DNA of 64,000 nucleotides. Origin: Planococcus liqunii. Lineage in GTDB: Bacteria; Bacillota; Bacilli; Bacillales_A; Planococcaceae. This document shows positions 1 to 64,000 of the stretch, one piece after another. The notes under the pieces were generated by a model that was not told the origin of the DNA, did no database searches, and was given only the letters and a program-made list of their open reading frames with translations. Each line of letters opens with the position of its first letter. Within the stretch, counting starts at the first letter, position 1. The stretch spans positions 3,658,001-3,722,000 of the forward strand of contig NZ_CP129238.1 of NCBI RefSeq assembly GCF_030413595.1, in the 5' to 3' direction. The translations under genes were made by a program, and so were the position numbers.

Positions 1-412
1 CGTCCGCGATTTTTTCAAAATCTTCGATAATGTGAAGCGGTTCTTTTACACTTTCCCACTCGACGTGAGCCCAAGAGCGGAAAGGCTGTTCTTTTTCGAG
101 ATAAGGCTGGATGGTCTTCGTAAAGTAAGCCAGGATGGCAGGCGGATGGTAGCTGCCGCTCGACCAGTAGAACTGGAAGCTGTTGATAAAGTGCACCAGT
201 TCCAGTTGGGCCGCTGAAAAGCGGGTAGCCAGTTCTTTTTGCAGCAGCCGTGTAACGCGTTCGTTTTCGACAAGGAGGACATGGTCTTTTGCTGCAACTC
301 CATCCTCTATGTAATTCAAGATCTGATTTATGTAGTTATCCATTCCATCAAAAGCATATAGGACATGAACACTCCGTTCATCCTCAATCAACTGGTTCAT
401 TTTGCTTCTCAT
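1..412 (-). CDS. MEDS-domain sensory protein, N-terminal part (cut by window edge)
   Basis: Reading leftwards from the ATG at 412 gives 137 codons without a stop, running off the window. The translation contains HVLYAFDGMDNY and HVLLVENERVTRLL, which resemble the start of the MEDS (methanogen/methylotroph DcmR sensory) domain found at the N-terminus of signalling proteins in Bacillota. The domain is thought to sense small ligands; the output domain lies outside the window. The start at 412 has a good AGAAGGA site 7 nt upstream. A second in-frame ATG at 400 and one further upstream (near 454) with a poorer site are alternatives. The family call rests on memory of the fold, so function remains open. 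Confidence 0.7.
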   Translation of the reverse strand, partial: MRSKMNQLIEDERSVHVLYAFDGMDNYINQILNYIEDGVAAKDHVLLVENERVTRLLQKELATRFSAAQLELVHFINSFQFYWSSGSYHPPAILAYFTKTIQPYLEKEQPFRSWAHVEWESVKEPLHIIEDFEKIAD

Positions 413-693
413 TCGCAGTTCCTTCTTTCCAACAAAGTTCGAAAACCAGTAAATCATCAATTCCAGGGACAGAAAAATTTTAAGAACCAATTTTTTCACC
501 AAATATTCAGAAGAAAATCGGTGGGTTCTTACTATAACACATGGCGTTCTTATTTAATAATCATAAGTTTAGGACATTTTTCACAGAATTGCATGAATCC
601 AAAAAGAGAAGCAGCTTGAAATCAAGCCCTCCTCTACTCATTCTCATAAATCCGGAAAATGCCTGGCCAAAACTTCACCGCAGCCCGTTTCCA

Positions 694-1701
694 TTAAACC
701 CGCTCGTATAAGTCCATCGACTTTGAGCGATAAGCCGGGAAAAATTCCGTTTCTTCGTGTAAGTCGAACACGGCACATAATTCTTGGTAAACGGCGCCGT
801 TCCAGATTTTGCGTCCGGTATAGAATTTAAAGGCAGTTTGTCTGCCGAATTGCTTTTTGAAGACAAACAGATTGTCATCCGCGCTGTTCGTTCTTCCGCC
901 GCCGCCGTGGATGACGTCGATGCCGTGTTCTTTCGCCCAAAGCGTCAAGGCATAGTTCAAAATCGAAGCCGGGGAGAAACAATTGAATTCCGCCAACGTT
1001 CCCGACAAATGGGTATGCGCCAGGTTTTTATAGACGAAGTTCAAGCCAGCGCCGATGACGCGCCCTTCGTACAGCACTTCAACCAGCAGAACATTTTCAC
1101 CTAACAGGCGAATCAGTTGATCGAAATACTCATCTCCGAAAAAGTAATACGTATCGGCATGATTGCGCTCCATCGTCGCGTAATAGATGTTCTTGAATTC
1201 GCTTAAGTCGTCGGGATTTCGGGTCACGCGGTATTCCACGCCCGCTTTTAGGGCTTGGCGAATATTTTTTCGTGCGGATTTTGAAAACTCCACTTCCACC
1301 GGCTGGTCATGGTCCTTCAGGTTTGTGCCGACCGTATCGCGCACATGCGCCACATCGTAGCAGGCGAGAAAATCTTCTGCATTGTTCAGAACAGGATGGA
1401 ACCGGATAAATTCACTGACGATCCGGCGCTCGGTGCAGTATTCCTGAAAAGCGGCTTCAAATGCCTCAACCAACTCCGCCTTCCGCCCTTCTTCACATTG
1501 CAGAATTTGAGGTCCGCCGTATCCGTAAGGCGTCACCAGGTCGTAGTAAGTTTCGCCACGAACCGGCAGCGGGATTTCACGCATGATAAACGAATGCTTT
1601 ACGGTCCCGTACATATGTGGAAAGGTGAAAACTTGAAAAATCCCTTTTTCGATTTTTTCAAACAGCCGGCCGTAATTTTCCTCAAAATAGATATCCTGCA
1701 T
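694..1701 (-). CDS. FemAB/GNAT-like acyltransferase
   Basis: A 335-residue protein with the two-GNAT-lobe look of FemAB/BioF2-like peptidyl or amino-acid transferases. It has an N-terminal lobe with a PYGYGGP segment, a central basic stretch (SKSARKNIRQALKAGVEYRV) and a C-terminal lobe with VIGAGLNFVYKNLAHTHLSG and IHGGGGR. Such enzymes move an acyl or aminoacyl group in cell-wall or capsule modification, but the substrate cannot be read here. I placed the start at 1701 because AAGGGGTGCG sits just upstream; an in-frame ATG at 1749 would add 16 residues without a convincing site. It stands alone, with some 280 nt downstream before the MEDS gene. Confidence 0.75.
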   Translation of the reverse strand: MQDIYFEENYGRLFEKIEKGIFQVFTFPHMYGTVKHSFIMREIPLPVRGETYYDLVTPYGYGGPQILQCEEGRKAELVEAFEAAFQEYCTERRIVSEFIRFHPVLNNAEDFLACYDVAHVRDTVGTNLKDHDQPVEVEFSKSARKNIRQALKAGVEYRVTRNPDDLSEFKNIYYATMERNHADTYYFFGDEYFDQLIRLLGENVLLVEVLYEGRVIGAGLNFVYKNLAHTHLSGTLAEFNCFSPASILNYALTLWAKEHGIDVIHGGGGRTNSADDNLFVFKKQFGRQTAFKFYTGRKIWNGAVYQELCAVFDLHEETEFFPAYRSKSMDLYERV

Positions 1702-2072
1702 CCCGACGCACCCCTTTTCTCTGAACATGAACGGCCTCTTCTGCATCACGAGCTTAAGAGACTTGTTTATATTCCATATCGTACAAAAGTTAAGTGAAAA
1801 TCAGGTGAAATTTGAGGGGTGCTTTAAAGTTTTTAAAAATAAGTTCGGTTTGCTCTATTAGTTTTTTCATCCTGGCTAATACAGAAAATCTTAAACTTGA
1901 TAAAGGGATTACTGAGTTATAAAAGAAAGTCCGTCTTTCCGTTTGTGCAACTTGCCTTATTCCGAATCTTTATTAAAAATGATACGTATTAAAAGAGAAG
2001 AATAGACTTGAAAGCCTTACAGAGTTCAATGCAATAAAAATACATGCACGCTGACAATAAGGAGGCAGGCAA
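1702..2072. other. AT-rich intergenic region
   Basis: About 370 nt without a credible reading frame. It should hold promoters for the divergent acyltransferase and the small membrane protein gene, but I see no convincing -35/-10 pair or operator that I would name. Confidence 0.5.
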
Positions 2073-2324
2073 ATGGAGCAAACGAAAAGGGGATTCTATC
2101 AAAAACTTAAAGTTTACTTGGCAACACCAATCATTTCAAAGAAAGTCGACCCGTTTATTGTTATTTTTTATTCTTTTTTAGGCGCATTCATAGGAATGGC
2201 TTTTCCTGAACAGACGCCTCTTTGGAAAGTGCTATTTACAGTGCTGCCGATTACCTTTATTTCCATTGCCCTGCTCAGCCTGCTTGGAGCCAGATGGCGA
2301 AAGAAGAACAGTGTAGAAGAGTAA
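2073..2324 (+). CDS. small two-helix membrane protein
   Basis: An 83-residue protein with a charged N-terminus, a first hydrophobic segment (about residues 29-46, FIVIFYSFLGAFIGMAF) and a second (about 52-70, KVLFTVLPITFISIALLSLL), ending in a basic cytoplasmic tail. AAGGAGGCAGGCAA lies directly before the ATG, so translation is well supported. No family is recognised; it looks like one of the many orphan small membrane proteins of Bacillales. It is convergent with the dihydrofolate-reductase-like gene downstream. Confidence 0.7.
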   Translation: MEQTKRGFYQKLKVYLATPIISKKVDPFIVIFYSFLGAFIGMAFPEQTPLWKVLFTVLPITFISIALLSLLGARWRKKNSVEE

Positions 2325-2330
2325 AACAAT

Positions 2331-2360
2331 AAAAAAGAAGCCCAGGTCTTGCAGCTTCTT
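2331..2360 (-). terminator. rho-independent terminator of the DHFR-like gene
   Basis: On the minus strand AAGAAGC pairs with GCTTCTT around a 12-nt loop and is followed by TTTTTATTG. It lies 9 nt past the stop of the DHFR-like gene. Confidence 0.7.
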
Positions 2361-2368
2361 CTCGTGCA

Positions 2369-2914
2369 TTATTGTCGTAACACCTTGTACCAGATCTCCA
2401 CTTGCTTGCCGGTCTCAATGGTTCGGATTTTTTCCAAATCGATTTCAAGCTCTTCCAGCTGTTCAAACAGACGGAGCCCTTTTCCGAGAATGATGGGCGC
2501 TATTGCCATTTGCAGCTCTTCCACCAATCCGGCTTTGAGCGCCTGCCGGAAAACATCCGCCCCGAGAATCAGCACATCTTTTTCCCCCGCCGCTTCCTTT
2601 GCTTGCCTGACTGCGCTTTCAACGCCGTCCGTGACAAAGGTGAACGTCAACTGGTCGTTTTCTTTGGGATGCTTTTCCGGCGGGTGGTGCGTCACCACAA
2701 AGATCGGCACCTGGAACTCGTAGTCCGCGGCGTAGGATTCCGCATCTCCCAAATCAAACGTGCGGCGCCCGAATATGACCGCTCCCGTCCTTGCCATCAT
2801 GTCGTTGATCTCCTCGTTCGGCTCAAAACTAGCATACAGCTTGTTCATCCCCCCCTCACGGTCGTTCACAAATCCGTCGAGCGACATGACCATCCCAAAA
2901 CAGACCTTTGCCAT
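2369..2914 (-). CDS. dihydrofolate reductase family protein (RibD C-terminal-like)
   Basis: A 181-residue protein starting MAKVCFGMVMSLDGFVNDRE, typical of the DHFR-like family that shares the RibD C-terminal fold. The family hallmarks are visible: GAVIFGRRTFD near residue 50, a GADVFRQALKAGLVEE stretch near 128, and PIILGKGLRLF towards the end. These proteins probably reduce a pteridine or flavin-precursor-like substrate with NAD(P)H; most are uncharacterised and are not the housekeeping folA. Start chosen at 2914 because AGGGAGGG precedes it; the ATG at 2941 has no site. Confidence 0.85.
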   Translation of the reverse strand: MAKVCFGMVMSLDGFVNDREGGMNKLYASFEPNEEINDMMARTGAVIFGRRTFDLGDAESYAADYEFQVPIFVVTHHPPEKHPKENDQLTFTFVTDGVESAVRQAKEAAGEKDVLILGADVFRQALKAGLVEELQMAIAPIILGKGLRLFEQLEELEIDLEKIRTIETGKQVEIWYKVLRQ

Positions 2915-3135
2915 ACCATTCCCTCCCTTTTCTTTGTTCATTTTGGAATACGCAATCTGCTAACAGCAGCGGCTTCGTTTCATTTCTTGCTAACTAGATT
3001 CCTTGCCGCAGCCGGTTTTTCCTGCTTTCAATAAAGCTATTAGCAATTAAGTTATTTCCAAAAAATGAAACCATTGCGGTTAAAAACGGTATATATAGTA
3101 TCGGACCATTTAATTTATGTGAAAGGAATGAGGAC

Positions 3136-3351
3136 ATGTTTAAATCTAATGCCGCCAACCAGATTCTGCGTATCGCTGGATTATGGATTGTTTATTTTAT
3201 CGTTTTCTTCACCAGTGATACCTTTTCCTATTCTCAAAACACAGGCTTTTTCATGTTCGCTACAGGATTCTATATTTTGATGACAGGGTTCTTGCTGTGG
3301 AGAATTAAATACCCAAGGAAAAACCCACGCTATCGTGAAAACGAAGGCTGA
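3136..3351 (+). CDS. small two-helix membrane protein
   Basis: A 71-residue protein with two hydrophobic segments (IAGLWIVYFIVFFTSDTF, then FFMFATGFYILMTGFLLW) and a strongly basic C-terminal tail KYPRKNPRYREN. The start has GAGG just upstream within AAAGGAATGAGGAC. No homologous family is recognised. Two ACTACCGGTAGT palindromes follow its stop codon. I cannot assign a role beyond a small membrane-embedded protein. Confidence 0.65.
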   Translation: MFKSNAANQILRIAGLWIVYFIVFFTSDTFSYSQNTGFFMFATGFYILMTGFLLWRIKYPRKNPRYRENEG

Positions 3352-3379
3352 GGAGAATCTTAAGCCGAACTAATTAAAA

Positions 3380-3426
3380 ACTACCGGTAGTCTAATAGCA
3401 TCCGAGCCCATTAAACTACCGGTAGT
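3380..3426. repeat. pair of 12-bp palindromes ACTACCGGTAGT
   Basis: Perfect palindrome ACTACCGGTAGT at 3380-3391 and again at 3415-3426, 35 bp apart, both within AAACTACCGGTAGTC or close to it. The core CTACCGGTAG also occurs at 6194-6203. The pair lies between two small membrane protein genes on the plus strand and could be an operator for the downstream one or a structural repeat. Confidence 0.75.
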
Positions 3427-3509
3427 CATTTGATTGTTGAAAGGCTCTTGCCGGCCATTTTATCATTCAGGATTAACGGAATGTTATCCGTATGCTTTAG
3501 AGGTGTTCT

Positions 3510-3866
3510 ATGAAAAAAATAAACTTTTCCATTCTAATAAAATTTGCAGTTCTCGTATTTTTATTAGCCACTTTTTTTCTTCAATACGAATTCTTATTTG
3601 CCACTCGCATCGTTTCAGTTGTCTTTGTCCTGACAATTTTAACGGCCGAAATCAAAAAAGATTATTTTGCCGCACATAAAGTGGCGTTTATCTTATTAAA
3701 CACAATCATTATGGCCGCATTGATTGGAAGTATTTTATTTGATAATAGTACAGCAAACACGCCAGCCAATAACCGCGACTTTTTAATTCCGGTCTTTGTT
3801 TATACTCTGATGGTTATTGAGTATAAAGATTTATATAACAAAACAAGTAATGAGAACCTATCGTAG
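3510..3866 (+). CDS. four-helix membrane protein of unknown function
   Basis: A 118-residue, almost wholly hydrophobic protein with about four membrane segments (near residues 8-25, 28-44, 58-76 and 88-105) and a short polar tail. GAGGTG lies 6 nt before the ATG. I do not recognise a family. It is one of a run of small orphan membrane genes between 2 and 6.2 kb and sits directly after the ACTACCGGTAGT palindrome pair, which might regulate it. Confidence 0.65.
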   Translation: MKKINFSILIKFAVLVFLLATFFLQYEFLFATRIVSVVFVLTILTAEIKKDYFAAHKVAFILLNTIIMAALIGSILFDNSTANTPANNRDFLIPVFVYTLMVIEYKDLYNKTSNENLS

Positions 3867-3919
3867 ATTGATTTAGTTTAGCTGCGGCATCCGTTCTTCG
3901 CCTTTACATCCTATGTATT

Positions 3920-4261
3920 CTATAGATTGATGAAAATCACAAACGACAGTAAAGCAATAACCAATATACTTTTCTTTTTGCTGTCTTTCCACTGATTAAA
4001 TGTGTTAAATATGCCGCCAAGAACCAATAAACTTATCCCGCTTATTTTGATTATATCTATACCTAGCAATGATGCCACGTGCATTAAGAAAGTGCCGGCT
4101 GAGATAAAGCCGATGGTGGAGATGAACCGCCATGAACTGAAATCACTTCGCACATCTGCTTTATCCTCTGCACTCATTTTCCAGTATGCCCAACTCATCA
4201 TGACGAGCGGTGTCCCCCACATAATGATGAATGTTACGAGCCTATCCGTATCTATATTCAA
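3920..4261 (-). CDS. small membrane protein translated from a TTG abutting a pseudogene stop
   Basis: A 113-residue protein with three membrane segments (about 8-26, 44-64, 70-87) and a fourth at the C-terminus (KKSILVIALLSFVIFINL). The start is TTG at 4261, with AGGAGGGGAGGG 7 nt upstream. That site lies inside the end of the upstream zinc-ribbon pseudogene, whose final TAA abuts the TTG directly. The arrangement suggests the two genes were once translationally coupled. No function is recognised. Confidence 0.65.
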   Translation of the reverse strand: MNIDTDRLVTFIIMWGTPLVMMSWAYWKMSAEDKADVRSDFSSWRFISTIGFISAGTFLMHVASLLGIDIIKISGISLLVLGGIFNTFNQWKDSKKKSILVIALLSFVIFINL

Positions 4262-4447
4262 TTACCGTCCCTCCCCTCCTGAAATATTCGAAATGCAAGT
4301 TTCACAAATGAATTTCCCTTCGTTTTTTAAGTAAGCTCTGATTTCAGTAAATCCTTTTCTTTTGGGATAGCGCATTTTAAGGAAGATGACTTAGCCCCCT
4401 TCAATTTCCTTACCACATGAAGAGCATCGGGGGTTTTCGGTGAACAA
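4262..4447 (-). pseudogene. two-knuckle zinc-ribbon protein broken by an in-frame TAA
   Basis: A 61-codon frame with a strong site (GGAGGTG) before a TTG start at 4447. It encodes a CSSC knuckle at codons 8-11, then TAA at codon 19 (4393-4391), then in the same frame VIFLKMRYPKRKGF, EIRAYLKNEGKFIC and a second knuckle CETC. The two halves together match small Bacillales proteins usually (and oddly) named Fe3+ hydroxamate ABC transporter substrate-binding protein, about 60 residues with two CxxC pairs and the MRYPKRKG core. A single base change (for example GAA to TAA) explains the break. No ribosome site precedes the second half, so it is probably not made separately. Confidence 0.75.
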
Positions 4448-4528
4448 GATCATCACCTCCAGTTATTTTTAAATATAACTTATCAAAATGACCTTAGTCC
4501 GCGTGTTCATTTTCATGTAGTAAAAAAG

Positions 4529-5011
4529 CTACTCTACATTTAAAGGAAAAACGTAATGGCCAGTCCCACGTTCCCAAGTCGCCACCACTTCATAGACCGT
4601 CCTCCCGCTTTCCCCGTTAAGCTGCACCTCTTTGAAAGACCCTTTCAACTTATCCGCCGTGTCCCAAATGCTCACTTTGTAGGAAATCGGCTCTTTTTCA
4701 AAGTTGAGTTCAATGGAAGAATCCGAGTTTACTGCAGGGGCTTTTCGGCTGTCGGCTAATTCAGAAGGCGGCAGCGACTCTGCTTCTATAGCAGCCATGC
4801 CGCCGGCTTTCTGATCATAATAACTCCATTTATAAGCACCTAATGCAGTAAAGAACTCTTTTTCATTGATTGTTACTGTCAAAGACGGAGGCTTTTGCGA
4901 GATGGTACTTACATCTTCCCCGGAAGCATTTCTGGCGATTTCCTTTTCTTGCGAACAGCCGGATAAGATAAGAAAAATCAGTATAATTATGTATAGAAGT
5001 TTAAAATTCAT
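4529..5011 (-). CDS. putative lipoprotein
   Basis: A 160-residue protein with a classic lipoprotein signal: a hydrophobic N-terminus and lipobox LSGC (Cys19). The mature part is polar, contains no recognised domain and ends in a beta-rich stretch (TVYEVVATWERGTGHYVFPLNVE). AAAGGGGAC precedes the ATG. It would be anchored on the outer face of the membrane. A 290-nt gap separates it from the upstream DUF1871 gene. Confidence 0.75.
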   Translation of the reverse strand: MNFKLLYIIILIFLILSGCSQEKEIARNASGEDVSTISQKPPSLTVTINEKEFFTALGAYKWSYYDQKAGGMAAIEAESLPPSELADSRKAPAVNSDSSIELNFEKEPISYKVSIWDTADKLKGSFKEVQLNGESGRTVYEVVATWERGTGHYVFPLNVE

Positions 5012-5301
5012 TTTAAGTCCCCTTTATTTCTATTGGACACATTTGGGGATGAAAAGTTACAGAAGACTCTTATCGGTTTGATTTTTTGATTTTAAGGAGA
5101 CATTAAAATGATCTTCACCATCAGGCATTGTTTATTACTATTTTTATAAGAGCCGGCTTTTGGTTCACTGATAAAGTTGAAATAAATCTGAGGAAGAAAC
5201 GGAGCAGCAGTAAAAACAAATGATTTCCTGGTGTTTGCTGTTGCGAAAGGATATGAAAAAGAGCTTACCTTTAAAAAACTAAACAAACTTCTGAAATGTT
5301 T
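5012..5301. other. gene-free stretch with a possible coding remnant
   Basis: No intact gene. On the plus strand a good site (AAGGAGACATTAAA) precedes an ATG at 5108 that opens only 13 codons. Further on, 5190-5305 reads protein-like (NDFLVFAVAKGYEKELTFKK) in one frame up to a TAA, without a start. This may be the decayed remains of a small gene; I cannot name it. Confidence 0.35.
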
Positions 5302-5547
5302 TTAACGGTGCTTCCATATTTCAATGGCTATGGAATAACAATCTTCATAGGCCAGATATTCTGCAAACCAATCTTTAAAAACTTGCCTGATTCCCCTTGC
5401 TAATTCATCGGCAGATTCTACAGACGGTAAAAGTTTTACAATGTCAAATATCTCAGGGGCATATTCGTCGTCCGGGCACCCTGTCTTTAATAAACCTATG
5501 GGATCCCACTCATCGATAATTTTTTTAACAGCTGCATACTCGTTCAC
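5302..5547 (-). CDS. DUF1871 family protein
   Basis: An 81-residue acidic protein. The segments KKIIDEWDPIGLL, DDEYAPEIFDIVKLL and ADELARGIRQVFKDWF match the DUF1871 family (B. subtilis YugE-like), a small helical fold of unknown function that often occurs among immunity-like orphan genes. The start is GTG at 5547 with AAGGAGGAGAAGAC upstream. It is a single gene with gaps on both sides. Confidence 0.8.
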   Translation of the reverse strand: MNEYAAVKKIIDEWDPIGLLKTGCPDDEYAPEIFDIVKLLPSVESADELARGIRQVFKDWFAEYLAYEDCYSIAIEIWKHR

Positions 5548-5681
5548 CGTCTTCTCCTCCTTAAATTAATTCCCAATGTAACTTAGCTGTAAGTAGTTCA
5601 GATTGTTTTTCAGCTGCTGGATTATGTGTTCGTTTCATTTAGTGCAACATCAACTTAGCACTAAGTCCCTTTTTCACAAAT

Positions 5682-6110
5682 CTATTTAATTTTTATTAAT
5701 AGGTCATGTGATTCAGCATCAAAAATTTTATAGTCTATCCCATACAGATGATCTTTTGAAACAGTGACTTTACAGTAATATGGCACAGATTTACCGTAGG
5801 CATTGAGTTCCGGAATATCAGAAAAGGTAAATCGCTCTCCTATATCCACCATATTAAAAATTGCTTCGGTTCCACGTCCAAAGGGTGCTATTTCAACTCT
5901 GCATTCCCCTTGGAAGACATCATATTCTTTTAGCAGCATAGATTTCAGAATCGGAAGAGTCATCATTAAAAGAAGGGTTCCCGACAAGAAGATTCCAATT
6001 GCTTTCACTACATCGAATAGGACAAATTCTTTATTTATATATGTATATATGAAATATCCTGTCGCGCCGGTCACGAACAAGATTCCCAATACCAGTATGA
6101 AATAATACAA
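5682..6110 (-). CDS. two-helix membrane protein of unknown function
   Basis: About 142 residues from a TTG at 6110: two membrane segments close to the N-terminus (YYFILVLGILFVTGATGYFIY and the VVKAIGIFLSGTLLLMMTLP region), then a soluble domain rich in beta strands. I prefer this start because AGAGGAAGTGGAG lies just upstream. A TTG at 6173 in the same frame would add 21 residues but has only AGGA two bases away. No family is recognised. Confidence 0.6.
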   Translation of the reverse strand: MYYFILVLGILFVTGATGYFIYTYINKEFVLFDVVKAIGIFLSGTLLLMMTLPILKSMLLKEYDVFQGECRVEIAPFGRGTEAIFNMVDIGERFTFSDIPELNAYGKSVPYYCKVTVSKDHLYGIDYKIFDAESHDLLIKIK

Positions 6111-6193
6111 AATCTCCACTTCCTCTTTTAAACAGGTGTCGTTATATACGTTAAGCAATATGTAAAATTTCAATTCCTAGTTTGTTGCTTTAC

Positions 6194-6203
6194 CTACCGG
6201 TAG
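6194..6203. repeat. third copy of CTACCGGTAG palindrome
   Basis: The 10-bp palindrome CTACCGGTAG, as in the pair at 3380-3426, lies 84 nt upstream of the start codon at 6110 of the membrane protein gene on the minus strand. Confidence 0.6.
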
Positions 6204-6282
6204 TTGATCATTAATGAAGCCGAATAACCACAAAGGCCATGCATAGAAAAATTCCTTGTCTGTCCTTTTAAATATAATTTCT

Positions 6283-6738
6283 TTAGAATTTGCGAGTCCT
6301 AATGAAATCTGAGTACCGGATATTAAATCTTTTAATCAATAGTTTTTCCAGCTCTGTCAAATATTGATCCACTGCATTCAGCAAACCATCAGTAGGTATA
6401 AAATCCTCGGGTTTAAATTCCTGCCAAATCGAAAAGAGAATCCACTTGTCTTTACTTGTTTCGATAAAAGCCAAGATTGGCCCTTCTCTTTCATCATGTT
6501 CCATTGTGTAGTGATAAAAGTTGCTTGTTCCCTTTGGATCATTCATTCGCCATTCCTTTAAACTGACTCCCATTTCAAGCAGCGCAAGCGATGGTTCTCT
6601 GAAGAAGCAAGAATGATCAATTCTAATTTCCAACTCTCCTTCTACATCAATCAATAGTTTTCCACTTCTTTGGTGAAGTATTTTTTTCTCGAGTTTTAAT
6701 GCTGGATCTAGTTTAAAATCAATAGTCAGATTCACCAT
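6283..6738 (-). CDS. hypothetical protein
   Basis: A 151-residue soluble protein with no recognised family. It is mixed alpha/beta, with KLLIDVEGELEIRIDHSCFF in the N-terminal half, an ILAFIETSKDKWILFSIWQEF strand region in the middle and a helical C-terminus (LLNAVDQYLTELEKLLIKRF). AAAGGAGTGCTTGC precedes the ATG. Its neighbours on both sides (DUF1871, cysteine-rich zinc-ribbon protein) are families often met as orphan immunity-like genes, but nothing in its own sequence shows that role. Confidence 0.6.
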   Translation of the reverse strand: MVNLTIDFKLDPALKLEKKILHQRSGKLLIDVEGELEIRIDHSCFFREPSLALLEMGVSLKEWRMNDPKGTSNFYHYTMEHDEREGPILAFIETSKDKWILFSIWQEFKPEDFIPTDGLLNAVDQYLTELEKLLIKRFNIRYSDFIRTRKF

Positions 6739-6848
6739 GCAAGCACTCCTTTAAATGCCATTTTAAAAAGTATTCCACTTGCCAATCAGGTACTTTAAAC
6801 CCTTTTTTCACCCCTTTACCCAAATATGAATTATTCAATTAAAGCGAT

Positions 6849-7154
6849 TCAAACATTCTTCAATTGTCTTTCTAAGCACTCTCTTTTCACTTTTCCATGA
6901 ACTTGATTATTAGCTGGATACACTTTAGTCGCAAAAACCGGTGCATCAAAACTTAGCCAAATATGTCGATAAATGTTGTGTGTATCTTTGATTGATAAAA
7001 AGTCTCCGTTTTCTAATTCCATATCGTCATCCACCCCAAATTGAAATCGGCAACAACTGCATATGTCGAATGAACCTTCTTTTAAATTGTCCAAATCACC
7101 ATATGCAGGCTCGTCAAGCCCTTTATAACCACACACCGGACACATATACTTCAT
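6849..7154 (-). CDS. cysteine-rich zinc-ribbon protein
   Basis: A 101-residue protein with two cysteine pairs, CPVCGYKGLDEP at residues 5-16 and CSCCRFQFGVDDD near residue 32. They should form a single zinc site. The layout matches the CPCC-like small zinc-ribbon proteins common in Bacillota, which often sit beside toxin or immunity genes. The C-terminal half has no recognised motif. AAGGAGGCTTATTGCATT lies before the ATG. Function unknown. Confidence 0.7.
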   Translation of the reverse strand: MKYMCPVCGYKGLDEPAYGDLDNLKEGSFDICSCCRFQFGVDDDMELENGDFLSIKDTHNIYRHIWLSFDAPVFATKVYPANNQVHGKVKRECLERQLKNV

Positions 7155-7215
7155 AATGCAATAAGCCTCCTTGTATCCATTAAATATTATCTTTTTTATG
7201 TAGCTTAACTGTACA

Positions 7216-7725
7216 TTAGTTACTTTCAGGTCCTCGCTGTTGCCTATTCTCTTTTACCAGATTCAAAATCTGCAGCCCATCACTTGGCCCCCCGCCTAAA
7301 AAGGAAGGGTAGGTAAAGGGAATTAACGGACTTATGAATAGGAAGAAACTCGCGCCGGCAAGATTGATTAAGATATTGCCCGGTATACCAGAGAATAAAT
7401 GAGAACTAACGTATAGAACGGCGAACCCTAACAATGAAGCGGTCGGTCCCCCTATCAGCATTGTCAGCCTTTGTTTATAGGTAGGAGGCGGCAGTTCTTC
7501 TGAATTTATAGGCTGGCAGAACGCGTAAAGCGCTATGGTTAAATAACAGGTGATTCTTCCAAGCTTCAGCTTCAGTTTTTTCTCTTTGCCCGGTGACCCC
7601 ATATAAATCTCTGCCTTCGCTTTCTTGTTCCGCAAAATTGTTGCAACGGCATGGCCCATTTCGTGTATAAAGAGAGCCATTGAAATAATCAGTAAAACCA
7701 TAGCCACTTCTAATAACATCCCCAA
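7216..7725 (-). CDS. M50-family membrane metalloprotease-like protein
   Basis: A 169-residue polytopic membrane protein with HEMGH at residues 21-25, the HExxH zinc motif of site-2-type M50 proteases, in the first membrane segment. The second motif region near the C-terminus reads FLGGGPSDGLQIL, a variant of the usual NxxPxxPxDGG, so the third metal ligand (Asp) seems present. It is shorter than SpoIVFB or RseP and lacks PDZ domains. The start is TTG at 7725 with GGGGGAT upstream. It may cleave membrane proteins or be a divergent, inactive member; no substrate is indicated. Confidence 0.75.
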   Translation of the reverse strand: MGMLLEVAMVLLIISMALFIHEMGHAVATILRNKKAKAEIYMGSPGKEKKLKLKLGRITCYLTIALYAFCQPINSEELPPPTYKQRLTMLIGGPTASLLGFAVLYVSSHLFSGIPGNILINLAGASFFLFISPLIPFTYPSFLGGGPSDGLQILNLVKENRQQRGPESN

Positions 7726-7897
7726 AAAGATCCCCCGTTTCTCTATTCGTAGCCTGCAGTTGCTGAACTTAGATTATCAAATTGATGAAGCCGATAAATA
7801 TCCTTATATTTACTACGTTAGAAAAAATTAAAAGATTCATCTTTCTCGAAATCAAAATCCTCAAGGCGAATCCTTGCCTTGCAGCAAAAACGAAAAA

Positions 7898-7933
7898 GAG
7901 AAAAAGCAGTGCTTGATAGCTCTGCTTTTTCTC
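7898..7933 (-). terminator. terminator of the diguanylate cyclase gene
   Basis: GAGAAAAAGCAG (7898-7909) pairs with CTGCTTTTTCTC (7922-7933) around a 12-nt loop; A-rich sequence to the left gives a U-run on the minus-strand transcript. It lies 35 nt past the stop of the GGDEF gene. Confidence 0.75.
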
Positions 7934-7968
7934 TTCGGATCTTCCGGTTCATAATTGCAATTGAATTG

Positions 7969-9570
7969 TTAAGAGGGATTACCGGAGGAAGAAACAGTTA
8001 TCCGGTTTCTTCCTTCATCTTTTGACTGATAGAGCGCTGTATCCGCCAAACGGAATAGCTCTTCCAATGACTCCGTCTGGGTTGGAAACTCTGAGATTCC
8101 GATCGAAACTGTAACGATCCGGCCGGGAACCAATAAAGTCTGTTCCACTTCTTTGCGTATTTTTTCCGCTACTTGGTAGGCAGCTAAGCGATCGGCATCC
8201 GGCAGAAGAAGAATAAATTCTTCTCCGCCATACCGAAAACAATAATCCGTGTTCCGGATCAGTGTTTGAAGCGTTTCAGCCAAGCCTTTTAATGCCTGGT
8301 CCCCCATTTGATGGCCAAATGTGTCATTAATCGATTTGAAATGGTCGATGTCCAGTATGAGCAATGAAAAATGCCGATTTTGGCTTGACCAGCCCTCCAG
8401 CACTTCTTCCAGTTTCCGGCGGTTCGGCAAGCCGGTTAGAGCGTCCGTCAGGGCTGAATGCGTGAGTTCCTGGTTGTTTCTTTCGAGTATTTCAAAAGCG
8501 ATTGCCACACTCTTCGTTAAGATATCGGCTTCGCGGTTCCAATGAGGCTTCATCAGATTGTCCTTGAGGGGCTGCGATACTGCCTTTCCTTCCGCTAACC
8601 CATTCACCAGATTTCCCAGGTGCGTAAAAGGAGCGGCCAATCTGCGGGCGATAAAAATGGAAAGCAGGAGCAGCAGCAAAGAAGGCAGCAATAGATTCTT
8701 CAGCACCTGCAGAAATTGATCGATCAACAGGTCTTCAGCAAATGAATAAGGCGTCTGCTGCACAATCCCCCATCCCGCTTCGGATACATGGCTATAAGCG
8801 GCAAGCATTGGGATTCCTTCAGTATTGGTGATCAATTCCTTGCCGTCTTTTCCTTGCGTCAATTGACGAACCACCGGATTTCCAATGACGTTTTCTCCGA
8901 TTTTTTCACTCTTCGGATGAAACAGCAGCGTACCGGCTGGGCCGACCACATAGTAATAGGAACCGTTTTGCTCTACCGCATCATTGCCAAGCAAATGATT
9001 TAGGACGTTTTGCTCCTGAAGAAAGATGGTTCCGCCAATCATCCCTCGATACACGCCGTCTTTGGAGTAGATCGGCTGGCTCATCAAAATGATTAAGCGG
9101 TTTGATAAGCCCATATAAGGGACAGTCAGCTCAGGCTGTTCCGCATCCAGCGCGTCTCTTGCTGGCCCCGCCGCTATTTTTTCTCCTTTTAACCCGATGC
9201 TGTTGGGGCTGATGGCCCGGATCACGCCTGTTTCGTCTATCCAGGAAAGGGAATTGAAATAGCCGCTGCTTGTTTGCAGGAGATCCAACTGTTCATGGAT
9301 TTCCTGATCGCTCATTCCTTCATTTTCCTCCAGAAAATCCACAGTAGTCTCCAGACTTTTTCTCATCGAGATGAACAACGAATCGACCGAATGGCTCATC
9401 TTCTCGGCTTTGGAGTAATTTAAGGACAAATAAGTCGTCGCCAAAGAATTCTTACTGGAATAGTAAGAAGAGACCGTAAGAATCAGCAGTGTAAGAATAA
9501 CTGAGGCAGAGACAAGAGAAGTCAGCAAGGTGGCCAAGTTCACTTTCCGTCCATTGAATAGTGGCTTCAT
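7969..9570 (-). CDS. Cache-GGDEF diguanylate cyclase
   Basis: A 533-residue membrane sensor that should make cyclic di-GMP from two GTP. Order: an N-terminal membrane helix (about 12-36), an extracellular double-Cache-like domain (about 40-270), a second helix (LLLPSLLLLLLSIFIARRL), a HAMP-like linker and a C-terminal GGDEF domain. The active-site motif is GGEEF, and the inhibitory I-site RNTD stands exactly five residues before it, so the enzyme is probably active and product-inhibited. LTDALTGLPNRRKL and LILDIDHFKSINDTFGH are intact. The start at 9570 has AAAGGA upstream; an in-frame ATG at 9618 is less likely. Single gene with its own terminator. Confidence 0.92.
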   Translation of the reverse strand: MKPLFNGRKVNLATLLTSLVSASVILTLLILTVSSYYSSKNSLATTYLSLNYSKAEKMSHSVDSLFISMRKSLETTVDFLEENEGMSDQEIHEQLDLLQTSSGYFNSLSWIDETGVIRAISPNSIGLKGEKIAAGPARDALDAEQPELTVPYMGLSNRLIILMSQPIYSKDGVYRGMIGGTIFLQEQNVLNHLLGNDAVEQNGSYYYVVGPAGTLLFHPKSEKIGENVIGNPVVRQLTQGKDGKELITNTEGIPMLAAYSHVSEAGWGIVQQTPYSFAEDLLIDQFLQVLKNLLLPSLLLLLLSIFIARRLAAPFTHLGNLVNGLAEGKAVSQPLKDNLMKPHWNREADILTKSVAIAFEILERNNQELTHSALTDALTGLPNRRKLEEVLEGWSSQNRHFSLLILDIDHFKSINDTFGHQMGDQALKGLAETLQTLIRNTDYCFRYGGEEFILLLPDADRLAAYQVAEKIRKEVEQTLLVPGRIVTVSIGISEFPTQTESLEELFRLADTALYQSKDEGRNRITVSSSGNPS

Positions 9571-9746
9571 ACAAAATTTCCTTTCAAAACACTTTTGAGA
9601 AAAATCAACTTCTTCCATTATATAGATATCTTCCTTTATTTATCTAGTTAAAAGAAAAATACCCGCTAATTAAAAATAGAGCCTGGAATCCAGCTCCAAG
9701 CTCGTGTATCTTGCTTTCAGTTGGTTAAACGATTTCACCCCTTATC

Positions 9747-9938
9747 TTAAAACATTCCTCCACCTTGATTGTTGTGCCGACCAACTTCTCGCTGAGCCTC
9801 CGCTTCCGCTAAATTCTGGTTCAAAGTCTTTTCCTTCTTATTAAAGCTGTATTTCCCCCGCGTCAAAAAATCTACTAGATAAGCGCCTGCAAACACTGCA
9901 GCCAATGAGCCCCAAAAAATCCACATCATCCAATGCAT
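9747..9938 (-). CDS. small single-helix membrane protein
   Basis: A 63-residue protein with one N-terminal hydrophobic segment (WMMWIFWGSLAAVFAGAYLVDFL) followed by a polar, partly coiled tail ending NNQGGGMF. AAGGGGGAGAAGGAT precedes the ATG. No family recognised. Confidence 0.65.
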   Translation of the reverse strand: MHWMMWIFWGSLAAVFAGAYLVDFLTRGKYSFNKKEKTLNQNLAEAEAQREVGRHNNQGGGMF

Positions 9939-10095
9939 ATCCTTCTCCCCCTTCCGTTTTATCGTCGCTTCGATCGCCTTTCTTATAATACGGTTTCAGT
10001 TGGGATAAGTTTCAATAATCAGATTTTAAGACGTGGCGACCTGTTATAAAAATACGTGAAGGCCGTTTAAGCAGTTTTGCTCTTTCCCTTAAAAG

Positions 10096-10470
10096 CTAGC
10101 CTTTCATATCGAAGGAGTCGATTGCGCGGATCTCAATTTCCCAACCCAGCTGCTCTGCTAAACTGACCTGCACAGTCGGATGTAGAGAAGCCACTCGGAT
10201 TGCTTCTTCAAAATTTGCGGCTTCCAGTATGAATGCACTTCCAATAATTTTATCTGGCTGGATTAAATGGTCCTCATCGACTTGTATCTCCCCGTCCACC
10301 CGCTGCAATCTCTTTACTTCTTGTCCAATACCGGCATCTACCAGTACATGGCCGCTTTTGTATAATTCCTGGAGATGAGGCTGGCATTCCCGCATGACGT
10401 TATCAACTTCTTCTTTTGGCAATGCGTCCATCTTCTCCTTATTCAGGTAGCCCAAGCACAAGTATTTCAT
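10096..10470 (-). CDS. YCII-related protein (YciI family)
   Basis: A 124-residue ferredoxin-fold protein of the YCII-related family, often seen with regulators and small oxidoreductases. Visible features are the MKYLCLGYL first strand, a central SGHVLVDAGIG turn and the C-terminal AFILEAANFEEAIRVASLHP segment, with the Asp/His pattern of the family. ACAGGAGGTTTTTAG lies before the ATG. It sits 73 nt downstream of the DinB gene on the same strand and may be cotranscribed. The reaction is unknown. Confidence 0.85.
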   Translation of the reverse strand: MKYLCLGYLNKEKMDALPKEEVDNVMRECQPHLQELYKSGHVLVDAGIGQEVKRLQRVDGEIQVDEDHLIQPDKIIGSAFILEAANFEEAIRVASLHPTVQVSLAEQLGWEIEIRAIDSFDMKG

Positions 10471-10543
10471 CTAAAAACCTCCTGTTGAGATACTTTCTCC
10501 TCCGGCAGTTTTAAGGATTTAGCGAATAGACCAAACTGAAAAA

Positions 10544-11050
10544 CTATGTTTCCATTTTCAGGTACCTTTCCAGCTCTTCTTTCTGCCGCAGGTGATGGCG
10601 GGAATGCATGTGAACCAGCTCAAGCCACTCCTCCGCATTCAGCCAGCCGAACCCGCCATGCTTAACTTTATAATCCAGGTTAATTGTAGAAGCTTTCAAT
10701 TCCCAGTGGTCCAGCCTATCAATCACCTCTTCCATTCTTGTCTCCAGATCCTCCTTACTGTCTGAATTGTTGGGAGGGGCATTCATTTCATCTGGAAGCC
10801 TGATTTTGATGGGCGGAAATCCACCGTCTTTGAATAACTGCTCACCCGCTGGAGTTTTTCCCAGAGGCTGCCCTTCAGTTGATGCAGCACAAATTTGCAC
10901 ATTATCCAGATACTCATGCGCCACTAGAATAATGTGGTCACACATTTGCCCAATGGACCACACCCCTTCTCGCGGAATATGGCGCAGCTGTTCCGGAGAG
11001 TATTTGCGAAGCCCGTTCTTGAAAATGAAAAGCACTTCTTTTCCGTTCAT
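10544..11050 (-). CDS. DinB-family four-helix protein
   Basis: A 168-residue DinB/YfiT-like protein. The metal-binding histidines expected for the family are visible: His near residue 39 in MCDHIILVAHEYLDN, and HMHSRHHLRQ near 147-156. These bundles bind a divalent metal and include thiol-dependent transferases; this one has no assigned substrate. AGGAGGGCGAAG precedes the ATG. It leads the YCII gene downstream. Confidence 0.85.
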   Translation of the reverse strand: MNGKEVLFIFKNGLRKYSPEQLRHIPREGVWSIGQMCDHIILVAHEYLDNVQICAASTEGQPLGKTPAGEQLFKDGGFPPIKIRLPDEMNAPPNNSDSKEDLETRMEEVIDRLDHWELKASTINLDYKVKHGGFGWLNAEEWLELVHMHSRHHLRQKEELERYLKMET

Positions 11051-11263
11051 CTTCGCCCTCCTAATATCCGTTTTAAAAATTTAAATATTCCGACTATTAC
11101 CTTTTTTGATTGTATCACAGTTAATTAGGAGACTTCATTAAATCTTATTTCATTATCTTGATCTATGCGTAGCCGTACAGGTGTATGGACTAAAGCGGAA
11201 TTACTGCTGGTTTCAATAATTTAATGATAGATAAACTAAGTTCAAATTTAATGATTTAACCAA

Positions 11264-11288
11264 AACAAAAAAAGACCGGTTAAGGTCT
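11264..11288 (-). terminator. terminator of the MBL hydrolase gene
   Basis: On the minus strand AGACC, a short AT/CC loop and GGTCT form a hairpin followed by TTTTTTTG, 24 nt after the stop codon of the metallo-beta-lactamase gene. Confidence 0.65.
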
Positions 11289-11311
11289 ATAGGGATAAAG
11301 CGATTTAAAGC

Positions 11312-12073
11312 TTAGAATGAATAGGAATCGCCATCGTTTGGAATAACCACATTTGAAGCCATGCCTTTTTCTTCCGCAAATTTCTTCAAATCTGCTCTTG
11401 AGAGGTTCCAGTGATTGACCGCTTCCATATGAACAGCGATGATTGTCGCTTTAGGGGCCGCTTTATGAACTTTGTAGACATCTTCTTCGTTCATGACAAG
11501 TGAGCCCCCCTGAAGGAATTGATTGTCTCCTGCATTTACGACGATGATTTCGGGGTTGTGGGCATCGACCGTTTTTTGCACTTCTTCATACCACACAGTG
11601 TCTCCGGCTACATAAAGCGTTTTTTCATCTTCATGCTTGAAGACAACGCCACATACATGGCCGGCCATTTTCAGGATTTCGCCTCTGCCGTGCTCGCCTT
11701 TTGTCTTGATCAATTGGATACCTTCAAATACCGTATCTTCCTGCAGAACTTCGATGTTCGTGAAGCCAGCACCTTCAATCTCCGTTTTGTCCTCTTCATT
11801 TTGCGTGAACAATTTGATGTCTTTTGGCAACGCGTCTTTTGCTGCGTCGTCCCAATGGTCCAAGTGGGTATGCGTAACAATCACGGCATCCACGCCGGCA
11901 ATGACTTCATCAATTGAAACAGGCAGGCCCACGAGCGGATTGTTCTGGTCTTGTCTTGCTGAATTCGGAAAAGGCGGAAGCGTTCCTTTCTCTGATAAAA
12001 ATGGATCAACTAAAAACTTTTTCCCTGCAAAATCTACAACCAAGGTTGCGTTGCGAATGTGGCGGATGTTCAT
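11312..12073 (-). CDS. MBL-fold metal-dependent hydrolase
   Basis: A 253-residue metallo-beta-lactamase-fold protein with THTHLDHWDD at residues 67-76, the dinuclear zinc motif HxHxDH, and further ligands expected in GEHGRG and YVAGDTVWY. It resembles UlaG-like lactonases and YtkL/YqjP-type hydrolases; the substrate is unknown. Start at 12073 (AAAAGGAGTTGGAATT upstream) rather than the in-frame codon at 12106. Divergent from the Lrp-type regulator with a 100-nt shared promoter region, so that regulator may control it. Confidence 0.85.
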   Translation of the reverse strand: MNIRHIRNATLVVDFAGKKFLVDPFLSEKGTLPPFPNSARQDQNNPLVGLPVSIDEVIAGVDAVIVTHTHLDHWDDAAKDALPKDIKLFTQNEEDKTEIEGAGFTNIEVLQEDTVFEGIQLIKTKGEHGRGEILKMAGHVCGVVFKHEDEKTLYVAGDTVWYEEVQKTVDAHNPEIIVVNAGDNQFLQGGSLVMNEEDVYKVHKAAPKATIIAVHMEAVNHWNLSRADLKKFAEEKGMASNVVIPNDGDSYSF

Positions 12074-12172
12074 AATTCCAACTCCTTTTGTTTGATGTCC
12101 ACCCATTGTATACTAGTGCCAATTCAAATTTATATAGATTAAATAAAGTCTTTTGCCGCTTTGGCTTTATAA

Positions 12173-12601
12173 ATGAAAGGAATTGAAAAAATCTTGGATC
12201 AGACAGATTTGCGAATTTTGGATGAACTTTCCAAGAACAGCCGAATCACCATGAAAGAGTTGAGTGAAAGGGTCCATTTAAGCAGCCCCGCCACTTCGGC
12301 CCGGGTGGAAAAATTGGAAACCGCGGGCATCATTGAAGGATACACCATCAAAGTGAACCAGCTGAAGATGGGCTACTTTGTCCATGCAATGATTAGCGTC
12401 ATCATGAAAAGCAGCCATCACGAACCTTATCTTTCCTATATAAAAGCACAAGCTCCTTTTGTTATTCAGAACTATAAAATCAGCGGCGACAGTTGTTACC
12501 TCCTGGAATGCAAATTCCCCTCCAATGCAGTACTGGATGAATTTTTGGTTGGATTGAGCGAGCATGTGAATTACAAGTTATCGATCATCATCAGTAAATA
12601 A
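12173..12601 (+). CDS. Lrp/AsnC-family transcriptional regulator
   Basis: A 142-residue protein with an N-terminal helix-turn-helix (LDELSKNSRITMKELSERVH, then SSPATSARVEKLETAGII) and a C-terminal ligand-binding ferredoxin-like domain (Asp/Lrp effector, RAM). Such regulators respond to amino acids. It is divergent from the MBL hydrolase gene, its likely target. The ATG at 12173 lacks an obvious ribosome site; AAAGGA inside the first codons could instead serve a TTG at 12194, which would shorten the protein by seven residues. Confidence 0.85.
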   Translation: MKGIEKILDQTDLRILDELSKNSRITMKELSERVHLSSPATSARVEKLETAGIIEGYTIKVNQLKMGYFVHAMISVIMKSSHHEPYLSYIKAQAPFVIQNYKISGDSCYLLECKFPSNAVLDEFLVGLSEHVNYKLSIIISK

Positions 12602-12612
12602 ATCTCAATCGG

Positions 12613-12669
12613 AAAGACCTCCGTGTAATGACGCTTTTTAAAAGCAATTCTTACATGGGGGTCTTTTAG
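12613..12669 (+). terminator. hairpin after the Lrp-type gene
   Basis: AAGACCTCCGTGTAA (12614-12628) pairs with TTACATGGGGGTCTT (12651-12665), with two G-U pairs, and is followed by TTTAG. The stem is long and the U-run short; probable terminator. Confidence 0.6.
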
Positions 12670-12700
12670 CTGTGGGCTAACGAAATTAAGGATGATTGAC

Positions 12701-12716
12701 CGTTCGTAAAAGTACA
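12701..12716 (+). repeat. copy of dispersed motif CGTTCGTAAAAGTACA
   Basis: CGTTCGTAAAAGTACA, the leftmost of a family of intergenic motifs recurring up to 34.5 kb. Here it lies between the convergent Lrp-type gene and citM, without a clear hairpin next to it. Confidence 0.7.
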
Positions 12717-12876
12717 TTTACACAGACAATAAAAAAAGAAAAAGGCCTGTGCCGTCAGTGAAAGTGAATTAAACGAAGCCCTCATGCATGAAGTGTTGCA
12801 CTTAGTTTGACAAACTGTCTCATACAAAAATATTCCTGCCAACCAGACAACTATAGTATACCGGAGCTTAAAAACA

Positions 12877-12930
12877 GAAAAAAATCGAAATGGAGTCACT
12901 TTTTGAAGTGTCTACCATTTCGATTTCTGT
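12877..12930 (-). terminator. terminator downstream of citM
   Basis: TCGAAATGG (12885-12893) pairs with CCATTTCGA (12915-12923), with an inner CACTT/AAGTG pair. On the minus strand it is followed by TTTTTTTCTG. It lies about 90 nt past the citM stop. Confidence 0.75.
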
Positions 12931-13018
12931 TCATCGACCGGCCGATGCATGTTTTCAATGCGCAGAAGCTGATGAGTGTCTTGATATTTTCTACAGAGAC
13001 ATTCTCTAGTATTGGAGC

Positions 13019-14326
13019 TTATAAAGTAATGACGCCGATAGCAATGGAAAAGAAAATCATTACAAAGCATGACCCCAACGCCCATTTAAAAATGAATTTT
13101 TGATGGTCTCCGAACTCCACCCCTGCCATACCGACAAGCAAGTAAGCAGAAGCCATCAAGGGGCTCATCGCATGAATCGGCTGGCCCAATAAGGACGCAC
13201 GTGCAATTTCAACCGGATCCACGCCATAAGCTGCTGCCGTTTCAGCTAAAATTGGCAGTACGCCGAAATAATAAGGATCATTTGCCATAAAGTAGGTGAA
13301 TGGGATGCTGGTGACAGCTGTAATAACAGCAAAATACGAGCCTAGCGATTCCGGAATCACTGCTACTAAACTGTTAGCCATCGCATCGACCATTTCTGTT
13401 CCGGATAAAATCCCTGTAAAAATACCAGAAGCAAAAACCAATCCCACAACTGCAAGGACATTTCCTGCATGGCTGGAAATTCTTTTCTTCTGATCATCCA
13501 GGTTTGGGTAGTTGATCATCAGTGCGATGACAAAAGCAATCATGAACAGTGTAGCCAATGGCAAGACCGAAGCAACCAAACATACTATCAAGGCAATGGT
13601 TAAAATAAGATTTATCCATATCAACTTTGGCCGTTTCGTGTCATTCGGAATAGCCGTTTCGCTTATTTCACTTAACGCAAGCGTCTCTTTCACAGAATAC
13701 TGAATCTCAGCAACGCCCAATCTTTTCCGCTCTTTTCTCCCAAGGACAAATGCCGTAAACAAAGTCCATAAAATCCCGGCTGCCATTACAGGGATGAGCG
13801 GCGTAAATACATCCGCCATATCCAGCTGCAGTGCCGCTACTGCTCTTGCTGTCGGTCCGCCCCAAGGCATCATGTTCATGACGCCGAATGAAAGCATCGC
13901 GACACAAGTCAATATCAGCGGGTTCATGCCAATCCGCTTATAAAGCGGCAGCATGGCTGATACGGTGATCATATAAGTAGTGGTGCCATCGCCATCAAGT
14001 GCTACAAGCATTGCCAGGATAGCCGTCCCTAAAACAATCTTCAACGGATCTCCCTTAACAATCGCTAAAATTTTTGAAACAAGTGGATCAAACAAGCCTG
14101 CGTCAATCATAATACCGAAGTACAGAATAGCGAACATCAACATAACCCCGGTAGGAGCAACTTGCTTGATCCCTTCCATCATCATGTCGCCAAGCCCTGC
14201 ACCAAAACCTCCAAGCAACGCGAACAACGTCGGTATTGTTACCAGCGCAACCAATGCAGACATCCGTTTTGTGATGATCAAAAACATAAATACAGCGATC
14301 ATTGAATAACCCAAAAGAGCTAACAT
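13019..14326 (-). CDS. citM: CitM-type citrate/metal-complex transporter
   Basis: A 435-residue, roughly 12-helix transporter of the CitMHS family, which imports citrate with a divalent metal ion in symport with protons. Hallmarks seen are MLALLGYSMIAVFMFLIITK at the start, GDGTTTYMITVSAMLP, and MPWGGPTARA in the middle. AAGGGGGATTAAAT precedes the ATG. A perfect cre palindrome lies about 100 nt upstream, and the citS-citT two-component genes and a citrate-type binding lipoprotein lie just beyond on the same strand, as in the B. subtilis citM region. This supports citrate as substrate, induced by CitST and repressed by CcpA. Confidence 0.92.
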   Translation of the reverse strand: MLALLGYSMIAVFMFLIITKRMSALVALVTIPTLFALLGGFGAGLGDMMMEGIKQVAPTGVMLMFAILYFGIMIDAGLFDPLVSKILAIVKGDPLKIVLGTAILAMLVALDGDGTTTYMITVSAMLPLYKRIGMNPLILTCVAMLSFGVMNMMPWGGPTARAVAALQLDMADVFTPLIPVMAAGILWTLFTAFVLGRKERKRLGVAEIQYSVKETLALSEISETAIPNDTKRPKLIWINLILTIALIVCLVASVLPLATLFMIAFVIALMINYPNLDDQKKRISSHAGNVLAVVGLVFASGIFTGILSGTEMVDAMANSLVAVIPESLGSYFAVITAVTSIPFTYFMANDPYYFGVLPILAETAAAYGVDPVEIARASLLGQPIHAMSPLMASAYLLVGMAGVEFGDHQKFIFKWALGSCFVMIFFSIAIGVITL

Positions 14327-14428
14327 ATTTAATCCCCCTTAAAATTTTTCTAAATTGTCAGTCATTAAACTCGTGAAATAATTCGCCAATTAGATATTGT
14401 TTATAAATATAGAGGATGGTTTTCTTTA

Positions 14429-14442
14429 TGTAAACGTTTACA
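14429..14442. promoter_or_regulatory. cre site (CcpA operator) upstream of citM
   Basis: TGTAAACGTTTACA is a perfect palindrome that fits the catabolite-responsive element consensus. It lies 103 nt before the citM start codon, so CcpA would repress citM while preferred sugars are present. The remaining sequence between 14327 and 14793 holds the citS operon terminator and nothing else I can name. Confidence 0.85.
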
Positions 14443-14604
14443 AAATTTTGTCATTTAAATCCTTTGAATTCTTTTCGTACATTAAAACCATTAACAGACT
14501 ATTCGTGTTTTTATCCAATGCCGGTAACAAGATATTAAAGTCCTTTGGATCATACCTGAAAGCTTGAAATTCCAGCTGATTCAGTTAAAAAAATAGCACA
14601 AAAA

Positions 14605-14644
14605 GGCTTAGGTTTAAGGCATTTTTATGCCTTAAGCCTAAGCC
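14605..14644 (-). terminator. strong terminator ending the citS-citT-lipoprotein operon
   Basis: GGCTTAGGTTTAAGGCAT (14605-14622) pairs with ATGCCTTAAGCCTAAGCC (14627-14644); the minus-strand transcript continues TTTTTGTG. It separates the regulatory operon from citM. Confidence 0.85.
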
Positions 14645-14793
14645 CTCGTGATAGGTTGATTTCGATATGGAGATTGGTTGCAGATATGGCCGGGAGTAAG
14701 TTTCTAATCGCCCTAGCTGTAAAAGTGGCAAGAGACGCTGCAAAGCTTTATTTCATTAAAACTATTACTCCTAGAACTTTGTGAGAAGCTGTC

Positions 14794-15753
14794 TTATTTG
14801 CCGCTGGCCTTCATCAATTCTTCATACATCTTACTTTGCTTTTCTAAAAACTCCGTTGTTTCACTGCTATTCATATAAAAATCTTTCCACATATACTGTT
14901 CGGTTGTTTGTTGCCATTGTTCTGATTGGACCATTTGCCCAAACGTCTCATCCCAAAACTGAATTTCATCTTTTGACATATTCGGCGGCCCCATAATGCC
15001 TCGCCAATGTTCAAAAACAACTTCAATTCCTTCTTCCGTCCATGTAGGGATTTCCGGAAGTTCTTTTAATCTTTTATCAGATGAAATCACCAGTATTTTT
15101 ACTTGGTCTAGATCGTAATACTTTTTCGCTTCCGATAAGGTCATCGACGCAACGTCTATCTGCTTTTCCAACAACGCTTCCACTACTTGGGCACTATTTT
15201 CATAGATAAGAAAGTCAAGTTCTTCCGGCTCCGCTCCAGCTTGTTTGCTCGCCAACACGAATGATAGTTGATCGTCATTCCCAAGTCTTGGCGAAATGCC
15301 GATTTTAAAATTCTGCGGCGCATCTTTCAGATTCTCTATTAAGCTATTTGCACTCTTTATGCTTGAATCCTTCGATACAACCACCACTTCCCATTCTGTC
15401 GCCAAAATGGCGAGTGGTGTAAAATCTTTATAGGTCAACTGGCTTTGTCCTAATAAATGATTTGTAATGAGCAAGCTTGAATTGATGGCTAATACTGGCC
15501 CTTTTTGCTGTTGCGTGTATTTCCAGCCTAATTCCCCTCCTGCTCCAGGATGATTAACTACATGAATTTCTCCGTCAATCAAGTTTTCACTCAGTAAACT
15601 GTCTTGTATCATCTGCGCTGTTATGTCCCAGCCTCCACCAATCGAACCAGCCACAAGCGTAACTTCGTCCAGGCTGATATCCGGTTCTTTCTGTGAACAT
15701 CCAGCCAATAATATGGCAATAAGAGCGGAAATAATTATACATTTTCTTCTCAA
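14794..15753 (-). CDS. TctC/Bug-type tricarboxylate-binding lipoprotein
   Basis: A 319-residue extracytoplasmic solute-binding protein of the tripartite tricarboxylate (TctC/Bug) family. It has a lipobox (LLAGC, Cys19), the VAGSIGGGWDITAQMI ligand-loop region, the VVNHPGAGGELGWKY turn and a GISPRLGNDD segment. No TctA/TctB membrane components are nearby; its place behind citS-citT suggests it presents citrate to the CitS sensor, as proposed for YflP of B. subtilis. The start is TTG at 15753 with GAGGGATAAACA upstream. It lies 41 nt after citT. Confidence 0.88.
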   Translation of the reverse strand: MRRKCIIISALIAILLAGCSQKEPDISLDEVTLVAGSIGGGWDITAQMIQDSLLSENLIDGEIHVVNHPGAGGELGWKYTQQQKGPVLAINSSLLITNHLLGQSQLTYKDFTPLAILATEWEVVVVSKDSSIKSANSLIENLKDAPQNFKIGISPRLGNDDQLSFVLASKQAGAEPEELDFLIYENSAQVVEALLEKQIDVASMTLSEAKKYYDLDQVKILVISSDKRLKELPEIPTWTEEGIEVVFEHWRGIMGPPNMSKDEIQFWDETFGQMVQSEQWQQTTEQYMWKDFYMNSSETTEFLEKQSKMYEELMKASGK

Positions 15754-15794
15754 TGTTTATCCCTCATTAATTTGAACAAATAAATTCCAGTTCC

Positions 15795-16469
15795 TTATTC
15801 TAAAAGGTAATACTTTCTCTGAGGCCTTCCGACAATGCCATAATCGTGTTTTGCTACACAGACGTCTATCAACACGAGATACTCCAAATACCTTCTGGCA
15901 GTTGTCCGGGATACTCCCAATTCTTCGCTCATTTCATCGATCGAAACTCCTTTAAGCTTTTCCACTACATCTTTCACTTTGTCCAATGTATGGCGATCAA
16001 CACCTGTAGGAAGATCTTTTTGTATAGCGGCCGATTGATTGATACTTCCAAAGTATCGATCAATCATTGTCTGATCCACTTCTTCTGCAGCGCTGAGCAA
16101 TTTTTTCTTTCTTTTGTAATCCTCAATCGTCTCCACAAATTTTTTCATAGTCACCGGCTTTAATAGGTAGTTAAAAACGCCATATTTGACCGCCTTCTCA
16201 AGCATCGTTCTTTCCGTTGCTGCCGTCACCATAATAATATCAACCAAGGGATGGTTTTCTCTGATTTTCGGCAATAACTCCGTACCCAATTCATCCGGCA
16301 TATAAATGTCGAGCAGCAGCAGATCCACTTCATGCTCACTCAAAAGTTTCAACGTTTCTTTTGCATTTAATGCTTTCCCTACCAATTTCACATCTGTTAC
16401 CTTTTGCAAAAACTGCTCCTGTACTTGAGCAATCCGAAAATCATCCTCTGCTATAACAACCTTAATCAT
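15795..16469 (-). CDS. citT: CitT-type response regulator
   Basis: A 224-residue two-component regulator of the CitB/DcuR family. The receiver domain has the acidic pair ED at 8-9, phospho-acceptor Asp54 in LLLLDIYMPDELG, and Lys near 103 in YLLKPVT. The C-terminal half has a helix-turn-helix (IDEMSEELGVSRTTARRYLEYL). Phosphorylated by CitS, it should activate citM in response to external citrate. It starts 13 nt after citS ends. Confidence 0.9.
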   Translation of the reverse strand: MIKVVIAEDDFRIAQVQEQFLQKVTDVKLVGKALNAKETLKLLSEHEVDLLLLDIYMPDELGTELLPKIRENHPLVDIIMVTAATERTMLEKAVKYGVFNYLLKPVTMKKFVETIEDYKRKKKLLSAAEEVDQTMIDRYFGSINQSAAIQKDLPTGVDRHTLDKVKDVVEKLKGVSIDEMSEELGVSRTTARRYLEYLVLIDVCVAKHDYGIVGRPQRKYYLLE

Positions 16470-16482
16470 TCATTTTCACCCC

Positions 16483-18087
16483 TTACTGATCCCGCCGGCT
16501 TTTAGGAAGATAGACGGTAAAAATAGTCCTTCCTTCCCGTACGTTGTTTACTTCAACCGTTCCATCCAATGATTCCACAATACGTTTCACATTGAACAAA
16601 CCGTATCCCCTTTTGTCTCCTTTAGAAGAATACCCCAACGTAAACAAAGACGTTAATGCCTTGCTTGAAATTCCTTTTCCATTGTCTGTTACTTCTATTA
16701 TAATCTCGCTGCCTACGCCCGTAATTGAAAAAGCTACTTTTTTCTCTTGTTGATGCTCCACGGCATCAAATGCATTGTCGAGCAGATTGCCGATAATGAC
16801 GGCAATATCCGCTGCCTCTATATGAACTGGAAACGGATCTACATAACTGTCGGCATCGATTTCAAGAAGTATTTTCTTTTCAGATGCCTTGCTGATTTTC
16901 CCCAACAAAACAGCCTGGACGTTTGTATCATGAATTTGATTGAATAGGACCTGGTTTTGTTGCTGATGTATAACAGACTCTTTTTGAATAAATTCAAAAG
17001 CTTCCTGATGCCGATCCAGCTGCAACAACCCGGATAATAAAAATAATTTATTGGCGTACTCGTGTGTTTGCGCACGCAGGCCATCTGAATATTCGCGAAC
17101 TTCTGTGATGGTATTCATCAGATTTTTCAATTCCGTTTTATCCCGGAAACTTGAAACCGCTCCTGCCACTGTCCCGTTTTCAATAATTGGAATGATATTA
17201 AAAATAAATGTTTTTTCATTAATCGGAACTTCGGCATTGGTAACCGCTTTTTCTGTCCGCAGTACATCATCTATTTTTATATGATGGAGAAAATGCTTGA
17301 TATGCTGGCCCAGAAGGTTTTCCGATTCCAGATCCAACATGGATTTTGCAGAATGATTAATCAAGGTGATAAATCCTTTTCCATCGATCGCTATAATTCC
17401 TTCTTTAACGGATAAAAGAATGGCATTCCTTTCACGATATAGCGAGGCAATTTCATGCGGCTCAAGTCCCAGCGTATCTTTTCGGATGCTTTTGGCTAAT
17501 AAAACCCCGCCAATGATTCCGAGCAGAATTACAGCCAATGAGGCAAGGCCAATCATTTTAATGCGTTCAGTAATGCTCTGGTAAATGTCCCGTTCCAAAA
17601 ATTCAACGGAAACCGTTCCGATGATTTGCGTATATTCGCCGTAATCTGCAATAACTGGAACTTTTCCAGTCAACACGGAACCTTGCTTCCGTACGAACTC
17701 AAAATTATTCGATCCTCCGAAAATTAAGGCTTGGTAACTGGTGGGATCCATGCTCTTCCGATTGATCAATGTGGAGTCCACATGTGAATAAATGATTTCT
17801 TCACGATTCTCAATCACGATATCCGCCGCATTCACCTGGTCTTTTACTTGCTCGGCAATTGGCCGGAAACGGCTATCTATATCATTCTGCTCAATGCCTT
17901 CCCGGAGTTCGGGCATCAGAGCAATCGTCTTTGCCGTTTGCAAAGCCAATTGTTCCACTTGCTCTCTTGTGTCGATGGATTCCAGATAAGCAAATATGCC
18001 AGCGAGAAGAATCACGATAAAAAGTACAAGTACACTGATCAGCCCTAATATTTTGGTTTGTAAAGGAATCTTGTTTATTCCGCTCAT
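16483..18087 (-). CDS. citS: CitS-type sensor histidine kinase
   Basis: A 534-residue membrane sensor kinase of the CitA/DcuS family. It has a membrane helix at 13-34, an extracytoplasmic PDC/Cache-like domain (about 40-175) that should bind citrate, a second helix at 178-198, a cytoplasmic PAS domain (about 215-320), the phospho-acceptor His342 in RAQTHEYANKLF (the family pattern RxxxHEYxN), and a GHKL ATPase domain with NLLDNAFDA, DNGKGIS and KRGYGLFNVK. It leads the operon with citT and the binding lipoprotein. Confidence 0.92.
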   Translation of the reverse strand: MSGINKIPLQTKILGLISVLVLFIVILLAGIFAYLESIDTREQVEQLALQTAKTIALMPELREGIEQNDIDSRFRPIAEQVKDQVNAADIVIENREEIIYSHVDSTLINRKSMDPTSYQALIFGGSNNFEFVRKQGSVLTGKVPVIADYGEYTQIIGTVSVEFLERDIYQSITERIKMIGLASLAVILLGIIGGVLLAKSIRKDTLGLEPHEIASLYRERNAILLSVKEGIIAIDGKGFITLINHSAKSMLDLESENLLGQHIKHFLHHIKIDDVLRTEKAVTNAEVPINEKTFIFNIIPIIENGTVAGAVSSFRDKTELKNLMNTITEVREYSDGLRAQTHEYANKLFLLSGLLQLDRHQEAFEFIQKESVIHQQQNQVLFNQIHDTNVQAVLLGKISKASEKKILLEIDADSYVDPFPVHIEAADIAVIIGNLLDNAFDAVEHQQEKKVAFSITGVGSEIIIEVTDNGKGISSKALTSLFTLGYSSKGDKRGYGLFNVKRIVESLDGTVEVNNVREGRTIFTVYLPKSRRDQ

Positions 18088-18133
18088 TTTCTGGCTCTTT
18101 TCTAATAGTAATTGGGTTTCCTCAGTAATTCCT

Positions 18134-18445
18134 CACACTCATTATAGCGTAGACGTTTTGAATAAGCTGAAAAGCAACAGTGCCGCATTGGTAATGACCG
18201 GCATCAATCCCAATGCAGTTTTGCAGACAAAACAGATTGGCGAGGCGCGGCAGATAGATCCATTGACCATCAGCAAGATGCTTTCCTCTCTTGTAGCTGA
18301 TATCACTGTTCAAGCGATTAATAAACAGGACTTAAAGAAATTGGTAATGCCGCTGGAGATACTTCGGGAACGGTTAGTAGAAAATTGGGCAGTTTTGATG
18401 GACCTGATTTTCTCATCGAAGCGGCTGAACGCCTCAAGGATTTGA
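18134..18445 (+). pseudogene. unidentified coding remnant upstream of citS
   Basis: On the plus strand 18134-18445 reads as a protein-like frame (NKLKSNSAALVMTGINPNAV, later ISKMLSSLVADITVQAI) with no start codon or ribosome site of its own. About position 18380 a second frame takes over with plausible sequence (DFLIEAAERLKDLTLHKK). This suggests a frameshifted C-terminal fragment of a lost gene. I do not recognise the family. It fills much of the 400-nt gap between citS and yyaC. Confidence 0.4.
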
Positions 18446-18489
18446 CGTTGCACAAGAAGCAGACGGAAAACAGCCTAATCGGTGTTAAA

Positions 18490-19053
18490 TCACTTTTCCT
18501 GGATGCTCCGAGCAGCTGTGAGGATAAGTTCTGACGTTCTTTTCGCCATATCATAAATCGTAAAAAGACTGGTATCCGTTAAATAATGTTCATATGTGTC
18601 TCTGTCATGGCAATTTACAACGGCGATTAAATGAAAATCCCCAACTGGAGGCAATGGGTTTCCTATCGCTTTTCCTGGATACATGGGGCCGGTTTTCAGA
18701 AAGACCTGTCCGATTTCTTCTTCTTGGCCGATACAGGCATCCAATACAATTAGCAAATGCTCACCAAGCCCCTGGTGAATTTCTTTTAAGGTAGTTTCCA
18801 AATTCAGCGCATGAACCGGAGCTTTCAGGGTGCCGTATACACGATATGGAAGATTGTTTTCTTCTAGCATGGTTCCAGTTAATGGCCCTACTGAATCGAC
18901 AATGGCCAGATCCGATCCGACGCATAAGAAAATAATCTCTTTGTCTGCCTGGAGCATAAGTTGTTCAAGCGAAGCCCGTGTCAGTTTTTTCATCTCGTTA
19001 TTTTTTTCATCCTGTTCAGGTTTTTCGTTTCTTCCCCTACGAAACAGCTTCAC
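18490..19053 (-). CDS. yyaC: YyaC-type sporulation-associated protein (DUF1256)
   Basis: A 187-residue protein of the YyaC/DUF1256 family, related in fold to the germination protease GPR. Seen are FLCVGSDLAIVDSVGPLTGT, the YGTLKAPVHALNL segment and VLDACIGQEEEIG, all family hallmarks including the acidic residues. In B. subtilis the gene belongs to the sporulation programme. The start is GTG at 19053 with GAGGTGATAAA upstream. The N-terminus (residues 1-25) is highly charged and looks like an added linker. Confidence 0.88.
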   Translation of the reverse strand: MKLFRRGRNEKPEQDEKNNEMKKLTRASLEQLMLQADKEIIFLCVGSDLAIVDSVGPLTGTMLEENNLPYRVYGTLKAPVHALNLETTLKEIHQGLGEHLLIVLDACIGQEEEIGQVFLKTGPMYPGKAIGNPLPPVGDFHLIAVVNCHDRDTYEHYLTDTSLFTIYDMAKRTSELILTAARSIQEK

Positions 19054-19679
19054 TTTATCACCTCATTCATTAACGGTTGCTTGTTGTTTGTCTGATTTAC
19101 CCACAGTTTATCATGCATCTGTATTGAGTATTATCTTTTTCTTATCTCTAATCTTCTTTTCAGATGATTTTAGGAAGTGTATGCACTCATTTTTTCTTAA
19201 AGATTTTTATGCCATAGAATAATGGCTTAATTTAAAGCCAGAAACAATCTGTCCCTACCAACAAATAATTTTCTAAAATAGTTGCAATCTTCTCTAATAG
19301 GATTGTTGATTTGCATCTGATAAAATACTTTAGGCATTATTAGTTAAGTAAAGTAAACCTGTAAATGGCAAATTATCAATTGACCTTAATAGATAGTTCA
19401 TTAAGAATGAGTATTTATGAACGAGCCAGATTTAAGAGCATAATAAAATAAGGACTAAAAAAAGAACCTTTTCGGTTCTTTTTTTTCAGTATTAAATCCC
19501 ACTTCTTTAGATAAAAAAGAGAAGAACCCTGCTCTTCTCCTCTACCGATAATCCCTCCTATGTTAACTTAATTACATTTTCTCTAATTAAGTTATTCAAA
19601 ATCATCCAGGTTAAGATTTGATTGTATTAAAGAAAAGTTCAACCCGATGAACAAATCTATTGATATTAGATTCAATAAC
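19054..19679. other. long intergenic region with two hairpins and a repeat arm
   Basis: About 625 nt without a gene. It holds a perfect short terminator (AAGAACC at 19462-19468, GGTTCTT at 19474-19480, flanked by A-run and T-run). A second hairpin follows (GAGAAGA/TCTTCTC near 19520-19538). Right after it CTCTACCGATAAT and TATGTTAAC resemble the 3' arm of the dispersed repeat at 22756-22840. The rest is AT-rich and shows nothing I can name. Confidence 0.6.
19457..19487. terminator. bidirectional short terminator hairpin
   Basis: AAGAACC, loop TTTTC, GGTTCTT, with A7 on the left and T8 on the right, so it can act in either direction. No gene ends directly at it, so the transcript it serves is unclear. 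Confidence 0.7.
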
Positions 19680-20390
19680 TTAATAATCCATCAAGCGTTT
19701 TTTATATAGGATAAAGGAAATGACTGTCAGCACAACCGTCCAAATCGAAATAATCACAAGTGGCATCACCGTTTCACTGGCAGTCGCTCCAACTTCTATC
19801 GCAATCAGCAGTTCACTCAATTGGCTGCTCGGCAAATAGGCTAACACTTTCAAAAATGGATAGTCTTCTTCAAATGCTAAAGCGAATGGCCCCATAGTAA
19901 AAATAATCAATACCGGAAAGGTTGCAAGTGATGCTTCGATTAATGATTTTGAATACAAGCCGCAAATGGTCCCGATGGCCGTGTATAGCAGGATCGATAT
20001 GCCCAGTGCAGCCACTAGCACGATCATATTTGACGTATCATAGCCAAAGATGTAAGTCGCAAGCGCCAGCACTGCTGCGGAAATGATGAATACGAGTGAG
20101 CTTTTCCCAATCAGCACATCCAGCATCGAAGCCGGGGTCATCATCAGTGAACGCAGTGTATTTCGCTCTTTCTCCTCGGCAATCAGACACGACTGCACAA
20201 AACTGGTGAGCATCGCCAACGAAAAATTCATAATAAATGTATACATCACCGCTTGTTCAGCATCGTCCGACCGGTACAATACTGCAAAAAACAAAGGAAA
20301 TAGAGTCATAACTGAGATCGCGTAGTTTCTAGAAAACTCTTTATAATCTTTGATTAAAATTGCTTGGATGCGCTTTAATGACACGTTCAT
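19680..20390 (-). CDS. ABC transporter permease (ABC-2 type)
   Basis: A 236-residue six-helix permease of the ABC-2 exporter type. It has a basic N-terminus (MNVSLKRIQAILIKDYKEF) and the typical CLIAEEKERNTLRSLMMTPAS loop that couples to the ATPase. Its ATG overlaps the stop of the ATPase gene by 4 nt, so the two are translationally coupled. The pair should export a lipid, peptide or drug from the cytoplasm; no substrate gene is adjacent. Confidence 0.88.
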   Translation of the reverse strand: MNVSLKRIQAILIKDYKEFSRNYAISVMTLFPLFFAVLYRSDDAEQAVMYTFIMNFSLAMLTSFVQSCLIAEEKERNTLRSLMMTPASMLDVLIGKSSLVFIISAAVLALATYIFGYDTSNMIVLVAALGISILLYTAIGTICGLYSKSLIEASLATFPVLIIFTMGPFALAFEEDYPFLKVLAYLPSSQLSELLIAIEVGATASETVMPLVIISIWTVVLTVISFILYKKRLMDY

Positions 20391-21232
20391 ACTAATTCAC
20401 TTCCCGTCAGTTTAATGAATATATCGCCCAAACTCAGTTCATTTGTGTATATACGATCAATTTGCCCGAGGCTCATCCAGCTGGCAACCCGGACTGCTGA
20501 ATCTTCGTTCATCGCGAGGCGTTCGGTCTGTCCAGTTGTCAGTTCCACCGTTAGTGTGCCATCGCGGTGTGTCTTTTTGAGTTCAGCCGGTGACCCAATT
20601 GCGCGGATTTCCCCTTTGTGTAATATCGCTACCCGTTCACACAGTGTTTCCGCTTCGGTCATGTCATGTGTCGTCAAGAAGATCGTTGTGCCTTTTTCAT
20701 TCAAATAGCGCAAACCTTTATGAATATGCATCGTATTTACCGGATCAAGAGCAGAGGTAGGTTCATCCAAAAACAGCATTTCTGGTTCATGGATGATTGC
20801 ACATGCCAAGGTGACGCGTTGACGCATCCCTTTTGATAGAACACTGATCCGCTTTTTACGGTCCGCATTCAAATTAACAAAGTTGAGTACTTCATCGATG
20901 GACGATTTTGGCAAGTCATACAGGCGGCGAAACATATCCAGGTTTTCTTCAATTGTTAACCGCTCATACAAACCGCTGTTATCGGTCAAAATTCCGAAGC
21001 GCTTTTTTTGTTCTGTCTTTTGCATCATTTTGGCCGGCTTATCCAACACGACTGCGTTTCCGCTCGTTGGATCCAATTGAGCGGTCAATATTTTAAGCAA
21101 CGTCGTTTTGCCGGAACCACTTGGTCCCAGAAAACCGAAAATCTCTCCTTTTGGAATATCGAATGAGACATCTTTTAATGCCTGGTTTTCAGCAAATGAC
21201 TTTTGAATATTTTGGACGGAGATTGTGTTCAT
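20387..21232 (-). CDS. ABC transporter ATP-binding protein
   Basis: A 281-residue ABC ATPase with Walker A GPSGSGKTT, signature LSKGMRQRV (a Gly-to-Lys variant of LSGG common in ABC-2 exporters), Walker B MLFLDEPTSALD and the switch His in LTTHDMTEAE. Partner is the overlapping permease. The start at 21232 has AAAAGGAGTGG upstream; an earlier in-frame codon at 21262 lacks one. The LytTR regulator gene lies just upstream on the same strand. Confidence 0.92.
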   Translation of the reverse strand: MNTISVQNIQKSFAENQALKDVSFDIPKGEIFGFLGPSGSGKTTLLKILTAQLDPTSGNAVVLDKPAKMMQKTEQKKRFGILTDNSGLYERLTIEENLDMFRRLYDLPKSSIDEVLNFVNLNADRKKRISVLSKGMRQRVTLACAIIHEPEMLFLDEPTSALDPVNTMHIHKGLRYLNEKGTTIFLTTHDMTEAETLCERVAILHKGEIRAIGSPAELKKTHRDGTLTVELTTGQTERLAMNEDSAVRVASWMSLGQIDRIYTNELSLGDIFIKLTGSELV

Positions 21233-21369
21233 ATGTACCACTCCTTTTCGTTGATAACACAAGCATATAAAGAAAAAAGAGTGGTTGCCTTCAAATCAGG
21301 CTGAAATGTACCGTTTTTCGGCCGAACTGTCCCTGATAAGCGCCTAAATGACGATTATTTCCCAGGGAA

Positions 21370-22302
21370 TTATATGTTCAACAGCTTTTTCAATTCCACC
21401 AGTTTGGTCCGCGATAGTGGCACGACCGAATCTTGTTCGGTAGTCAGGCGCAGACTGTAGCTGTTCTTTGTCCACGTGATTAACTCCCGCACTTTTTGCA
21501 GATTGACGATGTAGGACCTGTGGCAACGGAAAAAACCGTAATATTGCAGGCGTTGTTCTAGCTCTGTCAAAGTGAGTGCGCAACTGTAGGTTTCGCCGCC
21601 GACATGTACGACGGCCGAACTGTTGATACTTTCAACGTAATCAATTTCAGGAGGATTGAACAAAATGATTTTGTCGTTCTTTTTTGTTGGGATTTTCTGA
21701 ATTTTGAATTCCCCTCCCTCAATTTCCTCCTGAACTTGCGGCTCATTGTCCGAATCCGTAATATCCAACAGATGCAACCCGACATCGTCCAAACGATAAA
21801 TCTCGTCGCAGCTGAGAAGTGCATCTTCCAAGTTGGCGGTGAGAAGAAGAATTTCTTTTTCTGTCGAAAGCTCTTTCAGCAAGTGCCTAAATACTACCTG
21901 ATCTTCTTCTTCCAGTTGGAAATACGGTTCTTCAAGGACGATTGTTTGCTGTTGCGCGTAATAAATACGCAGTAGCGACAAGTAGCTTTTTTTCGACGAA
22001 GGTAAATTTGAAATCTTCACTTTCCGCTGATCGGTCAGGCGAAACAGCTGGAGCATCACGGGTACTGGTTTTGTATGTCCACTGATCGACTTCATAAAAC
22101 TCAGCAGTTCTTCTACTCTAAGCCGAGAGTATTCCCCTTGTTCCGCAAGTGAAAAGTAGGTATCCGCCCGTTCTGCCAATTGGGTAAGGAGAACTTTCTT
22201 TCGCTGGACATTTGTTTGAATGCCTGTGACCTTGTGCTTTTGCAGTTTGAGTTCGGCGGAAGGGATTATTGTTTGACCATTTACAATCACTGCTTGAATA
22301 TT
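21370..22302 (-). CDS. LytTR regulator with a degenerate ABC-ATPase domain
   Basis: A 310-residue protein. Residues about 1-195 follow the ABC-ATPase fold but have lost catalysis: the Walker A site is replaced by GIQTNVQRKK, the signature by NLPSSKK, and only a Walker-B-like IVLEEPYFQLEEED and an H-loop-like LLLTANLEDAL remain. Residues about 205-310 are a LytTR DNA-binding domain (IDYVESINSSAVVHV, FFRCHRSYIVNLQKV, VPLSRTKLVELKKL). It lies directly upstream of an ABC exporter gene pair on the same strand and probably controls it. AGGAGGCATGC precedes the ATG. Confidence 0.85.
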   Translation of the reverse strand, partial: NIQAVIVNGQTIIPSAELKLQKHKVTGIQTNVQRKKVLLTQLAERADTYFSLAEQGEYSRLRVEELLSFMKSISGHTKPVPVMLQLFRLTDQRKVKISNLPSSKKSYLSLLRIYYAQQQTIVLEEPYFQLEEEDQVVFRHLLKELSTEKEILLLTANLEDALLSCDEIYRLDDVGLHLLDITDSDNEPQVQEEIEGGEFKIQKIPTKKNDKIILFNPPEIDYVESINSSAVVHVGGETYSCALTLTELEQRLQYYGFFRCHRSYIVNLQKVRELITWTKNSYSLRLTTEQDSVVPLSRTKLVELKKLLNI

Positions 22303-23109
22303 CATGCATGCCTCCTGAATTTTCACTTTTTTGATTACCTTTAAATTCAAGGTAATCTTTCTTTACATTAACCAATATAAACCATAATATTCTTGCGCTA
22401 TTTTTACAGTTGTAGATTTGATGAAATTAGGCTGATTAATGAATATATCTATACGACACTAGCATAAAAACCTATCAGAAGTTAATAAAATCATGGCTGT
22501 TGAAGCAATTCTCATGTGGATGTAAGAACTTCCAGTCTTTTTATTCGCCATGCACTTTCCCTCACAGATCCATTCCTGTCAAATTCGATCCTAAGGATGT
22601 ATACCTAATTTCATTCGCTAGTATGTATACTTATTTTTTCACTCTCGAATTTTTTATAAAAGAGGTTTTTCTTAACTTTATCACTAATAAAGAACCATTC
22701 GTACTCCCCAATAATAACTCCCTACTAAAGCAAGAATACATTAAGATAGAAAAGCCGTTTGTAAAAGTACATTCATACAAAAAAGAGAGGAAACTCACTC
22801 TTGAGCTTCCTCTCTACCGATAATTGGTGATATGTAAACCTATTTCGTTTCAAAACTCTTACTTTGAATCCATTGAGAATAATCTTTTCAATGTATCTTT
22901 TTTTCTAGTGAAATCAGTTTTTCTTGGTTTTCATAAAAAGTCTTTAGAATTAGGGATCTGAATGTAACTTACTTACCCTTATGCTGCATTCAAATTCAGT
23001 GAAAAGATTCTTAAACGCCGTGGATTTTAAAGAGTAAATGAAACTTTATGGAAAACAGACCCTTATAGTAATCGCTAAACCATTTAGTCAGGGAGGGGAT
23101 ACCTTTAAT
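22303..23109. other. 800-nt intergenic region with a dispersed repeat element
   Basis: No credible gene. A frame running 22500-22823 on the plus strand uses a TTG without a good site, and its C-terminus is simply the repeat element translated. The recognisable content is the element at 22756-22840, described separately. The rest is AT-rich. Confidence 0.6.
22756..22840 (+). repeat. best-preserved copy of the dispersed intergenic element
   Basis: 5' arm CGTTTGTAAAAGTACA (22756-22771), then a hairpin AGAGAGGAA/TTCCTCTCT (22784-22815), then a 3' arm CCGATAATT followed by TGATATGTAAAC. Both arms recur, separately or together, at other intergenic sites between 12.7 and 34.6 kb. The hairpin core differs from copy to copy while the arms are conserved. 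Confidence 0.75.
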
Positions 23110-23280
23110 ATGAGCTTGCTATTGTCCGTTGTGATGGTGATGGTTGGGATCGTATTTTTAAATCTGTCATTATTATTTCCTAGCCAAATTGAAATGGGTG
23201 CATGTGTAGCTTCTTTACTCATTGCTGCTGTTTTTTATACTCAATATAAACGGCAAAAGAAAAATGTATCCAACAACTGA
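23110..23280 (+). CDS. small two-helix membrane protein
   Basis: A 56-residue protein with two hydrophobic segments (LLLSVVMVMVGIVFLNLSLLF and GACVASLLIAAVFYTQY) and a basic tail. I start it at the ATG at 23110, with AGGGAGGGG 11 nt upstream. An in-frame ATG at 23038 would add 24 residues without a site. No family recognised. Confidence 0.55.
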   Translation: MSLLLSVVMVMVGIVFLNLSLLFPSQIEMGACVASLLIAAVFYTQYKRQKKNVSNN

Positions 23281-23576
23281 AGTTAAGGATTTACCAACTC
23301 GGTTTTTAATACAAAATCGAATTTTCTTCTAACCTTTTCGTTGCTAGTTTAAAGGGAAGTGAATGGAACTTGGTTCCTCATAAGGCACATTCAATAAAAG
23401 ACGTGCTCTTTCTTTCAGACGCACCCTGTCGTTTAACTCGTTCCTTTAATTCTATAGAGGAAAAGTCTTATGGGTAGGGATTGGCTTGGCTGCGTGTTAC
23501 ACTGAGTATCAACAAAACAACTGGACTCTACCTGACTTTTCTTAGTCACTTTCCATGATTGGGAAGGAGCTATAAT

Positions 23577-23819
23577 ATGAAGTTTAGTAGCGTGAAGGTT
23601 TTTCTTGCAACCATGTGCGAATATAACACGGTGAACATCCAGCAGGTTTTTGCATCCGAAGCAGGTCCCAGCTTATCCGTTCGTTGTTTATACGGCACAA
23701 CTACTTTTGAAATTACGCATTCAGAGACGCAAGAGGTTATCCATAACGAGTCGATTGATCAAACAGCTGATTACATTATCACGTTTATCGCATCCTACGA
23801 TTTAAGCAAAAACTCCTGA
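23577..23819 (+). CDS. small orphan protein, paralog of the next gene
   Basis: An 80-residue protein beginning MKFSSVKVFLATM. It shares the core pattern VRC(x7)FE(I/V)T(x)SETQ(x)V with the gene at 23922-24164 and the same length and layout, so the two are tandem paralogs. It looks like a small alpha/beta protein without membrane segments. AAGGAGCTATAAT precedes the ATG. Its stop codon lies inside the stem of its own terminator. Function unknown. Confidence 0.7.
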   Translation: MKFSSVKVFLATMCEYNTVNIQQVFASEAGPSLSVRCLYGTTTFEITHSETQEVIHNESIDQTADYIITFIASYDLSKNS

Positions 23820-23837
23820 ATCTTCAGGAGTTTTTTT
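23812..23837 (+). terminator. terminator overlapping the stop codon
   Basis: ACTCCTGAA, TC, TTCAGGAGT, then TTTTTTG. The TGA stop codon of the upstream gene (23817-23819) is part of the left stem. Confidence 0.85.
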
Positions 23838-23921
23838 GATTAAATATTTAACAGCAGGGTAGATTCTATATAACGACGTAAATGAGGTGAAAACGCCTAC
23901 TACTTCACAGGAGAAAAGAGC

Positions 23922-24164
23922 GTGTTTAGTATGACATTTAACCACATTAAAAATTTGTTGCAGCTTTCCTGGACTTTTAATACGTCTACAATTCGCCATT
24001 CCTTCTCGATTGGCGAAGAAGATCAGGTGACGGTCAGGTGCATTGTTGATACCTTCATCTTTGAAGTGACCTCCAGTGAAACTCAGCAGGTCGATTATTA
24101 TACGTCGATTGATTTAGCGGCTGAGGCTCTTTATAAAAGAATTAATGCCCCTCATACGAACTGA
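23922..24164 (+). CDS. small orphan protein, paralog of the previous gene
   Basis: An 80-residue protein from a GTG start at 23922 (AGGAG 8 nt upstream; the ATG three codons later is too far from it). It aligns with the preceding gene over its whole length, most clearly at VTVRCIVDTFIFEVTSSETQ. The two genes keep separate terminators and ribosome sites, so they are independently expressed duplicates that have diverged strongly. Function unknown. Confidence 0.7.
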   Translation: MFSMTFNHIKNLLQLSWTFNTSTIRHSFSIGEEDQVTVRCIVDTFIFEVTSSETQQVDYYTSIDLAAEALYKRINAPHTN

Positions 24165-24353
24165 CTTCCTGGAAAAAGGACTTTTTTTATCCACCTATTC
24201 TGATTCGCTAGAATAGCGTCTAACATAGTTGAATCGTCGCTTCGACTGATGCTATAGTTAAAGCCTAAGCAGCTGCTTATACTTTCTGTTCGTCTTCCTG
24301 GAACTGTTCCAATATAAAGTGGAAAAGGCCAGGATGAAAAGACGAAGAAAGGA

Positions 24354-24389
24354 AACACGTTCGAAGGTGCACCTTCGAACGTGTTTTTT
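24354..24389. terminator. 32-bp perfect palindrome between convergent genes
   Basis: AACACGTTCGAAGGTG followed by its exact complement CACCTTCGAACGTGTT, then TTTT. It lies between the small plus-strand gene and the minus-strand MFS gene. It is presumably a terminator for the plus-strand genes and possibly for both directions. Confidence 0.8.
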
Positions 24390-24494
24390 CATTTTGATCA
24401 CTTAAACGCAAAGAGCAACAAAGCTGATTAGACGATTTATGCATGTAACTTATCTGCACATACTTGATATTCATTTTTAGTCTTATCCCAAAAG

Positions 24495-25718
24495 CTAATT
24501 GTTTAAGGGCAATTTTTCTTCGAAATGCACTTTTCTTCTTTTGGCTGTTACAGTCTTACATGCAATAATCCCCAGCAATAAGAAAGTAAAGGAACCGATT
24601 AATCCAACCGGTCGTATGGAAGTCAATTCAGCTGCCAAACCGATCATTACGGTTAGAATGATGATAAATACGGCTTCAACAATACTGAATAAGCTGCTAA
24701 ACCGGCCCATTATTTTCACTGGCACGTTGTTCTGATAGAACGTCAAATACCCGGTGTTGGCAAACGTGATCGCAAACCCAATCATAAAAGTTCCCGTTGC
24801 AGCACCGGGAAAACCTTGCGAACTGTAGAGCGCCATATAACCGACTGCCGTAAAAACAGAGCCGCCCCCGATTAGCAGGTTGACCGCTAATTGTTTGGAA
24901 AAAACGGTGTTGATGACTGAACCCAAAATAATCCCCGTTCCAAATACACTCAGCAAGAATCCGTAGTTGGTGTCAGACATTAAAAGAACTCCTTTCGCAA
25001 AAGCCGCTTCCAATGAATCCAGGGCGGTCATAAATATCGTCATTCCAACAAACAATAGATAAACTTTTAAAATAAACGTATTGGTTTGACTGAACTGGTA
25101 GACTACTTGAAAGTCAGCTTTTATCATCTTCCAAGAAAGTTTTTCAGTTTCGGATGGGACTGTTTGGGAATCCACGTTCGGCAAGAACAGGATGATGAAA
25201 ACTGACAAGATTAAAGCAACGGAATTTACATAGATAGCCGTATCAGGTGTGCCCATCCAAAATAAGAGACCCGCTATTGCCGGGCCAATTAAAGTTCCGC
25301 AAGAATTGATAAAGCTTCTTAACGCATTGAATCTTTGACGATCCTTCTCTGGGATGAGCTTGGTCATATACACCATGGATGTAGGTTCAAACATGGCACT
25401 TCCAATATTGATGATAAATACGATGACATACACAGAGAACAGTGAAGGAAGCACCGGAATCAAGGCGATACATAGAGCACGTGAAATGTCTAACCCAATC
25501 ATCAATTTTCTTGAATTAACCCGGTCGATCAGGCTCCCTGCCCAGGAGTTGGAGCAAATAGTGGCGATCGGCCCTAAAATGTAGAGCAAAGCAACCGCCA
25601 GAGGAGAACCCGTTTCATTGAGGATAATTAAATTCAAGGCAATCAGATACACCCATCCGCCTATGTTGGAAATGCCAATCCCGCCTAGCAATAATAAAGA
25701 ATACTTCCAGTTTTTCAT
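24495..25718 (-). CDS. MFS transporter under T-box control
   Basis: A 407-residue, about 12-helix major facilitator. It begins MKNWKYSLLLLGGIGISN and has the loop 2-3 motif GSLIDRVNSRK; the general appearance is of the drug/amino-acid exporter-like MFS_3 group. The start at 25718 has GGGGAGAGG upstream; the longer frame to 25769 would run into the terminator of the leader. The leader is a complete T-box, so expression should rise when a particular tRNA is uncharged. This hints that the substrate is an amino acid, a dipeptide or a precursor. Confidence 0.88.
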   Translation of the reverse strand: MKNWKYSLLLLGGIGISNIGGWVYLIALNLIILNETGSPLAVALLYILGPIATICSNSWAGSLIDRVNSRKLMIGLDISRALCIALIPVLPSLFSVYVIVFIINIGSAMFEPTSMVYMTKLIPEKDRQRFNALRSFINSCGTLIGPAIAGLLFWMGTPDTAIYVNSVALILSVFIILFLPNVDSQTVPSETEKLSWKMIKADFQVVYQFSQTNTFILKVYLLFVGMTIFMTALDSLEAAFAKGVLLMSDTNYGFLLSVFGTGIILGSVINTVFSKQLAVNLLIGGGSVFTAVGYMALYSSQGFPGAATGTFMIGFAITFANTGYLTFYQNNVPVKIMGRFSSLFSIVEAVFIIILTVMIGLAAELTSIRPVGLIGSFTFLLLGIIACKTVTAKRRKVHFEEKLPLNN

Positions 25719-25750
25719 CGTAACCTCTCCCCACTGAATTTTAGCCAAAC

Positions 25751-26040
25751 AAAAAAATCCCACCCCCAAGACAATTGTCTTGGGGACGAGATTACTAAAA
25801 TCGTGGTGCCACCCCTGTTTGTCAATACGTCACCGCATTAACCTCATTCGGTACAGCCATGAAAAATGGCGATTACCTTAGCCCGATAACGGGAGCTCCC
25901 GTCCCAACATCCCCCAAAATCAGGTTCCGCTGTGATGCTCAGAGGTTTGTTTCAATAACGGACTCCTACTCCTTTCCAGCAACCGGAGCTCTCTAGAAAA
26001 AGTCTTAAGCTATCTACTGTTCTCTTCAACGCTTTTCATT
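25751..26040 (-). promoter_or_regulatory. T-box leader upstream of the MFS transporter
   Basis: On the minus strand the leader shows the T-box hallmarks in order. An AGTAG segment comes first, then AGAGAG with GGTTGCTGGAAA, then GAAACAAACCTCTGAG (at 25953-25944 and on), which holds the specifier. The T-box core GGGTGGCACCACG follows (complement at 25800-25812). Last is the terminator CCCCAAGACAA/TTGTCTTGGGG (25764-25785) with a U7 run. The specifier frame is not certain by eye: ACA (Thr), CAA (Gln) or AAC (Asn) are all possible. The UGGC of the T-box would pair with a tRNA having G at position 73. Confidence 0.88.
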
Positions 26041-26490
26041 TTTATAATTCCCGTAATATTACCACAACTCTATCAAACTAGTAAATACTCTATGACAAGC
26101 AATAATTTTAAAGAAAGCCAATTAATTCTCAAATACCCAGTTCGTAAAAGTACATGAGTCCGGACAAAAAGATAAAGAAAATACGCTTGTACCAACCTTA
26201 TCTTCCCCTTCTCAAAATGCTTCGTTTTAAACTTGGGTTAAAAATTTTTGGACAAATGCACTGAAAGACAGTAAGAATATTTTTCGGTACCTTTCTACGC
26301 TTCTACTTTGTATACGGAGTTTGCTTCCGAAACATTTTTTATTGCTGCAATCAATAAGTAGTTTCCCGTACATTCTAGTTTGCCTTGGCCACGAATAAAC
26401 CGTTTTTTGAAAATAAGAATCCATGTATAGGGGCAACTAACTAAAATCGTTCTACTGGAAGTAGAATTTAAACAGATTTTTAATGAAAAT
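26041..26490. other. intergenic region carrying a repeat copy
   Basis: No credible gene. AGTTCGTAAAAGTACA at 26139-26154 is a copy of the dispersed motif, followed by an imperfect hairpin (AAGATAA/TTATCTT, about 26168-26206). The rest shows nothing I can name. Confidence 0.55.
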
Positions 26491-26685
26491 TTATGGCATA
26501 GAGCGAATCGGACAAGCACCGTTTGGTTTTGGTCTTCTTACAAGCTCCCCATTGCAATTTGGACAAATGTTAAACATCCTTATCGTACACTCCTGGCAGA
26601 ACGTACACTCATGAACACAAATATAAGCCTCTGTTTCAATATGTCCAGAACACTTTTCACAGCTGTTTTTCATTTCTAACCCCAT
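26491..26685 (-). CDS. DUF1272 zinc-binding protein
   Basis: A 64-residue cysteine-rich protein beginning MGLEMKNSCEKC, with CVHECTFCQECT and CPNCNGELVRRP. This is the full cysteine pattern of DUF1272 (B. subtilis YolA-unrelated, widely distributed), which should hold two zinc ions in a ribbon or knuckle fold. AAAGGAGGAAATATT precedes the ATG. Function unknown; it is divergent from the Lrp-type gene, with 140 nt between them. Confidence 0.88.
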   Translation of the reverse strand: MGLEMKNSCEKCSGHIETEAYICVHECTFCQECTIRMFNICPNCNGELVRRPKPNGACPIRSMP

Positions 26686-26826
26686 AATATTTCCTCCTTT
26701 TTGAACTCAGTTCATTCTATTTGAAATTCTATTTAAAACCCATCCTTTTTTTAGGATTATTGAGGAGTATAGTTTAATAAATAAGGAAATTTAGGGATTT
26801 CAAATAATATTTGCAGGTGATAAAAA

Positions 26827-27246
26827 GTGGATAACATCAATCGAAGAATAATCGATATCCTGCAGCGAGAAGGCCGGATATCGATGACAGAGCTAGGAAA
26901 TAGAATCTCTTTGTCTGTTCCTGCTGTAACAGAAAGAGTCCGGAAACTAGAGGATAACGGGATAATCGAAGGATATCGGGCTGAAATCAATTCAAGAAAG
27001 ATAAACAAGTCAGTTAAAGCATTTATTTTAATGAAAACTTATCGCTGCAAAGCATTTAGAGAATTCTGCAAGGACAATCCTTTAGTAATAGAATGCCATC
27101 GATTAACTGGCGAGTATAGTTACCTCGTTAAGGTAGTCACAGAAACAAACGAATTGCTGGAAGAGTTCATTGATTTGAGTATGGAGTACGGAGAACCCCA
27201 TACGATGATGAACCTTTCTTCTCCGGTTCCTTATAAGAATATTTAA
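26827..27246 (+). CDS. Lrp/AsnC-family transcriptional regulator
   Basis: A 139-residue regulator with an N-terminal helix-turn-helix (IDILQREGRISMTELGNRIS, then SVPAVTERVRKLEDNGII) and a C-terminal RAM-type effector domain. The start is GTG at 26827 with AGGTGAT upstream. It is divergent from the DUF1272 gene and is the second Lrp-type regulator in the window; the two share architecture but differ through most positions of the effector domain. Target and ligand are unknown. Confidence 0.87.
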   Translation: MDNINRRIIDILQREGRISMTELGNRISLSVPAVTERVRKLEDNGIIEGYRAEINSRKINKSVKAFILMKTYRCKAFREFCKDNPLVIECHRLTGEYSYLVKVVTETNELLEEFIDLSMEYGEPHTMMNLSSPVPYKNI

Positions 27247-27366
27247 CTGCTTAGTTTTGAGTAATCATATGGCAAATAATTATTTTTGCTCTTCTTAAAA
27301 TTTCACATCCAAATTAACTTGAATACATCCATCTAAACAAGCGCTTTGTTGTCCACCATTCTTAAT

Positions 27367-27441
27367 CCATTCGTAAATGCACTCATTTACAAACCAAAAA
27401 GGAGAGAAGAGGTTAATCTAAAAACCTCTTTTCTCCTTTTT
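27367..27441. terminator. repeat-like motif and terminator between convergent genes
   Basis: CATTCGTAAATGCACTC resembles the dispersed CGTTCGTAAAAGTACA motif and forms a small hairpin with CATTTACAAA. It is followed by AAAAAGGAGAGAAGAGGTT (27396-27414) pairing with AACCTCTTTTCTCCTTTTT (27423-27441), a strong bidirectional terminator between the Lrp-type gene and spo0M. Confidence 0.75.
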
Positions 27442-27541
27442 AATAACAGCAACTTCCAATCCTCCGTTGTACGAAAAGGATCCCTTTGAATCCTTTTAGG
27501 GACTCTATAGAACAGAGGAAGCCCTTTCTCGCTTAAATTCT

Positions 27542-28306
27542 CTAAGTTTTGCCCAACAGAAGATCATGCAGCTGACGAGCGATTGCATCAACACCGGGCA
27601 CATTGCTAGATGGGTAATGAAGGGTCAATATCGTCTCCTTCCCGTTCAGTTCACGGGCGAGAAGGTCTTTCGTCTGCCTTTCTTCTTTATCCAGCTGGAT
27701 ATATGCCGTCGTTCCTGCTTGATCGGAGATAAGGACCAACTCCAGCTCACTGAACCGGCGCTTGAATTTTTTGTTGGGGTAAAATTCAAATTCTTGGAGT
27801 ACGCCACTGTTCGTACGCCGACTTTGTACATTGACCACTTTCTTCAGCGGAAAGTCCATTTCCTGAACAGCATACAAAATCTTTTCTGCAGCTTCTGTTC
27901 CAAACACATGAATGTCATGCTCTTCTCTCAAATTGTTTTTCCCCGTTACCTCCAACATCGTCTTTAGCCAGACATCCACTTTATGGACGGTCATTGGGGT
28001 CTCTCGGGATAACTCAAATGCAAAAGGAATCGTTTTTTCTTCCCGTGGCCCTATCGTGAAAGCTCCACTAATTTTCAGCTTCTGGATTTCCACTTCTTCC
28101 AGCGCTTTCCGCCCCCCTTCCTCAACCAATACATTTGTCATTACAAAGATATACGCTCCTTTAATTTCCTGTTCGGTTTCGCCTCCGATTACATAGATTT
28201 CTCCTGAAATCGAACTTCCTTGATAGACTTTGGCTTTTGCGATAGAGGTCCCCACTTTGGCGTTTCCATCTCCTGCACTTGCCCTTAAGGTTTCCCAAAT
28301 AGACAT
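27542..28306 (-). CDS. spo0M: Spo0M-type arrestin-like protein
   Basis: A 254-residue protein of the Spo0M family, an arrestin-like beta-sandwich protein that modulates sporulation entry and cell division in B. subtilis. The signature start (MSIWETLRASAGDGNAKVGT), the YQGSSISGEIYVIGG strand pair and REEKTIPFAFELSRETPMT are clear. The C-terminal part (DLLARELNGKETILTLHYPS) is also family-typical. TTAGGAGGCAATGCA lies before the ATG. Single gene with its own terminator. Confidence 0.92.
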   Translation of the reverse strand: MSIWETLRASAGDGNAKVGTSIAKAKVYQGSSISGEIYVIGGETEQEIKGAYIFVMTNVLVEEGGRKALEEVEIQKLKISGAFTIGPREEKTIPFAFELSRETPMTVHKVDVWLKTMLEVTGKNNLREEHDIHVFGTEAAEKILYAVQEMDFPLKKVVNVQSRRTNSGVLQEFEFYPNKKFKRRFSELELVLISDQAGTTAYIQLDKEERQTKDLLARELNGKETILTLHYPSSNVPGVDAIARQLHDLLLGKT

Positions 28307-28842
28307 TGCATTGCCTCCTAAATTGTCTGTTTTTTCAATTTATTATACCACTCAGTCTCAGTAATCGCATGAAGATAAACTAAAGAGAAAAGAATGAGAA
28401 TTAGTTCACAGTTTTAATATGAATGCCTTTTGTTTATTTTAACTAAATCCTCATATAGCTTCTGGTAACCTCATGGCATATAAAATTAATAGGAATTTTC
28501 ATTAATTTTCTTTTTATATTTTTTAACATTTACAGTCTAGCTACTTTGTAGAGCTTATTTACGAAATACTCATGTTATTTGAGGAAAAAACCAGAATGAA
28601 AACTGAACTGTTTGTAAAAGTACACCTCCATCAACAGAAAGGAAGAGAAAATGCTCTAATTGAGCGTCTTCTCTTCCTTTCTATGCCTATTCAATTAACT
28701 TGTTATCGAATTTTAGTGCGATAATGGCCAACTACTTAAATATATTTCATATTTATGTGTTCTTTTTAACTTTAAGTATAAAGTTGAAGGACCAATTTAA
28801 TACAACAATTAATCAAAATACATACTAGTTAATGCTTTTGTT
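28307..28842. other. intergenic region with a repeat copy and hairpin
   Basis: No gene. The dispersed motif TGTTTGTAAAAGTACA lies at 28609-28624, followed by a strong hairpin AAAGGAAGAGAA/TTCTCTTCCTTT (28638-28680) with an inner GCTC/GAGC pair. The flanks are very AT-rich and contain nothing else I recognise. Confidence 0.65.
28609..28682 (+). repeat. copy of dispersed motif with hairpin
   Basis: TGTTTGTAAAAGTACA followed after 13 nt by a 12-bp hairpin stem, the same layout as the element at 22756, but without the recognisable 3' arm. Confidence 0.7.
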
Positions 28843-29298
28843 CTAATTCACAAAACCATCTAGAAACTTACTCGCTTCACCATTAAATTTCCACATCACA
28901 CCAAACCGGTCGATTAACATACCAAAACTGGCGGACCACGGAGTAGAAGATAAGGGCATGATTACCGTACCACCTTCAGAAAGTGCTTCGAAAATGGACT
29001 GATTGGCTTCTGGTTCAGCATCGATGATACTAATAAGGAGGGAATTCCCTTGCGTAATTCCTCCTGTCACCGCTTGCATACCCAGTGGGACATCCGAGAG
29101 CATCAATGTGTTTCCTGCGAATTCAATACGCGATTCCATGATCATGTTTTGTTCTTCTTCCGTGAATGGCGCATTCGGATCTTGGTCAAAAGCATTAAAT
29201 CTCACTTTTTTCACACTTGTTGCTTGCAATGCTCTTTCGTAAAACGTCAGTGCTTCTTCTGCCTTGCCTTCAAATTGTAGATAAGCTACTGTTTTCAT
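28843..29298 (-). CDS. VOC-family glyoxalase-like protein (PhnB type)
   Basis: A 151-residue vicinal-oxygen-chelate protein of the PhnB/3-demethylubiquinone-methyltransferase-like group. It has the start MKTVAYLQFEGKAEEALTFY, MLSDVPLGM and the C-terminal SASFGMLIDRFGVMWKFN typical of the group. The role is unknown; members may bind small organic molecules without catalysis. AAGGAGGAAATAAAAG precedes the ATG. Divergent from the YafY-type regulator 78 nt away, a very common pairing that suggests the regulator controls it. Confidence 0.9.
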   Translation of the reverse strand: MKTVAYLQFEGKAEEALTFYERALQATSVKKVRFNAFDQDPNAPFTEEEQNMIMESRIEFAGNTLMLSDVPLGMQAVTGGITQGNSLLISIIDAEPEANQSIFEALSEGGTVIMPLSSTPWSASFGMLIDRFGVMWKFNGEASKFLDGFVN

Positions 29299-29376
29299 CT
29301 TTTATTTCCTCCTTTGTTATACCCAAAGTATAATGGGGCATAGGTGACAACAGTATGTCGTATATCGGAGGACACT

Positions 29377-30285
29377 ATGAAAAAAATTGAACGGCTTATC
29401 TCAATTGTCATGATTTTACTGCAAAAGGAAATTGTTTCAGCCTCAGAATTCAGCCGTCTATTCGATGTTTCAAAGCGAACAATCCAACGGGATATAGAAG
29501 CCTTGGGTTATGCAAATATCCCCATTTATGCAGAACACGGTGCTGAGGGAGGATATGCGTTAATGGATGAATATAAACTCGATAAACGTTTGGTAAACAG
29601 CCAAGACTTAGAAAATATCCTCGTCTCCTTAGGTGGCTACGACCAATTGATAACGAACCCGGAAATTCAAATGACAATTCAAAAAATCAAATCAATGACC
29701 AGCCTGGAAACGACCGCAAAACTGGATTTGAGTTTTTATGATTGGTCAGGTAGAAGCGAGATCAAAGAAGACATTACACTGATCAATCAAGCAATCGGAA
29801 AGAACTGGTTGTTAACATTTGAATACGTCGATCAAGGCGGCAAAAGAAGCTGTCGGGTCGTAGAACCTTATAGGCTGCGTTTAATGGAGATGCATTGGTA
29901 TCTTTTTGCTTATTGTCTTGAACGCAAAGACTATCGAACATTCAAGTTGACGAGGATGATCGATATTAAACAGGAAGGTTCTTTCAGTCCGAGGTCCGAT
30001 CTCGAATCTATAAAAGACCAAAAGCATAGTGGACAATCCGAGTTGGTCCCGGTACAGCTATTAGTCGATGTTGTGGTCAGAGATCAGTTTATCGAGAGAT
30101 ATGGCAAAAGTTCTGTTACGGAAATGACGGCAGAAAGTTATCTTGTCAAGATTGAGCTACCTGAGAGCCATTTTGCTTACCAGTTTGTAGCTGGTTTCGG
30201 CAATAAAGTTAAGATTTTGGAACCACATAGTTTTATAGAAAATTATTTAATTTTTTTAGAGGAAACCATCCGACTGTATCGATAG
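29377..30285 (+). CDS. YafY-type HTH/WYL-domain transcriptional regulator
   Basis: A 302-residue regulator with an N-terminal DeoR-like winged helix (MKKIERLISIVMILLQKEIV, FSRLFDVSKRTIQRDIEAL) and a central WYL domain (GKNWLLTFEYVDQGGKRSCR, EPYRLRLMEMHWYLFAYC), followed by a C-terminal extension. WYL domains sense ligands or nucleic acids. GGAGGACACT precedes the ATG at 29377; an in-frame codon at 29344 has no site. It is divergent from the VOC gene, its likely target. Confidence 0.9.
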   Translation: MKKIERLISIVMILLQKEIVSASEFSRLFDVSKRTIQRDIEALGYANIPIYAEHGAEGGYALMDEYKLDKRLVNSQDLENILVSLGGYDQLITNPEIQMTIQKIKSMTSLETTAKLDLSFYDWSGRSEIKEDITLINQAIGKNWLLTFEYVDQGGKRSCRVVEPYRLRLMEMHWYLFAYCLERKDYRTFKLTRMIDIKQEGSFSPRSDLESIKDQKHSGQSELVPVQLLVDVVVRDQFIERYGKSSVTEMTAESYLVKIELPESHFAYQFVAGFGNKVKILEPHSFIENYLIFLEETIRLYR

Positions 30286-30423
30286 TAGCTGCAGAATTTT
30301 GCTCCTAGACAAATAAGCACAACAACTTTTGCAACGGCTAGGACTTTTTTTATAATCAATCAAAGAGTTACTCTCATTCCACTGATTATACATTTTGCTT
30401 TCAAAAATAAGACTTGTACAGAT

Positions 30424-30520
30424 AAAGAGGAAAATCAGTGCTTATAGGCAATGATTTTCCTCTTTGTATTTCGTCAATAAATTAGCTGTTACTTCTGATA
30501 AATTTATGATATGTAAACTA
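30424..30520 (+). repeat. hairpin plus 3' arm of the dispersed element
   Basis: AAAGAGGAAAATCA (30424-30437) pairs with TGATTTTCCTCTTT (30452-30465), a likely terminator for the upstream regulator. It is followed by CTGATAAATT and TGATATGTAAACTA (30507-30520), the 3' arm seen at 22817-22840 and 31994-32019. The 5' arm is not recognisable here. Confidence 0.65.
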
Positions 30521-30681
30521 CTAGACAGTTAGCGCATCTTTCTATAATACTTTAGTAATTACATACTATTACGTATAACCCGATAAGCTTGTGTTTAATA
30601 TGGGAACTGTGACTGTTAAAAAGAGAATCTCATCTTTACAACATCAAACTTCGCCCCATAAAATGAGGGCGCAGCTTAAGC

Positions 30682-30819
30682 AAAATCGGCAACGAAGAAG
30701 CCGACTTAGTCGCTGTCGGCCGAGGCATGTTGAAAAACCCTTATTGGACCCTGGAAGCTGCAGAAAAAATAAGAAAAGAGACCTCTGTGCCTGTACAATA
30801 TGCAGCAGGATTCAAGTAA
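30682..30819 (+). pseudogene. C-terminal remnant of an old-yellow-enzyme (NamA/YqjM-like) gene
   Basis: Forty-five codons to a TAA read KIGNEEADLVAVGRGMLKNP followed by YWTLEAAEKIR and PVQYAAGFK. This is the conserved end of NADPH dehydrogenase NamA/YqjM-type flavoproteins (ADLV..GR..L.NPYW and the final PVQY stretch). An in-frame TGA lies just before, and nothing upstream continues the homology, so only the tail of a deleted gene remains. The SDR gene starts 70 nt downstream. Confidence 0.8.
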
Positions 30820-30890
30820 GCAGTATTTAGTTAATACCTATACCGAGTACACGAAACAAAAATGAAAACATATTTTGGAGGGAGTTTATA

Positions 30891-31634
30891 ATGACATACA
30901 TTGACGACAAAGTGATTATCATCACCGGGGCTTCAAGCGGGATTGGCGAGGCAGCGGCTCTTTATCTTTCAGAACGCGGCGCCAAAGTGGTTTTAGCAGC
31001 AAGAAGCGAAGAAAAGCTGAAAGTTCTTGCAGAGCGCATAAACAACAGCGGTGGAACGGCACTGTACCGCTCAACGGATGTGACCAATAAAGACGAAGTT
31101 CAATCTTTAGTTGATTTCACTATTGAGAAATTCAATCGTGTGGACACCTTGATTAACTCGGCCGGACTGATGTTATTCTCAATGTGGGACAATACGCACG
31201 TAGAAGAATGGGAAAAAATGATCGACCTGAATCTTAAAGGGGTTCTTTATGGAATCGCAGCAGTGCTTCCGAAAATGAAGGAACAAGGATCTGGCCAAAT
31301 CATTAATGTCGGTTCAGTTGCCGGTCACGCTGTAGGTGAAGGGCATGGTGTCTACAGCTCAACAAAATACGCAGTTAAAGCAATAACTGAAAGCCTTCGT
31401 AAGGAAATGTCTGTTAAATACAACATCAAAGCTTCGATGGTCTCTCCCGGTGTGATTGCCACCAATTGGCAAGATACAGTAACCGATCGTGATGTGGAAA
31501 GTGTTCTTGAGAATTTAAATGAAGTGGCAATTGATGTGGAGCACGTGGCTAAAACCATTGCTTTTGTTATCGATCAGCCTGCTGATGTTCTGATCAACGA
31601 TGTATTAGTAACTCCTACCTCGCAAAAATGGTGA
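30891..31634 (+). CDS. SDR-family oxidoreductase
   Basis: A 247-residue classical short-chain dehydrogenase/reductase. The cofactor loop GASSGIG is at residues 13-19, NSAG at 89-92, and the catalytic residues are Ser142, Tyr155 and Lys159 (YSSTK). The ARS following the second strand suggests NADP(H) preference. It most resembles the YdfG/serine-dehydrogenase-like group; the substrate is unknown. GGAGGGAGTTTATA precedes the ATG. Followed by its own terminator. The flavin-oxidoreductase remnant just upstream suggests a former redox operon. Confidence 0.9.
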   Translation: MTYIDDKVIIITGASSGIGEAAALYLSERGAKVVLAARSEEKLKVLAERINNSGGTALYRSTDVTNKDEVQSLVDFTIEKFNRVDTLINSAGLMLFSMWDNTHVEEWEKMIDLNLKGVLYGIAAVLPKMKEQGSGQIINVGSVAGHAVGEGHGVYSSTKYAVKAITESLRKEMSVKYNIKASMVSPGVIATNWQDTVTDRDVESVLENLNEVAIDVEHVAKTIAFVIDQPADVLINDVLVTPTSQKW

Positions 31635-31695
31635 GTAGAACTAAGTTCCATTGAACGTACTTTTTTAAAAAGAAGAACCAAAAAAATCAAATCGT

Positions 31696-31750
31696 CCTTC
31701 CTGCCGCATCTTTCTTAAAAATACGGCAGGAAGGGCTTTTTATTTTTTTT
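31696..31750 (+). terminator. terminator of the SDR gene
   Basis: CCTTCCTGCCG (31696-31706) pairs with CGGCAGGAAGG (31724-31734), followed by GCTTTTTATTTTTTTT. Confidence 0.9.
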
Positions 31751-31927
31751 AAAAAGGACAAGTGCAGAAATGTAAAACTTAGTCAGCATCTTTTGAACAG
31801 TATTTAAAGATTTTAGAGCATTTTCCCTCTTAAATTAGCAAATGTAGTTTGTTGACTTATATATTTTGTAGTTATTAATTTAGTAAATCTAATAATATAA
31901 TCGGATCTATTCTTCTATCACACTAAG

Positions 31928-32020
31928 GCGTTCGTAAAATACACTTTTAAAAACGAAAAAAGAGTGAAAATTTTAGACGAAGTTTCTACTTTTCCGATAA
32001 TTCAATGATATGTAAACTGA
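31928..32020 (+). repeat. copy of the dispersed element with both arms
   Basis: 5' arm GCGTTCGTAAAATACAC (one base shorter than the other copies), a weak AAAAGAGTGAAA/TTTCTACTTTT hairpin, then the 3' arm CCGATAATT and TGATATGTAAACTGA. It lies between the convergent SDR and EamA genes. Confidence 0.7.
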
Positions 32021-32048
32021 TTTATATGAGTGATTGACGAGTTATATA

Positions 32049-32954
32049 TCATTGCGATAAATTCCGTCCACTGTTTCGTATATCACTCCTTTGCTTTGAT
32101 TGACTGCTCTTCCTTTGGCTGCTTGATAAGACAACACTGAGTAAAATAAGAGCTGCCCCGATATAGCCTTTGCCGTGCAATATTTCTTGTGCAAATACAT
32201 AACCAAATAAAGCAGCGAAAACCGGCTCTAACGAAAACATCAGTCCTGTACGTGTCGGTGACGTGTATTTTTGGGCGATGATTTGTAAAATGAAGCCGAT
32301 GGCACTGCAAAAGATGCTTAAGGCAAGAATCGCAAGCCAGCTAATTGTGGTACTGGGCCAAGCAGGCACTTCGAAAATAAATGAAAAGATCAACCCATAC
32401 AATCCGGTGAAGCCCAGCTGGGCAATCCCTAAGTTTAACGGATCCACCTTCTTGGCTGCCGAACTTACCACTATAATATGCACGGCATAGAAAAGCGCAG
32501 CCCCCATACAGAATAAGTCGCCCCTATTAAACACTAAAGGCAGTTGAATGGTGAGAAAACCGATTCCTGTAATGGCAAGAATCACACTCAGGGCCGTTTT
32601 CAATTCAACTTTTTTTCGCAATACGAAAGCCGTAATCAGCGGAACAAATACCACAGTCAAGCTAACCAAAAAACCTGCATTTGACGTGGTGGTCGTGTTC
32701 AATCCATACGTGATTAACACGAAAACGATGAATAGAATAACCCCTAGAATGGCCGCACACTTTAAGGTGAGGCAATCAATTTTCCTGAACCGCCGAAAAA
32801 AGAGGCCCGCCGCCAGCACAAATGCCAATCCGAATCGAAGCGCGATTACATTGAATTCTCCAAGCGAATCAATTCCTATTTTCATAAACAAATAAGACGA
32901 TCCCCATCCGATTGTCACCAGTAACATCAGTAAATCCGCCTGGAAAGGTTTCAT
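32049..32954 (-). CDS. EamA/DMT-family transporter
   Basis: A 301-residue ten-helix transporter made of two EamA repeats. The first begins DLLMLLVTIGWGSSYLFMKI and the second shows the parallel LGIAQLGFTGLYGLIFSF; SLEPVFAALFGYVF near residue 245 is the usual family motif. Such proteins export metabolites or amino acids. It is the third gene of a probable operon behind the XRE-cupin regulator and the quinone reductase (80 nt gap). AAGGAGGAGACGC precedes the ATG. The basic tail ends KSSQSKQRSDIRNSG. Confidence 0.9.
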   Translation of the reverse strand: MKPFQADLLMLLVTIGWGSSYLFMKIGIDSLGEFNVIALRFGLAFVLAAGLFFRRFRKIDCLTLKCAAILGVILFIVFVLITYGLNTTTTSNAGFLVSLTVVFVPLITAFVLRKKVELKTALSVILAITGIGFLTIQLPLVFNRGDLFCMGAALFYAVHIIVVSSAAKKVDPLNLGIAQLGFTGLYGLIFSFIFEVPAWPSTTISWLAILALSIFCSAIGFILQIIAQKYTSPTRTGLMFSLEPVFAALFGYVFAQEILHGKGYIGAALILLSVVLSSSQRKSSQSKQRSDIRNSGRNLSQ

Positions 32955-33034
32955 GCGTCTCCTCCTTCACTGTGCCTTCTTCTAATCTATAAAAATAAAG
33001 TATACTTGCATCGCAAAAGTGAAGAGCGATTGCT

Positions 33035-33745
33035 TTATTGATATTCTTTCTTCAATTGATGATTCTCATCGTAATGGTCTTTTGGGTGGTAAGAAATGAT
33101 GGGTTGTTCAACTAGAGTATGAAGCCGCTGTTTGTACGCCTCCAAATACATTTTCCGTTCATCTTCGTCATGTGACGGTGTCCATGAGATGAATGGCTCG
33201 ACTGGCTGCATGCCCGAAAAGTAGAGCATGCCATGATTGATATGGTAGAGAATTTTTTCATGAATATCGCCATCCATCCCGTTTGGCATATAAGCCCCTT
33301 TGGGCGTTCCAGTCGTCACCGAAAGCATGGCTTTTCTACCTTTTAACCCTCCCGAATCGTATCTATTTTCTCTGGTGTAGATAAAGCCCGAAGCATACAC
33401 CCGGTCAAACCATCCTTTTAAGATGGCCGGCATGGAGTACCACCAAATGGGAAACTGGAAAATAACAAAATCGGCCCACACCAGCTTTTCCTGTTCATCT
33501 TCAATATCGCGTGAAAAACTTTCGGTTTTGACCGCATGTTTCTGTTCAACTGCATATTTCAAAGAGTGTTCGTCCTGACGCTGCTGAAAATCACCGCCGT
33601 CGGCAACCGCCTTGAAATTCATGGCGTACAAATCCGATACTTCTACTTGATGACCCAGTTTGGTCAATTCTGAAACTGCCAAGTCCTTTAGCGCTCCATT
33701 GAACGATTGCGGTTCAGGATGTGCATATACAATCAGTACGTTCAT
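33035..33745 (-). CDS. NAD(P)H-quinone oxidoreductase, flavodoxin-like fold
   Basis: A 236-residue protein of the NQO1/MdaB/YwrO family: MNVLIVYAHPEPQSFNGAL at the N-terminus, the FMN/FAD phosphate-loop region, and the conserved FQFPIWWYSMPAILKGWFDR and TTGTPKGAY segments. It should reduce quinones or related electrophiles with two electrons. ATGAGGAGATGAAGAG precedes the ATG. It lies 48 nt behind the XRE-cupin regulator on the same strand, suggesting regulation by a redox or electrophile signal. Confidence 0.9.
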   Translation of the reverse strand: MNVLIVYAHPEPQSFNGALKDLAVSELTKLGHQVEVSDLYAMNFKAVADGGDFQQRQDEHSLKYAVEQKHAVKTESFSRDIEDEQEKLVWADFVIFQFPIWWYSMPAILKGWFDRVYASGFIYTRENRYDSGGLKGRKAMLSVTTGTPKGAYMPNGMDGDIHEKILYHINHGMLYFSGMQPVEPFISWTPSHDEDERKMYLEAYKQRLHTLVEQPIISYHPKDHYDENHQLKKEYQ

Positions 33746-33793
33746 CTCTTCATCTCCTCATGGATAATTCACTAATGTTTAGCCTGCGTCTTT

Positions 33794-34351
33794 TCAGATT
33801 TCATTTTCAGGATAGAACATCAGCATAAAAAAGCTGGCTGGTTCCGCTGTTTCATTTTTATAGCTGTGCGGAACCGTACCGGAAAATTGAAGCGCATCCC
33901 CGGAGGCCAATGTATAACGCTGACCTTGAAGATCCATGATCAGTTCCCCGTTTTTCATGACGATGTATTCTTCCCCCAAATGGGTTTTGGCCTGATGAAA
34001 ACAGCCTGGCTCCAGTTCAGTGACGTAAATCTCGAATTTTTTATCCGGATGAAAAGGGAAAAAAGGATAGACCCGATATCTGCCTTCATTGTCCGTAATG
34101 GGCTCAATGTCAGTCAGACTAATCTGCTTGACTTGAGGCTCGCTTTCCGTCATGAAGGAAGTGAAGGAAACTTGAAGGCCGTTTGCGATTTTCCATAAAG
34201 TCGCTACCGTCGGATTGGATTTCCCTTTCTCAATTTGAGCCAGCATGGCTTTACTGACCCCTGTTGCTTCAGAAACCTGATCGAGCGTAAGGTTCCTTCG
34301 TTTCCGTAGATTGGCCAAGTTTTTCGAAATAATCCCTTGAATATTTTCCAT
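33794..34351 (-). CDS. XRE-family regulator with cupin sensor domain
   Basis: A 185-residue regulator with an N-terminal HTH (LANLRKRRNLTLDQVSEATG, VSKAMLAQIEKGKSNPTV) and a C-terminal cupin domain (EPGCFHQAKTHLGEEYIVMK, GDALQFSGTVPHSYKNE). The cupin histidines and glutamate typical for metal or ligand binding are present. AGGAGGCATGGA precedes the ATG at 34351. It heads the probable operon with the quinone reductase and the EamA transporter. Confidence 0.9.
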   Translation of the reverse strand: MENIQGIISKNLANLRKRRNLTLDQVSEATGVSKAMLAQIEKGKSNPTVATLWKIANGLQVSFTSFMTESEPQVKQISLTDIEPITDNEGRYRVYPFFPFHPDKKFEIYVTELEPGCFHQAKTHLGEEYIVMKNGELIMDLQGQRYTLASGDALQFSGTVPHSYKNETAEPASFFMLMFYPENEI

Positions 34352-34480
34352 TCCATGCCTCCTGTTAACTTTATTAATGAACAATATAACATACTTTTAA
34401 ACGTTTTAACAGACAAAGGATTTTGATTAATCCTTAGATGGCATTTCTCTAATCAGTATGTTGAGTCTTCGTAGAAAAAA

Positions 34481-34580
34481 GCGTTCGTAAAAGTACACCT
34501 TTCCGAACGCTCTAAAGCCTCTCCGAACTTCATAAAAAGAACGTTCGTAAATGTGTCAAAACACTTTACGAACGTTCTTT
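34481..34580. repeat. rightmost copies of the dispersed motif, in two hairpins
   Basis: CGTTCGTAAAAGTACA at 34482-34497 sits in a first hairpin (GCGTTCG with CGAACGC at 34504-34510). A second hairpin follows: AGAACGTTCGTAAATGTGT (34538-34556) pairs with ACACTTTACGAACGTTCT (34561-34578), ending TTTTATTTC. GTTTACGAACGG at about 34593-34604 is a further half site. Probable terminator between helD (which ends at 34650) and the XRE gene. Confidence 0.8.
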
Positions 34581-34649
34581 TATTTCTAGACAGGTTTACG
34601 AACGGTCCATCATTGCTTCATCCTGTTCGGTCCATGTGCATAATGCAAC

Positions 34650-36980
34650 TCATGCCTCAACCCGAACCAGCCCTTCCTGCAGTGCTTCCTCTAGAAACGG
34701 ACTCGGTTTGCCGACGGAGAAAAGCTGCAGTTCGTGCATAGCACGCGTACAGGCGGTGTAGAACAGGCGGCGCAGGCTTTCCTGTCCGTACATCTGTTCC
34801 GAGGCGTCGTAGAGGATGACGGCGTCGAACTCGATGCCTTTTGCCAAATACGACGGGATGACGATGACGCCCTGCTCGTATTCGGCGGAGCCGGTCTTCA
34901 TCCGCTTCAGCCCCTCGATGCCGGACAAGGCTTCATGGGCATGCGCGGCTTCGGAAGCGGATTTGCAGATGATGGCAATCGTGCCGAATTTGCCGCGCAG
35001 TTCTGCGACCCGCTCCATGATGCAGCGATGCAGTTCTGCATGATCCGCTACTTCCGTCAGGACCGGCTTTTCGCCTTGCCGCTCAAACGGGACGATGGCG
35101 TTGCCTTCCGGCACAAGCCGGCGGGTGAATTCGATGATTGGTTTGGTGGCGCGGTAGCTTTGCGCCAGACGGATCGTTTCGGTTTGATCTGTTCCGTACA
35201 GGTTGGTCAGCACATCAAAATCGTTGAATTCACCGGCATGGGCAAAAATCGCCTGGTTGAAGTCGCCGAGCACCGTCATGCGCGCTGAGGGAAACAGCCT
35301 CTTCAAAAATTCAAACTGGAACGGCGAGTAATCCTGTGCCTCATCGATGACAATGTGGCGGATCGCCGTGTTCGTCTGAAAGCCGAGAATCAGTTCTTTC
35401 AACAGCAGAAACGGCGTGGCGTCTTCGTAAAACAGTTCCTCTTCCGAAAGCTTATCAAGTGTCTGCCGGCAAATGGCTTCCCATTCCGCAGGCAGTTCCG
35501 CCTGATTATCTTCCAAAAATCCTGCAAAAAGTTGGCGGTACAGTGCTTTGACATCGACAAAGCGGTAAGCCTTGATCTTTTTTCGGAGCGGTTTCAGCTT
35601 CTGGCGCACAACAAGCCGGGCCAGTTCTTCCGGCTCCATTTCGTAGTCGCTCACCGCTTTTCCTTTAAAACCTTTTTTCGCTGCCAGATAGGCATGCGCT
35701 TTCTGGTAGGAATCGTTGCTGAGCAGCTCCATTTCCTCTTCCACCCACGGCTCTTCCCATTCCTGTTTTTCAAATTCATCGAGCTCTTTCAACAGCCAGT
35801 CCTTCAACCCTTCCAGCCGGTTGTGGAAACGCAGCGTTGTGTCGCGGGAATAAAACCGCGCTTCAATGGCTTCGGCGCTTGCAATCGGATGTCCAGCGAA
35901 ACGGATGCGCTTGAATATCATGCCGGACTCCTCCAACGTCCGCCGATACGATTTGATGGCTTCGAAAAACTGGACCGATGCCTTGAAGCGGATGGCTGCC
36001 ACACGGGCCGCGTATGCCGGATCGTCCCTTTTCGTCAACACGTACTCCAGCTGTCCGTACGGATTCTCAAGCTCAAACTGGGCGCTCAACCGGTGGTTCA
36101 AGTATTCTTGGAACGTCACTTGGTGCATGTTCTCTTCGCCGAGTTCCGGCAGCACATTCGACACGTAGCTCGAAAACATTGCGTTCGGCGAAAACAGAAT
36201 GATCTGGTCGGCGTTCAATTGATCCCGGTATTTATAGAGAAGATACGCGATGCGCTGCAGCGCAGCCGAAGTCTTCCCGCTGCCGGCTGCCCCCTGTACG
36301 ATCAGCAGGCGTGTCCGGTCGTGGCGGATGATGCGGTTCTGTTCCTGCTGAATCGTCGCGACGATGCTGTGCATCTTCTTGTCGGCGCTTTTGCCAAGCA
36401 CCTGCTGCAGGATTTCGTCCCCAATGGTCAGACTCGTGTCGAACATCGACTCTAAAACGCCGCTGCGAATCAAATATTGCCATTTCTTCTCCAAATGCCC
36501 TCGCACTTCCCCGCCTGGCGTTGAATAAGATGCGGGTCCCGGCTGGTGGTCGTAGTAGACGCTCGAGACCGGTGCGCGCCAGTCGTAAACAAGGAATTCA
36601 TCGCCTGTTGAATCGGTCAATGTCGAGATGCCGATATAGACTTCTTCTTTTTCCGGTTCGTCTTCCTCTTGAAAATCGATGCGGCCGAAATACGGCGTTC
36701 TTTGCATGCTTCGAAGTTCCGCCAGCTTTTTGGTGGACTGTCGGTGGGTGGTTTCACTGACGGACAGCGCCTGTGCTTCCTGCCGCAAGCCGATGATCGT
36801 TTCCAGGAAATCGTCGAACGAATCGAGGCTTATTTTGTTTTCATCCCAGAAATGGCGGCGGATGTTCACCACATCGTCTTTTTGGCGAGACGTATCTGCT
36901 TCCAATCTTCGGAGCTGCCCGGTGACTTCCTGCATCACGCGGTCGACTCGTTTTTGCTCCTTTTGAAATTCCAGATTCAC
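34650..36980 (-). CDS. helD: RNA polymerase recycling motor HelD
   Basis: A 776-residue UvrD-like superfamily 1 protein. A long coiled N-terminal arm (EFQKEQKRVDRVMQEVTGQL onwards) is followed by Walker A GAAGSGKTSA near residue 230, Walker B HIVIDEAQDYSPFQ, the motif AQSYRAT and the C-terminal IEFDAVILYDA helicase segment. HelD pulls RNA polymerase off DNA after stalled or finished transcription, using ATP. Length and order match Bacillus HelD. The GTG at 36980 has AAGGAG 8 nt upstream; a GTG at 36989 overlaps that site and is unlikely. Confidence 0.93.
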   Translation of the reverse strand: MNLEFQKEQKRVDRVMQEVTGQLRRLEADTSRQKDDVVNIRRHFWDENKISLDSFDDFLETIIGLRQEAQALSVSETTHRQSTKKLAELRSMQRTPYFGRIDFQEEDEPEKEEVYIGISTLTDSTGDEFLVYDWRAPVSSVYYDHQPGPASYSTPGGEVRGHLEKKWQYLIRSGVLESMFDTSLTIGDEILQQVLGKSADKKMHSIVATIQQEQNRIIRHDRTRLLIVQGAAGSGKTSAALQRIAYLLYKYRDQLNADQIILFSPNAMFSSYVSNVLPELGEENMHQVTFQEYLNHRLSAQFELENPYGQLEYVLTKRDDPAYAARVAAIRFKASVQFFEAIKSYRRTLEESGMIFKRIRFAGHPIASAEAIEARFYSRDTTLRFHNRLEGLKDWLLKELDEFEKQEWEEPWVEEEMELLSNDSYQKAHAYLAAKKGFKGKAVSDYEMEPEELARLVVRQKLKPLRKKIKAYRFVDVKALYRQLFAGFLEDNQAELPAEWEAICRQTLDKLSEEELFYEDATPFLLLKELILGFQTNTAIRHIVIDEAQDYSPFQFEFLKRLFPSARMTVLGDFNQAIFAHAGEFNDFDVLTNLYGTDQTETIRLAQSYRATKPIIEFTRRLVPEGNAIVPFERQGEKPVLTEVADHAELHRCIMERVAELRGKFGTIAIICKSASEAAHAHEALSGIEGLKRMKTGSAEYEQGVIVIPSYLAKGIEFDAVILYDASEQMYGQESLRRLFYTACTRAMHELQLFSVGKPSPFLEEALQEGLVRVEA

Positions 36981-37099
36981 GTGAACCACTCCTTACAAAA
37001 TGACTAATCCCTGTGCGAATTAAGAATCGGATAACGTTCGGTTTTCTTCATTAAGAGGCAGTTGCGTTTGGAATGTTTCATAGCGCTTCCGTTGAAGCA

Positions 37100-37948
37100 T
37101 CAGCCGCCGATAATGAGCTGGTAGCGTTCAGCAGCGCTGTAGATCTGTTTCGCTTTTTCGATAATCGGCCGGTCGACCATTTTGCCGTCCAGCATGAAGA
37201 CGCCGGCGCCTTTCGCTTCGTGTTCGGCATGGCGCAGCACTTTCACCGCCCAGTCGATGTCTTCCCGCGATGGGCTGTAAACTTCGTGGATCGTCTCAAT
37301 CTGTTTCGGATGCACCGCCATCTGGCCGTTAAAACCGAGGGCACGCGCTGAAACGGCGCGCTTTTGCAGGCTTTCCGTATTGTGGATGTCGGCGAATACG
37401 GTGTCGTAAATGCCTTCGACGCCCCCCGCTTTGGCGTACGTGACGATGCGGGAGCGCGCATAAATCGCTTCAAGCCCCGCTTCCGTCAGCGTCAAATCCG
37501 CGTCCGCTGCATAGTCGATGGCGCCGAACGCGACGCCGCTGACGTTCGGATTGCTGAAGATGTCTTCCAGACGGACGATGCCGACTGCTGTTTCTACAAG
37601 GACGATCAGTTCGCCGTTAGCACCCATGCCGTCCCACGTTTCCTGTACTTGCCGGGCACTTTCCGCTTTCGGCAGCATGATGCCGTTGACGTTTTCATGC
37701 CGGGCAAGTTTGACATCTTCCGCGTACCATTCGGTGCCGTACTGGTTGATGCGCAGGAAAATGGGCTTTGCCGGTTTGTCCTCCAGTTCGTCGAGCGCTT
37801 CTTTAATAACTGCGCGGGCAGCCGCTTTTTCATCCGGATGGACAGCGTCCTCCAAATCCCACAGCAAGGCGTCCGCTTCGCTGCTGACGGATTTCAGCAG
37901 CCGCTCTTTGTTCGTTCCCGGTGTAAACATCAGACTTCGGTAAATCAT
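37100..37948 (-). CDS. HpcH/HpaI aldolase / CitE-like lyase
   Basis: A 282-residue CitE-family beta-barrel protein, with RSLMFTPGTNKERLLKS at the start, the ALLWDLEDAVHPDEK metal-binding region, an Arg-containing FLRINQYGTEW strand, GIMLPKAESA and LVETAVGIV. These enzymes cleave or form acyl-CoA bonds (malyl-, citramalyl- or citryl-type). There is no citrate lyase alpha/gamma subunit nearby. It is 12 nt downstream of a class III CoA-transferase, so the pair probably activates a dicarboxylate to its CoA ester and then cleaves it, for example a citramalate- or malate-type compound. The substrate is inference. Confidence 0.88.
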   Translation of the reverse strand: MIYRSLMFTPGTNKERLLKSVSSEADALLWDLEDAVHPDEKAAARAVIKEALDELEDKPAKPIFLRINQYGTEWYAEDVKLARHENVNGIMLPKAESARQVQETWDGMGANGELIVLVETAVGIVRLEDIFSNPNVSGVAFGAIDYAADADLTLTEAGLEAIYARSRIVTYAKAGGVEGIYDTVFADIHNTESLQKRAVSARALGFNGQMAVHPKQIETIHEVYSPSREDIDWAVKVLRHAEHEAKGAGVFMLDGKMVDRPIIEKAKQIYSAAERYQLIIGG

Positions 37949-37960
37949 CCTTTTTCCCCC

Positions 37961-39163
37961 TTAAATGATGCCGTCTTTTTTCAGTCCTTCGATTTCTTCC
38001 GGAGTCAGCCCCAGTTCGCCGTACAGCGTTTCATTGTATGAGCCGAGTTCCGCTCCGGCATGGCGTATTTCTCCCGGTGTACGCGACAGTTTCGGTGCCA
38101 CATTGAGCATCTTGACGCTGCCGAAATGCACATCCGGCACATCCGCGATGTTTTCTCGGTGGTTGAAATGCGGGTCATTCACAATGTCTTCCACTGTATA
38201 GACCGGCGCAATCGTCGCTTCAAAATGGACAAAGCGCTCGAGGATTTCGTCCTGCGTGTACCCTTTCATCCAGCCGGCGATGATCGCCTCCAGTTCGTCG
38301 ACGTTCTCGAGGCGCTTCTGATTGGTTGCGAATTTCGGATCCGTTATCAAGTCTTCCCGGCCGATTGCCTTGAATATGCGTTCGACGATCGGCTGTGACG
38401 TGCCAGATATCGCAAGCCATTTCCCGTCTTTCGTTTCGTATAAATTGCGCGGTACAGTCCAGCCTGTGCGGTTCCCTTTCCGTCCCGGAATGATGCCGAG
38501 CTGGTCGTATTCCATGACCTGGTTGCCGAGCATCCCCATGAGCGCTTCGTAAATCGGCAAATCGATATACTGCCCCCGTCCCTCCTCCGAATGGTCGCGT
38601 TCGTAAATCGCGACCATCGTGGCGTAAGCGCCCATTAGCGCGGTCGCGTAATCGGCGAGCGCGAAACTTGGCAGCACCGGACCTCTATCCGGAAAACCGT
38701 TGACCTGCGCAAAGCCAGACATCGCTTCCGCGAGCGTACCGAACCCCGGTCGTTCCTTGTAAGGGCCGTCTTCACCGAAGCCCGACACCTTCACGACAAT
38801 CAACCCAGGATTGTCTTTCGACAAGGATTCATAGGTGATGTTCCATTTCTCCAAAGTCTTCGGACGGAAATTCGTAATGACGACGTCTGCCGTTGCAGCG
38901 AGTTTATGGAACAGCTCCTGGCCTTTCGGCGTACTGAAATTCAGCGTGATCGGCTTTTTGTTGCGCGACACGAGCTTCCACTCAAGCGACTCGCCGTCTT
39001 TCTGGCGGCCGGCATTCCGCAGCGGGTCTCCTGCAGGATGCTCCACTTTAATGACGTCCGCTCCGAAATCCCCCAGATATGTAGCCAGCATCGGTCCCGC
39101 AAGCACAGTGGATGCGTCAATGACCCGCAGTCCGGCAAGCGGCAGCTTTCTGTTTTCTTCCAT
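37961..39163 (-). CDS. CaiB/BaiF class III CoA-transferase
   Basis: A 400-residue family III CoA-transferase. Seen are GLRVIDASTVLAGPMLATYL at the start, DVIKVEHPAGD, and the catalytic Asp171 in FALADYATALMGAY. It moves CoA between carboxylic acids through an aspartyl-CoA anhydride. GGAGGAGCTGAAGCA precedes the ATG. It is followed after 12 nt by the CitE-like lyase, with which it should act in one catabolic step. fdhD lies upstream behind a terminator, so it is probably a separate unit. Confidence 0.9.
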   Translation of the reverse strand: MEENRKLPLAGLRVIDASTVLAGPMLATYLGDFGADVIKVEHPAGDPLRNAGRQKDGESLEWKLVSRNKKPITLNFSTPKGQELFHKLAATADVVITNFRPKTLEKWNITYESLSKDNPGLIVVKVSGFGEDGPYKERPGFGTLAEAMSGFAQVNGFPDRGPVLPSFALADYATALMGAYATMVAIYERDHSEEGRGQYIDLPIYEALMGMLGNQVMEYDQLGIIPGRKGNRTGWTVPRNLYETKDGKWLAISGTSQPIVERIFKAIGREDLITDPKFATNQKRLENVDELEAIIAGWMKGYTQDEILERFVHFEATIAPVYTVEDIVNDPHFNHRENIADVPDVHFGSVKMLNVAPKLSRTPGEIRHAGAELGSYNETLYGELGLTPEEIEGLKKDGII

Positions 39164-39261
39164 TGCTTCAGCTCCTCCAAATATTCCTGAAAATGTTTTC
39201 AGAATTTTCTCTTATCATATAGTCAATCGGATAAATTGTAAACCTCTTGGATACAAAAACC

Positions 39262-39313
39262 AAAAACACCCTGCGCCCGGAATTCCATATGAATTCTTTG
39301 GTGCAGGGTGTTT
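39262..39313 (-). terminator. terminator of fdhD
   Basis: AAACACCCTGC at the left pairs with GCAGGGTGTTT at the right, with an inner GAATTC/GAATTC pair. The minus-strand transcript continues TTTTTGGTTTTTG. Confidence 0.8.
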
Positions 39314-39330
39314 GATTCATTACGAATTTT

Positions 39331-40137
39331 TTATGGTTCAGTGGTTGTCTTGATGCGTTCCGGATGCGTGTAGAGATTAAACGAGCCTTTCCGGATAAAG
39401 CCGACCGTCGTGATGCCGAGCTCTTCAGCAAGCGACAGCGCGAGTTCGGTCGGCGCCGATTTTGACAGAATGATTTCGCAGCCGATCTTCGCAACTTTCA
39501 ACAGGATCTCCGACGAAATGCGGCCGCTGAAAGCAATCACTTTGTCGCGTACATCAATGTCGTTTCGCAGGCAATGGCCGTAAATTTTGTCGAGCGCATT
39601 GTGCCGGCCGATGTCCATGCGCGATAGGAAAAAGCCGTCGGTGCTGCACAGCGCAGCGTTGTGCACGCCGCCGGTCTGCCGGAACATGTCGGCGCTGTCC
39701 TCCAGCTTTCCCATCAAGGAAAAACAATCTTCCGGCGACAAGGTCACCCGGACACTGTCCATCGTTTTCGCAGTCAAGGCGTCGTGGGCAAATACAAAGC
39801 CTTGCCGGCTCATTCCGCAGCACGACGAGACAAAGCGTTTGTTCTGCAGGTTCTCATAGAACGGATACATTTTATTCGCTTCGATATGGACGATGCCTTG
39901 TGCATTGTCGACGCGGATATCCCGGATATCGCGGTGATTCGGGATGATGCCTTCCGATGCCAGAAAGCCGACCGCCATGTCTTCGATGTATTCCGGCGAG
40001 CAGACGATCGTGATGAATTCGCGGCCGTTGATCCGGATGGTGATTGGCTCTTCGGTCACGATCCGGTCTTCCCGCTCACGGAACTCGCCGTCTATATAGC
40101 GGAGCACTGTCCGCGTTTTTTGCTGCTCCTTTTGCAT
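39331..40137 (-). CDS. fdhD: formate dehydrogenase accessory sulfurtransferase FdhD
   Basis: A 268-residue FdhD protein, which transfers sulfur from a cysteine desulfurase to the molybdenum cofactor and so activates formate dehydrogenase. It has RYIDGEFREREDRIVTEEP at the N-terminus, the cysteine motif VSSCCGMSRQG (Cys106-Cys107) and MDIGRHNALDKIYGH followed by KVIAFSGRISSEIL. It is divergent from the fdhF gene it serves. The start at 40137 has AAAGGGA upstream; GTG and TTG codons up to 40146 are possible alternatives. Confidence 0.93.
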   Translation of the reverse strand: MQKEQQKTRTVLRYIDGEFREREDRIVTEEPITIRINGREFITIVCSPEYIEDMAVGFLASEGIIPNHRDIRDIRVDNAQGIVHIEANKMYPFYENLQNKRFVSSCCGMSRQGFVFAHDALTAKTMDSVRVTLSPEDCFSLMGKLEDSADMFRQTGGVHNAALCSTDGFFLSRMDIGRHNALDKIYGHCLRNDIDVRDKVIAFSGRISSEILLKVAKIGCEIILSKSAPTELALSLAEELGITTVGFIRKGSFNLYTHPERIKTTTEP

Positions 40138-40192
40138 AATCACCAATCCCTTTTAGAAATATCATTTATTGATTGATTATTCCGTTAATTTA

Positions 40193-40221
40193 TTGTAGCA
40201 CTCTATTAAATTGATTATACT
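40193..40221 (+). promoter_or_regulatory. candidate sigma-A promoter for fdhF
   Basis: TTGTAG (40193-40198), a 17-nt spacer, TATACT (40216-40221). Transcription would start near 40228, just before a hairpin with U-run in the leader. Confidence 0.55.
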
Positions 40222-40239
40222 ATTACCACAGAGGATAAA

Positions 40240-40270
40240 GCGCCGCAAAAGAACGGCGCCGTTTTTATTT
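40240..40270 (+). promoter_or_regulatory. leader hairpin with U-run upstream of fdhF (possible attenuator)
   Basis: GCGCCG (40240-40245), loop CAAAAGAA, CGGCGC (40254-40259), then CGTTTTTATTTT. It has the form of an intrinsic terminator but lies between the candidate promoter and the fdhF ribosome site, so it may be an attenuator. Confidence 0.6.
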
Positions 40271-40311
40271 TAAGGAATTGGGAATGTTCGAGTAAAAAAG
40301 GAGGTGCCGGC

Positions 40312-43248
40312 ATGCCGGTCAAAATCAACGGTTCACTGTATGAGTTCCAGGAAGGCCAGACGATTCTCCAAGTGGTCAATGCGTATGGCATCACGCATCC
40401 GCAGATCTGTTATTTGCCCGAAGTCAATCCGATTGAAACCTGCGACACGTGCATCGCGGAAGTCGACGGACAGCTGATGCGGACCTGTTCGGCCAAAGCG
40501 GTATCCGGGATGGATATCCGCCTCGCTTCCCCGCGGGCAAAAGAAGCGCAGACGGAAGCGATGGACCGGATCCTGGAAAACCATTTACTGTATTGCACGG
40601 TCTGCGACAACAACAACGGCAACTGCAAAGTACATAACACCGTGGACATGATGGAAATCGAACACCAGAAATACCCGTTCGAGCCGAAATGTTCAACAGA
40701 TGCCGTCGATTTCACCAATCCGTTTTACCGCTACGACCCTAACCAGTGCATCGCCTGCGGGCAATGCGTCGAAGCGTGCCAGAACCTGCAGGTCAATGAA
40801 ACCTTGTCGATGGACTGGGAACGGGACCGCCCGATCGTCTTGTGGGACGGCGGCGCGAAAATCAACGATTCGTCCTGCGTCAGCTGCGGCCACTGCGTCA
40901 CGGTATGCCCGTGCAACGCGCTCATGGAAAATACGATGCAAGGCGAAGCCGGCTTTATGACCGGCCTGAAAGATGAAGTACTGACGCCGCTGATCGACCT
41001 CGTGAAAGACGTCGAACCGGGCTACAGCGGCATCCTGGCAATTTCAGATGCGGAAGCGGCGATGCGCGAAACCCGAACGAAAAAGACTAAGACGGTGTGC
41101 ACGTTCTGCGGCGTCGGCTGCACGTTCGAAGTGTGGACGAAAGACCGGAAAATCCTGAAAGTCCAGCCGGTATCGGAAGCACCGGCGAATGCCATTTCCA
41201 CTTGCGTCAAAGGAAAATTCGGCTGGGATTTTGTCAACAGCGAAGAGCGCCTGACCACACCGCTGATCCGCCGCGGCGAAGAATTTGTCGAAGCCACTTG
41301 GGAAGATGCGCTCGACCTGGTGGCAAAACGCCTCGGGGAAATCCGGCATGAACACGGCAAAGACGGCGTCGGCATCATTTCTTCGTCAAAAATCACCAAT
41401 GAAGACAATTACGTCATCCAAAAGCTGACACGCCAAGTGTTCGAATCGAACAATGTCGACAACTGCTCGCGCTATTGCCAGACTCCGGCAACGGACGGTC
41501 TGTTCCGCACGGTCGGCATGGGCGGCGATGCCGGCACCATCCAGGATATTGCTAGTGCAGGCCTCGTCATGATTATCGGCGCAAATCCGGCGGAAGGGCA
41601 TCCAGTCCTTGCCACGCGCGTGAAACGGGCGCACAAACTGCATGGACAGAAGCTGATTGTCGCCGACTTGCGGAAAAATGAAATGGCTGAACGCGCCGAC
41701 CTCTTTATCCGGCCGAAACAAGGCACGGATCAGGTCTGGCTCATGGCGGTCACTAAGTACTTGATCGACCAGGGCTGGCACGACCAAGACTTTATCGAAG
41801 ACAATGTCCACCATTTTGAGGACTTCAAAGAGGTGCTGGAGAAATATACGCTTCAATACGCCGAACAGGAAACCGGGCTTTCGCCGGAAACGCTCATCCG
41901 GATTGCCGAAGCGATCCGTGATGCAGACGGCACGTGCATCTTGTGGGGCATGGGCGTCACCCAGAATACCGGCGGATCGGACACGTCCGCTGCCATCTCG
42001 AACTTGCTGCTGGCGACTGGCAATTACCGCCGTCCGGGCGCCGGGGCGTATCCGCTCCGCGGGCACAACAACGTGCAAGGCGCCTGCGATATGGGTTCCC
42101 TTCCCGCCTGGCTGCCGGGCTATCAGCATGTGTCGGACGATGCGGCGCGTGCGAAATTCGAACAGGCTTACGGCGTCGAAATCAGCGACAAGCCGGGCTT
42201 TGACAACGTGTCAATGCTGCGCGCCGTTGACGACGGCATCATGAAAGCGATGTATGTTGTCGGCGAAGACATGGCACTGGTCGATTCCAACTCGAACCAC
42301 GTCGATGAAGTCCTGTCGAAACTGGACTTTTTCGTGGTGCAGGATATCTTCTTCTCCCGCACGGCGCAATACGCCGATGTCATCCTGCCGGCGGTGCCGT
42401 CGCTCGAAAAAGATGGCACGTTCACGAATACGGAACGCCGCGTGCAGCGTCTTTACCAGGCACTGCCGGAACTTGGGGATGCAAAGCCCGACTGGTGGAT
42501 TGTCCAGGAAATCGCGAAACGCCTCGGCGCCGACTGGGACTACAGCCATCCGGGTGAAATCTTCGCCGAAATGGCCAGCTTGACGCCGCTTTTCAGCCAG
42601 GCCGATTATGAGTCGCTGGAAGGCTGGAACAGCTTCTTATGGGGCAGCCATGACGGTTCCAGTACGCCGCTGCTGTATGTCGACGGGTTTAATTTCAATG
42701 ACAAAAAAGCGCGTTTTGCCCTGTCGGACTGGGTCGAACCGGTCGAGTTCGCGGCAGAGTTCGATCTGCATATCAACAACGGCCGCATGCTCGAACATTT
42801 CCACGAAGGCAATTTGACGGACCGCTCAACCGGCATCCACGAAAAAGTGCCGGAGAACTTTGTCGAAATGTCGCCTGAACTCGCAAAAGCGCGGGACATT
42901 TTGGACGGTTCGGTTGTCCGGCTGATTTCTCCATTCGGCGCCGTCAAAGTGCCGGTCGTCGTGACTTCGCGGGTCCAGGGCAATGAACTCTTTTTGCCGA
43001 TGCATTCCACGAATAAGGAACGGGCCATCAACTTCTTGACCGGCCCTGCGACCGACCAGCGGACCAATACTCCGGCCTTCAAGCAGACGAAAGTCCGCAT
43101 GGAAGTGCTGCAAAGGGACGGCCACAACCCGCTGCCGAAATCGAACCACCGCACCAAAAAGCGCCACCCGACACGGGGTGTGGAAGTTGAACGCAAATGG
43201 CGGCGGCCGGATCACGTGCCGCTGACCGACCAACCGAAAGAAAGGTGA
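40312..43248 (+). CDS. fdhF: formate dehydrogenase alpha subunit, molybdopterin enzyme (Cys type)
   Basis: A 978-residue soluble formate dehydrogenase (YrhE/YjgC type), oxidising formate to CO2. It has an N-terminal [2Fe-2S] domain (CYLPEVNPIETCDTC), a histidine/cysteine [4Fe-4S] region (YCTVCDNNNGNCKVH), a two-cluster ferredoxin domain (CIACGQCVEAC, CVSCGHCVTVCPC), a further [4Fe-4S] site (CTFCGVGC) and the bis-MGD domain. The molybdenum ligand is Cys389 in NCSRYCQTPAT; the codon is TGC, not TGA, so this is not the selenocysteine form. AAAGGAGGTGCCGGC precedes the ATG. fdhD is divergent and a DUF1641 gene follows at once. Confidence 0.95.
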   Translation: MPVKINGSLYEFQEGQTILQVVNAYGITHPQICYLPEVNPIETCDTCIAEVDGQLMRTCSAKAVSGMDIRLASPRAKEAQTEAMDRILENHLLYCTVCDNNNGNCKVHNTVDMMEIEHQKYPFEPKCSTDAVDFTNPFYRYDPNQCIACGQCVEACQNLQVNETLSMDWERDRPIVLWDGGAKINDSSCVSCGHCVTVCPCNALMENTMQGEAGFMTGLKDEVLTPLIDLVKDVEPGYSGILAISDAEAAMRETRTKKTKTVCTFCGVGCTFEVWTKDRKILKVQPVSEAPANAISTCVKGKFGWDFVNSEERLTTPLIRRGEEFVEATWEDALDLVAKRLGEIRHEHGKDGVGIISSSKITNEDNYVIQKLTRQVFESNNVDNCSRYCQTPATDGLFRTVGMGGDAGTIQDIASAGLVMIIGANPAEGHPVLATRVKRAHKLHGQKLIVADLRKNEMAERADLFIRPKQGTDQVWLMAVTKYLIDQGWHDQDFIEDNVHHFEDFKEVLEKYTLQYAEQETGLSPETLIRIAEAIRDADGTCILWGMGVTQNTGGSDTSAAISNLLLATGNYRRPGAGAYPLRGHNNVQGACDMGSLPAWLPGYQHVSDDAARAKFEQAYGVEISDKPGFDNVSMLRAVDDGIMKAMYVVGEDMALVDSNSNHVDEVLSKLDFFVVQDIFFSRTAQYADVILPAVPSLEKDGTFTNTERRVQRLYQALPELGDAKPDWWIVQEIAKRLGADWDYSHPGEIFAEMASLTPLFSQADYESLEGWNSFLWGSHDGSSTPLLYVDGFNFNDKKARFALSDWVEPVEFAAEFDLHINNGRMLEHFHEGNLTDRSTGIHEKVPENFVEMSPELAKARDILDGSVVRLISPFGAVKVPVVVTSRVQGNELFLPMHSTNKERAINFLTGPATDQRTNTPAFKQTKVRMEVLQRDGHNPLPKSNHRTKKRHPTRGVEVERKWRRPDHVPLTDQPKER

Positions 43249-43254
43249 TGTGCT

Positions 43255-43737
43255 TTGGCAACGCCGATTACGCGAATTAAAAAGAAACAGCTCACGCCGG
43301 AGGAACTCAAACTGCAGCGGCTTTTCGAACTTGAAACCCAAGTGGCCGAACAGCAGCAGGCGCTCCAAAAAGTGCTCGAAATCACTGGTGAACTCGACAA
43401 GGCGGGCATCCTGGATGCCGTCAATGCGATGGTCAAGGCACGGGAAGATTTGATGGATATTACCGTCCAGCAGGCTTCCCGCGAACCCGTCACGACGCTC
43501 ATCAACAATTTGATGAATGCAGCGGGCGCGTTGACCGCCATTGATCCGGCGACAACTGCAAAACTGTCATCCAGCGTGCAGCGCGGCCTCCAGAACGCGG
43601 AAGCCGGCCAGTCTGACCCCCGCAAACTGAGCATGCTCGGTCTGTTCAAAGCGCTGCGCGATCCGGACATCAACCGCTCGATCCGCTACGGCCTGCATTT
43701 TTTGAAAGGCATGGGGGAAGAGCTGGAGCGAAAGTAG
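43255..43737 (+). CDS. DUF1641 protein, formate dehydrogenase partner (YrhD-like)
   Basis: A 160-residue helical protein of the DUF1641 family, which in Bacillales regularly follows the formate dehydrogenase alpha gene (YrhD behind YrhE). The start is TTG at 43255, just six bases after the fdhF stop, with AAAGGTGATG upstream. The hallmark is the C-terminal LGLFKALRDPDINRSIRYGL followed by HFLKGMGEE. It may be a small subunit or an assembly factor of the enzyme. A strong terminator follows. Confidence 0.88.
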   Translation: MATPITRIKKKQLTPEELKLQRLFELETQVAEQQQALQKVLEITGELDKAGILDAVNAMVKAREDLMDITVQQASREPVTTLINNLMNAAGALTAIDPATTAKLSSSVQRGLQNAEAGQSDPRKLSMLGLFKALRDPDINRSIRYGLHFLKGMGEELERK

Positions 43738-43777
43738 AACCCCTCCGTAAGGTGTGGGTTTAGTAAATGCATAAGGA

Positions 43778-43813
43778 AAGCACTCCTGACGGAATTGTTG
43801 GAGTGCTTTTTGT
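43778..43813. terminator. terminator between fdhF operon and aldo/keto reductase
   Basis: AAAGCACTCC (43778-43787) pairs with GGAGTGCTTT (43801-43810), then TTTG. It lies between convergent genes. Confidence 0.88.
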
Positions 43814-43824
43814 ATGGATTCTTT

Positions 43825-44793
43825 TTATACTTCTTCCGAACGGTCCGTGGCCGGCGGCGGTGTGATGGAAAGTTCCGAGATTTCCTGGCGCCATTCCGGC
43901 GTCATTTGGATGTCGAGTGCGCCGAGAGACGGCTCCAGCTGTTCCAGGTTGCGGGCGCCGATAATCGGTGCGGTGACGCCTGGATGCGCCATGACCCAGG
44001 ACACGGCAAGTGAAGCCGGATGATGCCCTCGCTCTTTGGCATACTGCACGAAGCGGTCGGCCGTTTCGAAGTAAGCGGCATCGGCGTAGCGTTTTTCGTA
44101 GTTTTTCTGTTCGACTAGGCGGCCCTGTTCCGGCTTTTTGCCGCCGGTGTATTTCCCTGTCAGGAGCCCGCCGCCGAGCGGGCTGTACGTAATAACGCCC
44201 ATATTTTCTGCTTCTGCGAGCGGCAGGATCTCCACTTCTGCTTGCCGCTTCACAAGATTGTACATCGGTTGGATACACTCGAAACGCGCCAGGCTTTCCT
44301 TATAGGAGATGCCAAGAGACGTCGCGATTTGCCAGGCGGCCCAGTTGCTGACGGCAGGATACAGGATTTTGCCTTGGCGCTGGAGATCGTCCATCGCCCG
44401 CAGCATCTCCTCGATCGGGGTTGCTGGGTCGAAGGCATGGACAAAATAGAATTCGATGCGGTCGGTATTCAGGCGCTTCAAGCTTTTCTCCACTTCGAGC
44501 ATGATGTGGCGGCGAGATAAACCGCGGTTGTTGACGTCCGTTCCTGTCGGTCCGTTCACTTTTGTGGTCAGCACCAGGTCGTCGCGGCTGTCTGCGATGC
44601 ACCTGCCCAAAATCTCTTCCGATACGCCTTTGTTGTAGACATTCGCGCAGTCAAAAAAGTTGATGCCTGCTTCCCGGCAGCGCTTGAACATCGCCTGTGA
44701 CGTCTCTTCATTGGCATTTCCCCCAAATGACATCGTCCCAAAGCATAGGCTTGAAACTTTGATGCCTGTTTTTCCAAGTGTGCGGTATTCCAT
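43825..44793 (-). CDS. aldo/keto reductase
   Basis: A 322-residue (alpha/beta)8-barrel reductase. The catalytic tetrad is visible: Asp48, Tyr53 (FDCANVY), Lys78 (LTTKVNG) and His119 (FVHAFD). The C-terminal ITYSPLGGGLLTGKY and APIIGARNLEQL segments bind NADPH. It resembles the YhdN/GSP69-like and potassium-channel-beta-like group and should reduce an aldehyde or ketone. ATAAAGGAGGAAGAAGA precedes the ATG. Single gene. Confidence 0.92.
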   Translation of the reverse strand: MEYRTLGKTGIKVSSLCFGTMSFGGNANEETSQAMFKRCREAGINFFDCANVYNKGVSEEILGRCIADSRDDLVLTTKVNGPTGTDVNNRGLSRRHIMLEVEKSLKRLNTDRIEFYFVHAFDPATPIEEMLRAMDDLQRQGKILYPAVSNWAAWQIATSLGISYKESLARFECIQPMYNLVKRQAEVEILPLAEAENMGVITYSPLGGGLLTGKYTGGKKPEQGRLVEQKNYEKRYADAAYFETADRFVQYAKERGHHPASLAVSWVMAHPGVTAPIIGARNLEQLEPSLGALDIQMTPEWRQEISELSITPPPATDRSEEV

Positions 44794-44990
44794 TCTTCTT
44801 CCTCCTTTATGTATGGCGGATTGGTTTGGATTTCACGTGGTGTCTGAAAAAAATGTGTAGGTCCATTATTGCGGAGTTGGATTTTTCAGTCAATTATTTC
44901 AATCAATCTACGGCACGGCCTTCTTCATAGAAAGAGCATGTCTATTTCCTGGGAAATAAAATTGGCGCCTAGCGTAAAGTGCAAAAATAA

Positions 44991-45027
44991 AAGCGTGCCA
45001 GAAATTATTCTTTCTGGCACGCTTTCT
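44991..45027. terminator. strong hairpin terminator upstream of AKR gene
   Basis: AAGCGTGCCAGAAA (44991-45004) pairs with TTTCTGGCACGCTT (45011-45024), with A-rich sequence left and TTC right. It lies 170 nt past the MFS stop and is the likely end of that minus-strand transcript. Confidence 0.8.
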
Positions 45028-45053
45028 ATATAAGCTCTTTTAAATTCTTTTGG

Positions 45054-45121
45054 AATGCAGCGGCCATATCGTGTAGCGGCTCGCGTATCCGGCACCGCCA
45101 CGTTTCTGTAACCGCTGCATT
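45054..45121. other. GC-rich inverted repeat between AKR and MFS genes
   Basis: AATGCAGCGG (45054-45063) and CCGCTGCATT (45112-45121) are exact complements around a 48-nt GC-rich core with a nested GCGG/CCGC pair. It stands out from the AT-rich intergenic sequence around it. No U-run follows, so it is not a simple terminator. The rest of 44794-45197 holds only the hairpin at 44991. Confidence 0.55.
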
Positions 45122-45197
45122 GGTATTCTGTACCCGATTATAACTCACGAAAACAAAAAATTCAAACAATTTGAATCACGGTTTGATTTATCCTATT

Positions 45198-46451
45198 TTA
45201 CTCGCCTTTTTCTTTGCTGTCCTTCGCTACTATCCGCATCGCCGCAAGCAATAACACAATGACCGCGGCCAGTATGCCTGCCATGAACAGCCAGGCGTAT
45301 GTAAATGCACCGGTCGCATCAACGATGTAGCCGAACAGCGGCGGGCCGATGATCACGCCCCACGAACCGAGCATCAAGCTGAATCCGCTGGCGATTCCGG
45401 CTTGCCCGATCGGCACCAGTTCTGTTGCGGCATTCATCCAGATGCCGTTAAAGCCGGAAATGCAGAAGCCGAACAGGATGGTAATCGGGACGAGCACCCA
45501 GAACGGCGTCCCCGGCGGCAGCATCGCCATGCCGAGCGCTACTCCGATGGAAACGGCGGCCACAATTACGAGCACGATGATCCGCTTGCCGCGAAAGATG
45601 CTGTCGCTGATCATCCCCCAGGCGACGCGGCCGAACGAACCGCTGACTTCGGAAATGACGAGTAGCATGCCGGCAAGGACCAGCGGGATGCCAAGGGATT
45701 CATAAGCGAACAGCACAATATAGGTGTTCAAAATCAGCTGGCTTCCACTCAGGCCCATCGCACCGAGGCTGACCAAGACGAGCGGCTTTTCTTTAAACAG
45801 CTGCAAAATCGAAGCGAACAGGCGGGCCGGTTTCTCGGAAGCTCCGCTTTTTTCCTGCTCGGCTTGCGGGTCCAGGTAGAATTTATAGGCAAAGATGCCG
45901 GTGGCAATCAGAAGCACGCAGGCGCCGATCATCACCGGGCGCCACCCAAAAGCCACAGCGGCCGGCAAAAGCAGCAGCGCAGCTAATGCCGCCCCGAGCG
46001 TTACCCCCATCTGCTTGATGCCCATGGCAGTCCCCCGTTTTTCGGAAAACCAGTAAAGGATGCCTTTGTTCGATGTCGGATGCATGGCGCCATAGCCCGC
46101 TCCGCCGAGCACGACCAATAGGAGGATCAGCCAGTAGAATGAAGTCACGGCCATCAGGATAAAGGAAAGCCCAAGGCACAGCGACAACAGGAACAGCAGC
46201 CTTTTCGAACCGACCCGGTCCACCAGGAAACCGGCCGGAATCGCAATGAGCGACTGGCCGAGGAACAAGGCAGCCGGCAGCATGCCGATCTGCGCTTTCG
46301 TCAAACTCAAGTCGTCGCCGATCAAAACACCAAGAGGTGCGAGGCTTCGGCCGACAAACGCCACCATGATCTGGGCAATCAGCAGCCAGGTCAGCATGCG
46401 CCACGGATTGACCGAAAGAAAAGCCCCATTATGCAGGATTGTCTTGTTCAT
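45198..46451 (-). CDS. MFS transporter
   Basis: A 417-residue, 12-helix major facilitator with the loop 2-3 signature GFLVDRVGSKRLLF and repeated half GMISDSIFRGKRI. The N-terminal MVAFVGRSLAPLGVLIGDDL pattern is typical of the CynX/nitrate/oxalate-formate-like group, that is, anion or carboxylate permeases. Neighbouring formate dehydrogenase genes are on the other side of a terminator, so a formate or oxalate link is only a possibility. The start at 46451 (GATGGTGAG upstream) is preferred over a TTG at 46469. Confidence 0.88.
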   Translation of the reverse strand: MNKTILHNGAFLSVNPWRMLTWLLIAQIMVAFVGRSLAPLGVLIGDDLSLTKAQIGMLPAALFLGQSLIAIPAGFLVDRVGSKRLLFLLSLCLGLSFILMAVTSFYWLILLLVVLGGAGYGAMHPTSNKGILYWFSEKRGTAMGIKQMGVTLGAALAALLLLPAAVAFGWRPVMIGACVLLIATGIFAYKFYLDPQAEQEKSGASEKPARLFASILQLFKEKPLVLVSLGAMGLSGSQLILNTYIVLFAYESLGIPLVLAGMLLVISEVSGSFGRVAWGMISDSIFRGKRIIVLVIVAAVSIGVALGMAMLPPGTPFWVLVPITILFGFCISGFNGIWMNAATELVPIGQAGIASGFSLMLGSWGVIIGPPLFGYIVDATGAFTYAWLFMAGILAAVIVLLLAAMRIVAKDSKEKGE

Positions 46452-46531
46452 CTCACCATCTCTTTTCAAGCTTGGAGCGGCCGTTTGCCTGCCCTTTAAG
46501 CAAAGTGTATTTCCAAGGATGCCCGGATCCT

Positions 46532-46566
46532 AAAAAAAGCCTGTATAGAATGAATTCTATACAGGC
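46532..46566 (-). terminator. terminator of the sigma/anti-sigma operon
   Basis: GCCTGTATAGAAT (46539-46551) pairs with ATTCTATACAGGC (46554-46566). On the minus strand it is followed by TTTTTTTA. Confidence 0.88.
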
Positions 46567-46614
46567 CATGAAGTTCCTTGTTTTGCAGCTTATTCAATTG
46601 TATCGTTCTCGCTC

Positions 46615-47337
46615 TTAAATTTCGGAACTTAGGACGATTTCGCCTTCCGGCGTTTCATTGCCCGCTTCCGGTTCACGGGTGATGGCAATCGTGTCCCAGC
46701 CTTCCGTGTTTTCTGTCATCGAGTAATAAGCGGAGCCTTGCTGGTCTGCATCCGGTGTGAATGCACCCGCCGGCACCGGCTGCCCTTCTTTCAAGAGCCA
46801 AATCTGGTACACTTCATCGCCTTGGAGCTGTTCAAGCTGTTCTGCCTGCACTACGACTTCGAGGGAACCCTCTTCCTGGATGATGGCGGCTTTCGCCGAT
46901 CCGCCAAAGGCTTCTCCCGGCTGGAGTTCGATTGACTGGAACGCACTTTCCGTTGCCGGCTGCTGTTCGTCCGCCAGTTTGAACAATGCATAAGCATTGC
47001 CGAGAAGCGACAGCAGCAATACTGCAGCAATCAACGGCGCCCAAGAGCTGCGCCGGGCTTTCGGTTTTACCATCGGCACCGTTTTTTCTTTTTCCACCGG
47101 ACGCTTAGGTTCCGCCTGCTTTTGCGGTTCTTCTTCAAAAACATTGGCGAGGATCCGGGATTTCATGCCCACTGGCGGTTCTGCGGGTTCTGCAAGATAC
47201 GGGAGCTCGCCGACTGCATCCACCAGTTCACGGCAGTCTGCACACGTTGCCAGATGCTGTTCAAATGTTTGTTTTTCTTCTGCTGTCAGCGTTCCGTTCA
47301 GATAGTCCACTACGTGGTCACAGTTAGTATTCATCAT
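46615..47337 (-). CDS. zinc-type anti-sigma factor (RskA-like)
   Basis: A 240-residue anti-sigma factor. The N-terminal zinc-binding anti-sigma domain has the His-x3-Cys-x2-Cys motif (FEQHLATCADC, about residues 26-36). A membrane helix follows (WAPLIAAVLLLSLLGNAYALF), then an extracytoplasmic RskA-type domain (GSLEVVVQAEQLEQLQGDEV, YQIWLLKEGQPVPAGAF). It should hold the adjacent ECF sigma factor at the membrane until an envelope signal triggers its release. Its ATG overlaps the sigma gene by 14 nt. Confidence 0.92.
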   Translation of the reverse strand: MMNTNCDHVVDYLNGTLTAEEKQTFEQHLATCADCRELVDAVGELPYLAEPAEPPVGMKSRILANVFEEEPQKQAEPKRPVEKEKTVPMVKPKARRSSWAPLIAAVLLLSLLGNAYALFKLADEQQPATESAFQSIELQPGEAFGGSAKAAIIQEEGSLEVVVQAEQLEQLQGDEVYQIWLLKEGQPVPAGAFTPDADQQGSAYYSMTENTEGWDTIAITREPEAGNETPEGEIVLSSEI

Positions 47338-47896
47338 CGATAGCCCCCCTTTCTTGCACTCCGTGCAGTGTTTTTTTCAATTTGCTCAACGCCAGCCTGA
47401 TCCGGCTTTTGACCGTACCAAGCGGAATATTGCACATCGTCGAAATCGTTTCATGGGTCATGCCTTTAAAGTAGAACAGCTGGATCATTTTCTGCTGTTC
47501 ACTTGAAAGCTCCGACACCGCTTCTTGGATCTGGTCTTTTTGTTCCTGCCATTCGGCCAATTCCTCAACGGCCGTTTCAGAACTCACCAAATCGCCAATT
47601 TCATCAAGCGGCACCGAAGGCTTTTTCTGCTTGCGGATCAAGTCAATTGCGGAATTGCGGGACATCGTGAACAGCCAGGACGTGAATTTGCCTTTGCTTT
47701 CATCGTACTCCCCTTTGCCCCGCCATAATTTGATGAACACTTCCTGCAGCGCTTCTTCCGCCAAATCCCGGTCTTCTGTCATTTTATACAGAAATGAGAA
47801 CAGGATTTTCTCATAGCGGTCATATAATTGTTCAAGTGCAGCTTTCTCTTTTTGCTGTATACGCGTGTATAGCATAAAGTCGGAACTTTTCTCCAT
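47324..47896 (-). CDS. ECF-type sigma factor (RskA-controlled)
   Basis: A 190-residue sigma-70-family ECF factor. It has region 2 (LEQLYDRYEKILFSFLYKMT, DLAEEALQEVFIKLWRG, SWLFTMSRNSAIDLIRK) and region 4 (LSSEQQKMIQLFYFKGMTHE, IPLGTVKSRIRLALSKLKK). It directs RNA polymerase to an envelope-stress or redox regulon under control of the anti-sigma encoded next. AAAGGAGAACATTC precedes the ATG at 47896; an in-frame codon at 47923 has no site. Confidence 0.92.
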   Translation of the reverse strand: MEKSSDFMLYTRIQQKEKAALEQLYDRYEKILFSFLYKMTEDRDLAEEALQEVFIKLWRGKGEYDESKGKFTSWLFTMSRNSAIDLIRKQKKPSVPLDEIGDLVSSETAVEELAEWQEQKDQIQEAVSELSSEQQKMIQLFYFKGMTHETISTMCNIPLGTVKSRIRLALSKLKKTLHGVQERGAIDDEY

Positions 47897-48218
47897 GAAT
47901 GTTCTCCTTTTTTCCGCTGTCATTTCTCAAGCTTACTACAAAGAGAACGTCAGGAGAATGCCTGCGGATTGAAAATGCGGAATTTATGGAGAACACGTGA
48001 AAACCGGTGTCTATCCATTCCTTTTATCACGGTTCTACTGACTAAACGCTCCGGAATCGATTCTAGTTCACTTTCAGGACAATTAAAGACCTTTTGTTTG
48101 ATAAGCCTGCCCATGCAATTGCCATTTTTATTTTTTCCGAATTGTTTAACAAGTGGAGAGAGGGGAATCCTAGCTATTAGGAATAGACAGTTTGTTCATA
48201 CTTAAAGGAGGAAAAGAT

Positions 48219-49046
48219 TTGGGACATTATGTGGAAGTGGAAAGCGGCGTCAACGTATTCGTGGAAGATGTAGGAATTGGGCAACCGGTGGTATTCATCC
48301 ATGGCTGGCCATTGAACAACAAATCGTTTGAAATGCAAATCAGCGAAGTGGTGCAGGCAGGATTCCGCTACATCGGAATCGATCTGCGCGGGTACGGAAA
48401 ATCGGATAAGCCGTGGTCAGGCTACGACTACACCACGCAAGCGGCGGATGTGAAAGCGGTCGTCGACCATCTCGGGCTTGAACAGATTGTGCTGGCCGGC
48501 TTTTCCATGGGCGGGCCGATTGCCATCCGGTATTTGACCAAATACGGCACCGAAGGCGTGGACAAATTACTGCTGATGGGTGCGGCAGCTCCGCTCTTCA
48601 CGCAGCGGGACGATTTCAATATCGGCATGCAGCCGGCTGAAGTGGATGACATCATCGCCCAGATCCAAAAAGACCGCCCTGCTTTTCTGGCCCAATTCGC
48701 TGATATGTTCTTCGAGCAGGAAAAATCGGAAGAATTTCTAAAGTGGTTCCAGCAGCTTGGCCTTGAAGCAGCGGCGCATTCAACCATCCATTCCGCCATT
48801 GCCCTGCGCGATGAAGACTTGCGGGATGAACTGGCCGGCATTTCGCTGCCGACTGCCATTTTCCACGGACAAAAAGACCAGATCTGCCCTTATGAACTGG
48901 GAGAAGAATTGGAACGGCAAATCCCGAATGCTTACTTGGTGCCTTTTGCAGACAGCGGCCACGGCATCAATGGCGACGAGCCCGATAAATTCAACGAAGA
49001 ATTGGTCCGGTTTTTGAAAGGTGCCAATGCGCCGAAAACGGACTGA
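48219..49046 (+). CDS. alpha/beta hydrolase (non-heme chloroperoxidase-like)
   Basis: A 275-residue alpha/beta-fold hydrolase starting at TTG 48219, with AAAGGAGG upstream. It has the oxyanion HGWPLNNKSFE, nucleophile elbow GFSMGG, an acid in FHGQKDQICP and the catalytic His in ADSGHGIN. This set is typical of the cofactor-free haloperoxidase/esterase family. The natural substrate is unknown. Convergent with the TIMP-like gene, with a shared terminator between them. Confidence 0.9.
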   Translation: MGHYVEVESGVNVFVEDVGIGQPVVFIHGWPLNNKSFEMQISEVVQAGFRYIGIDLRGYGKSDKPWSGYDYTTQAADVKAVVDHLGLEQIVLAGFSMGGPIAIRYLTKYGTEGVDKLLLMGAAAPLFTQRDDFNIGMQPAEVDDIIAQIQKDRPAFLAQFADMFFEQEKSEEFLKWFQQLGLEAAAHSTIHSAIALRDEDLRDELAGISLPTAIFHGQKDQICPYELGEELERQIPNAYLVPFADSGHGINGDEPDKFNEELVRFLKGANAPKTD

Positions 49047-49083
49047 TTTCGTGGATCCTCATTGGTTCAGAAAAAACAGGACA

Positions 49084-49118
49084 GAAACACGCCCAAAGCC
49101 ATTCTTTGGGCGTGTTTC
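49084..49118. terminator. terminator between convergent genes
   Basis: GAAACACGCCCAAAG (49084-49098), loop CCATT, CTTTGGGCGTGTTTC (49104-49118), then TTTTG. Confidence 0.9.
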
Positions 49119-49167
49119 TTTTGTTCCCATTTGTGATGTCCAAACAAACAATATTGCATGGACTGGC

Positions 49168-49653
49168 TTATCTTCTGATTTTCTGGAGAGCCCCCGCAGA
49201 AACAGCAAGAATGGCTCCCAAAAGAATGGCCAACTTCCAGCCGGTTGGGTTTTTTTCAGCACTTTGTAAAACAAGTTCCTCTTTATCGGCAAACACTGCA
49301 TCGGCCAAGTCGGTATTGGCGGTCGTCGGTGAACAAAGTGGATGCACCCAGCTCTCTCCTTCTTTATTAAGGAAAAATAATAGACTCGAATCGAGCTGGC
49401 TTTGTCCCCACATCAAATCTTCTTTTACAGTGATGATTTCCCGGTCGACGCCTTTAAAGCTTTTTTCAACCCTTACCGTCATTATTTTTACACTTGTGCT
49501 TTCATTGATTTCTTCCACGGTGCCGATTATGACCGCGTCGTATTCATCGTAAGCGATCTCTGGAGGCGGCGGTTCTTCACAGGATAACGCCTGGCTGTGT
49601 ACCGGCAATGAAAACATGGAGAGGAACAGCACGGCGATTAGTAATCTTTTCAT
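49168..49653 (-). CDS. secreted TIMP/netrin-like membrane-anchored protein
   Basis: A 161-residue protein with a signal peptide (MKRLLIAVLFLSMFSLPVHS, cleavage after about QALS). Its mature N-terminus SCEEPPPPEIAYDEYDAVII and GTVEEIN match the NTR/TIMP-like domain of Bacillales secreted proteins. A C-terminal membrane helix (LAILLGAILAVSAGALQKIRR) anchors it. The family is not characterised in bacteria; the beta-barrel OB-like fold may bind other extracellular proteins. AGGGGTGCCGAT precedes the ATG at 49653. Confidence 0.78.
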   Translation of the reverse strand: MKRLLIAVLFLSMFSLPVHSQALSCEEPPPPEIAYDEYDAVIIGTVEEINESTSVKIMTVRVEKSFKGVDREIITVKEDLMWGQSQLDSSLLFFLNKEGESWVHPLCSPTTANTDLADAVFADKEELVLQSAEKNPTGWKLAILLGAILAVSAGALQKIRR

Positions 49654-49814
49654 ATCGGCACCCCTGATTTCCATTTAGCTTCTATTTAAATGAAGTAGAC
49701 GGTGTCTTGATGGTTTCCGTTTCGCTCTTTGTTATTTTATTTTCATAAAAAGTGATCTAAACCCAAAACCGCTCCGTTAGGTGTGTAAGAAATTAAAAAA
49801 CGAGGAGTGGTTTT

Positions 49815-51146
49815 ATGAAATGGAGAAAAATTTTGGCACTGGTACTAGGGGCAGCTTTGCTGATTCCCGGAATGGGCACAACCGCATTCGCGGATGAAAT
49901 GCCGAAAACAGACACAACAGGCGTGGAGCTTCGCACGGCACTCGATTCCTTGCTATCTGAACACTATGTGCTTGCAGTCGATTCGATGATGAAAATTTAT
50001 GATGGAGACCCTGCTGCTGAAGCAGCTTCCGCAGCGCTTGAAGCCAATGCGAAAGACATGGAACCGGTCATTGCATCGGTATACGGCGAAGAAGGCGGAG
50101 CGGCTTTCGGGGACATTTTCAATAAGCACAACCTTGGAACCGATGACTACGCGATGGCCGTAAAAGACGGCAACAAAGACATGGAGCAGCAATCACTCGA
50201 TCAGATTCAGGCATTTACTGAAGACATGGCGGCATTCCTTGCTACTGCAACCGAAGGCAAACTGCCGGAACAAGCAGCCCAAGCTGCACTCCGTGAGCAC
50301 GAAGATTTCGTCCAGGACACATTCGACCTATACACAGCCGGTGAATACGAAGCGGCTTATACGTCTTACCTGGCCGGCTCTAAGCAAATCTTCGGTGCTG
50401 GCAGTGCCATCAGCGGTGCAATTGCAGCGCAATTCCCGGACAAATTTACCGACCCGAACACAGCAGCCGGTGATTTCCGCTCAACTGTGAACCGCATCGC
50501 CGCTGAACATTTTGCCTTGGCACAGCTCAGCATGGCAAAAGGCTTTAACGGAGCCGAAGACTTCGACTTTGCCGATTGGGCACAAGACCAGAACACTGAA
50601 GAATTCCGTGCAGCCATTGCATCTCTTTACGGGGAAGAAGCGGGTACACAATTCGTCCAGATTTGGGACAATGAACACATTTCCATCCAAAGCGAATTAG
50701 CGGCAGCCGCGGCTTCAAAAGACCAATCGGCTGTGGACCAAGCTACAACAGCTTTAACCGGAGACTTTGCTGAATCATTAGGAACATTTCTGAGCACGGC
50801 TACAGAAAACCGTATGCCAAAAGACGGCACAGTTGCCGGAATAACAGCTCACGAACAATCGGTAGCCGACACGTTCAATCAGTATGCAGCCGGTGACTAC
50901 GATGCTTCCTACAAGTCTTACCGTGCCGGCTACGCTATTATGTTTGATATCGGAAAAGGCTTGAGTGCAGCGGTTGTTGATCAGTTCCCAGACAACTTCC
51001 AAACTGCAGCGCCGGAAAAAATGCCGAAAACCGGCTTTGGCGGCACTGCTGAAGAGTCCAATACCATGATGCTGTGGGTTGTATTAAGCAGCTTGATCTT
51101 AGCTATCGCTGGAACTGTTACGTATCGTCAAAGCAAACAATCTTAA
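49815..51146 (+). CDS. MPKTG-anchored surface protein with two helical repeats (sortase substrate)
   Basis: A 443-residue cell-wall protein: signal peptide (about 1-26), two repeats of about 180 residues (about 35-210 and 222-395), sorting signal MPKTG at 403, a hydrophobic stretch and the basic tail YRQSKQS. Each repeat starts with an EHxxLA helix, continues ASVYGEEGG or ASLYGEEAG, and contains further conserved histidines (KHNLG or NEHIS, EHEDFV or AHEQSV). This suggests a metal-binding helical bundle. Databases often call relatives copper amine oxidase, which the sequence does not support. The class F sortase gene follows 54 nt later and should anchor it. A paralog lies at 56391-57752. Confidence 0.85.
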   Translation: MKWRKILALVLGAALLIPGMGTTAFADEMPKTDTTGVELRTALDSLLSEHYVLAVDSMMKIYDGDPAAEAASAALEANAKDMEPVIASVYGEEGGAAFGDIFNKHNLGTDDYAMAVKDGNKDMEQQSLDQIQAFTEDMAAFLATATEGKLPEQAAQAALREHEDFVQDTFDLYTAGEYEAAYTSYLAGSKQIFGAGSAISGAIAAQFPDKFTDPNTAAGDFRSTVNRIAAEHFALAQLSMAKGFNGAEDFDFADWAQDQNTEEFRAAIASLYGEEAGTQFVQIWDNEHISIQSELAAAAASKDQSAVDQATTALTGDFAESLGTFLSTATENRMPKDGTVAGITAHEQSVADTFNQYAAGDYDASYKSYRAGYAIMFDIGKGLSAAVVDQFPDNFQTAAPEKMPKTGFGGTAEESNTMMLWVVLSSLILAIAGTVTYRQSKQS

Positions 51147-51200
51147 GTGGATGAGAGAGCGATTCGCTCTCTCTATTCCCGTTTGGAAGGAGAGCTGAAA

Positions 51201-52160
51201 ATGAAGCCTTTTGTGACCATGAGCATCGCCGTTTTCTTATGCGGCGCCCTGTTTTTCCTGCTGAATCCTTTAGCAGAGGATTCTCTTTTAAATGAAACAG
51301 CCAGCCCCTCGGAAGAAACCGCGAGTGGCTTGGCGGCAGAAACAAAAGAAGAGCCGGCTGTCGATAAAATTGCTGAATTTCCGGTCTTTCCTGAACAACG
51401 GGAAAAATTGAAAGCCTTGCAGCAAAGCCGGCTCGAAAGCACCAAGGGCATGGAACCCGTTTCCATTGATATTCCTTCAATTGATGTGAAAGCGGCCATT
51501 GAACCGACCGGTGTTTTGGAAAACGGCGAAATGGGCGTGCCGGAAAATGTGGATCAGGTCGGTTGGTTTGAACCGGGATATAAACCCGGCGCGAAAGGCC
51601 ATTCTGTATTTGCAGGGCATGTCGACAGCTTGACCGGCCCCGCCATTTTCTATGACTTAAAGAAAGTGAAAACAGGCGAAAAAGTGGCGTTAACGGACGC
51701 CAATGGGCGAAAGATGGTGTTCAGCGTTACCGCTATCAAGAGCTATGAAACCGATGAGGCGCCAATTGAAAAGATTTTCGGAAAATCGGATGCGCGCATG
51801 ATCAACCTGATTACATGCACCGGGGATTTCAACCGCTCGATCGGTTCGCACGAAGAGCGGCTAGTCGTCACGGCGGAGCTCGTTTCGGACTCCGCTACTG
51901 CCGAAAAGCTCCCTGCTCCACCGTCGCAAGTGACGGCCACTTCTTCCAGTCTTTCCTGGCATGCGGTGCGGGATGATGCCATTATCGGCTACCGTGTGTA
52001 TGAAGAAAATCCGGAAACAGGCGAGATCAAGAAAATCGAAACGGTTTCCTTGTTTGACCGCAAAAAAGTGGCCATTCAAAATACCGATGGCAAACGCTAT
52101 TTCATCACTTCCGTGGATGTCGATTTGAACGAATCAGAAAAAGCGGAAGCCGTTCAATAA
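51201..52160 (+). CDS. class F sortase with C-terminal FN3-like domain
   Basis: A 319-residue membrane-anchored transpeptidase: N-terminal signal anchor (about 6-24), a linker, sortase domain about 85-228 with His140 (VFAGHVDS), Cys206 (NLITCTGDF) and Arg220 (HEERLVVTAEL). An unusual extra domain follows (about 238-313, PPSQVTATSSSLSWHAVRDD, then GYRVYEEN and FITSVDVDLNESE) with the look of a fibronectin type III fold. It should cut the MPKTG motif between Thr and Gly and attach the protein to peptidoglycan. AAGGAGAGCTGAAA precedes the ATG. It is the second gene of an operon with its substrate. Confidence 0.9.
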   Translation: MKPFVTMSIAVFLCGALFFLLNPLAEDSLLNETASPSEETASGLAAETKEEPAVDKIAEFPVFPEQREKLKALQQSRLESTKGMEPVSIDIPSIDVKAAIEPTGVLENGEMGVPENVDQVGWFEPGYKPGAKGHSVFAGHVDSLTGPAIFYDLKKVKTGEKVALTDANGRKMVFSVTAIKSYETDEAPIEKIFGKSDARMINLITCTGDFNRSIGSHEERLVVTAELVSDSATAEKLPAPPSQVTATSSSLSWHAVRDDAIIGYRVYEENPETGEIKKIETVSLFDRKKVAIQNTDGKRYFITSVDVDLNESEKAEAVQ

Positions 52161-52179
52161 GTACAATTTTTTAAAATTG

Positions 52180-52222
52180 CAGGACCTACTGCCTCAAAAA
52201 AGCAGAAGGTCCTGTTTTTTTG
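52180..52222 (+). terminator. terminator of the sortase operon
   Basis: CAGGACCT (52180-52187) with an inner CTGC/GCAG pair and AGGTCCTG (52207-52214), followed by TTTTTTTG. Confidence 0.88.
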
Positions 52223-52431
52223 TTTTTATTTTTTAAACGATATCCTCCTACTCTCTGTTTAATCCTTCTAAAAATGAATTCGCTTCTGAGCAGAATGCCA
52301 CCTTGAAAGATTCCCGGCATCGGGCTATGCTACCCTTAGTAAACTAATCTTTGCATCGGTGTTATTGTCCCTGCTTGCTTATTCAGCAGTTTGGAATTAG
52401 AAATAATTGAATGCATAAAGGGGTTGTAACG

Positions 52432-53601
52432 ATGAATTCTTTTGAGGAAATCTACGACCGGAAAAATAGCCGGTCCGTCAAATGGGATGCGATAGCAGAC
52501 ATCTACAATGTAGAGGACGCTTCCGGCATCTTGCCGATGTGGATAGCAGATATGGATTTCCCGGCTCCGCCGCCGGTCCTTAAAGCTTTGCATGACCGGG
52601 TTGAGCATTCCATTTTTGGCTATTCGATCATGTGCGAAGGATGCCGGACTGCCGTAATCAATTGGCAAGCCAAGCGAAATGACTGGAAAATCGAACCGGA
52701 TTGGATGATGTTCCACCACGGCATCATTCCAGCGATTGCATCGATCATTGAAACGTTCACGGAAAAACACGACAAAATTCTGGTCACTCCGCCTGTTTAT
52801 CCGCCGTTTTTCCAGCTTGCCGAAAATCAGGACAGGGAAGTTTTGTATTCCGCATTGCTGGAGCAAGATGGCTACTATACCATCGATTTTGAGGATTTTG
52901 AGGAGAAGCTGCAGAGTGCCGCTCTTTTCATTTTCTGCAATCCGCACAATCCCGGCGGCCGTGTATGGACACAGGAAGAACTGCAGGAAATCATCCGGCT
53001 GTGCACCAAGCACGATGTCCTGATTATTTCGGATGAAATCCATGGCGACTTGATCCTTGGCTCCAACCGCCATATTCCCTTGGCGAAAATTGCCGGCGAA
53101 GAAAGCGGACGGATCTTCACTTGCCTGTCACCTACGAAAACCTTTAACTTAGCCGGCATCCAAGTCGCGATGATCGTGGCCACGGATCAAGAGAAACGCG
53201 CCAAGCTGGAAAAGCATGCCCTGGCCCACGGAACCGGCATACTGAATGCTTTTGCGCCGGTCGCATTGACAGCTGCCTATAACGAAAGCGAGCCTTGGCT
53301 GGAGCAGGTGCTGCAGGTGATTTCGGATAATATGGACTTTGCGATCCAGGAATTGGCGCAGAAAATTCCGGCCCTTCGAGCAGTGAAGCCAGAGGCCACT
53401 TATTTGCTGTGGATTGATTACCGGGCATTGGGGTTATCGGAAGCTGACATCATGGAGAAATTACTCGCCACCGGGAAAGTCGCTTTGGAACCCGGCAGCA
53501 AATACGGGGAAGCCGGCCTCGGGTACTTGCGCCTGAATGTAGCTTGTCCACGGGCTGTACTAGCAGACGGAATCAATCGGATGGCCGCTGCATTAGCATA
53601 A
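52432..53601 (+). CDS. patB: MalY/PatB-type PLP-dependent C-S lyase
   Basis: A 389-residue fold-type I aminotransferase-like enzyme of the MalY/PatB group. It has WIADMDFPAPPPV near residue 37, Asn170 (CNPHNPGG), Asp201 (ISDEIHGD), the PLP-binding Lys236 in SPTKTFNLAG and the C-terminal Arg in LRLNVACPR. Members cleave cystathionine or cystine to a thiol, pyruvate and ammonia; some transaminate. AAAGGGGTTGTAACG precedes the ATG at 52432; an in-frame codon at 52411 is less likely. Single gene with its own terminator. Confidence 0.92.
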   Translation: MNSFEEIYDRKNSRSVKWDAIADIYNVEDASGILPMWIADMDFPAPPPVLKALHDRVEHSIFGYSIMCEGCRTAVINWQAKRNDWKIEPDWMMFHHGIIPAIASIIETFTEKHDKILVTPPVYPPFFQLAENQDREVLYSALLEQDGYYTIDFEDFEEKLQSAALFIFCNPHNPGGRVWTQEELQEIIRLCTKHDVLIISDEIHGDLILGSNRHIPLAKIAGEESGRIFTCLSPTKTFNLAGIQVAMIVATDQEKRAKLEKHALAHGTGILNAFAPVALTAAYNESEPWLEQVLQVISDNMDFAIQELAQKIPALRAVKPEATYLLWIDYRALGLSEADIMEKLLATGKVALEPGSKYGEAGLGYLRLNVACPRAVLADGINRMAAALA

Positions 53602-53625
53602 GCGAAAAATTGAAACTGTTTCTTA

Positions 53626-53652
53626 AAAGCCGGTCCCAACGACCGGCTTTTT
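53626..53652 (+). terminator. terminator of patB
   Basis: AAAGCCGGTC (53626-53635), loop CCAAC, GACCGGCTTT (53641-53650), TTC. Confidence 0.88.
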
Positions 53653-53691
53653 CATGTCCTGTTTGTGCCGAGGGACTTTAAAGCATGATAA

Positions 53692-53716
53692 AAAACCGCA
53701 GAAATTCTGCGGTTTT
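53692..53716 (-). terminator. terminator of the thioredoxin-fold lipoprotein gene
   Basis: AAAACCGCAG, loop AAATT, CTGCGGTTTT; the minus-strand transcript continues with TTATC. It lies 11 nt past the stop codon of the lipoprotein gene. Confidence 0.85.
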
Positions 53717-53727
53717 CACACTTCTTG

Positions 53728-54243
53728 TTAGTTGTTAAGCAAGTCGTTGTATTCTTTCTTGATTTTTTCCATCGTTTCGGGCAATTCCTCGCCCCACCGG
53801 TCGTTCGCTTCATTAAACACGACATTGCCTTCAGTATCCAGCATGCCATATCCTCTGTACGGAACGTCTCCATTTTTCATATTGAGCAGATCCACAATTT
53901 CCAAATCCGGATCCGATACGAACGGAAGGCTTTCCCCGTATTTGTTCTTCAAGGCGGTATACAGTTCCAATTGCTGTTCAGGCGTATCGCCGCTGATAAT
54001 ATACGTGTTTACATCCAAGCCATCTAGCACATCCAAGTTTGAGTGCAACTGAACCAGTTGCTGTTGGCAGTGGCTTCAGGTGTAAGTCGTGATAAAGAAG
54101 AAAAGAACAGGCTTTTCTTGCGGGAACGCCACTTCTTGCTTGTCCTGATTCAGCAATGTGGTGGGTTCGCCCATTTTCTCCGTACCACAGCCCGAAATGA
54201 CCACAGCAGAAATCAATAAAAGAAGGAGCAGTTTTAACTTCAT
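53728..54243 (-). CDS. thioredoxin-fold lipoprotein with in-frame TGA at the redox Cys (candidate selenoprotein, or pseudogene)
   Basis: From ATG 54243 (AAAGGAGAGAG upstream) the frame runs 171 codons to a stop at 53728, broken only by TGA at codon 56 (54078-54076). The protein has a lipobox ISGC (Cys19), a strand KPVLFFFITTYT directly before the TGA, then SHCQQQLVQLHSNLDVLDGL and a full AhpC/TSA-redoxin-like C-terminal part (IISGDTPEQQLELYTALKNK, PYRGYGMLDTEGNVVF). The TGA thus falls where the first Cys of a CxxC redox motif belongs, giving TYT-TGA-SHC. A 7-bp hairpin with loop GUU follows 14 nt later. Either UGA is read as selenocysteine (UxxC) or one base change (TGC or TGT to TGA) killed the gene. 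Downstream coding is otherwise undamaged. It may reduce thiols or peroxides outside the membrane. Confidence 0.7.
54045..54061 (-). promoter_or_regulatory. SECIS-like hairpin downstream of the in-frame TGA
   Basis: On the minus strand GCAACTG, loop GTT, CAGTTGC form a perfect 7-bp stem. The stem begins 14 nt and the loop 21 nt after the TGA, and the loop starts with G. This fits the usual bacterial SECIS layout (loop 16-25 nt downstream, G among its first bases). By itself a 7-bp stem could occur by chance. Confidence 0.4.
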
Positions 54244-54382
54244 TGAAAATCTCTCTCCTTTCTGTCTGTTAAATTCATCCCATTCTATCACTGAAATGAC
54301 CCAGATTCTTTGAAATAGAGGAAAAGTTGATAAAACGCCATATTTTTTACTAAAGAATGAACGATTTCAGTTCCGCTAGAAA

Positions 54383-54409
54383 TTTACATGATTTTACATG
54401 AACTTTTCA
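54383..54409 (+). promoter_or_regulatory. PhoP-box-like repeats upstream of alkaline phosphatase
   Basis: TTTACA (54383-54388), TTTACA (54393-54398) and TTTTCA (54404-54409) recur with 10-11 nt spacing, like the direct TTAACA-type repeats bound by PhoP of Bacillus under phosphate starvation. They lie 88 nt before the phosphatase start codon. Confidence 0.7.
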
Positions 54410-54496
54410 ATGGATTCATACCCCTGAAACATCCACCCTCTACACTGATAGGGAGCAGATTTCCCGGGCTTATATTATTTAGAGGAGGACAAGAAC

Positions 54497-56152
54497 ATGA
54501 ATCGCAATTTGAAAAAGAAGGCAGCCGGAGTTTCTATCGCCGCTGCTGTTGCCATTTCTTCTTTAGGATTTGCAACAAACACTAATTTGACCGAAGCAAA
54601 GGACAAAAAAAATGAGCCAACCAACGTCATCATGATGGTGATGGATGGAACAAGCGCGGGCGCCACGAATCTGGCAAGATGGTACAAAGGCGATGACCTG
54701 GCCATGGATGAAATCCTAGTAGGCGGCATGCGCACCCATTCAGCAGAATCTGCTATTACCGATTCCGCGCCAGCAGCGACGGCTTTAGCAACCGGAAACA
54801 AATCCAACGATAAGGTTGTTGGCCTTCTTCCTAAAATCGTAAATACGCCTGGAGTCGACGCAGTCGATCCGGAAGATACATATAAACCGATTGCCAACGT
54901 ACTGGAAGGTGCTAAATTATCAGGAAAATCCACAGGGATTATCTCGACTTCCGAAATTCAGCATGCAACACCGGCAGGCTTCTCTTCTCACGCCCTTCAC
55001 CGCAGCAACTACCAAGATATTGCCGAACAGCAAGTATATCAAGGAATTGACGTCGTGCTTGGCGGCGGGAAAGAATCCCTTGCTCCAGGATCTACGAAAA
55101 ACGCACGCGTGGATGGTGAAAACCTGATTGATGTGATCAACGAAAACGGCTACGATTTTGTTGAATCGCGAGAAGACCTTTTAATTTCAAACTCTGACAA
55201 ATTGTGGGGTGCATTCGCTTCTTCTGCTCTTGCCTATGATTTCGACCGAAAGGCAACAGAAAACAGCGAACCTTCCCTTGCGGAAATGACCAAAAAGGGA
55301 ATCGATACGCTTTCCAAAGATAAAGACGGCTTCTTCATGTTCGTAGAAGGAAGCAAAGTCGACTGGGCAGCACATGCAAATGATACAGTCGGGATCCTCA
55401 GCGATGTATTGGCTTTTGATGACGCAGTAAAAGAAGCAGTGGAATTTGCGAAGAAAGATGGCAATACAATGGTAATTGCAGTCAGCGACCATGGAAACAG
55501 CGGGATTACGATGGGGAATGTCAACACAAACTCCAATTACCCGGAAATTCCGGTATCAACATATATTGATCCATTGAAAAAAGCGACGATGACGGTTGAA
55601 GGCGCTCTAAAGCAGCTTAAATCCGACCGCTCGAATATGAAAGAAGTGGCAGCGCTATACGGTCTTGATAACTTGTCTTCAGAAGAAATCAACAAATTAA
55701 AAGCATCGAAAACCTTGCAGAGCGACATGACCAAAATGCTGGCGAACCGCGCGAACATCGGCTATTCGACCGCCGGGCACACAGGGGAAGATGTCTTCCT
55801 ATACGCTTACGGTCCATCTAAGCCAAATGGTCTGGTGGATAACACGGACATCGCGAAAGTGATGGCAGGATTCATGAAGTTTGACCTTGAAAAAGTTTCA
55901 GACAAGCTGTTTGTCAATGCCCGTGAGTCTTTCGAAAGTAAAGGCTATACAACCCGCATTGATGTAACCGATGCGAACAATCCGGTATTCATCGCTGAAA
56001 AAGCGAAGATTAAAATCGAATTGCCGATCAATAAAAACATCGCGCACGTAACACAAAACAAAAAGTCTTACACAAAGACACTTGATGGGGTAACCGTCTA
56101 TAACGGAACAGATTTCTTCGTATCCAAAAAAGCATTGAACCTTTCCAAGTAA
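54497..56152 (+). CDS. phoA: secreted alkaline phosphatase
   Basis: A 551-residue alkaline phosphatase with a signal peptide (about 1-34). It releases phosphate from organic esters outside the cell. The metal- and substrate-site motifs are all visible: Asp50 (VMMVMDGTSAG region), nucleophile Ser90 in ITDSAPAATALATG, ISTSEIQHATPAGF, FVEGSKVDWAAHANDT, VSDHGNSG and the late STAGHTGEDV. A C-terminal extension of about 80 residues (after VMAGFMKFDLEK) resembles the surface-binding tail of Bacillales enzymes. AGAGGAGGACAAGAAC precedes the ATG. The upstream PhoP-like box suggests induction in phosphate starvation. Confidence 0.94.
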   Translation: MNRNLKKKAAGVSIAAAVAISSLGFATNTNLTEAKDKKNEPTNVIMMVMDGTSAGATNLARWYKGDDLAMDEILVGGMRTHSAESAITDSAPAATALATGNKSNDKVVGLLPKIVNTPGVDAVDPEDTYKPIANVLEGAKLSGKSTGIISTSEIQHATPAGFSSHALHRSNYQDIAEQQVYQGIDVVLGGGKESLAPGSTKNARVDGENLIDVINENGYDFVESREDLLISNSDKLWGAFASSALAYDFDRKATENSEPSLAEMTKKGIDTLSKDKDGFFMFVEGSKVDWAAHANDTVGILSDVLAFDDAVKEAVEFAKKDGNTMVIAVSDHGNSGITMGNVNTNSNYPEIPVSTYIDPLKKATMTVEGALKQLKSDRSNMKEVAALYGLDNLSSEEINKLKASKTLQSDMTKMLANRANIGYSTAGHTGEDVFLYAYGPSKPNGLVDNTDIAKVMAGFMKFDLEKVSDKLFVNARESFESKGYTTRIDVTDANNPVFIAEKAKIKIELPINKNIAHVTQNKKSYTKTLDGVTVYNGTDFFVSKKALNLSK

Positions 56153-56163
56153 TATGCACGCAC

Positions 56164-56206
56164 GCCGTCTCCCGGTATTTTCATCACCGGGAGGCGGCTT
56201 TTTTTA
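56164..56206 (+). terminator. terminator of the alkaline phosphatase gene
   Basis: GCCGTCTCCCGGT (56164-56176) pairs with ACCGGGAGGCGGC (56186-56198), followed by TTTTTTTATTTT. Confidence 0.9.
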
Positions 56207-56350
56207 TTTTACGGGATGCAGAGCTTCCTCTAAAGCGTATTTTAATGTTATCCGAATGTATTCTTGCCTTAACTGAGCGTATTTTTGAAAATCGCCTAAA
56301 AACAGAGTTAGCCAATAAAATATCTGTAAGCGCAGCGATTTCAACAGCAA

Positions 56351-56378
56351 AAAAGCTAGCCATTTACGGCTAGCTTTT
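56351..56378 (-). terminator. terminator of the second MPKTG protein gene
   Basis: AAAAGCTAGCC, loop ATTTAC minus one base, GGCTAGCTTTT; the minus-strand transcript continues TTTGCTG. It lies 13 nt after the stop codon. Confidence 0.85.
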
Positions 56379-56390
56379 CACATTCTTCAA

Positions 56391-57752
56391 TTAGTTTTGT
56401 TTGCGTGCACGAAGCCCGATGGTTGTTGCCAGGCCAGCAAGCATCAGCCCGCCAAGGATCCACATGAATGGCATTGACGATTCGTCAGCTGTTCCGCCCA
56501 TGCCGGTTTTTGGCATTTCTGACGGCATTGCCGCTTCACCGAACTGATCCGGGAACTGATCGACAATCGCTGCCGATAATCCAGCGGCCGGCATTGTCAT
56601 ATGCGCGTATGCTTCGCGGATCGAGTTGTAAGCTGTGTCGTAATCACCCGCTACGTAAGAATCGAATGCTACCAGCAATTGGTCCACGTGTGCAGTCAAG
56701 CCTTCTTCCAACGCATCGGCCGGCACTCGTCCTTCAGTTGCCGCGTCCAATAGAGCTGCTTGTTCTTTAATGTACTCGTCCAAGTCGGCTTTAGCCTTTT
56801 CCTGGCCTTCTGCATTGCCTTCACCTGTCGCCACTACGTAATCCACGAAATAGCCGATATGCGATTTCCAGATTTCTGAAAACTGTGCGCCGGCTTCTTC
56901 GCCGTAAACAGAAGCCACTGCTGCTGATAAGTCATCCGCATTGGCAATCAAAGCCGCAGATGCCTGGTCGAAGCTTTCTGCGCCATCAGCGCCGTCCTGC
57001 ATCGCCATCGCTGCCAGTCCGGCATGTTCCGTGAATGTCATGTTCAACTGGGCACGAAGGTCAACAGCCGGTGTATCAGGGTTCGTGTTATCGAATTTTT
57101 CCGGGAATTGGTCCGTGATTGCAATGGAAAGTGTTTCTGCGAACATGCTCATGTGATGGATGGATTCGCGCTCCAGTCCATAAGCTGTTTCAAAGTCTCC
57201 TGCAACGTAAGCGTCAAACGCTTTGACTAGCTGGTCGACGTGCATATCCAAACCTTCCTGTACTGCAGCTGCCGGCAATCGGCCTTCTGTTGCTGCATCA
57301 AAGAATTCGGATTGAGTTTTCTTGTATTCTTCCAAGTCGGCCAATGCTTTGTCTTTTCCAGCCTGGTCTTCTTTGGCCGTTGCTGTTACATAATCAACAA
57401 AGTAGCCGATATGCGACTTCCAGATCTCATCAAACTGCGCCGCCCCTTCTTCGCCGTAAACAGAAGCCACTGCCGCTTTCAAATCATCTGCGTTTGCCAA
57501 CAGCGCGCCGGATGCCTGATCAAAATCTTCCGCTCCGTCTACACCTTTTCTCATGGCTTCAACTGCTAAAAAAGCATGTTCCGTTAAAACCGTGTCCAAT
57601 GCAATGCGAAGTTCAGCAGCTGGTGTTGCTGTGCTGCTTTCCATGGAAGCTTCGTTTGAAGAATGAGCGCCGTGCCCATCCGCCAGTGCAGCCGTCGGTA
57701 CGAGTAAAGAAAGCGTTAATGGAAGTGCCACCAATAATTTGTTCAGTTTCAT
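56391..57752 (-). CDS. MPKTG-anchored surface protein with two helical repeats (paralog)
   Basis: A 453-residue paralog of the protein at 49815-51146 with the same plan: signal peptide (1-25), two repeats of about 180 residues, MPKTG at 413, hydrophobic stretch, tail RARKQN. The two repeats here are much more alike than in the first paralog: both contain GADGAEDFDQAS or close variants, DDLKAAVASVYGEEG-type and FDEIWKSHIGYFVDYV-type segments, and MHVDQL or AHVDQL. Four conserved His positions per repeat suggest metal or cofactor binding. It has no sortase gene of its own, so the class F sortase at 51201 probably anchors it too. AAAGGAGATGTTTTAA precedes the ATG. Confidence 0.87.
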   Translation of the reverse strand: MKLNKLLVALPLTLSLLVPTAALADGHGAHSSNEASMESSTATPAAELRIALDTVLTEHAFLAVEAMRKGVDGAEDFDQASGALLANADDLKAAVASVYGEEGAAQFDEIWKSHIGYFVDYVTATAKEDQAGKDKALADLEEYKKTQSEFFDAATEGRLPAAAVQEGLDMHVDQLVKAFDAYVAGDFETAYGLERESIHHMSMFAETLSIAITDQFPEKFDNTNPDTPAVDLRAQLNMTFTEHAGLAAMAMQDGADGAESFDQASAALIANADDLSAAVASVYGEEAGAQFSEIWKSHIGYFVDYVVATGEGNAEGQEKAKADLDEYIKEQAALLDAATEGRVPADALEEGLTAHVDQLLVAFDSYVAGDYDTAYNSIREAYAHMTMPAAGLSAAIVDQFPDQFGEAAMPSEMPKTGMGGTADESSMPFMWILGGLMLAGLATTIGLRARKQN

Positions 57753-57855
57753 TTAAAACATCTCCTTTTTCCTGTTTAATTTTGTTCTGACTACTAAACG
57801 GGGGAAGGATCAGTTTTAGATCACTTTTTTAAAAAATAAATTAAATAAATAAAAA

Positions 57856-57880
57856 AAGCTTTCCGGCTGACCGGAAGCTT
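57856..57880 (-). terminator. terminator of the small hypothetical gene
   Basis: AAGCTTTCCGG and CCGGAAGCTT pair with one bulged base around CTGA. A-run on the left gives a U-run on the minus strand. Confidence 0.8.
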
Positions 57881-57892
57881 CATCATTTCAGT

Positions 57893-58129
57893 TTAGTCCT
57901 CTTCAGGCAAATTCAATATTTTAATCGTTTTAAAGCCCAGGATCACTTTGTAATTGAGCCCCCAGTTCGCTGAGAACACTTCAAATTCCGAATCACTGAC
58001 GGAGAAGTGCATGACGGTGTCGTTCTCGTCGTCCAGAATGACGTAGGAATTGGCATTTGAAAAAAGTTTAAATGATTTGTCGATAATCAATGTCCAGCCG
58101 TTTTTCAGGCCGTGGCTTTTGTTTGCCAT
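57893..58129 (-). CDS. small hypothetical protein
   Basis: A 78-residue protein beginning MANKSHGLKNGWTLIIDKSF, predicted as beta-rich (YVILDDENDTVMHFSVSDSE, then NYKVILGFKTIKILNLP). No family recognised. The start at 58129 has AGGGGTGTTGAA upstream; an in-frame codon at 58177 would add 16 residues. It has its own terminator. Confidence 0.65.
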   Translation of the reverse strand: MANKSHGLKNGWTLIIDKSFKLFSNANSYVILDDENDTVMHFSVSDSEFEVFSANWGLNYKVILGFKTIKILNLPEED

Positions 58130-58301
58130 TTCAACACCCCTAGTTGGATTATAACGGAGAATTGAAAGATTGGTCACGCTTTATTTTCCTTTGCTGAAAA
58201 AGCGGCAGTTCGCTGTTACACAAATGAAATGGCTAAAATGGTTTTCTTCCCTACGCAATTCTCTTATAATGAAAGAAGTCTCAAATAGAAGGAAATGACT
58301 T

Positions 58302-58661
58302 ATGGAACAAACACTTTGGTTTATTTATGCAGCATTACTCGGCACCACGACAATCGGTTTTCTATTGCATAGCCGCAAGGCAGCTTTTCCGGTCAAATTC
58401 GATCTGGCCGTTTCCATTGTAACGTGGATCGGATTGTTCGGGTTTGTGACCAACAACCAGATCCTCGATCCGCTTGTCTGGAAAATCGTCTTTTTTGGCG
58501 CCCTGCTTTGGGATGTCCTTTTTGCGTTTAAATTAAAAAGCCAGTTTGAAGCCGAAGAACCGGAAGCGGCAACCGGTGCAGCCGGCACGATTTTCATGGC
58601 GGTCTCGACTGTCATCCTGCTGGGGCCCTTGTATTACGGGCTATTCCAGTACGCATTTTAA
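58302..58661 (+). CDS. small four-helix membrane protein
   Basis: A 119-residue protein with four membrane segments (about 4-22, 32-50, 58-76, 96-115), almost without loops. AGAAGGAAATGACTT precedes the ATG. The family is not recognised. It is convergent with the symporter gene across a shared terminator. Confidence 0.7.
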   Translation: MEQTLWFIYAALLGTTTIGFLLHSRKAAFPVKFDLAVSIVTWIGLFGFVTNNQILDPLVWKIVFFGALLWDVLFAFKLKSQFEAEEPEAATGAAGTIFMAVSTVILLGPLYYGLFQYAF

Positions 58662-58666
58662 CTGAA

Positions 58667-58706
58667 ACAAGGAACTCCCTTTTATCCGGGAGTTCCTTGT
58701 TTTTAT
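58667..58706. terminator. bidirectional terminator between membrane protein and symporter genes
   Basis: ACAAGGAACTCCC (58667-58679) pairs with GGGAGTTCCTTGT (58688-58700), followed by TTTTATTTTAG. Confidence 0.88.
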
Positions 58707-58707
58707 T

Positions 58708-60213
58708 TTAGACAGCCTGCTGCGCGGTTTTTTCGCGTTTTTTAGCCGCTTCTGCCAGCAAGCTCACGGAAATCATCGAGACGAAACCGAGAGCGGAGCT
58801 GAAGAACATGGCCTGGAAAACGTGTTCGACCGTGCCGGATCCCGTCAGGAACATATAGCAGCCTGCTCCGCTCAATACAGAGGCGATGGCGCCCGATTTA
58901 TTGGCATGCTTCCAGAAATAGCCGAGGCCGATCGGCGCCACGATCCCGCTGATGATGGCCGACGTGCCGAAATTGGTCAACAGCGCCAGGGATTCCGGCC
59001 GGCTGAATGACATGTACAGCGACACCAGGCCGATAAAAATCAGGGAGACTTTCGACGCTTTCAGCACTTTGCCGTCGAGTTCCTGTTCCGTCAGTTTTTT
59101 ATTTTTGTACAGCACCGGGACCGCGAGCACTTTAAACAAGTCATTGCCGATGCTGTTGGTGATGCCGAGATACAGGCTGTCGGTCGTCGACAGGATGGCG
59201 GAAATCAAGCCCATCACCATCAAAGCGACGATGACCACCGGGAAAGCTTCCAGGATATACGCCGGAATGGCGCTGTCCGCTGAAGCGAGGCCCGGCAGGA
59301 TGACGCGTGCGGCAAGGCCTGCAAATACCGAAAAGACGGAAAGGACAAACAGCGAAACGCCGGCCGTTAGCGTGAACGTCCGCAAGTCTTCTTCTTTTTC
59401 GACTGTCAGCACTTTGTTCATCAAATGCGGCAACAGCACGAATGAAAACAGCAGCCACTGGATGCTCAAGATGGCAAAGCCGCTATAAAACGGGCCGCCG
59501 TTCGAAAGCGGCGACACCAGCGCCGGATCGATTGCCCGAAGTTCCGTATGCAGCGTGCCGAAGACATTCCAGCCGCCGCCGATTGTCCAGAGGAGCGACA
59601 CGAACAGCAGAATCGAGACCAGGGCCATTGCCGTGCCTTGTATGCCGTCACTGACAATCTGGGCAAAGGCACCGCCGAGGCTGACGTAGACAATCGTGAT
59701 GCCGACGCCGATGGCAATGCCCCACATATACGGAATGCCGATGACCGTTTCAAACATCGTCGCCAGTCCGACATTCTGCCCAACAATGTAGTAGATGTTG
59801 AACAGCACCAGGAGCGCTACGAGCACTTGCAAGGTTTTGCTTTTGTAGCGGTTCCCGAGCCACTGGGGAAGCGTCAGGCTGCCGCCGTTTTTCTGGCCGT
59901 AGCGCCAGAAAGTTTTGGTGAACAGCAAGAGACCAAGCCAGGTGACGCCAAAGCAGCCGATCGTGTACCAAAGCGTTGACAGCCCGTATGTATAAGCCCA
60001 GCCCGGGACGCCGAGAAACAAATTCGCACTGGCATAGGAAGTACCGAAGCTCAAGCCGACGATGGCCGGGCTGATTTTTCCTTTGGCAAGGGCAAAGCCT
60101 TTCATGGAACCGCTGTGGACTGCCCCTTTTCGGCCAAGCCAAGTGGTCCAGGCAAAGTAGCCGATCAGCATCACGATGATAAACGGCAAAAGCCACGTTG
60201 TGTCTTCACGCAT
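58708..60213 (-). CDS. sodium:solute symporter (SSS family)
   Basis: A 501-residue, about 13-helix sodium symporter. It begins MREDTTWLLPFIIVMLIGYF; the motif GKISPAIVGLSFGTSYASAN and the C-terminal ISAILSTTDSLYLGITNSIG (sodium-site region) are typical of the SSS family. It is the last gene of a SAM-riboswitch operon with an LLM monooxygenase, so its substrate is probably an organosulfur compound taken up for sulfur or methionine supply. AGGAGAGGAAGGCA precedes the ATG at 60213, and the start overlaps the small accessory gene by 8 nt. Confidence 0.92.
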   Translation of the reverse strand: MREDTTWLLPFIIVMLIGYFAWTTWLGRKGAVHSGSMKGFALAKGKISPAIVGLSFGTSYASANLFLGVPGWAYTYGLSTLWYTIGCFGVTWLGLLLFTKTFWRYGQKNGGSLTLPQWLGNRYKSKTLQVLVALLVLFNIYYIVGQNVGLATMFETVIGIPYMWGIAIGVGITIVYVSLGGAFAQIVSDGIQGTAMALVSILLFVSLLWTIGGGWNVFGTLHTELRAIDPALVSPLSNGGPFYSGFAILSIQWLLFSFVLLPHLMNKVLTVEKEEDLRTFTLTAGVSLFVLSVFSVFAGLAARVILPGLASADSAIPAYILEAFPVVIVALMVMGLISAILSTTDSLYLGITNSIGNDLFKVLAVPVLYKNKKLTEQELDGKVLKASKVSLIFIGLVSLYMSFSRPESLALLTNFGTSAIISGIVAPIGLGYFWKHANKSGAIASVLSGAGCYMFLTGSGTVEHVFQAMFFSSALGFVSMISVSLLAEAAKKREKTAQQAV

Positions 60214-60316
60214 TGCCTTCCTCTCCTTTCCGTTTCGGTTTCGGATAGATCTTATTCCATAGAGCCAGTCCCGCAATCCAGAAAACCGCGACGCCGATCC
60301 AGTAAGCTGTCATCAT
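60206..60316 (-). CDS. symporter small accessory protein
   Basis: A 36-residue gene between the monooxygenase and the symporter: MMTAYWIGVAVFWIAGLALW followed by a basic tail NKIYPKPKRKGEEGNA. One membrane helix with a charged end is typical of the small accessory proteins encoded just before SSS symporters. AAGGGGGAATGGG lies before the ATG. Its TGA overlaps the symporter start by 8 nt, so the two are probably coupled. Confidence 0.82.
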   Translation of the reverse strand: MMTAYWIGVAVFWIAGLALWNKIYPKPKRKGEEGNA

Positions 60317-60328
60317 CCCATTCCCCCT

Positions 60329-61720
60329 TCAGTTTTTCACCGGTTCGTTCAATTGCTTGTAGCCTGCGCCTGGATGCGTTGCTTTCAGTTTGCTTTCGCC
60401 TTGGCCATAGATTTTCTCGCGGTACGTTCCTTCTGCATATTCTTTTTGGACGAGCCCTCGCTCCTGCAGTACGGGAACCACCAGTTCCACAAAGTCCACG
60501 AAGCTTCCCGGTGCCAGCGTATAGGCCAGGTTCAAGCCGTCTGCGCCTGTTTGTTCCACCCAGTTTTCAACTTCGTCCGCAATCTGTTCCGGTGTTCCGA
60601 CGGCTACCGGCCCCCGTCCGCCGATGCCGACAAACGTGGCGAGTTCCCGGATGGTCCATTTACGGTCCGGATCCGCCCGGGTGAACACTTCAACAGCCGA
60701 CTGCATCGCGTTGCTTTGAATGTATTCCAAAGTGTCATCGGGATCATAGCCCGAAAAGTCGATGCCGGTCCAACCGCCGAGCAAGGCAAGTGCGCCTTCG
60801 TAGCTGACATAACTTTTCAGTTCTTCGTATTTGGCCTGCGCTTCTTCTTCCGTCTTGCCGACAATGGCGGTGAACGTCGTGTAGACGATGACGTCTTCCG
60901 GTTCCCGGCCGTTTGCCGTAATCCGTTTGCGCAGGGCGTCGATTCCTTTTTTCACTACTTGGACGGTCGGGCCGGCTGTGAAGACGGATTCCGCGTGCTT
61001 GGAAGCAAATTCACGGCCGCGCGGCGAAGCGCCTGCCTGGAACAAAACAGGTGTGCGCTGCGGCGAAGGCTCCGATAAATGCGCGCCGGGCACTTTGAAA
61101 TATTCCCCTTCATGGCGGATGTCATGGACTTTTGACGGGTCGGTGTAGACTTGCGCTTCTTTATCGCGGACCACTGCCCCGTCTTCCCAGCTTCCTTCCC
61201 ACAGCTTGTAGCAGACTTCCAAGTATTCCGCTGCGTAGTCATAGCGCTGGTCATGGCTCATCTGGTCTTCTTGGCCAATGTTGAGGGCCGCGCTTTTCAG
61301 GTAGGACGTGACGACGTTCCAGCCGACCCGCCCCTTCGTCAAATGGTCGAGCGTCGACATGCGCCGCGCAAATGTATAGGGATGTTCGTGGCTAACCGAA
61401 GCCGTTACGCCGAAACTCAAATGTTTGGTGGCAGCAGACATCAATGGAACAACGAGCAAGGGATCGTTGACGGGCGTCTGGACCGCGTTGCGGAGAGCGG
61501 CGTCACGTGAACCATTGTAAACATCGTATGTACCTAATACGTCGGCCAAAAAGATGGCATCGAACTTCCCTTTTTCCAACAGCTTCACAAGCTCGATCCA
61601 GTATTCGCTGTCTTTGTATGTATGGGAGCGGTCATCTTCATGCCGCCATAAGCCCGGGGACTGGTGGCCCCCTGCACATACCATTTCAAATGCATTCAAG
61701 TAAATCCGTTTCTTCGTCAT
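60329..61720 (-). CDS. LLM-class flavin-dependent monooxygenase (NtaA/SnaA/DszA type)
   Basis: A 463-residue (alpha/beta)8 flavin monooxygenase of the NtaA/SnaA/DszA family, using FMNH2 and oxygen. Hallmarks: FEMVCAGGHQSPGLWRHEDD near the start, FLADVLGTYDVYNG, TLDHLTKGRVGWNVVTSY, and PVLFQAGASPRGREFASKHA. Relatives split C-S or C-N bonds (sulfones, aminopolycarboxylates). The SAM riboswitch upstream strongly points to sulfur, for example desulfuration of a sulfone or thioether imported by the symporter behind it. AATGAGGAGGAATAAT precedes the ATG at 61720. Confidence 0.93.
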   Translation of the reverse strand: MTKKRIYLNAFEMVCAGGHQSPGLWRHEDDRSHTYKDSEYWIELVKLLEKGKFDAIFLADVLGTYDVYNGSRDAALRNAVQTPVNDPLLVVPLMSAATKHLSFGVTASVSHEHPYTFARRMSTLDHLTKGRVGWNVVTSYLKSAALNIGQEDQMSHDQRYDYAAEYLEVCYKLWEGSWEDGAVVRDKEAQVYTDPSKVHDIRHEGEYFKVPGAHLSEPSPQRTPVLFQAGASPRGREFASKHAESVFTAGPTVQVVKKGIDALRKRITANGREPEDVIVYTTFTAIVGKTEEEAQAKYEELKSYVSYEGALALLGGWTGIDFSGYDPDDTLEYIQSNAMQSAVEVFTRADPDRKWTIRELATFVGIGGRGPVAVGTPEQIADEVENWVEQTGADGLNLAYTLAPGSFVDFVELVVPVLQERGLVQKEYAEGTYREKIYGQGESKLKATHPGAGYKQLNEPVKN

Positions 61721-61779
61721 ATTATTCCTCCTCATTTTTTGTTTTGGAATTGCTGCGGCTTCGTTTTATTGGAACATAT

Positions 61780-61952
61780 AAAAAAGCCCTCTTTTCTCTG
61801 CATACGAGAAAAGAGGGCTGCGTTAATGGACGATTTCGCTCTCTTATCTCCCAAGAAAAATTCTTGCTGGAATTAGCACCTTTCTGACAAATGTCAGAGG
61901 TTGCTGAAGCGTCAACGGGCCAGTCCCTCGGCTTCTCTGGATAAGATTATTA
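61780..61952 (-). promoter_or_regulatory. SAM-I riboswitch (S-box) with terminator
   Basis: On the minus strand the S-box core is clear: CTTATCCAGAGAAG, GAGGGACTGGCCCG, TTGACGCTTCAGCAACC, AAGGTGCTAATTCCAGCAAG and the closing GGGAGATAAGAG. The expression platform AGCCCTCTTTTCTC (61785-61798) pairs with GAGAAAAGAGGGCT (61806-61819) and ends in a U-run. When S-adenosylmethionine is plentiful the operon is switched off, so the genes belong to the methionine/sulfur regulon. Confidence 0.95.
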
Positions 61953-62238
61953 AATTTAAATCCAATCATAGTACTAGGAAATTAAGAAGTCAACCAAACA
62001 TTTTAAATTATTTGATTATTTATCCAACATTTTTATACTTCTGATTTCTCTAAAGCTTTAGCTCATGGCCTTTAAAGCGCTTCCAAATTATTTGAAATTT
62101 TTTTATTTATATTGTCTTCTTTCTCTATAAATTCTATGATGAAATGAAGATGGATTAAGGGGTTGGGGTTATTGCGGAAAACAGAGGACTATTCGAAAAA
62201 TGAAGTGTTCACCGATTAAAAATATTGAGGAGAAAAAC

Positions 62239-62796
62239 ATGACAAATATTATTCCAAACCTGTTTACCGGGGAAAAGCTGAAGCTTTCCCAGCCGCGTGA
62301 AGAAGATACAGAATTGATGCTCAGGTGGGGAGAAGATTCCGATTACCTGCGAAATATCGATACCGAGTTTGCACTTCCCCGCACGCAGGAACAGCTCGCC
62401 AGCGAAGGAGCACCGAATCCCCATGAAGTATATTTCCGTTTGCGGACAATTGACGAGGACCGCTTGATCGGCTTTATCGTCATCCATTCCATCGAGTGGA
62501 ATAACCGTGCGGGTTTGCTGGCAATCGGCATCGCCAATGCAGAAGATCGCAGCAAAGGCTTCGGAACGGACGCCCTGAAGCTGATTCTTCGCTACGCATT
62601 CCATGAACTGAACCTGGACCGCGTCGGCCTTGAAGTGATCGAGTACAATGGAGGCGGCATCCGTGCCTATGAAAAAGTGGGCTTTCAAGTTGAAGGCCGC
62701 AAACGTTCGATGGTATACCGCGACGGCAAACGCTTCGACGTTATTGTCATGGGCATTTTACGTCCCGAGTGGGAAGCGCTCCATACTGAAAATTAA
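62239..62796 (+). CDS. GNAT-family N-acetyltransferase (RimJ/RimL type)
   Basis: A 185-residue acetyltransferase of the RimL-like group with TGEKLKLSQPREEDTELMLR at the N-terminus, the acetyl-CoA loop EDRSKGFGTDALKLIL and the C-terminal IRAYEKVGFQVEGRKRSMVY. The substrate is unknown. GAGGAGAAAAAC precedes the ATG at 62239; an in-frame codon at 62200 has no site. Own terminator. Confidence 0.9.
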   Translation: MTNIIPNLFTGEKLKLSQPREEDTELMLRWGEDSDYLRNIDTEFALPRTQEQLASEGAPNPHEVYFRLRTIDEDRLIGFIVIHSIEWNNRAGLLAIGIANAEDRSKGFGTDALKLILRYAFHELNLDRVGLEVIEYNGGGIRAYEKVGFQVEGRKRSMVYRDGKRFDVIVMGILRPEWEALHTEN

Positions 62797-62806
62797 CAGA
62801 AAGAAG

Positions 62807-62837
62807 CCGGGCATCTCAATGGATGTCCGGTTTTTTT
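62807..62837 (+). terminator. terminator of the GNAT gene
   Basis: CCGGGCATC (62807-62815) and GATGTCCGG (62822-62830) with one G-U pair, followed by TTTTTTT. Confidence 0.88.
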
Positions 62838-62849
62838 CTCTTGAATTCC

Positions 62850-63410
62850 TTATTCTTCCAACTGCTTGATGGTTCTGATCGGATTGCCGCCGACGAAGGC
62901 ATTGGCTGGAACGTCTTTGTTGACGACTGCACCGGAAGCGATGACTGCGTTGTCGCCGATGGTGATGCCCGGATTGATGACCGCACGCCCGCCGATCCAG
63001 ACATTGTCTCCGATTCGGACAGGTCTCCCGGCTTCCGGTCCGGCAATCCGTTCTTTGGCATTCAAAGGATGCGTCGCCGTGTAGATGTGGACGCCCGGCC
63101 CCAACATGCAGTTTGCACCGATCCGGATTTCGTTGACGTCCAGAAAAACGCAGTCAAAATTGGCATAGAAGTTTTCACCGACATGGATGTTATAGCCGTA
63201 ATCACAGCGGAATGCCGGTTCGACCACCAAAACCTCCCCTGTCGAGCCGAACAGTTCTTTCAACAGGGCGGTTCGCCGGTTCATGTCTGCTTCGAGCGAC
63301 TGGTTGAACAACCGGGTCAGGCGCCGCGCATGCAGCCGTTCCTTCTGCAGTTCCGGATCCGCCGCGTCGTAAAGTTCACCTTTCAGCATCTTCTCTTTCT
63401 CGCTTTTCAT
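62850..63410 (-). CDS. maa: maltose O-acetyltransferase-type sugar acetyltransferase
   Basis: A 186-residue left-handed beta-helix acetyltransferase. It has the N-terminal Mac domain ([20 protein letters not shown]), hexapeptide repeats ([40 protein letters not shown]) and the catalytic His in [12 protein letters not shown]. It acetylates maltose, glucose or related sugars with acetyl-CoA, probably as a detoxification step. GAGGAGGGCATCAG precedes the ATG at 63410. Confidence 0.92.
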
Positions 63411-63524
63411 CTGATGCCCTCCTCTTTCTGCATTTATTGCTCTTATCATCCTATTTTTCGGGTTAAATGGCTACTGGAAAATGCAGCTGCAATGGCTCTC
63501 GAAAAGCTTCTTTTCCCAATAAAC

Positions 63525-63560
63525 GACAGAAAGAGCCTTAACGAATAAAGGCTCTTTCTG
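63525..63560 (-). terminator. hairpin after the MmgE/PrpD gene
   Basis: CAGAAAGAGCCTT (63527-63539) pairs with AAGGCTCTTTCTG (63548-63560). The run of T after it on the minus strand is weak. Confidence 0.65.
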
Positions 63561-63565
63561 TTGCT

Positions 63566-64000
63566 TTAGTTGATCACTTTTTCTGAATAGGCTTTTGTCA
63601 ATTGGATCAATTCACCTAAATCTCTCTTTTCGTCAATCGTATACATTGCTGTCCGCAGTTTGTTCGCCTGTTCCGCACCGATAATTGGGTGGGTCAGGTT
63701 ATTGAATTTCCGGGCCAAGTCTTCATCGGTCATCGGATTTTCGATGGACCCGGTCGCGTGTTTCACGACATGCTCGACTGTGCTTCCGTCTTTCAGGAAT
63801 GCCGTGGCATAGACTTCTTCTTCCTTGACGCTGGCGTCGACTTTCGGTGAAATTTTCGAGCGGAATTCAACAACTGCCGGGTCGGTGACTTTGCTGTCTG
63901 CGTACTGCGCCTCAGCGGCATCGCCTTCCAAGAACGCGACAGCGCCTGTATGGTAAATGCTGAATTTGCCCGCAAGGCCGGTCGGCGGCGTCGGTTTGCC
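63566..64000 (-). CDS. MmgE/PrpD-family protein, C-terminal part (cut by window edge)
   Basis: The last 144 codons of a minus-strand gene entering from the right edge. KFSIYHTGAVAFLEGDAAEA, an SKISPKVDASVKEEEVYATA stretch and the ENPMTDEDLARKFNNL segment are typical of the C-terminal region of 2-methylcitrate dehydratase/MmgE-type proteins, including itaconate- and citrate-pathway relatives. It may hydrate or dehydrate a tricarboxylate; the substrate cannot be told from this part. Confidence 0.88.
   Translation of the reverse strand, partial: GKPTPPTGLAGKFSIYHTGAVAFLEGDAAEAQYADSKVTDPAVVEFRSKISPKVDASVKEEEVYATAFLKDGSTVEHVVKHATGSIENPMTDEDLARKFNNLTHPIIGAEQANKLRTAMYTIDEKRDLGELIQLTKAYSEKVIN

Follow-up and report, generated by a model that had tools for sequence, protein, structure and literature searches.

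The question raised by this locus is whether a gene crossed by an in-frame TGA is broken or encodes a selenoprotein. The gene lies in a 64,000-nucleotide stretch of Planococcus liqunii DNA, referred to below as the window, in which an earlier note had proposed it as a selenoprotein candidate. In our estimate, with a probability of roughly 97%, the gene is an intact lipoprotein redoxin gene whose TGA at codon 56 is read as selenocysteine (Sec). The case is built on sequence evidence, namely the single frame, the conserved UGA, a covarying SECIS hairpin, the Sec machinery of the genome and the signs of selection, together with a predicted fold. Sec insertion itself, lipid anchoring and the catalytic cycle with its partner are what we infer from it.

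The proposed mechanism runs as follows. SelB carrying Sec-tRNA(Sec) would bind the hairpin that starts 14 nt past the UGA, Sec would be inserted at codon 56 and translation would continue until the TAA is met at codon 172. Exported and cut at its lipobox, the product would be lipid-anchored via Cys19. Sec56 would open the first active-site helix of a peroxiredoxin/thioredoxin-type domain, with Cys59 three residues further. Sec56 would attack a disulfide or peroxide, Cys59 would resolve the intermediate by forming a Se-S bond, and an electron donor in the membrane would re-reduce this bond. This explanation taken as a whole, with SelB/SECIS-driven Sec56 in a lipid-anchored redoxin that serves as an extracytoplasmic selenol-based reductase, is regarded as very probable. 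The narrower assignment of the product as a surface disulfide/peroxide reductase is somewhat favored.

Reading frame and gene boundaries

The gene was read on the minus strand as a single frame opening with ATG and comprising 171 codons before its TAA. The TGA is its sole internal stop and is followed by 115 sense codons; the earlier note, which had described the frame in these terms, was exact. The residues flanking the TGA are FFFITTYT-U-SHC, and the claim that the TGA occupies the first position of the redox motif (TYT-U-SHC) was confirmed both in the sequence and in the 18 TGA-containing rows of an alignment, A1, which share this column. An N-terminal lipoprotein-type signal, VVISGC19, was recognized by reading, its Cys19 being kept in 19 of 19 rows of A1. 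The coordinates of these features are collected in Table 1.

Table 1. Features of the window belonging to the candidate gene, with the formate dehydrogenase discussed in the text
Feature	Position	Strand	Details and evidence
Putative selenoprotein gene, lipoprotein redoxin	53728..54243	-	Predicted Sec at codon 56; PF00578 AhpC-TSA 45.5 bits, cut-off 26
In-frame TGA, U of UxxC, probably read as selenocysteine	54076..54078	-	Codon shared by relatives (8/8 named; 18 A1 rows)
SECIS-like hairpin, 7 bp stem, GTT loop 21 nt after TGA	54045..54061	-	Fold and covariation
Codon 59 TGC, putative resolving Cys of UxxC, invariant	54067..54069	-	Alignment A1
Codon 19 TGT, lipobox Cys (ISGC), invariant, presumed lipid-anchor site	54187..54189	-	Alignment A1
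Codon 130 AGA, invariant Arg, aligned with Arg of three peroxiredoxin chains	53854..53856	-	Alignments
Ribosome-binding region AGAAAGGAGAG, good site ahead of ATG	54253..54263	-	Direct sequence
Terminator-like hairpin and T run AAAACCGCAGAATTTCTGCGGTTTTTTA, 12-39 nt past TAA	53689..53716	-	By eye and fold
Formate dehydrogenase, only such match and only molybdopterin-family match of the genome	41092..43098		No internal TGA

A hairpin with a T run was also seen by eye 3' of the stop codon at seven of the eight loci L031-L038; the automated scan listed no terminator at the selenoredoxin gene. The promoter scan returned one promoter-like site, which is not above chance expectation. A survey of the window for TGA-split frames (at least 40 codons before and at least 60 after the TGA) gave 27 raw cases, of which two remained once frames with 30% or more of their length under other long ORFs were set aside: the selenoredoxin gene, and a frame whose TGA is located directly ahead of an ORF's ordinary ATG.

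Domain and active site

The read-through protein exceeds the AhpC-TSA cut-off, whereas the piece following the TGA reaches 19.9 bits when taken alone and the piece preceding it matches no redoxin model; both halves together therefore form the domain. The fold is predicted to be of the peroxiredoxin/thioredoxin type and the active site displays a UxxC motif, U56-S-H-C59. The nearest proteins in sequence and fold are the Bcp/PrxQ/AhpE/AhpC peroxiredoxins, whose Arg is kept, with a weaker likeness to ResA. In the three peroxiredoxin alignments listed, Cys59, not Sec56, sits on the peroxidatic position, the Cys of the three chains aligned with it being presumably the peroxidatic one. Sec56 aligns with the Ser of [TS]xxC in two of them and, in the third, is found beside the Thr, opposite a gap. 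The TxxU arrangement that serves to define peroxiredoxin selenoproteins was thus not found in these three alignments, Sec being located three residues before the peroxidatic position.

These likenesses speak for a variant in which the protein is a selenoprotein and acts as a peroxidase proper (peroxiredoxin-like) or as a cytochrome c/protein thiol reductase (ResA/StoA-like), not as a general surface reductase. This variant is possible, if rather doubtful. A peroxidase is disfavored by the peroxidatic position falling on Cys59 and by the UxxC motif, which is of the thioredoxin type. Identity to the Bcp/PrxQ/AhpE and AhpC peroxiredoxins is 9-22% among the 50 matches listed, and the window protein adds a lipoprotein signal. 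ResA and StoA of Bacilli are exported, membrane-anchored CxxC redoxins; their profile similarity to the window family is weak and under the family cut-offs where scored, with Sec replacing the first Cys. The neighboring frames were read and no cytochrome-maturation gene was recognized among them, except for a frame adjoining the gene in L067 which we take to be SCO1-like.

Relatives in the protein databases

Two overlapping searches of 5.8 billion proteins returned 43 and 67 relatives, 67 of them distinct. Fourteen are complete or almost complete, each with W at the Sec site; the remaining 53 are fragments of 86-111 residues beginning past this site. No full-length form with Cys, U or X was found among the 67. 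The fragments agree with the public annotation, in which a 55-residue lipopeptide ending at the TGA is followed by a redoxin of about 105 residues with a start codon of its own, and a TTG at 54048 is available as that start. Two such proteins are nevertheless most unlikely. The short forms are devoid of signal peptide, Sec site and, with the exception of P0018, Cys59, and their predicted fold is cut. Moreover, the UGA, the hairpin and the upstream half are all conserved, and the co-occurrence with selB described below would be left unexplained.

NCBIfam (June 2026) contains no model scoring over its cut-off for the window protein, L045, L046, L047, L048 or P0044; of the 19 A1 rows, the remaining 14 yielded E-values only, the best over all rows being 2.4e-9.

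Conservation of the TGA codon and selection

Eight relatives were found in named genomes, at 58-98% identity: Planococcus glaciei (98%), P. chinensis (96%), Planomicrobium sp. (82%), Bacillus taeanensis (66%), Aquibacillus halophilus (64%), Mesobacillus foraminis (63%) and two assemblies of Robertmurraya korlensis (58% each). The TGA stands at codon 56 in all eight and no other internal stop is present in any. Since the TGA is common to separate public assemblies, a sequencing error is very unlikely. Among 398 genomes drawn from Bacilli, 11 matches were obtained in 10 genomes; ten have exactly one TGA and one (G086) has none. Alignment A1 comprises 19 rows, i.e. the window, the eight named relatives, nine further TGA rows and one Cys row (G086/L047); its rows are not all independent, as some species apparently recur between collections and genome G255 contributes two rows. 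Identity extends down to about 27%. The TGA occupies a single column across the 18 TGA rows and the TGA-less row displays Cys there (CSAC). This Cys form shares 34% identity with the Sec form L048 and 30% with the window protein, and its genome has no selB match. The alignment of relatives that the earlier note had called for thus showed the TGA kept in 8/8 and a Cys form that is both single and distant. No plasmid copy of the selenoredoxin gene was found.

The window gene was compared with each of 10 relatives. The pN/pS ratio ranges from 0.07 to 0.31 over codons 57-168 and from 0.14 to 0.53 over codons 21-55 (one pair being undefined, with no synonymous change); these are uncorrected proportions, and for the distant pairs, in which synonymous sites approach saturation, the ratios would if anything be too high. 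The codons past the TGA are, by this measure of sequence change, under purifying selection, a pattern not expected of a decaying or untranslated tail. The TGA does break the frame, and another gene of the window is also interrupted by a stop (TAA), as would be expected if the TGA were a recent nonsense mutation in a decaying pseudogene. This alternative has a negligible probability. Relatives as distant as about 27% identity keep the TGA, the 8/8 named ones among them, the low downstream pN/pS is accompanied by co-occurrence with selB, and the decay in relatives that the earlier note had named as contrary evidence did not appear, there being no second lesion.

A second, diverged subfamily with the pattern GxxU-D-[FY]-C-[KQ]SQLVELQ was also observed (L046 and L049, together with P0044, P0046, P0048-P0051, P0055, P0057, P0060, P0061 and P0063-P0067). 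Both DNA rows (L046, L049) contain the TGA, and the protein records show W or truncation, e.g. in Mesobacillus subterraneus.

In the 261 genomes of the order, a profile search found matches in 11, six of which (L055-L060) were stop-free and, on reading by eye, were dropped as probably non-orthologous. These six comprise four AhpC-like proteins (FTFVCPTEL) and two redoxins with WCPVC/WCSVC; the lipoprotein signal is present in none.

Candidate SECIS hairpin

The hairpin pairs GCAACTG (54061-54055) with CAGTTGC (54051-54045) around a GTT loop (54054-54052), starting 14 nt after the TGA with the loop at 21 nt and opening in G, as the earlier note had described. The rules for bacterial SECIS elements in the available text of PMC13188914 call for a loop of 3-9 nt, a stem of 4-16 bp, a G in the first two loop bases, a loop placed 16-37 nt after the UGA and an energy of -7.5 kcal/mol or lower. 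The candidate falls within all of these limits, with a 3-nt GTT loop, 7 bp, 21 nt and a 48-nt fold at -10.3 kcal/mol.

In the window gene alone, the 81-nt fold around the hairpin has a z of -1.02 and all seven pairs are retained in 12.9% of random synonymous recodings; the hairpin of a single gene was therefore rejected as stand-alone evidence, and what counts is its conservation across relatives. The 11 closest rows covary weakly (18 of 500 shuffles match). Over the 18 TGA rows, 17 of them distinct, 95.8% of the cells are paired vs 87.2% in shuffles, a value reached by none of 500, and shifting the stem partner lowers pairing to 13-39%. Twelve two-sided changes were counted at three of the seven pairs (G-C to U-A, A-U to G-C and G-C to C-G). 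On this full set, 25 of 500 shuffles reach the number of pairs with a two-sided change and 67 of 500 reach that of further pair types. Four of the 17 distinct rows lack the innermost pair, and one lacks the outermost. In addition, codons 60-65 are the most codon-conserved of the 85 six-codon stretches of the gene. As judged from the aligned sequences, the strength of the covariation comes from the diverged rows, and with it the likeness to bacterial SECIS elements claimed in the earlier note is upheld within the constraints available from PMC13188914.

Selenocysteine machinery

The earlier note had seen no other sign of Sec use in the window and suggested a search of the genome for selA, selB, tRNA-Sec and selD. 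All four are present outside the window. The genome consists of a single contig of 3.96 Mb, with the candidate gene at 3711.7-3712.2 kb and a Sec gene cluster at about 3727.3-3733.5 kb, 15-21 kb from the candidate and past the right end of the window. Profile searches of the genome gave 566 bits for selA, 352.5 for selB and 410.6 for selD, and tRNA-Sec (selC, anticodon tca) scored 63.8 bits against a cut-off of 47. The selD gene (L030:12476-13525, genome 3732475-3733524) has an in-frame TGA at codon 18, MTEKDMVKLTSLSSKGG-U-GCK, followed by a hairpin GGTCC-TGA-GGACC, and is likely a further selenoprotein gene.

Among the 398 Bacilli genomes, selB is above cut-off in 85; it is present in all nine with the TGA form and absent from the Cys-form genome G086 (hypergeometric 6.5e-7 for TGA form vs selB, uncorrected for kinship). 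In the order, the TGA gene is found in 5 of 261 genomes and selB in 27, the five all being included in the 27. The distribution of the gene is patchy, no copy being found in 22 of these 27, and the gene is therefore not required for the Sec trait; other selenoproteins presumably serve these 22 genomes.

Translation of the TGA as Trp (code 4), or plain near-cognate read-through, likewise has next to no probability: the W at the site in all 14 full-length database relatives is most simply, to judge from the protein records, the rendering of TGA by gene callers under code 4, whereas TGA ends genes in this genome (2 of 13 ORFs near the candidate, plus selA), tRNA-Sec is present, and the redox motif and the Cys form in a selB-less genome demand Sec or Cys.

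Other selenoproteins of the genome were sought by family only, in AhpC-TSA, molybdopterin enzymes, formate dehydrogenase and selD. The 12 AhpC-TSA matches include no in-frame TGA other than that of the candidate, and the single molybdopterin match and single formate dehydrogenase match have none. The earlier note had weighed a Cys-type formate dehydrogenase and a broken gene at 4262-4447 against its own proposal. Both are harmless to the Sec reading, the sole formate dehydrogenase match having no TGA. The small CxxC protein at 4262-4447 was itself ruled out as a Sec candidate, the interrupting stop being a TAA on the minus strand, not a TGA.

Genomic neighborhood

The gene neighborhood is not conserved overall and therefore gives no fix on function. 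At four of the eight named loci (L035-L038), in three species belonging to Mesobacillus, Bacillus taeanensis and Robertmurraya, the genes immediately upstream form the run Penicillinase_R (BlaI-type) regulator, M56 peptidase, DoxX, selenoredoxin, the neighbor families having been assigned by Pfam on L035 and on the DoxX of L036. This run is absent from the window, L031-L034 and 10 further loci, and the context is a hint, not a defining trait. In L070, 2.2 to 0.1 kb upstream of the gene of genome G020, lies what we take to be a formate dehydrogenase-like gene, apparently split into two frames, which is possibly a Sec enzyme.

Two similar large proteins with MPKTG-like C-termini flank the gene in the window (49815-51146 and 56391-57752) and also in L031 and L032; directly after one of them is found a gene that we assume to be sortase-like (51147-52160). 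Elsewhere in the window, a T-box leader (25779-26038) and a SAM riboswitch (61841-61947) were noted, both on the minus strand.

Relation to known selenoproteins

Two selenoprotein-related NCBIfam models are nearest to the window family. The SelL-related model NF040769 is matched at E <= 0.001 by 18 of the 19 A1 members, with the window protein at 26.9 bits, below the cut-off of 120; the motif of SelL is UxxU, whereas the window protein has one Sec (UxxC). The model for TUGYCR motif thioredoxin fold (seleno)proteins, NF053656, matches one of the 19 members (L045, 23.4 bits vs a cut-off of 100) and is not listed for the window protein.

In the available text of the 2026 catalogue of 119 selenoprotein families (PMC13188914), two entries are close: the 'Prx-like thiol:disulfide oxidoreductase' (PF00578, UxxC/UxxU; representative WP_010940744.1) and the 'Redoxin family protein' (PF08534, UxxC). 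The window protein could be filed under either by domain and motif. With the Prx-like selenoproteins it shares the Pfam domain (45.5 bits), the UxxC motif and a predicted redox role, as far as that text describes them; the genomes named for them in the accessible part of PMC1794560 are mainly Deltaproteobacteria, whereas the window protein is a lipoprotein of Bacilli, a comparison made by description. The same 2006 source, in that part, counted three selenoprotein families in Bacillales. A full-text literature search, covering available passages of PMC13188914, PMC9312934, PMC5029168, PMC1794560 and PMC12013277 (deep-Sep), returned no description of a lipid-anchored Bacilli selenoredoxin. As far as these texts were searched, the kind is known (Prx-like UxxC redoxins) and the lipid-anchored, almost Sec-only Bacilli family is undescribed.

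A wider proposal is put forward as tentative and, on balance, unlikely to hold in full. The gene may represent an uncatalogued, nearly Sec-only family of cell-surface redoxins of Bacilli, with several subfamilies truncated by gene callers. Its active site would combine the Arg of peroxiredoxins with a thioredoxin-type UxxC whose Sec lies near their Thr/Ser position, and the protein may work with membrane partners such as DoxX. Besides SelD, it would be the selenoprotein that repays the Sec machinery in lineages like Planococcus liqunii.

If the Sec reading is true, a gene family held as short fragments or W copies (67 of 67 in the database searched) becomes one of full-length selenoproteins, and the in-frame SECIS, kept by codon choice, offers a profile with which more members can readily be found and re-annotated. 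With the sole formate dehydrogenase match being without Sec, the selenoredoxin may help to explain why the lineage keeps its Sec machinery. Selenium chemistry would then take place at the cell surface in Planococcus, Bacillus and their relatives.
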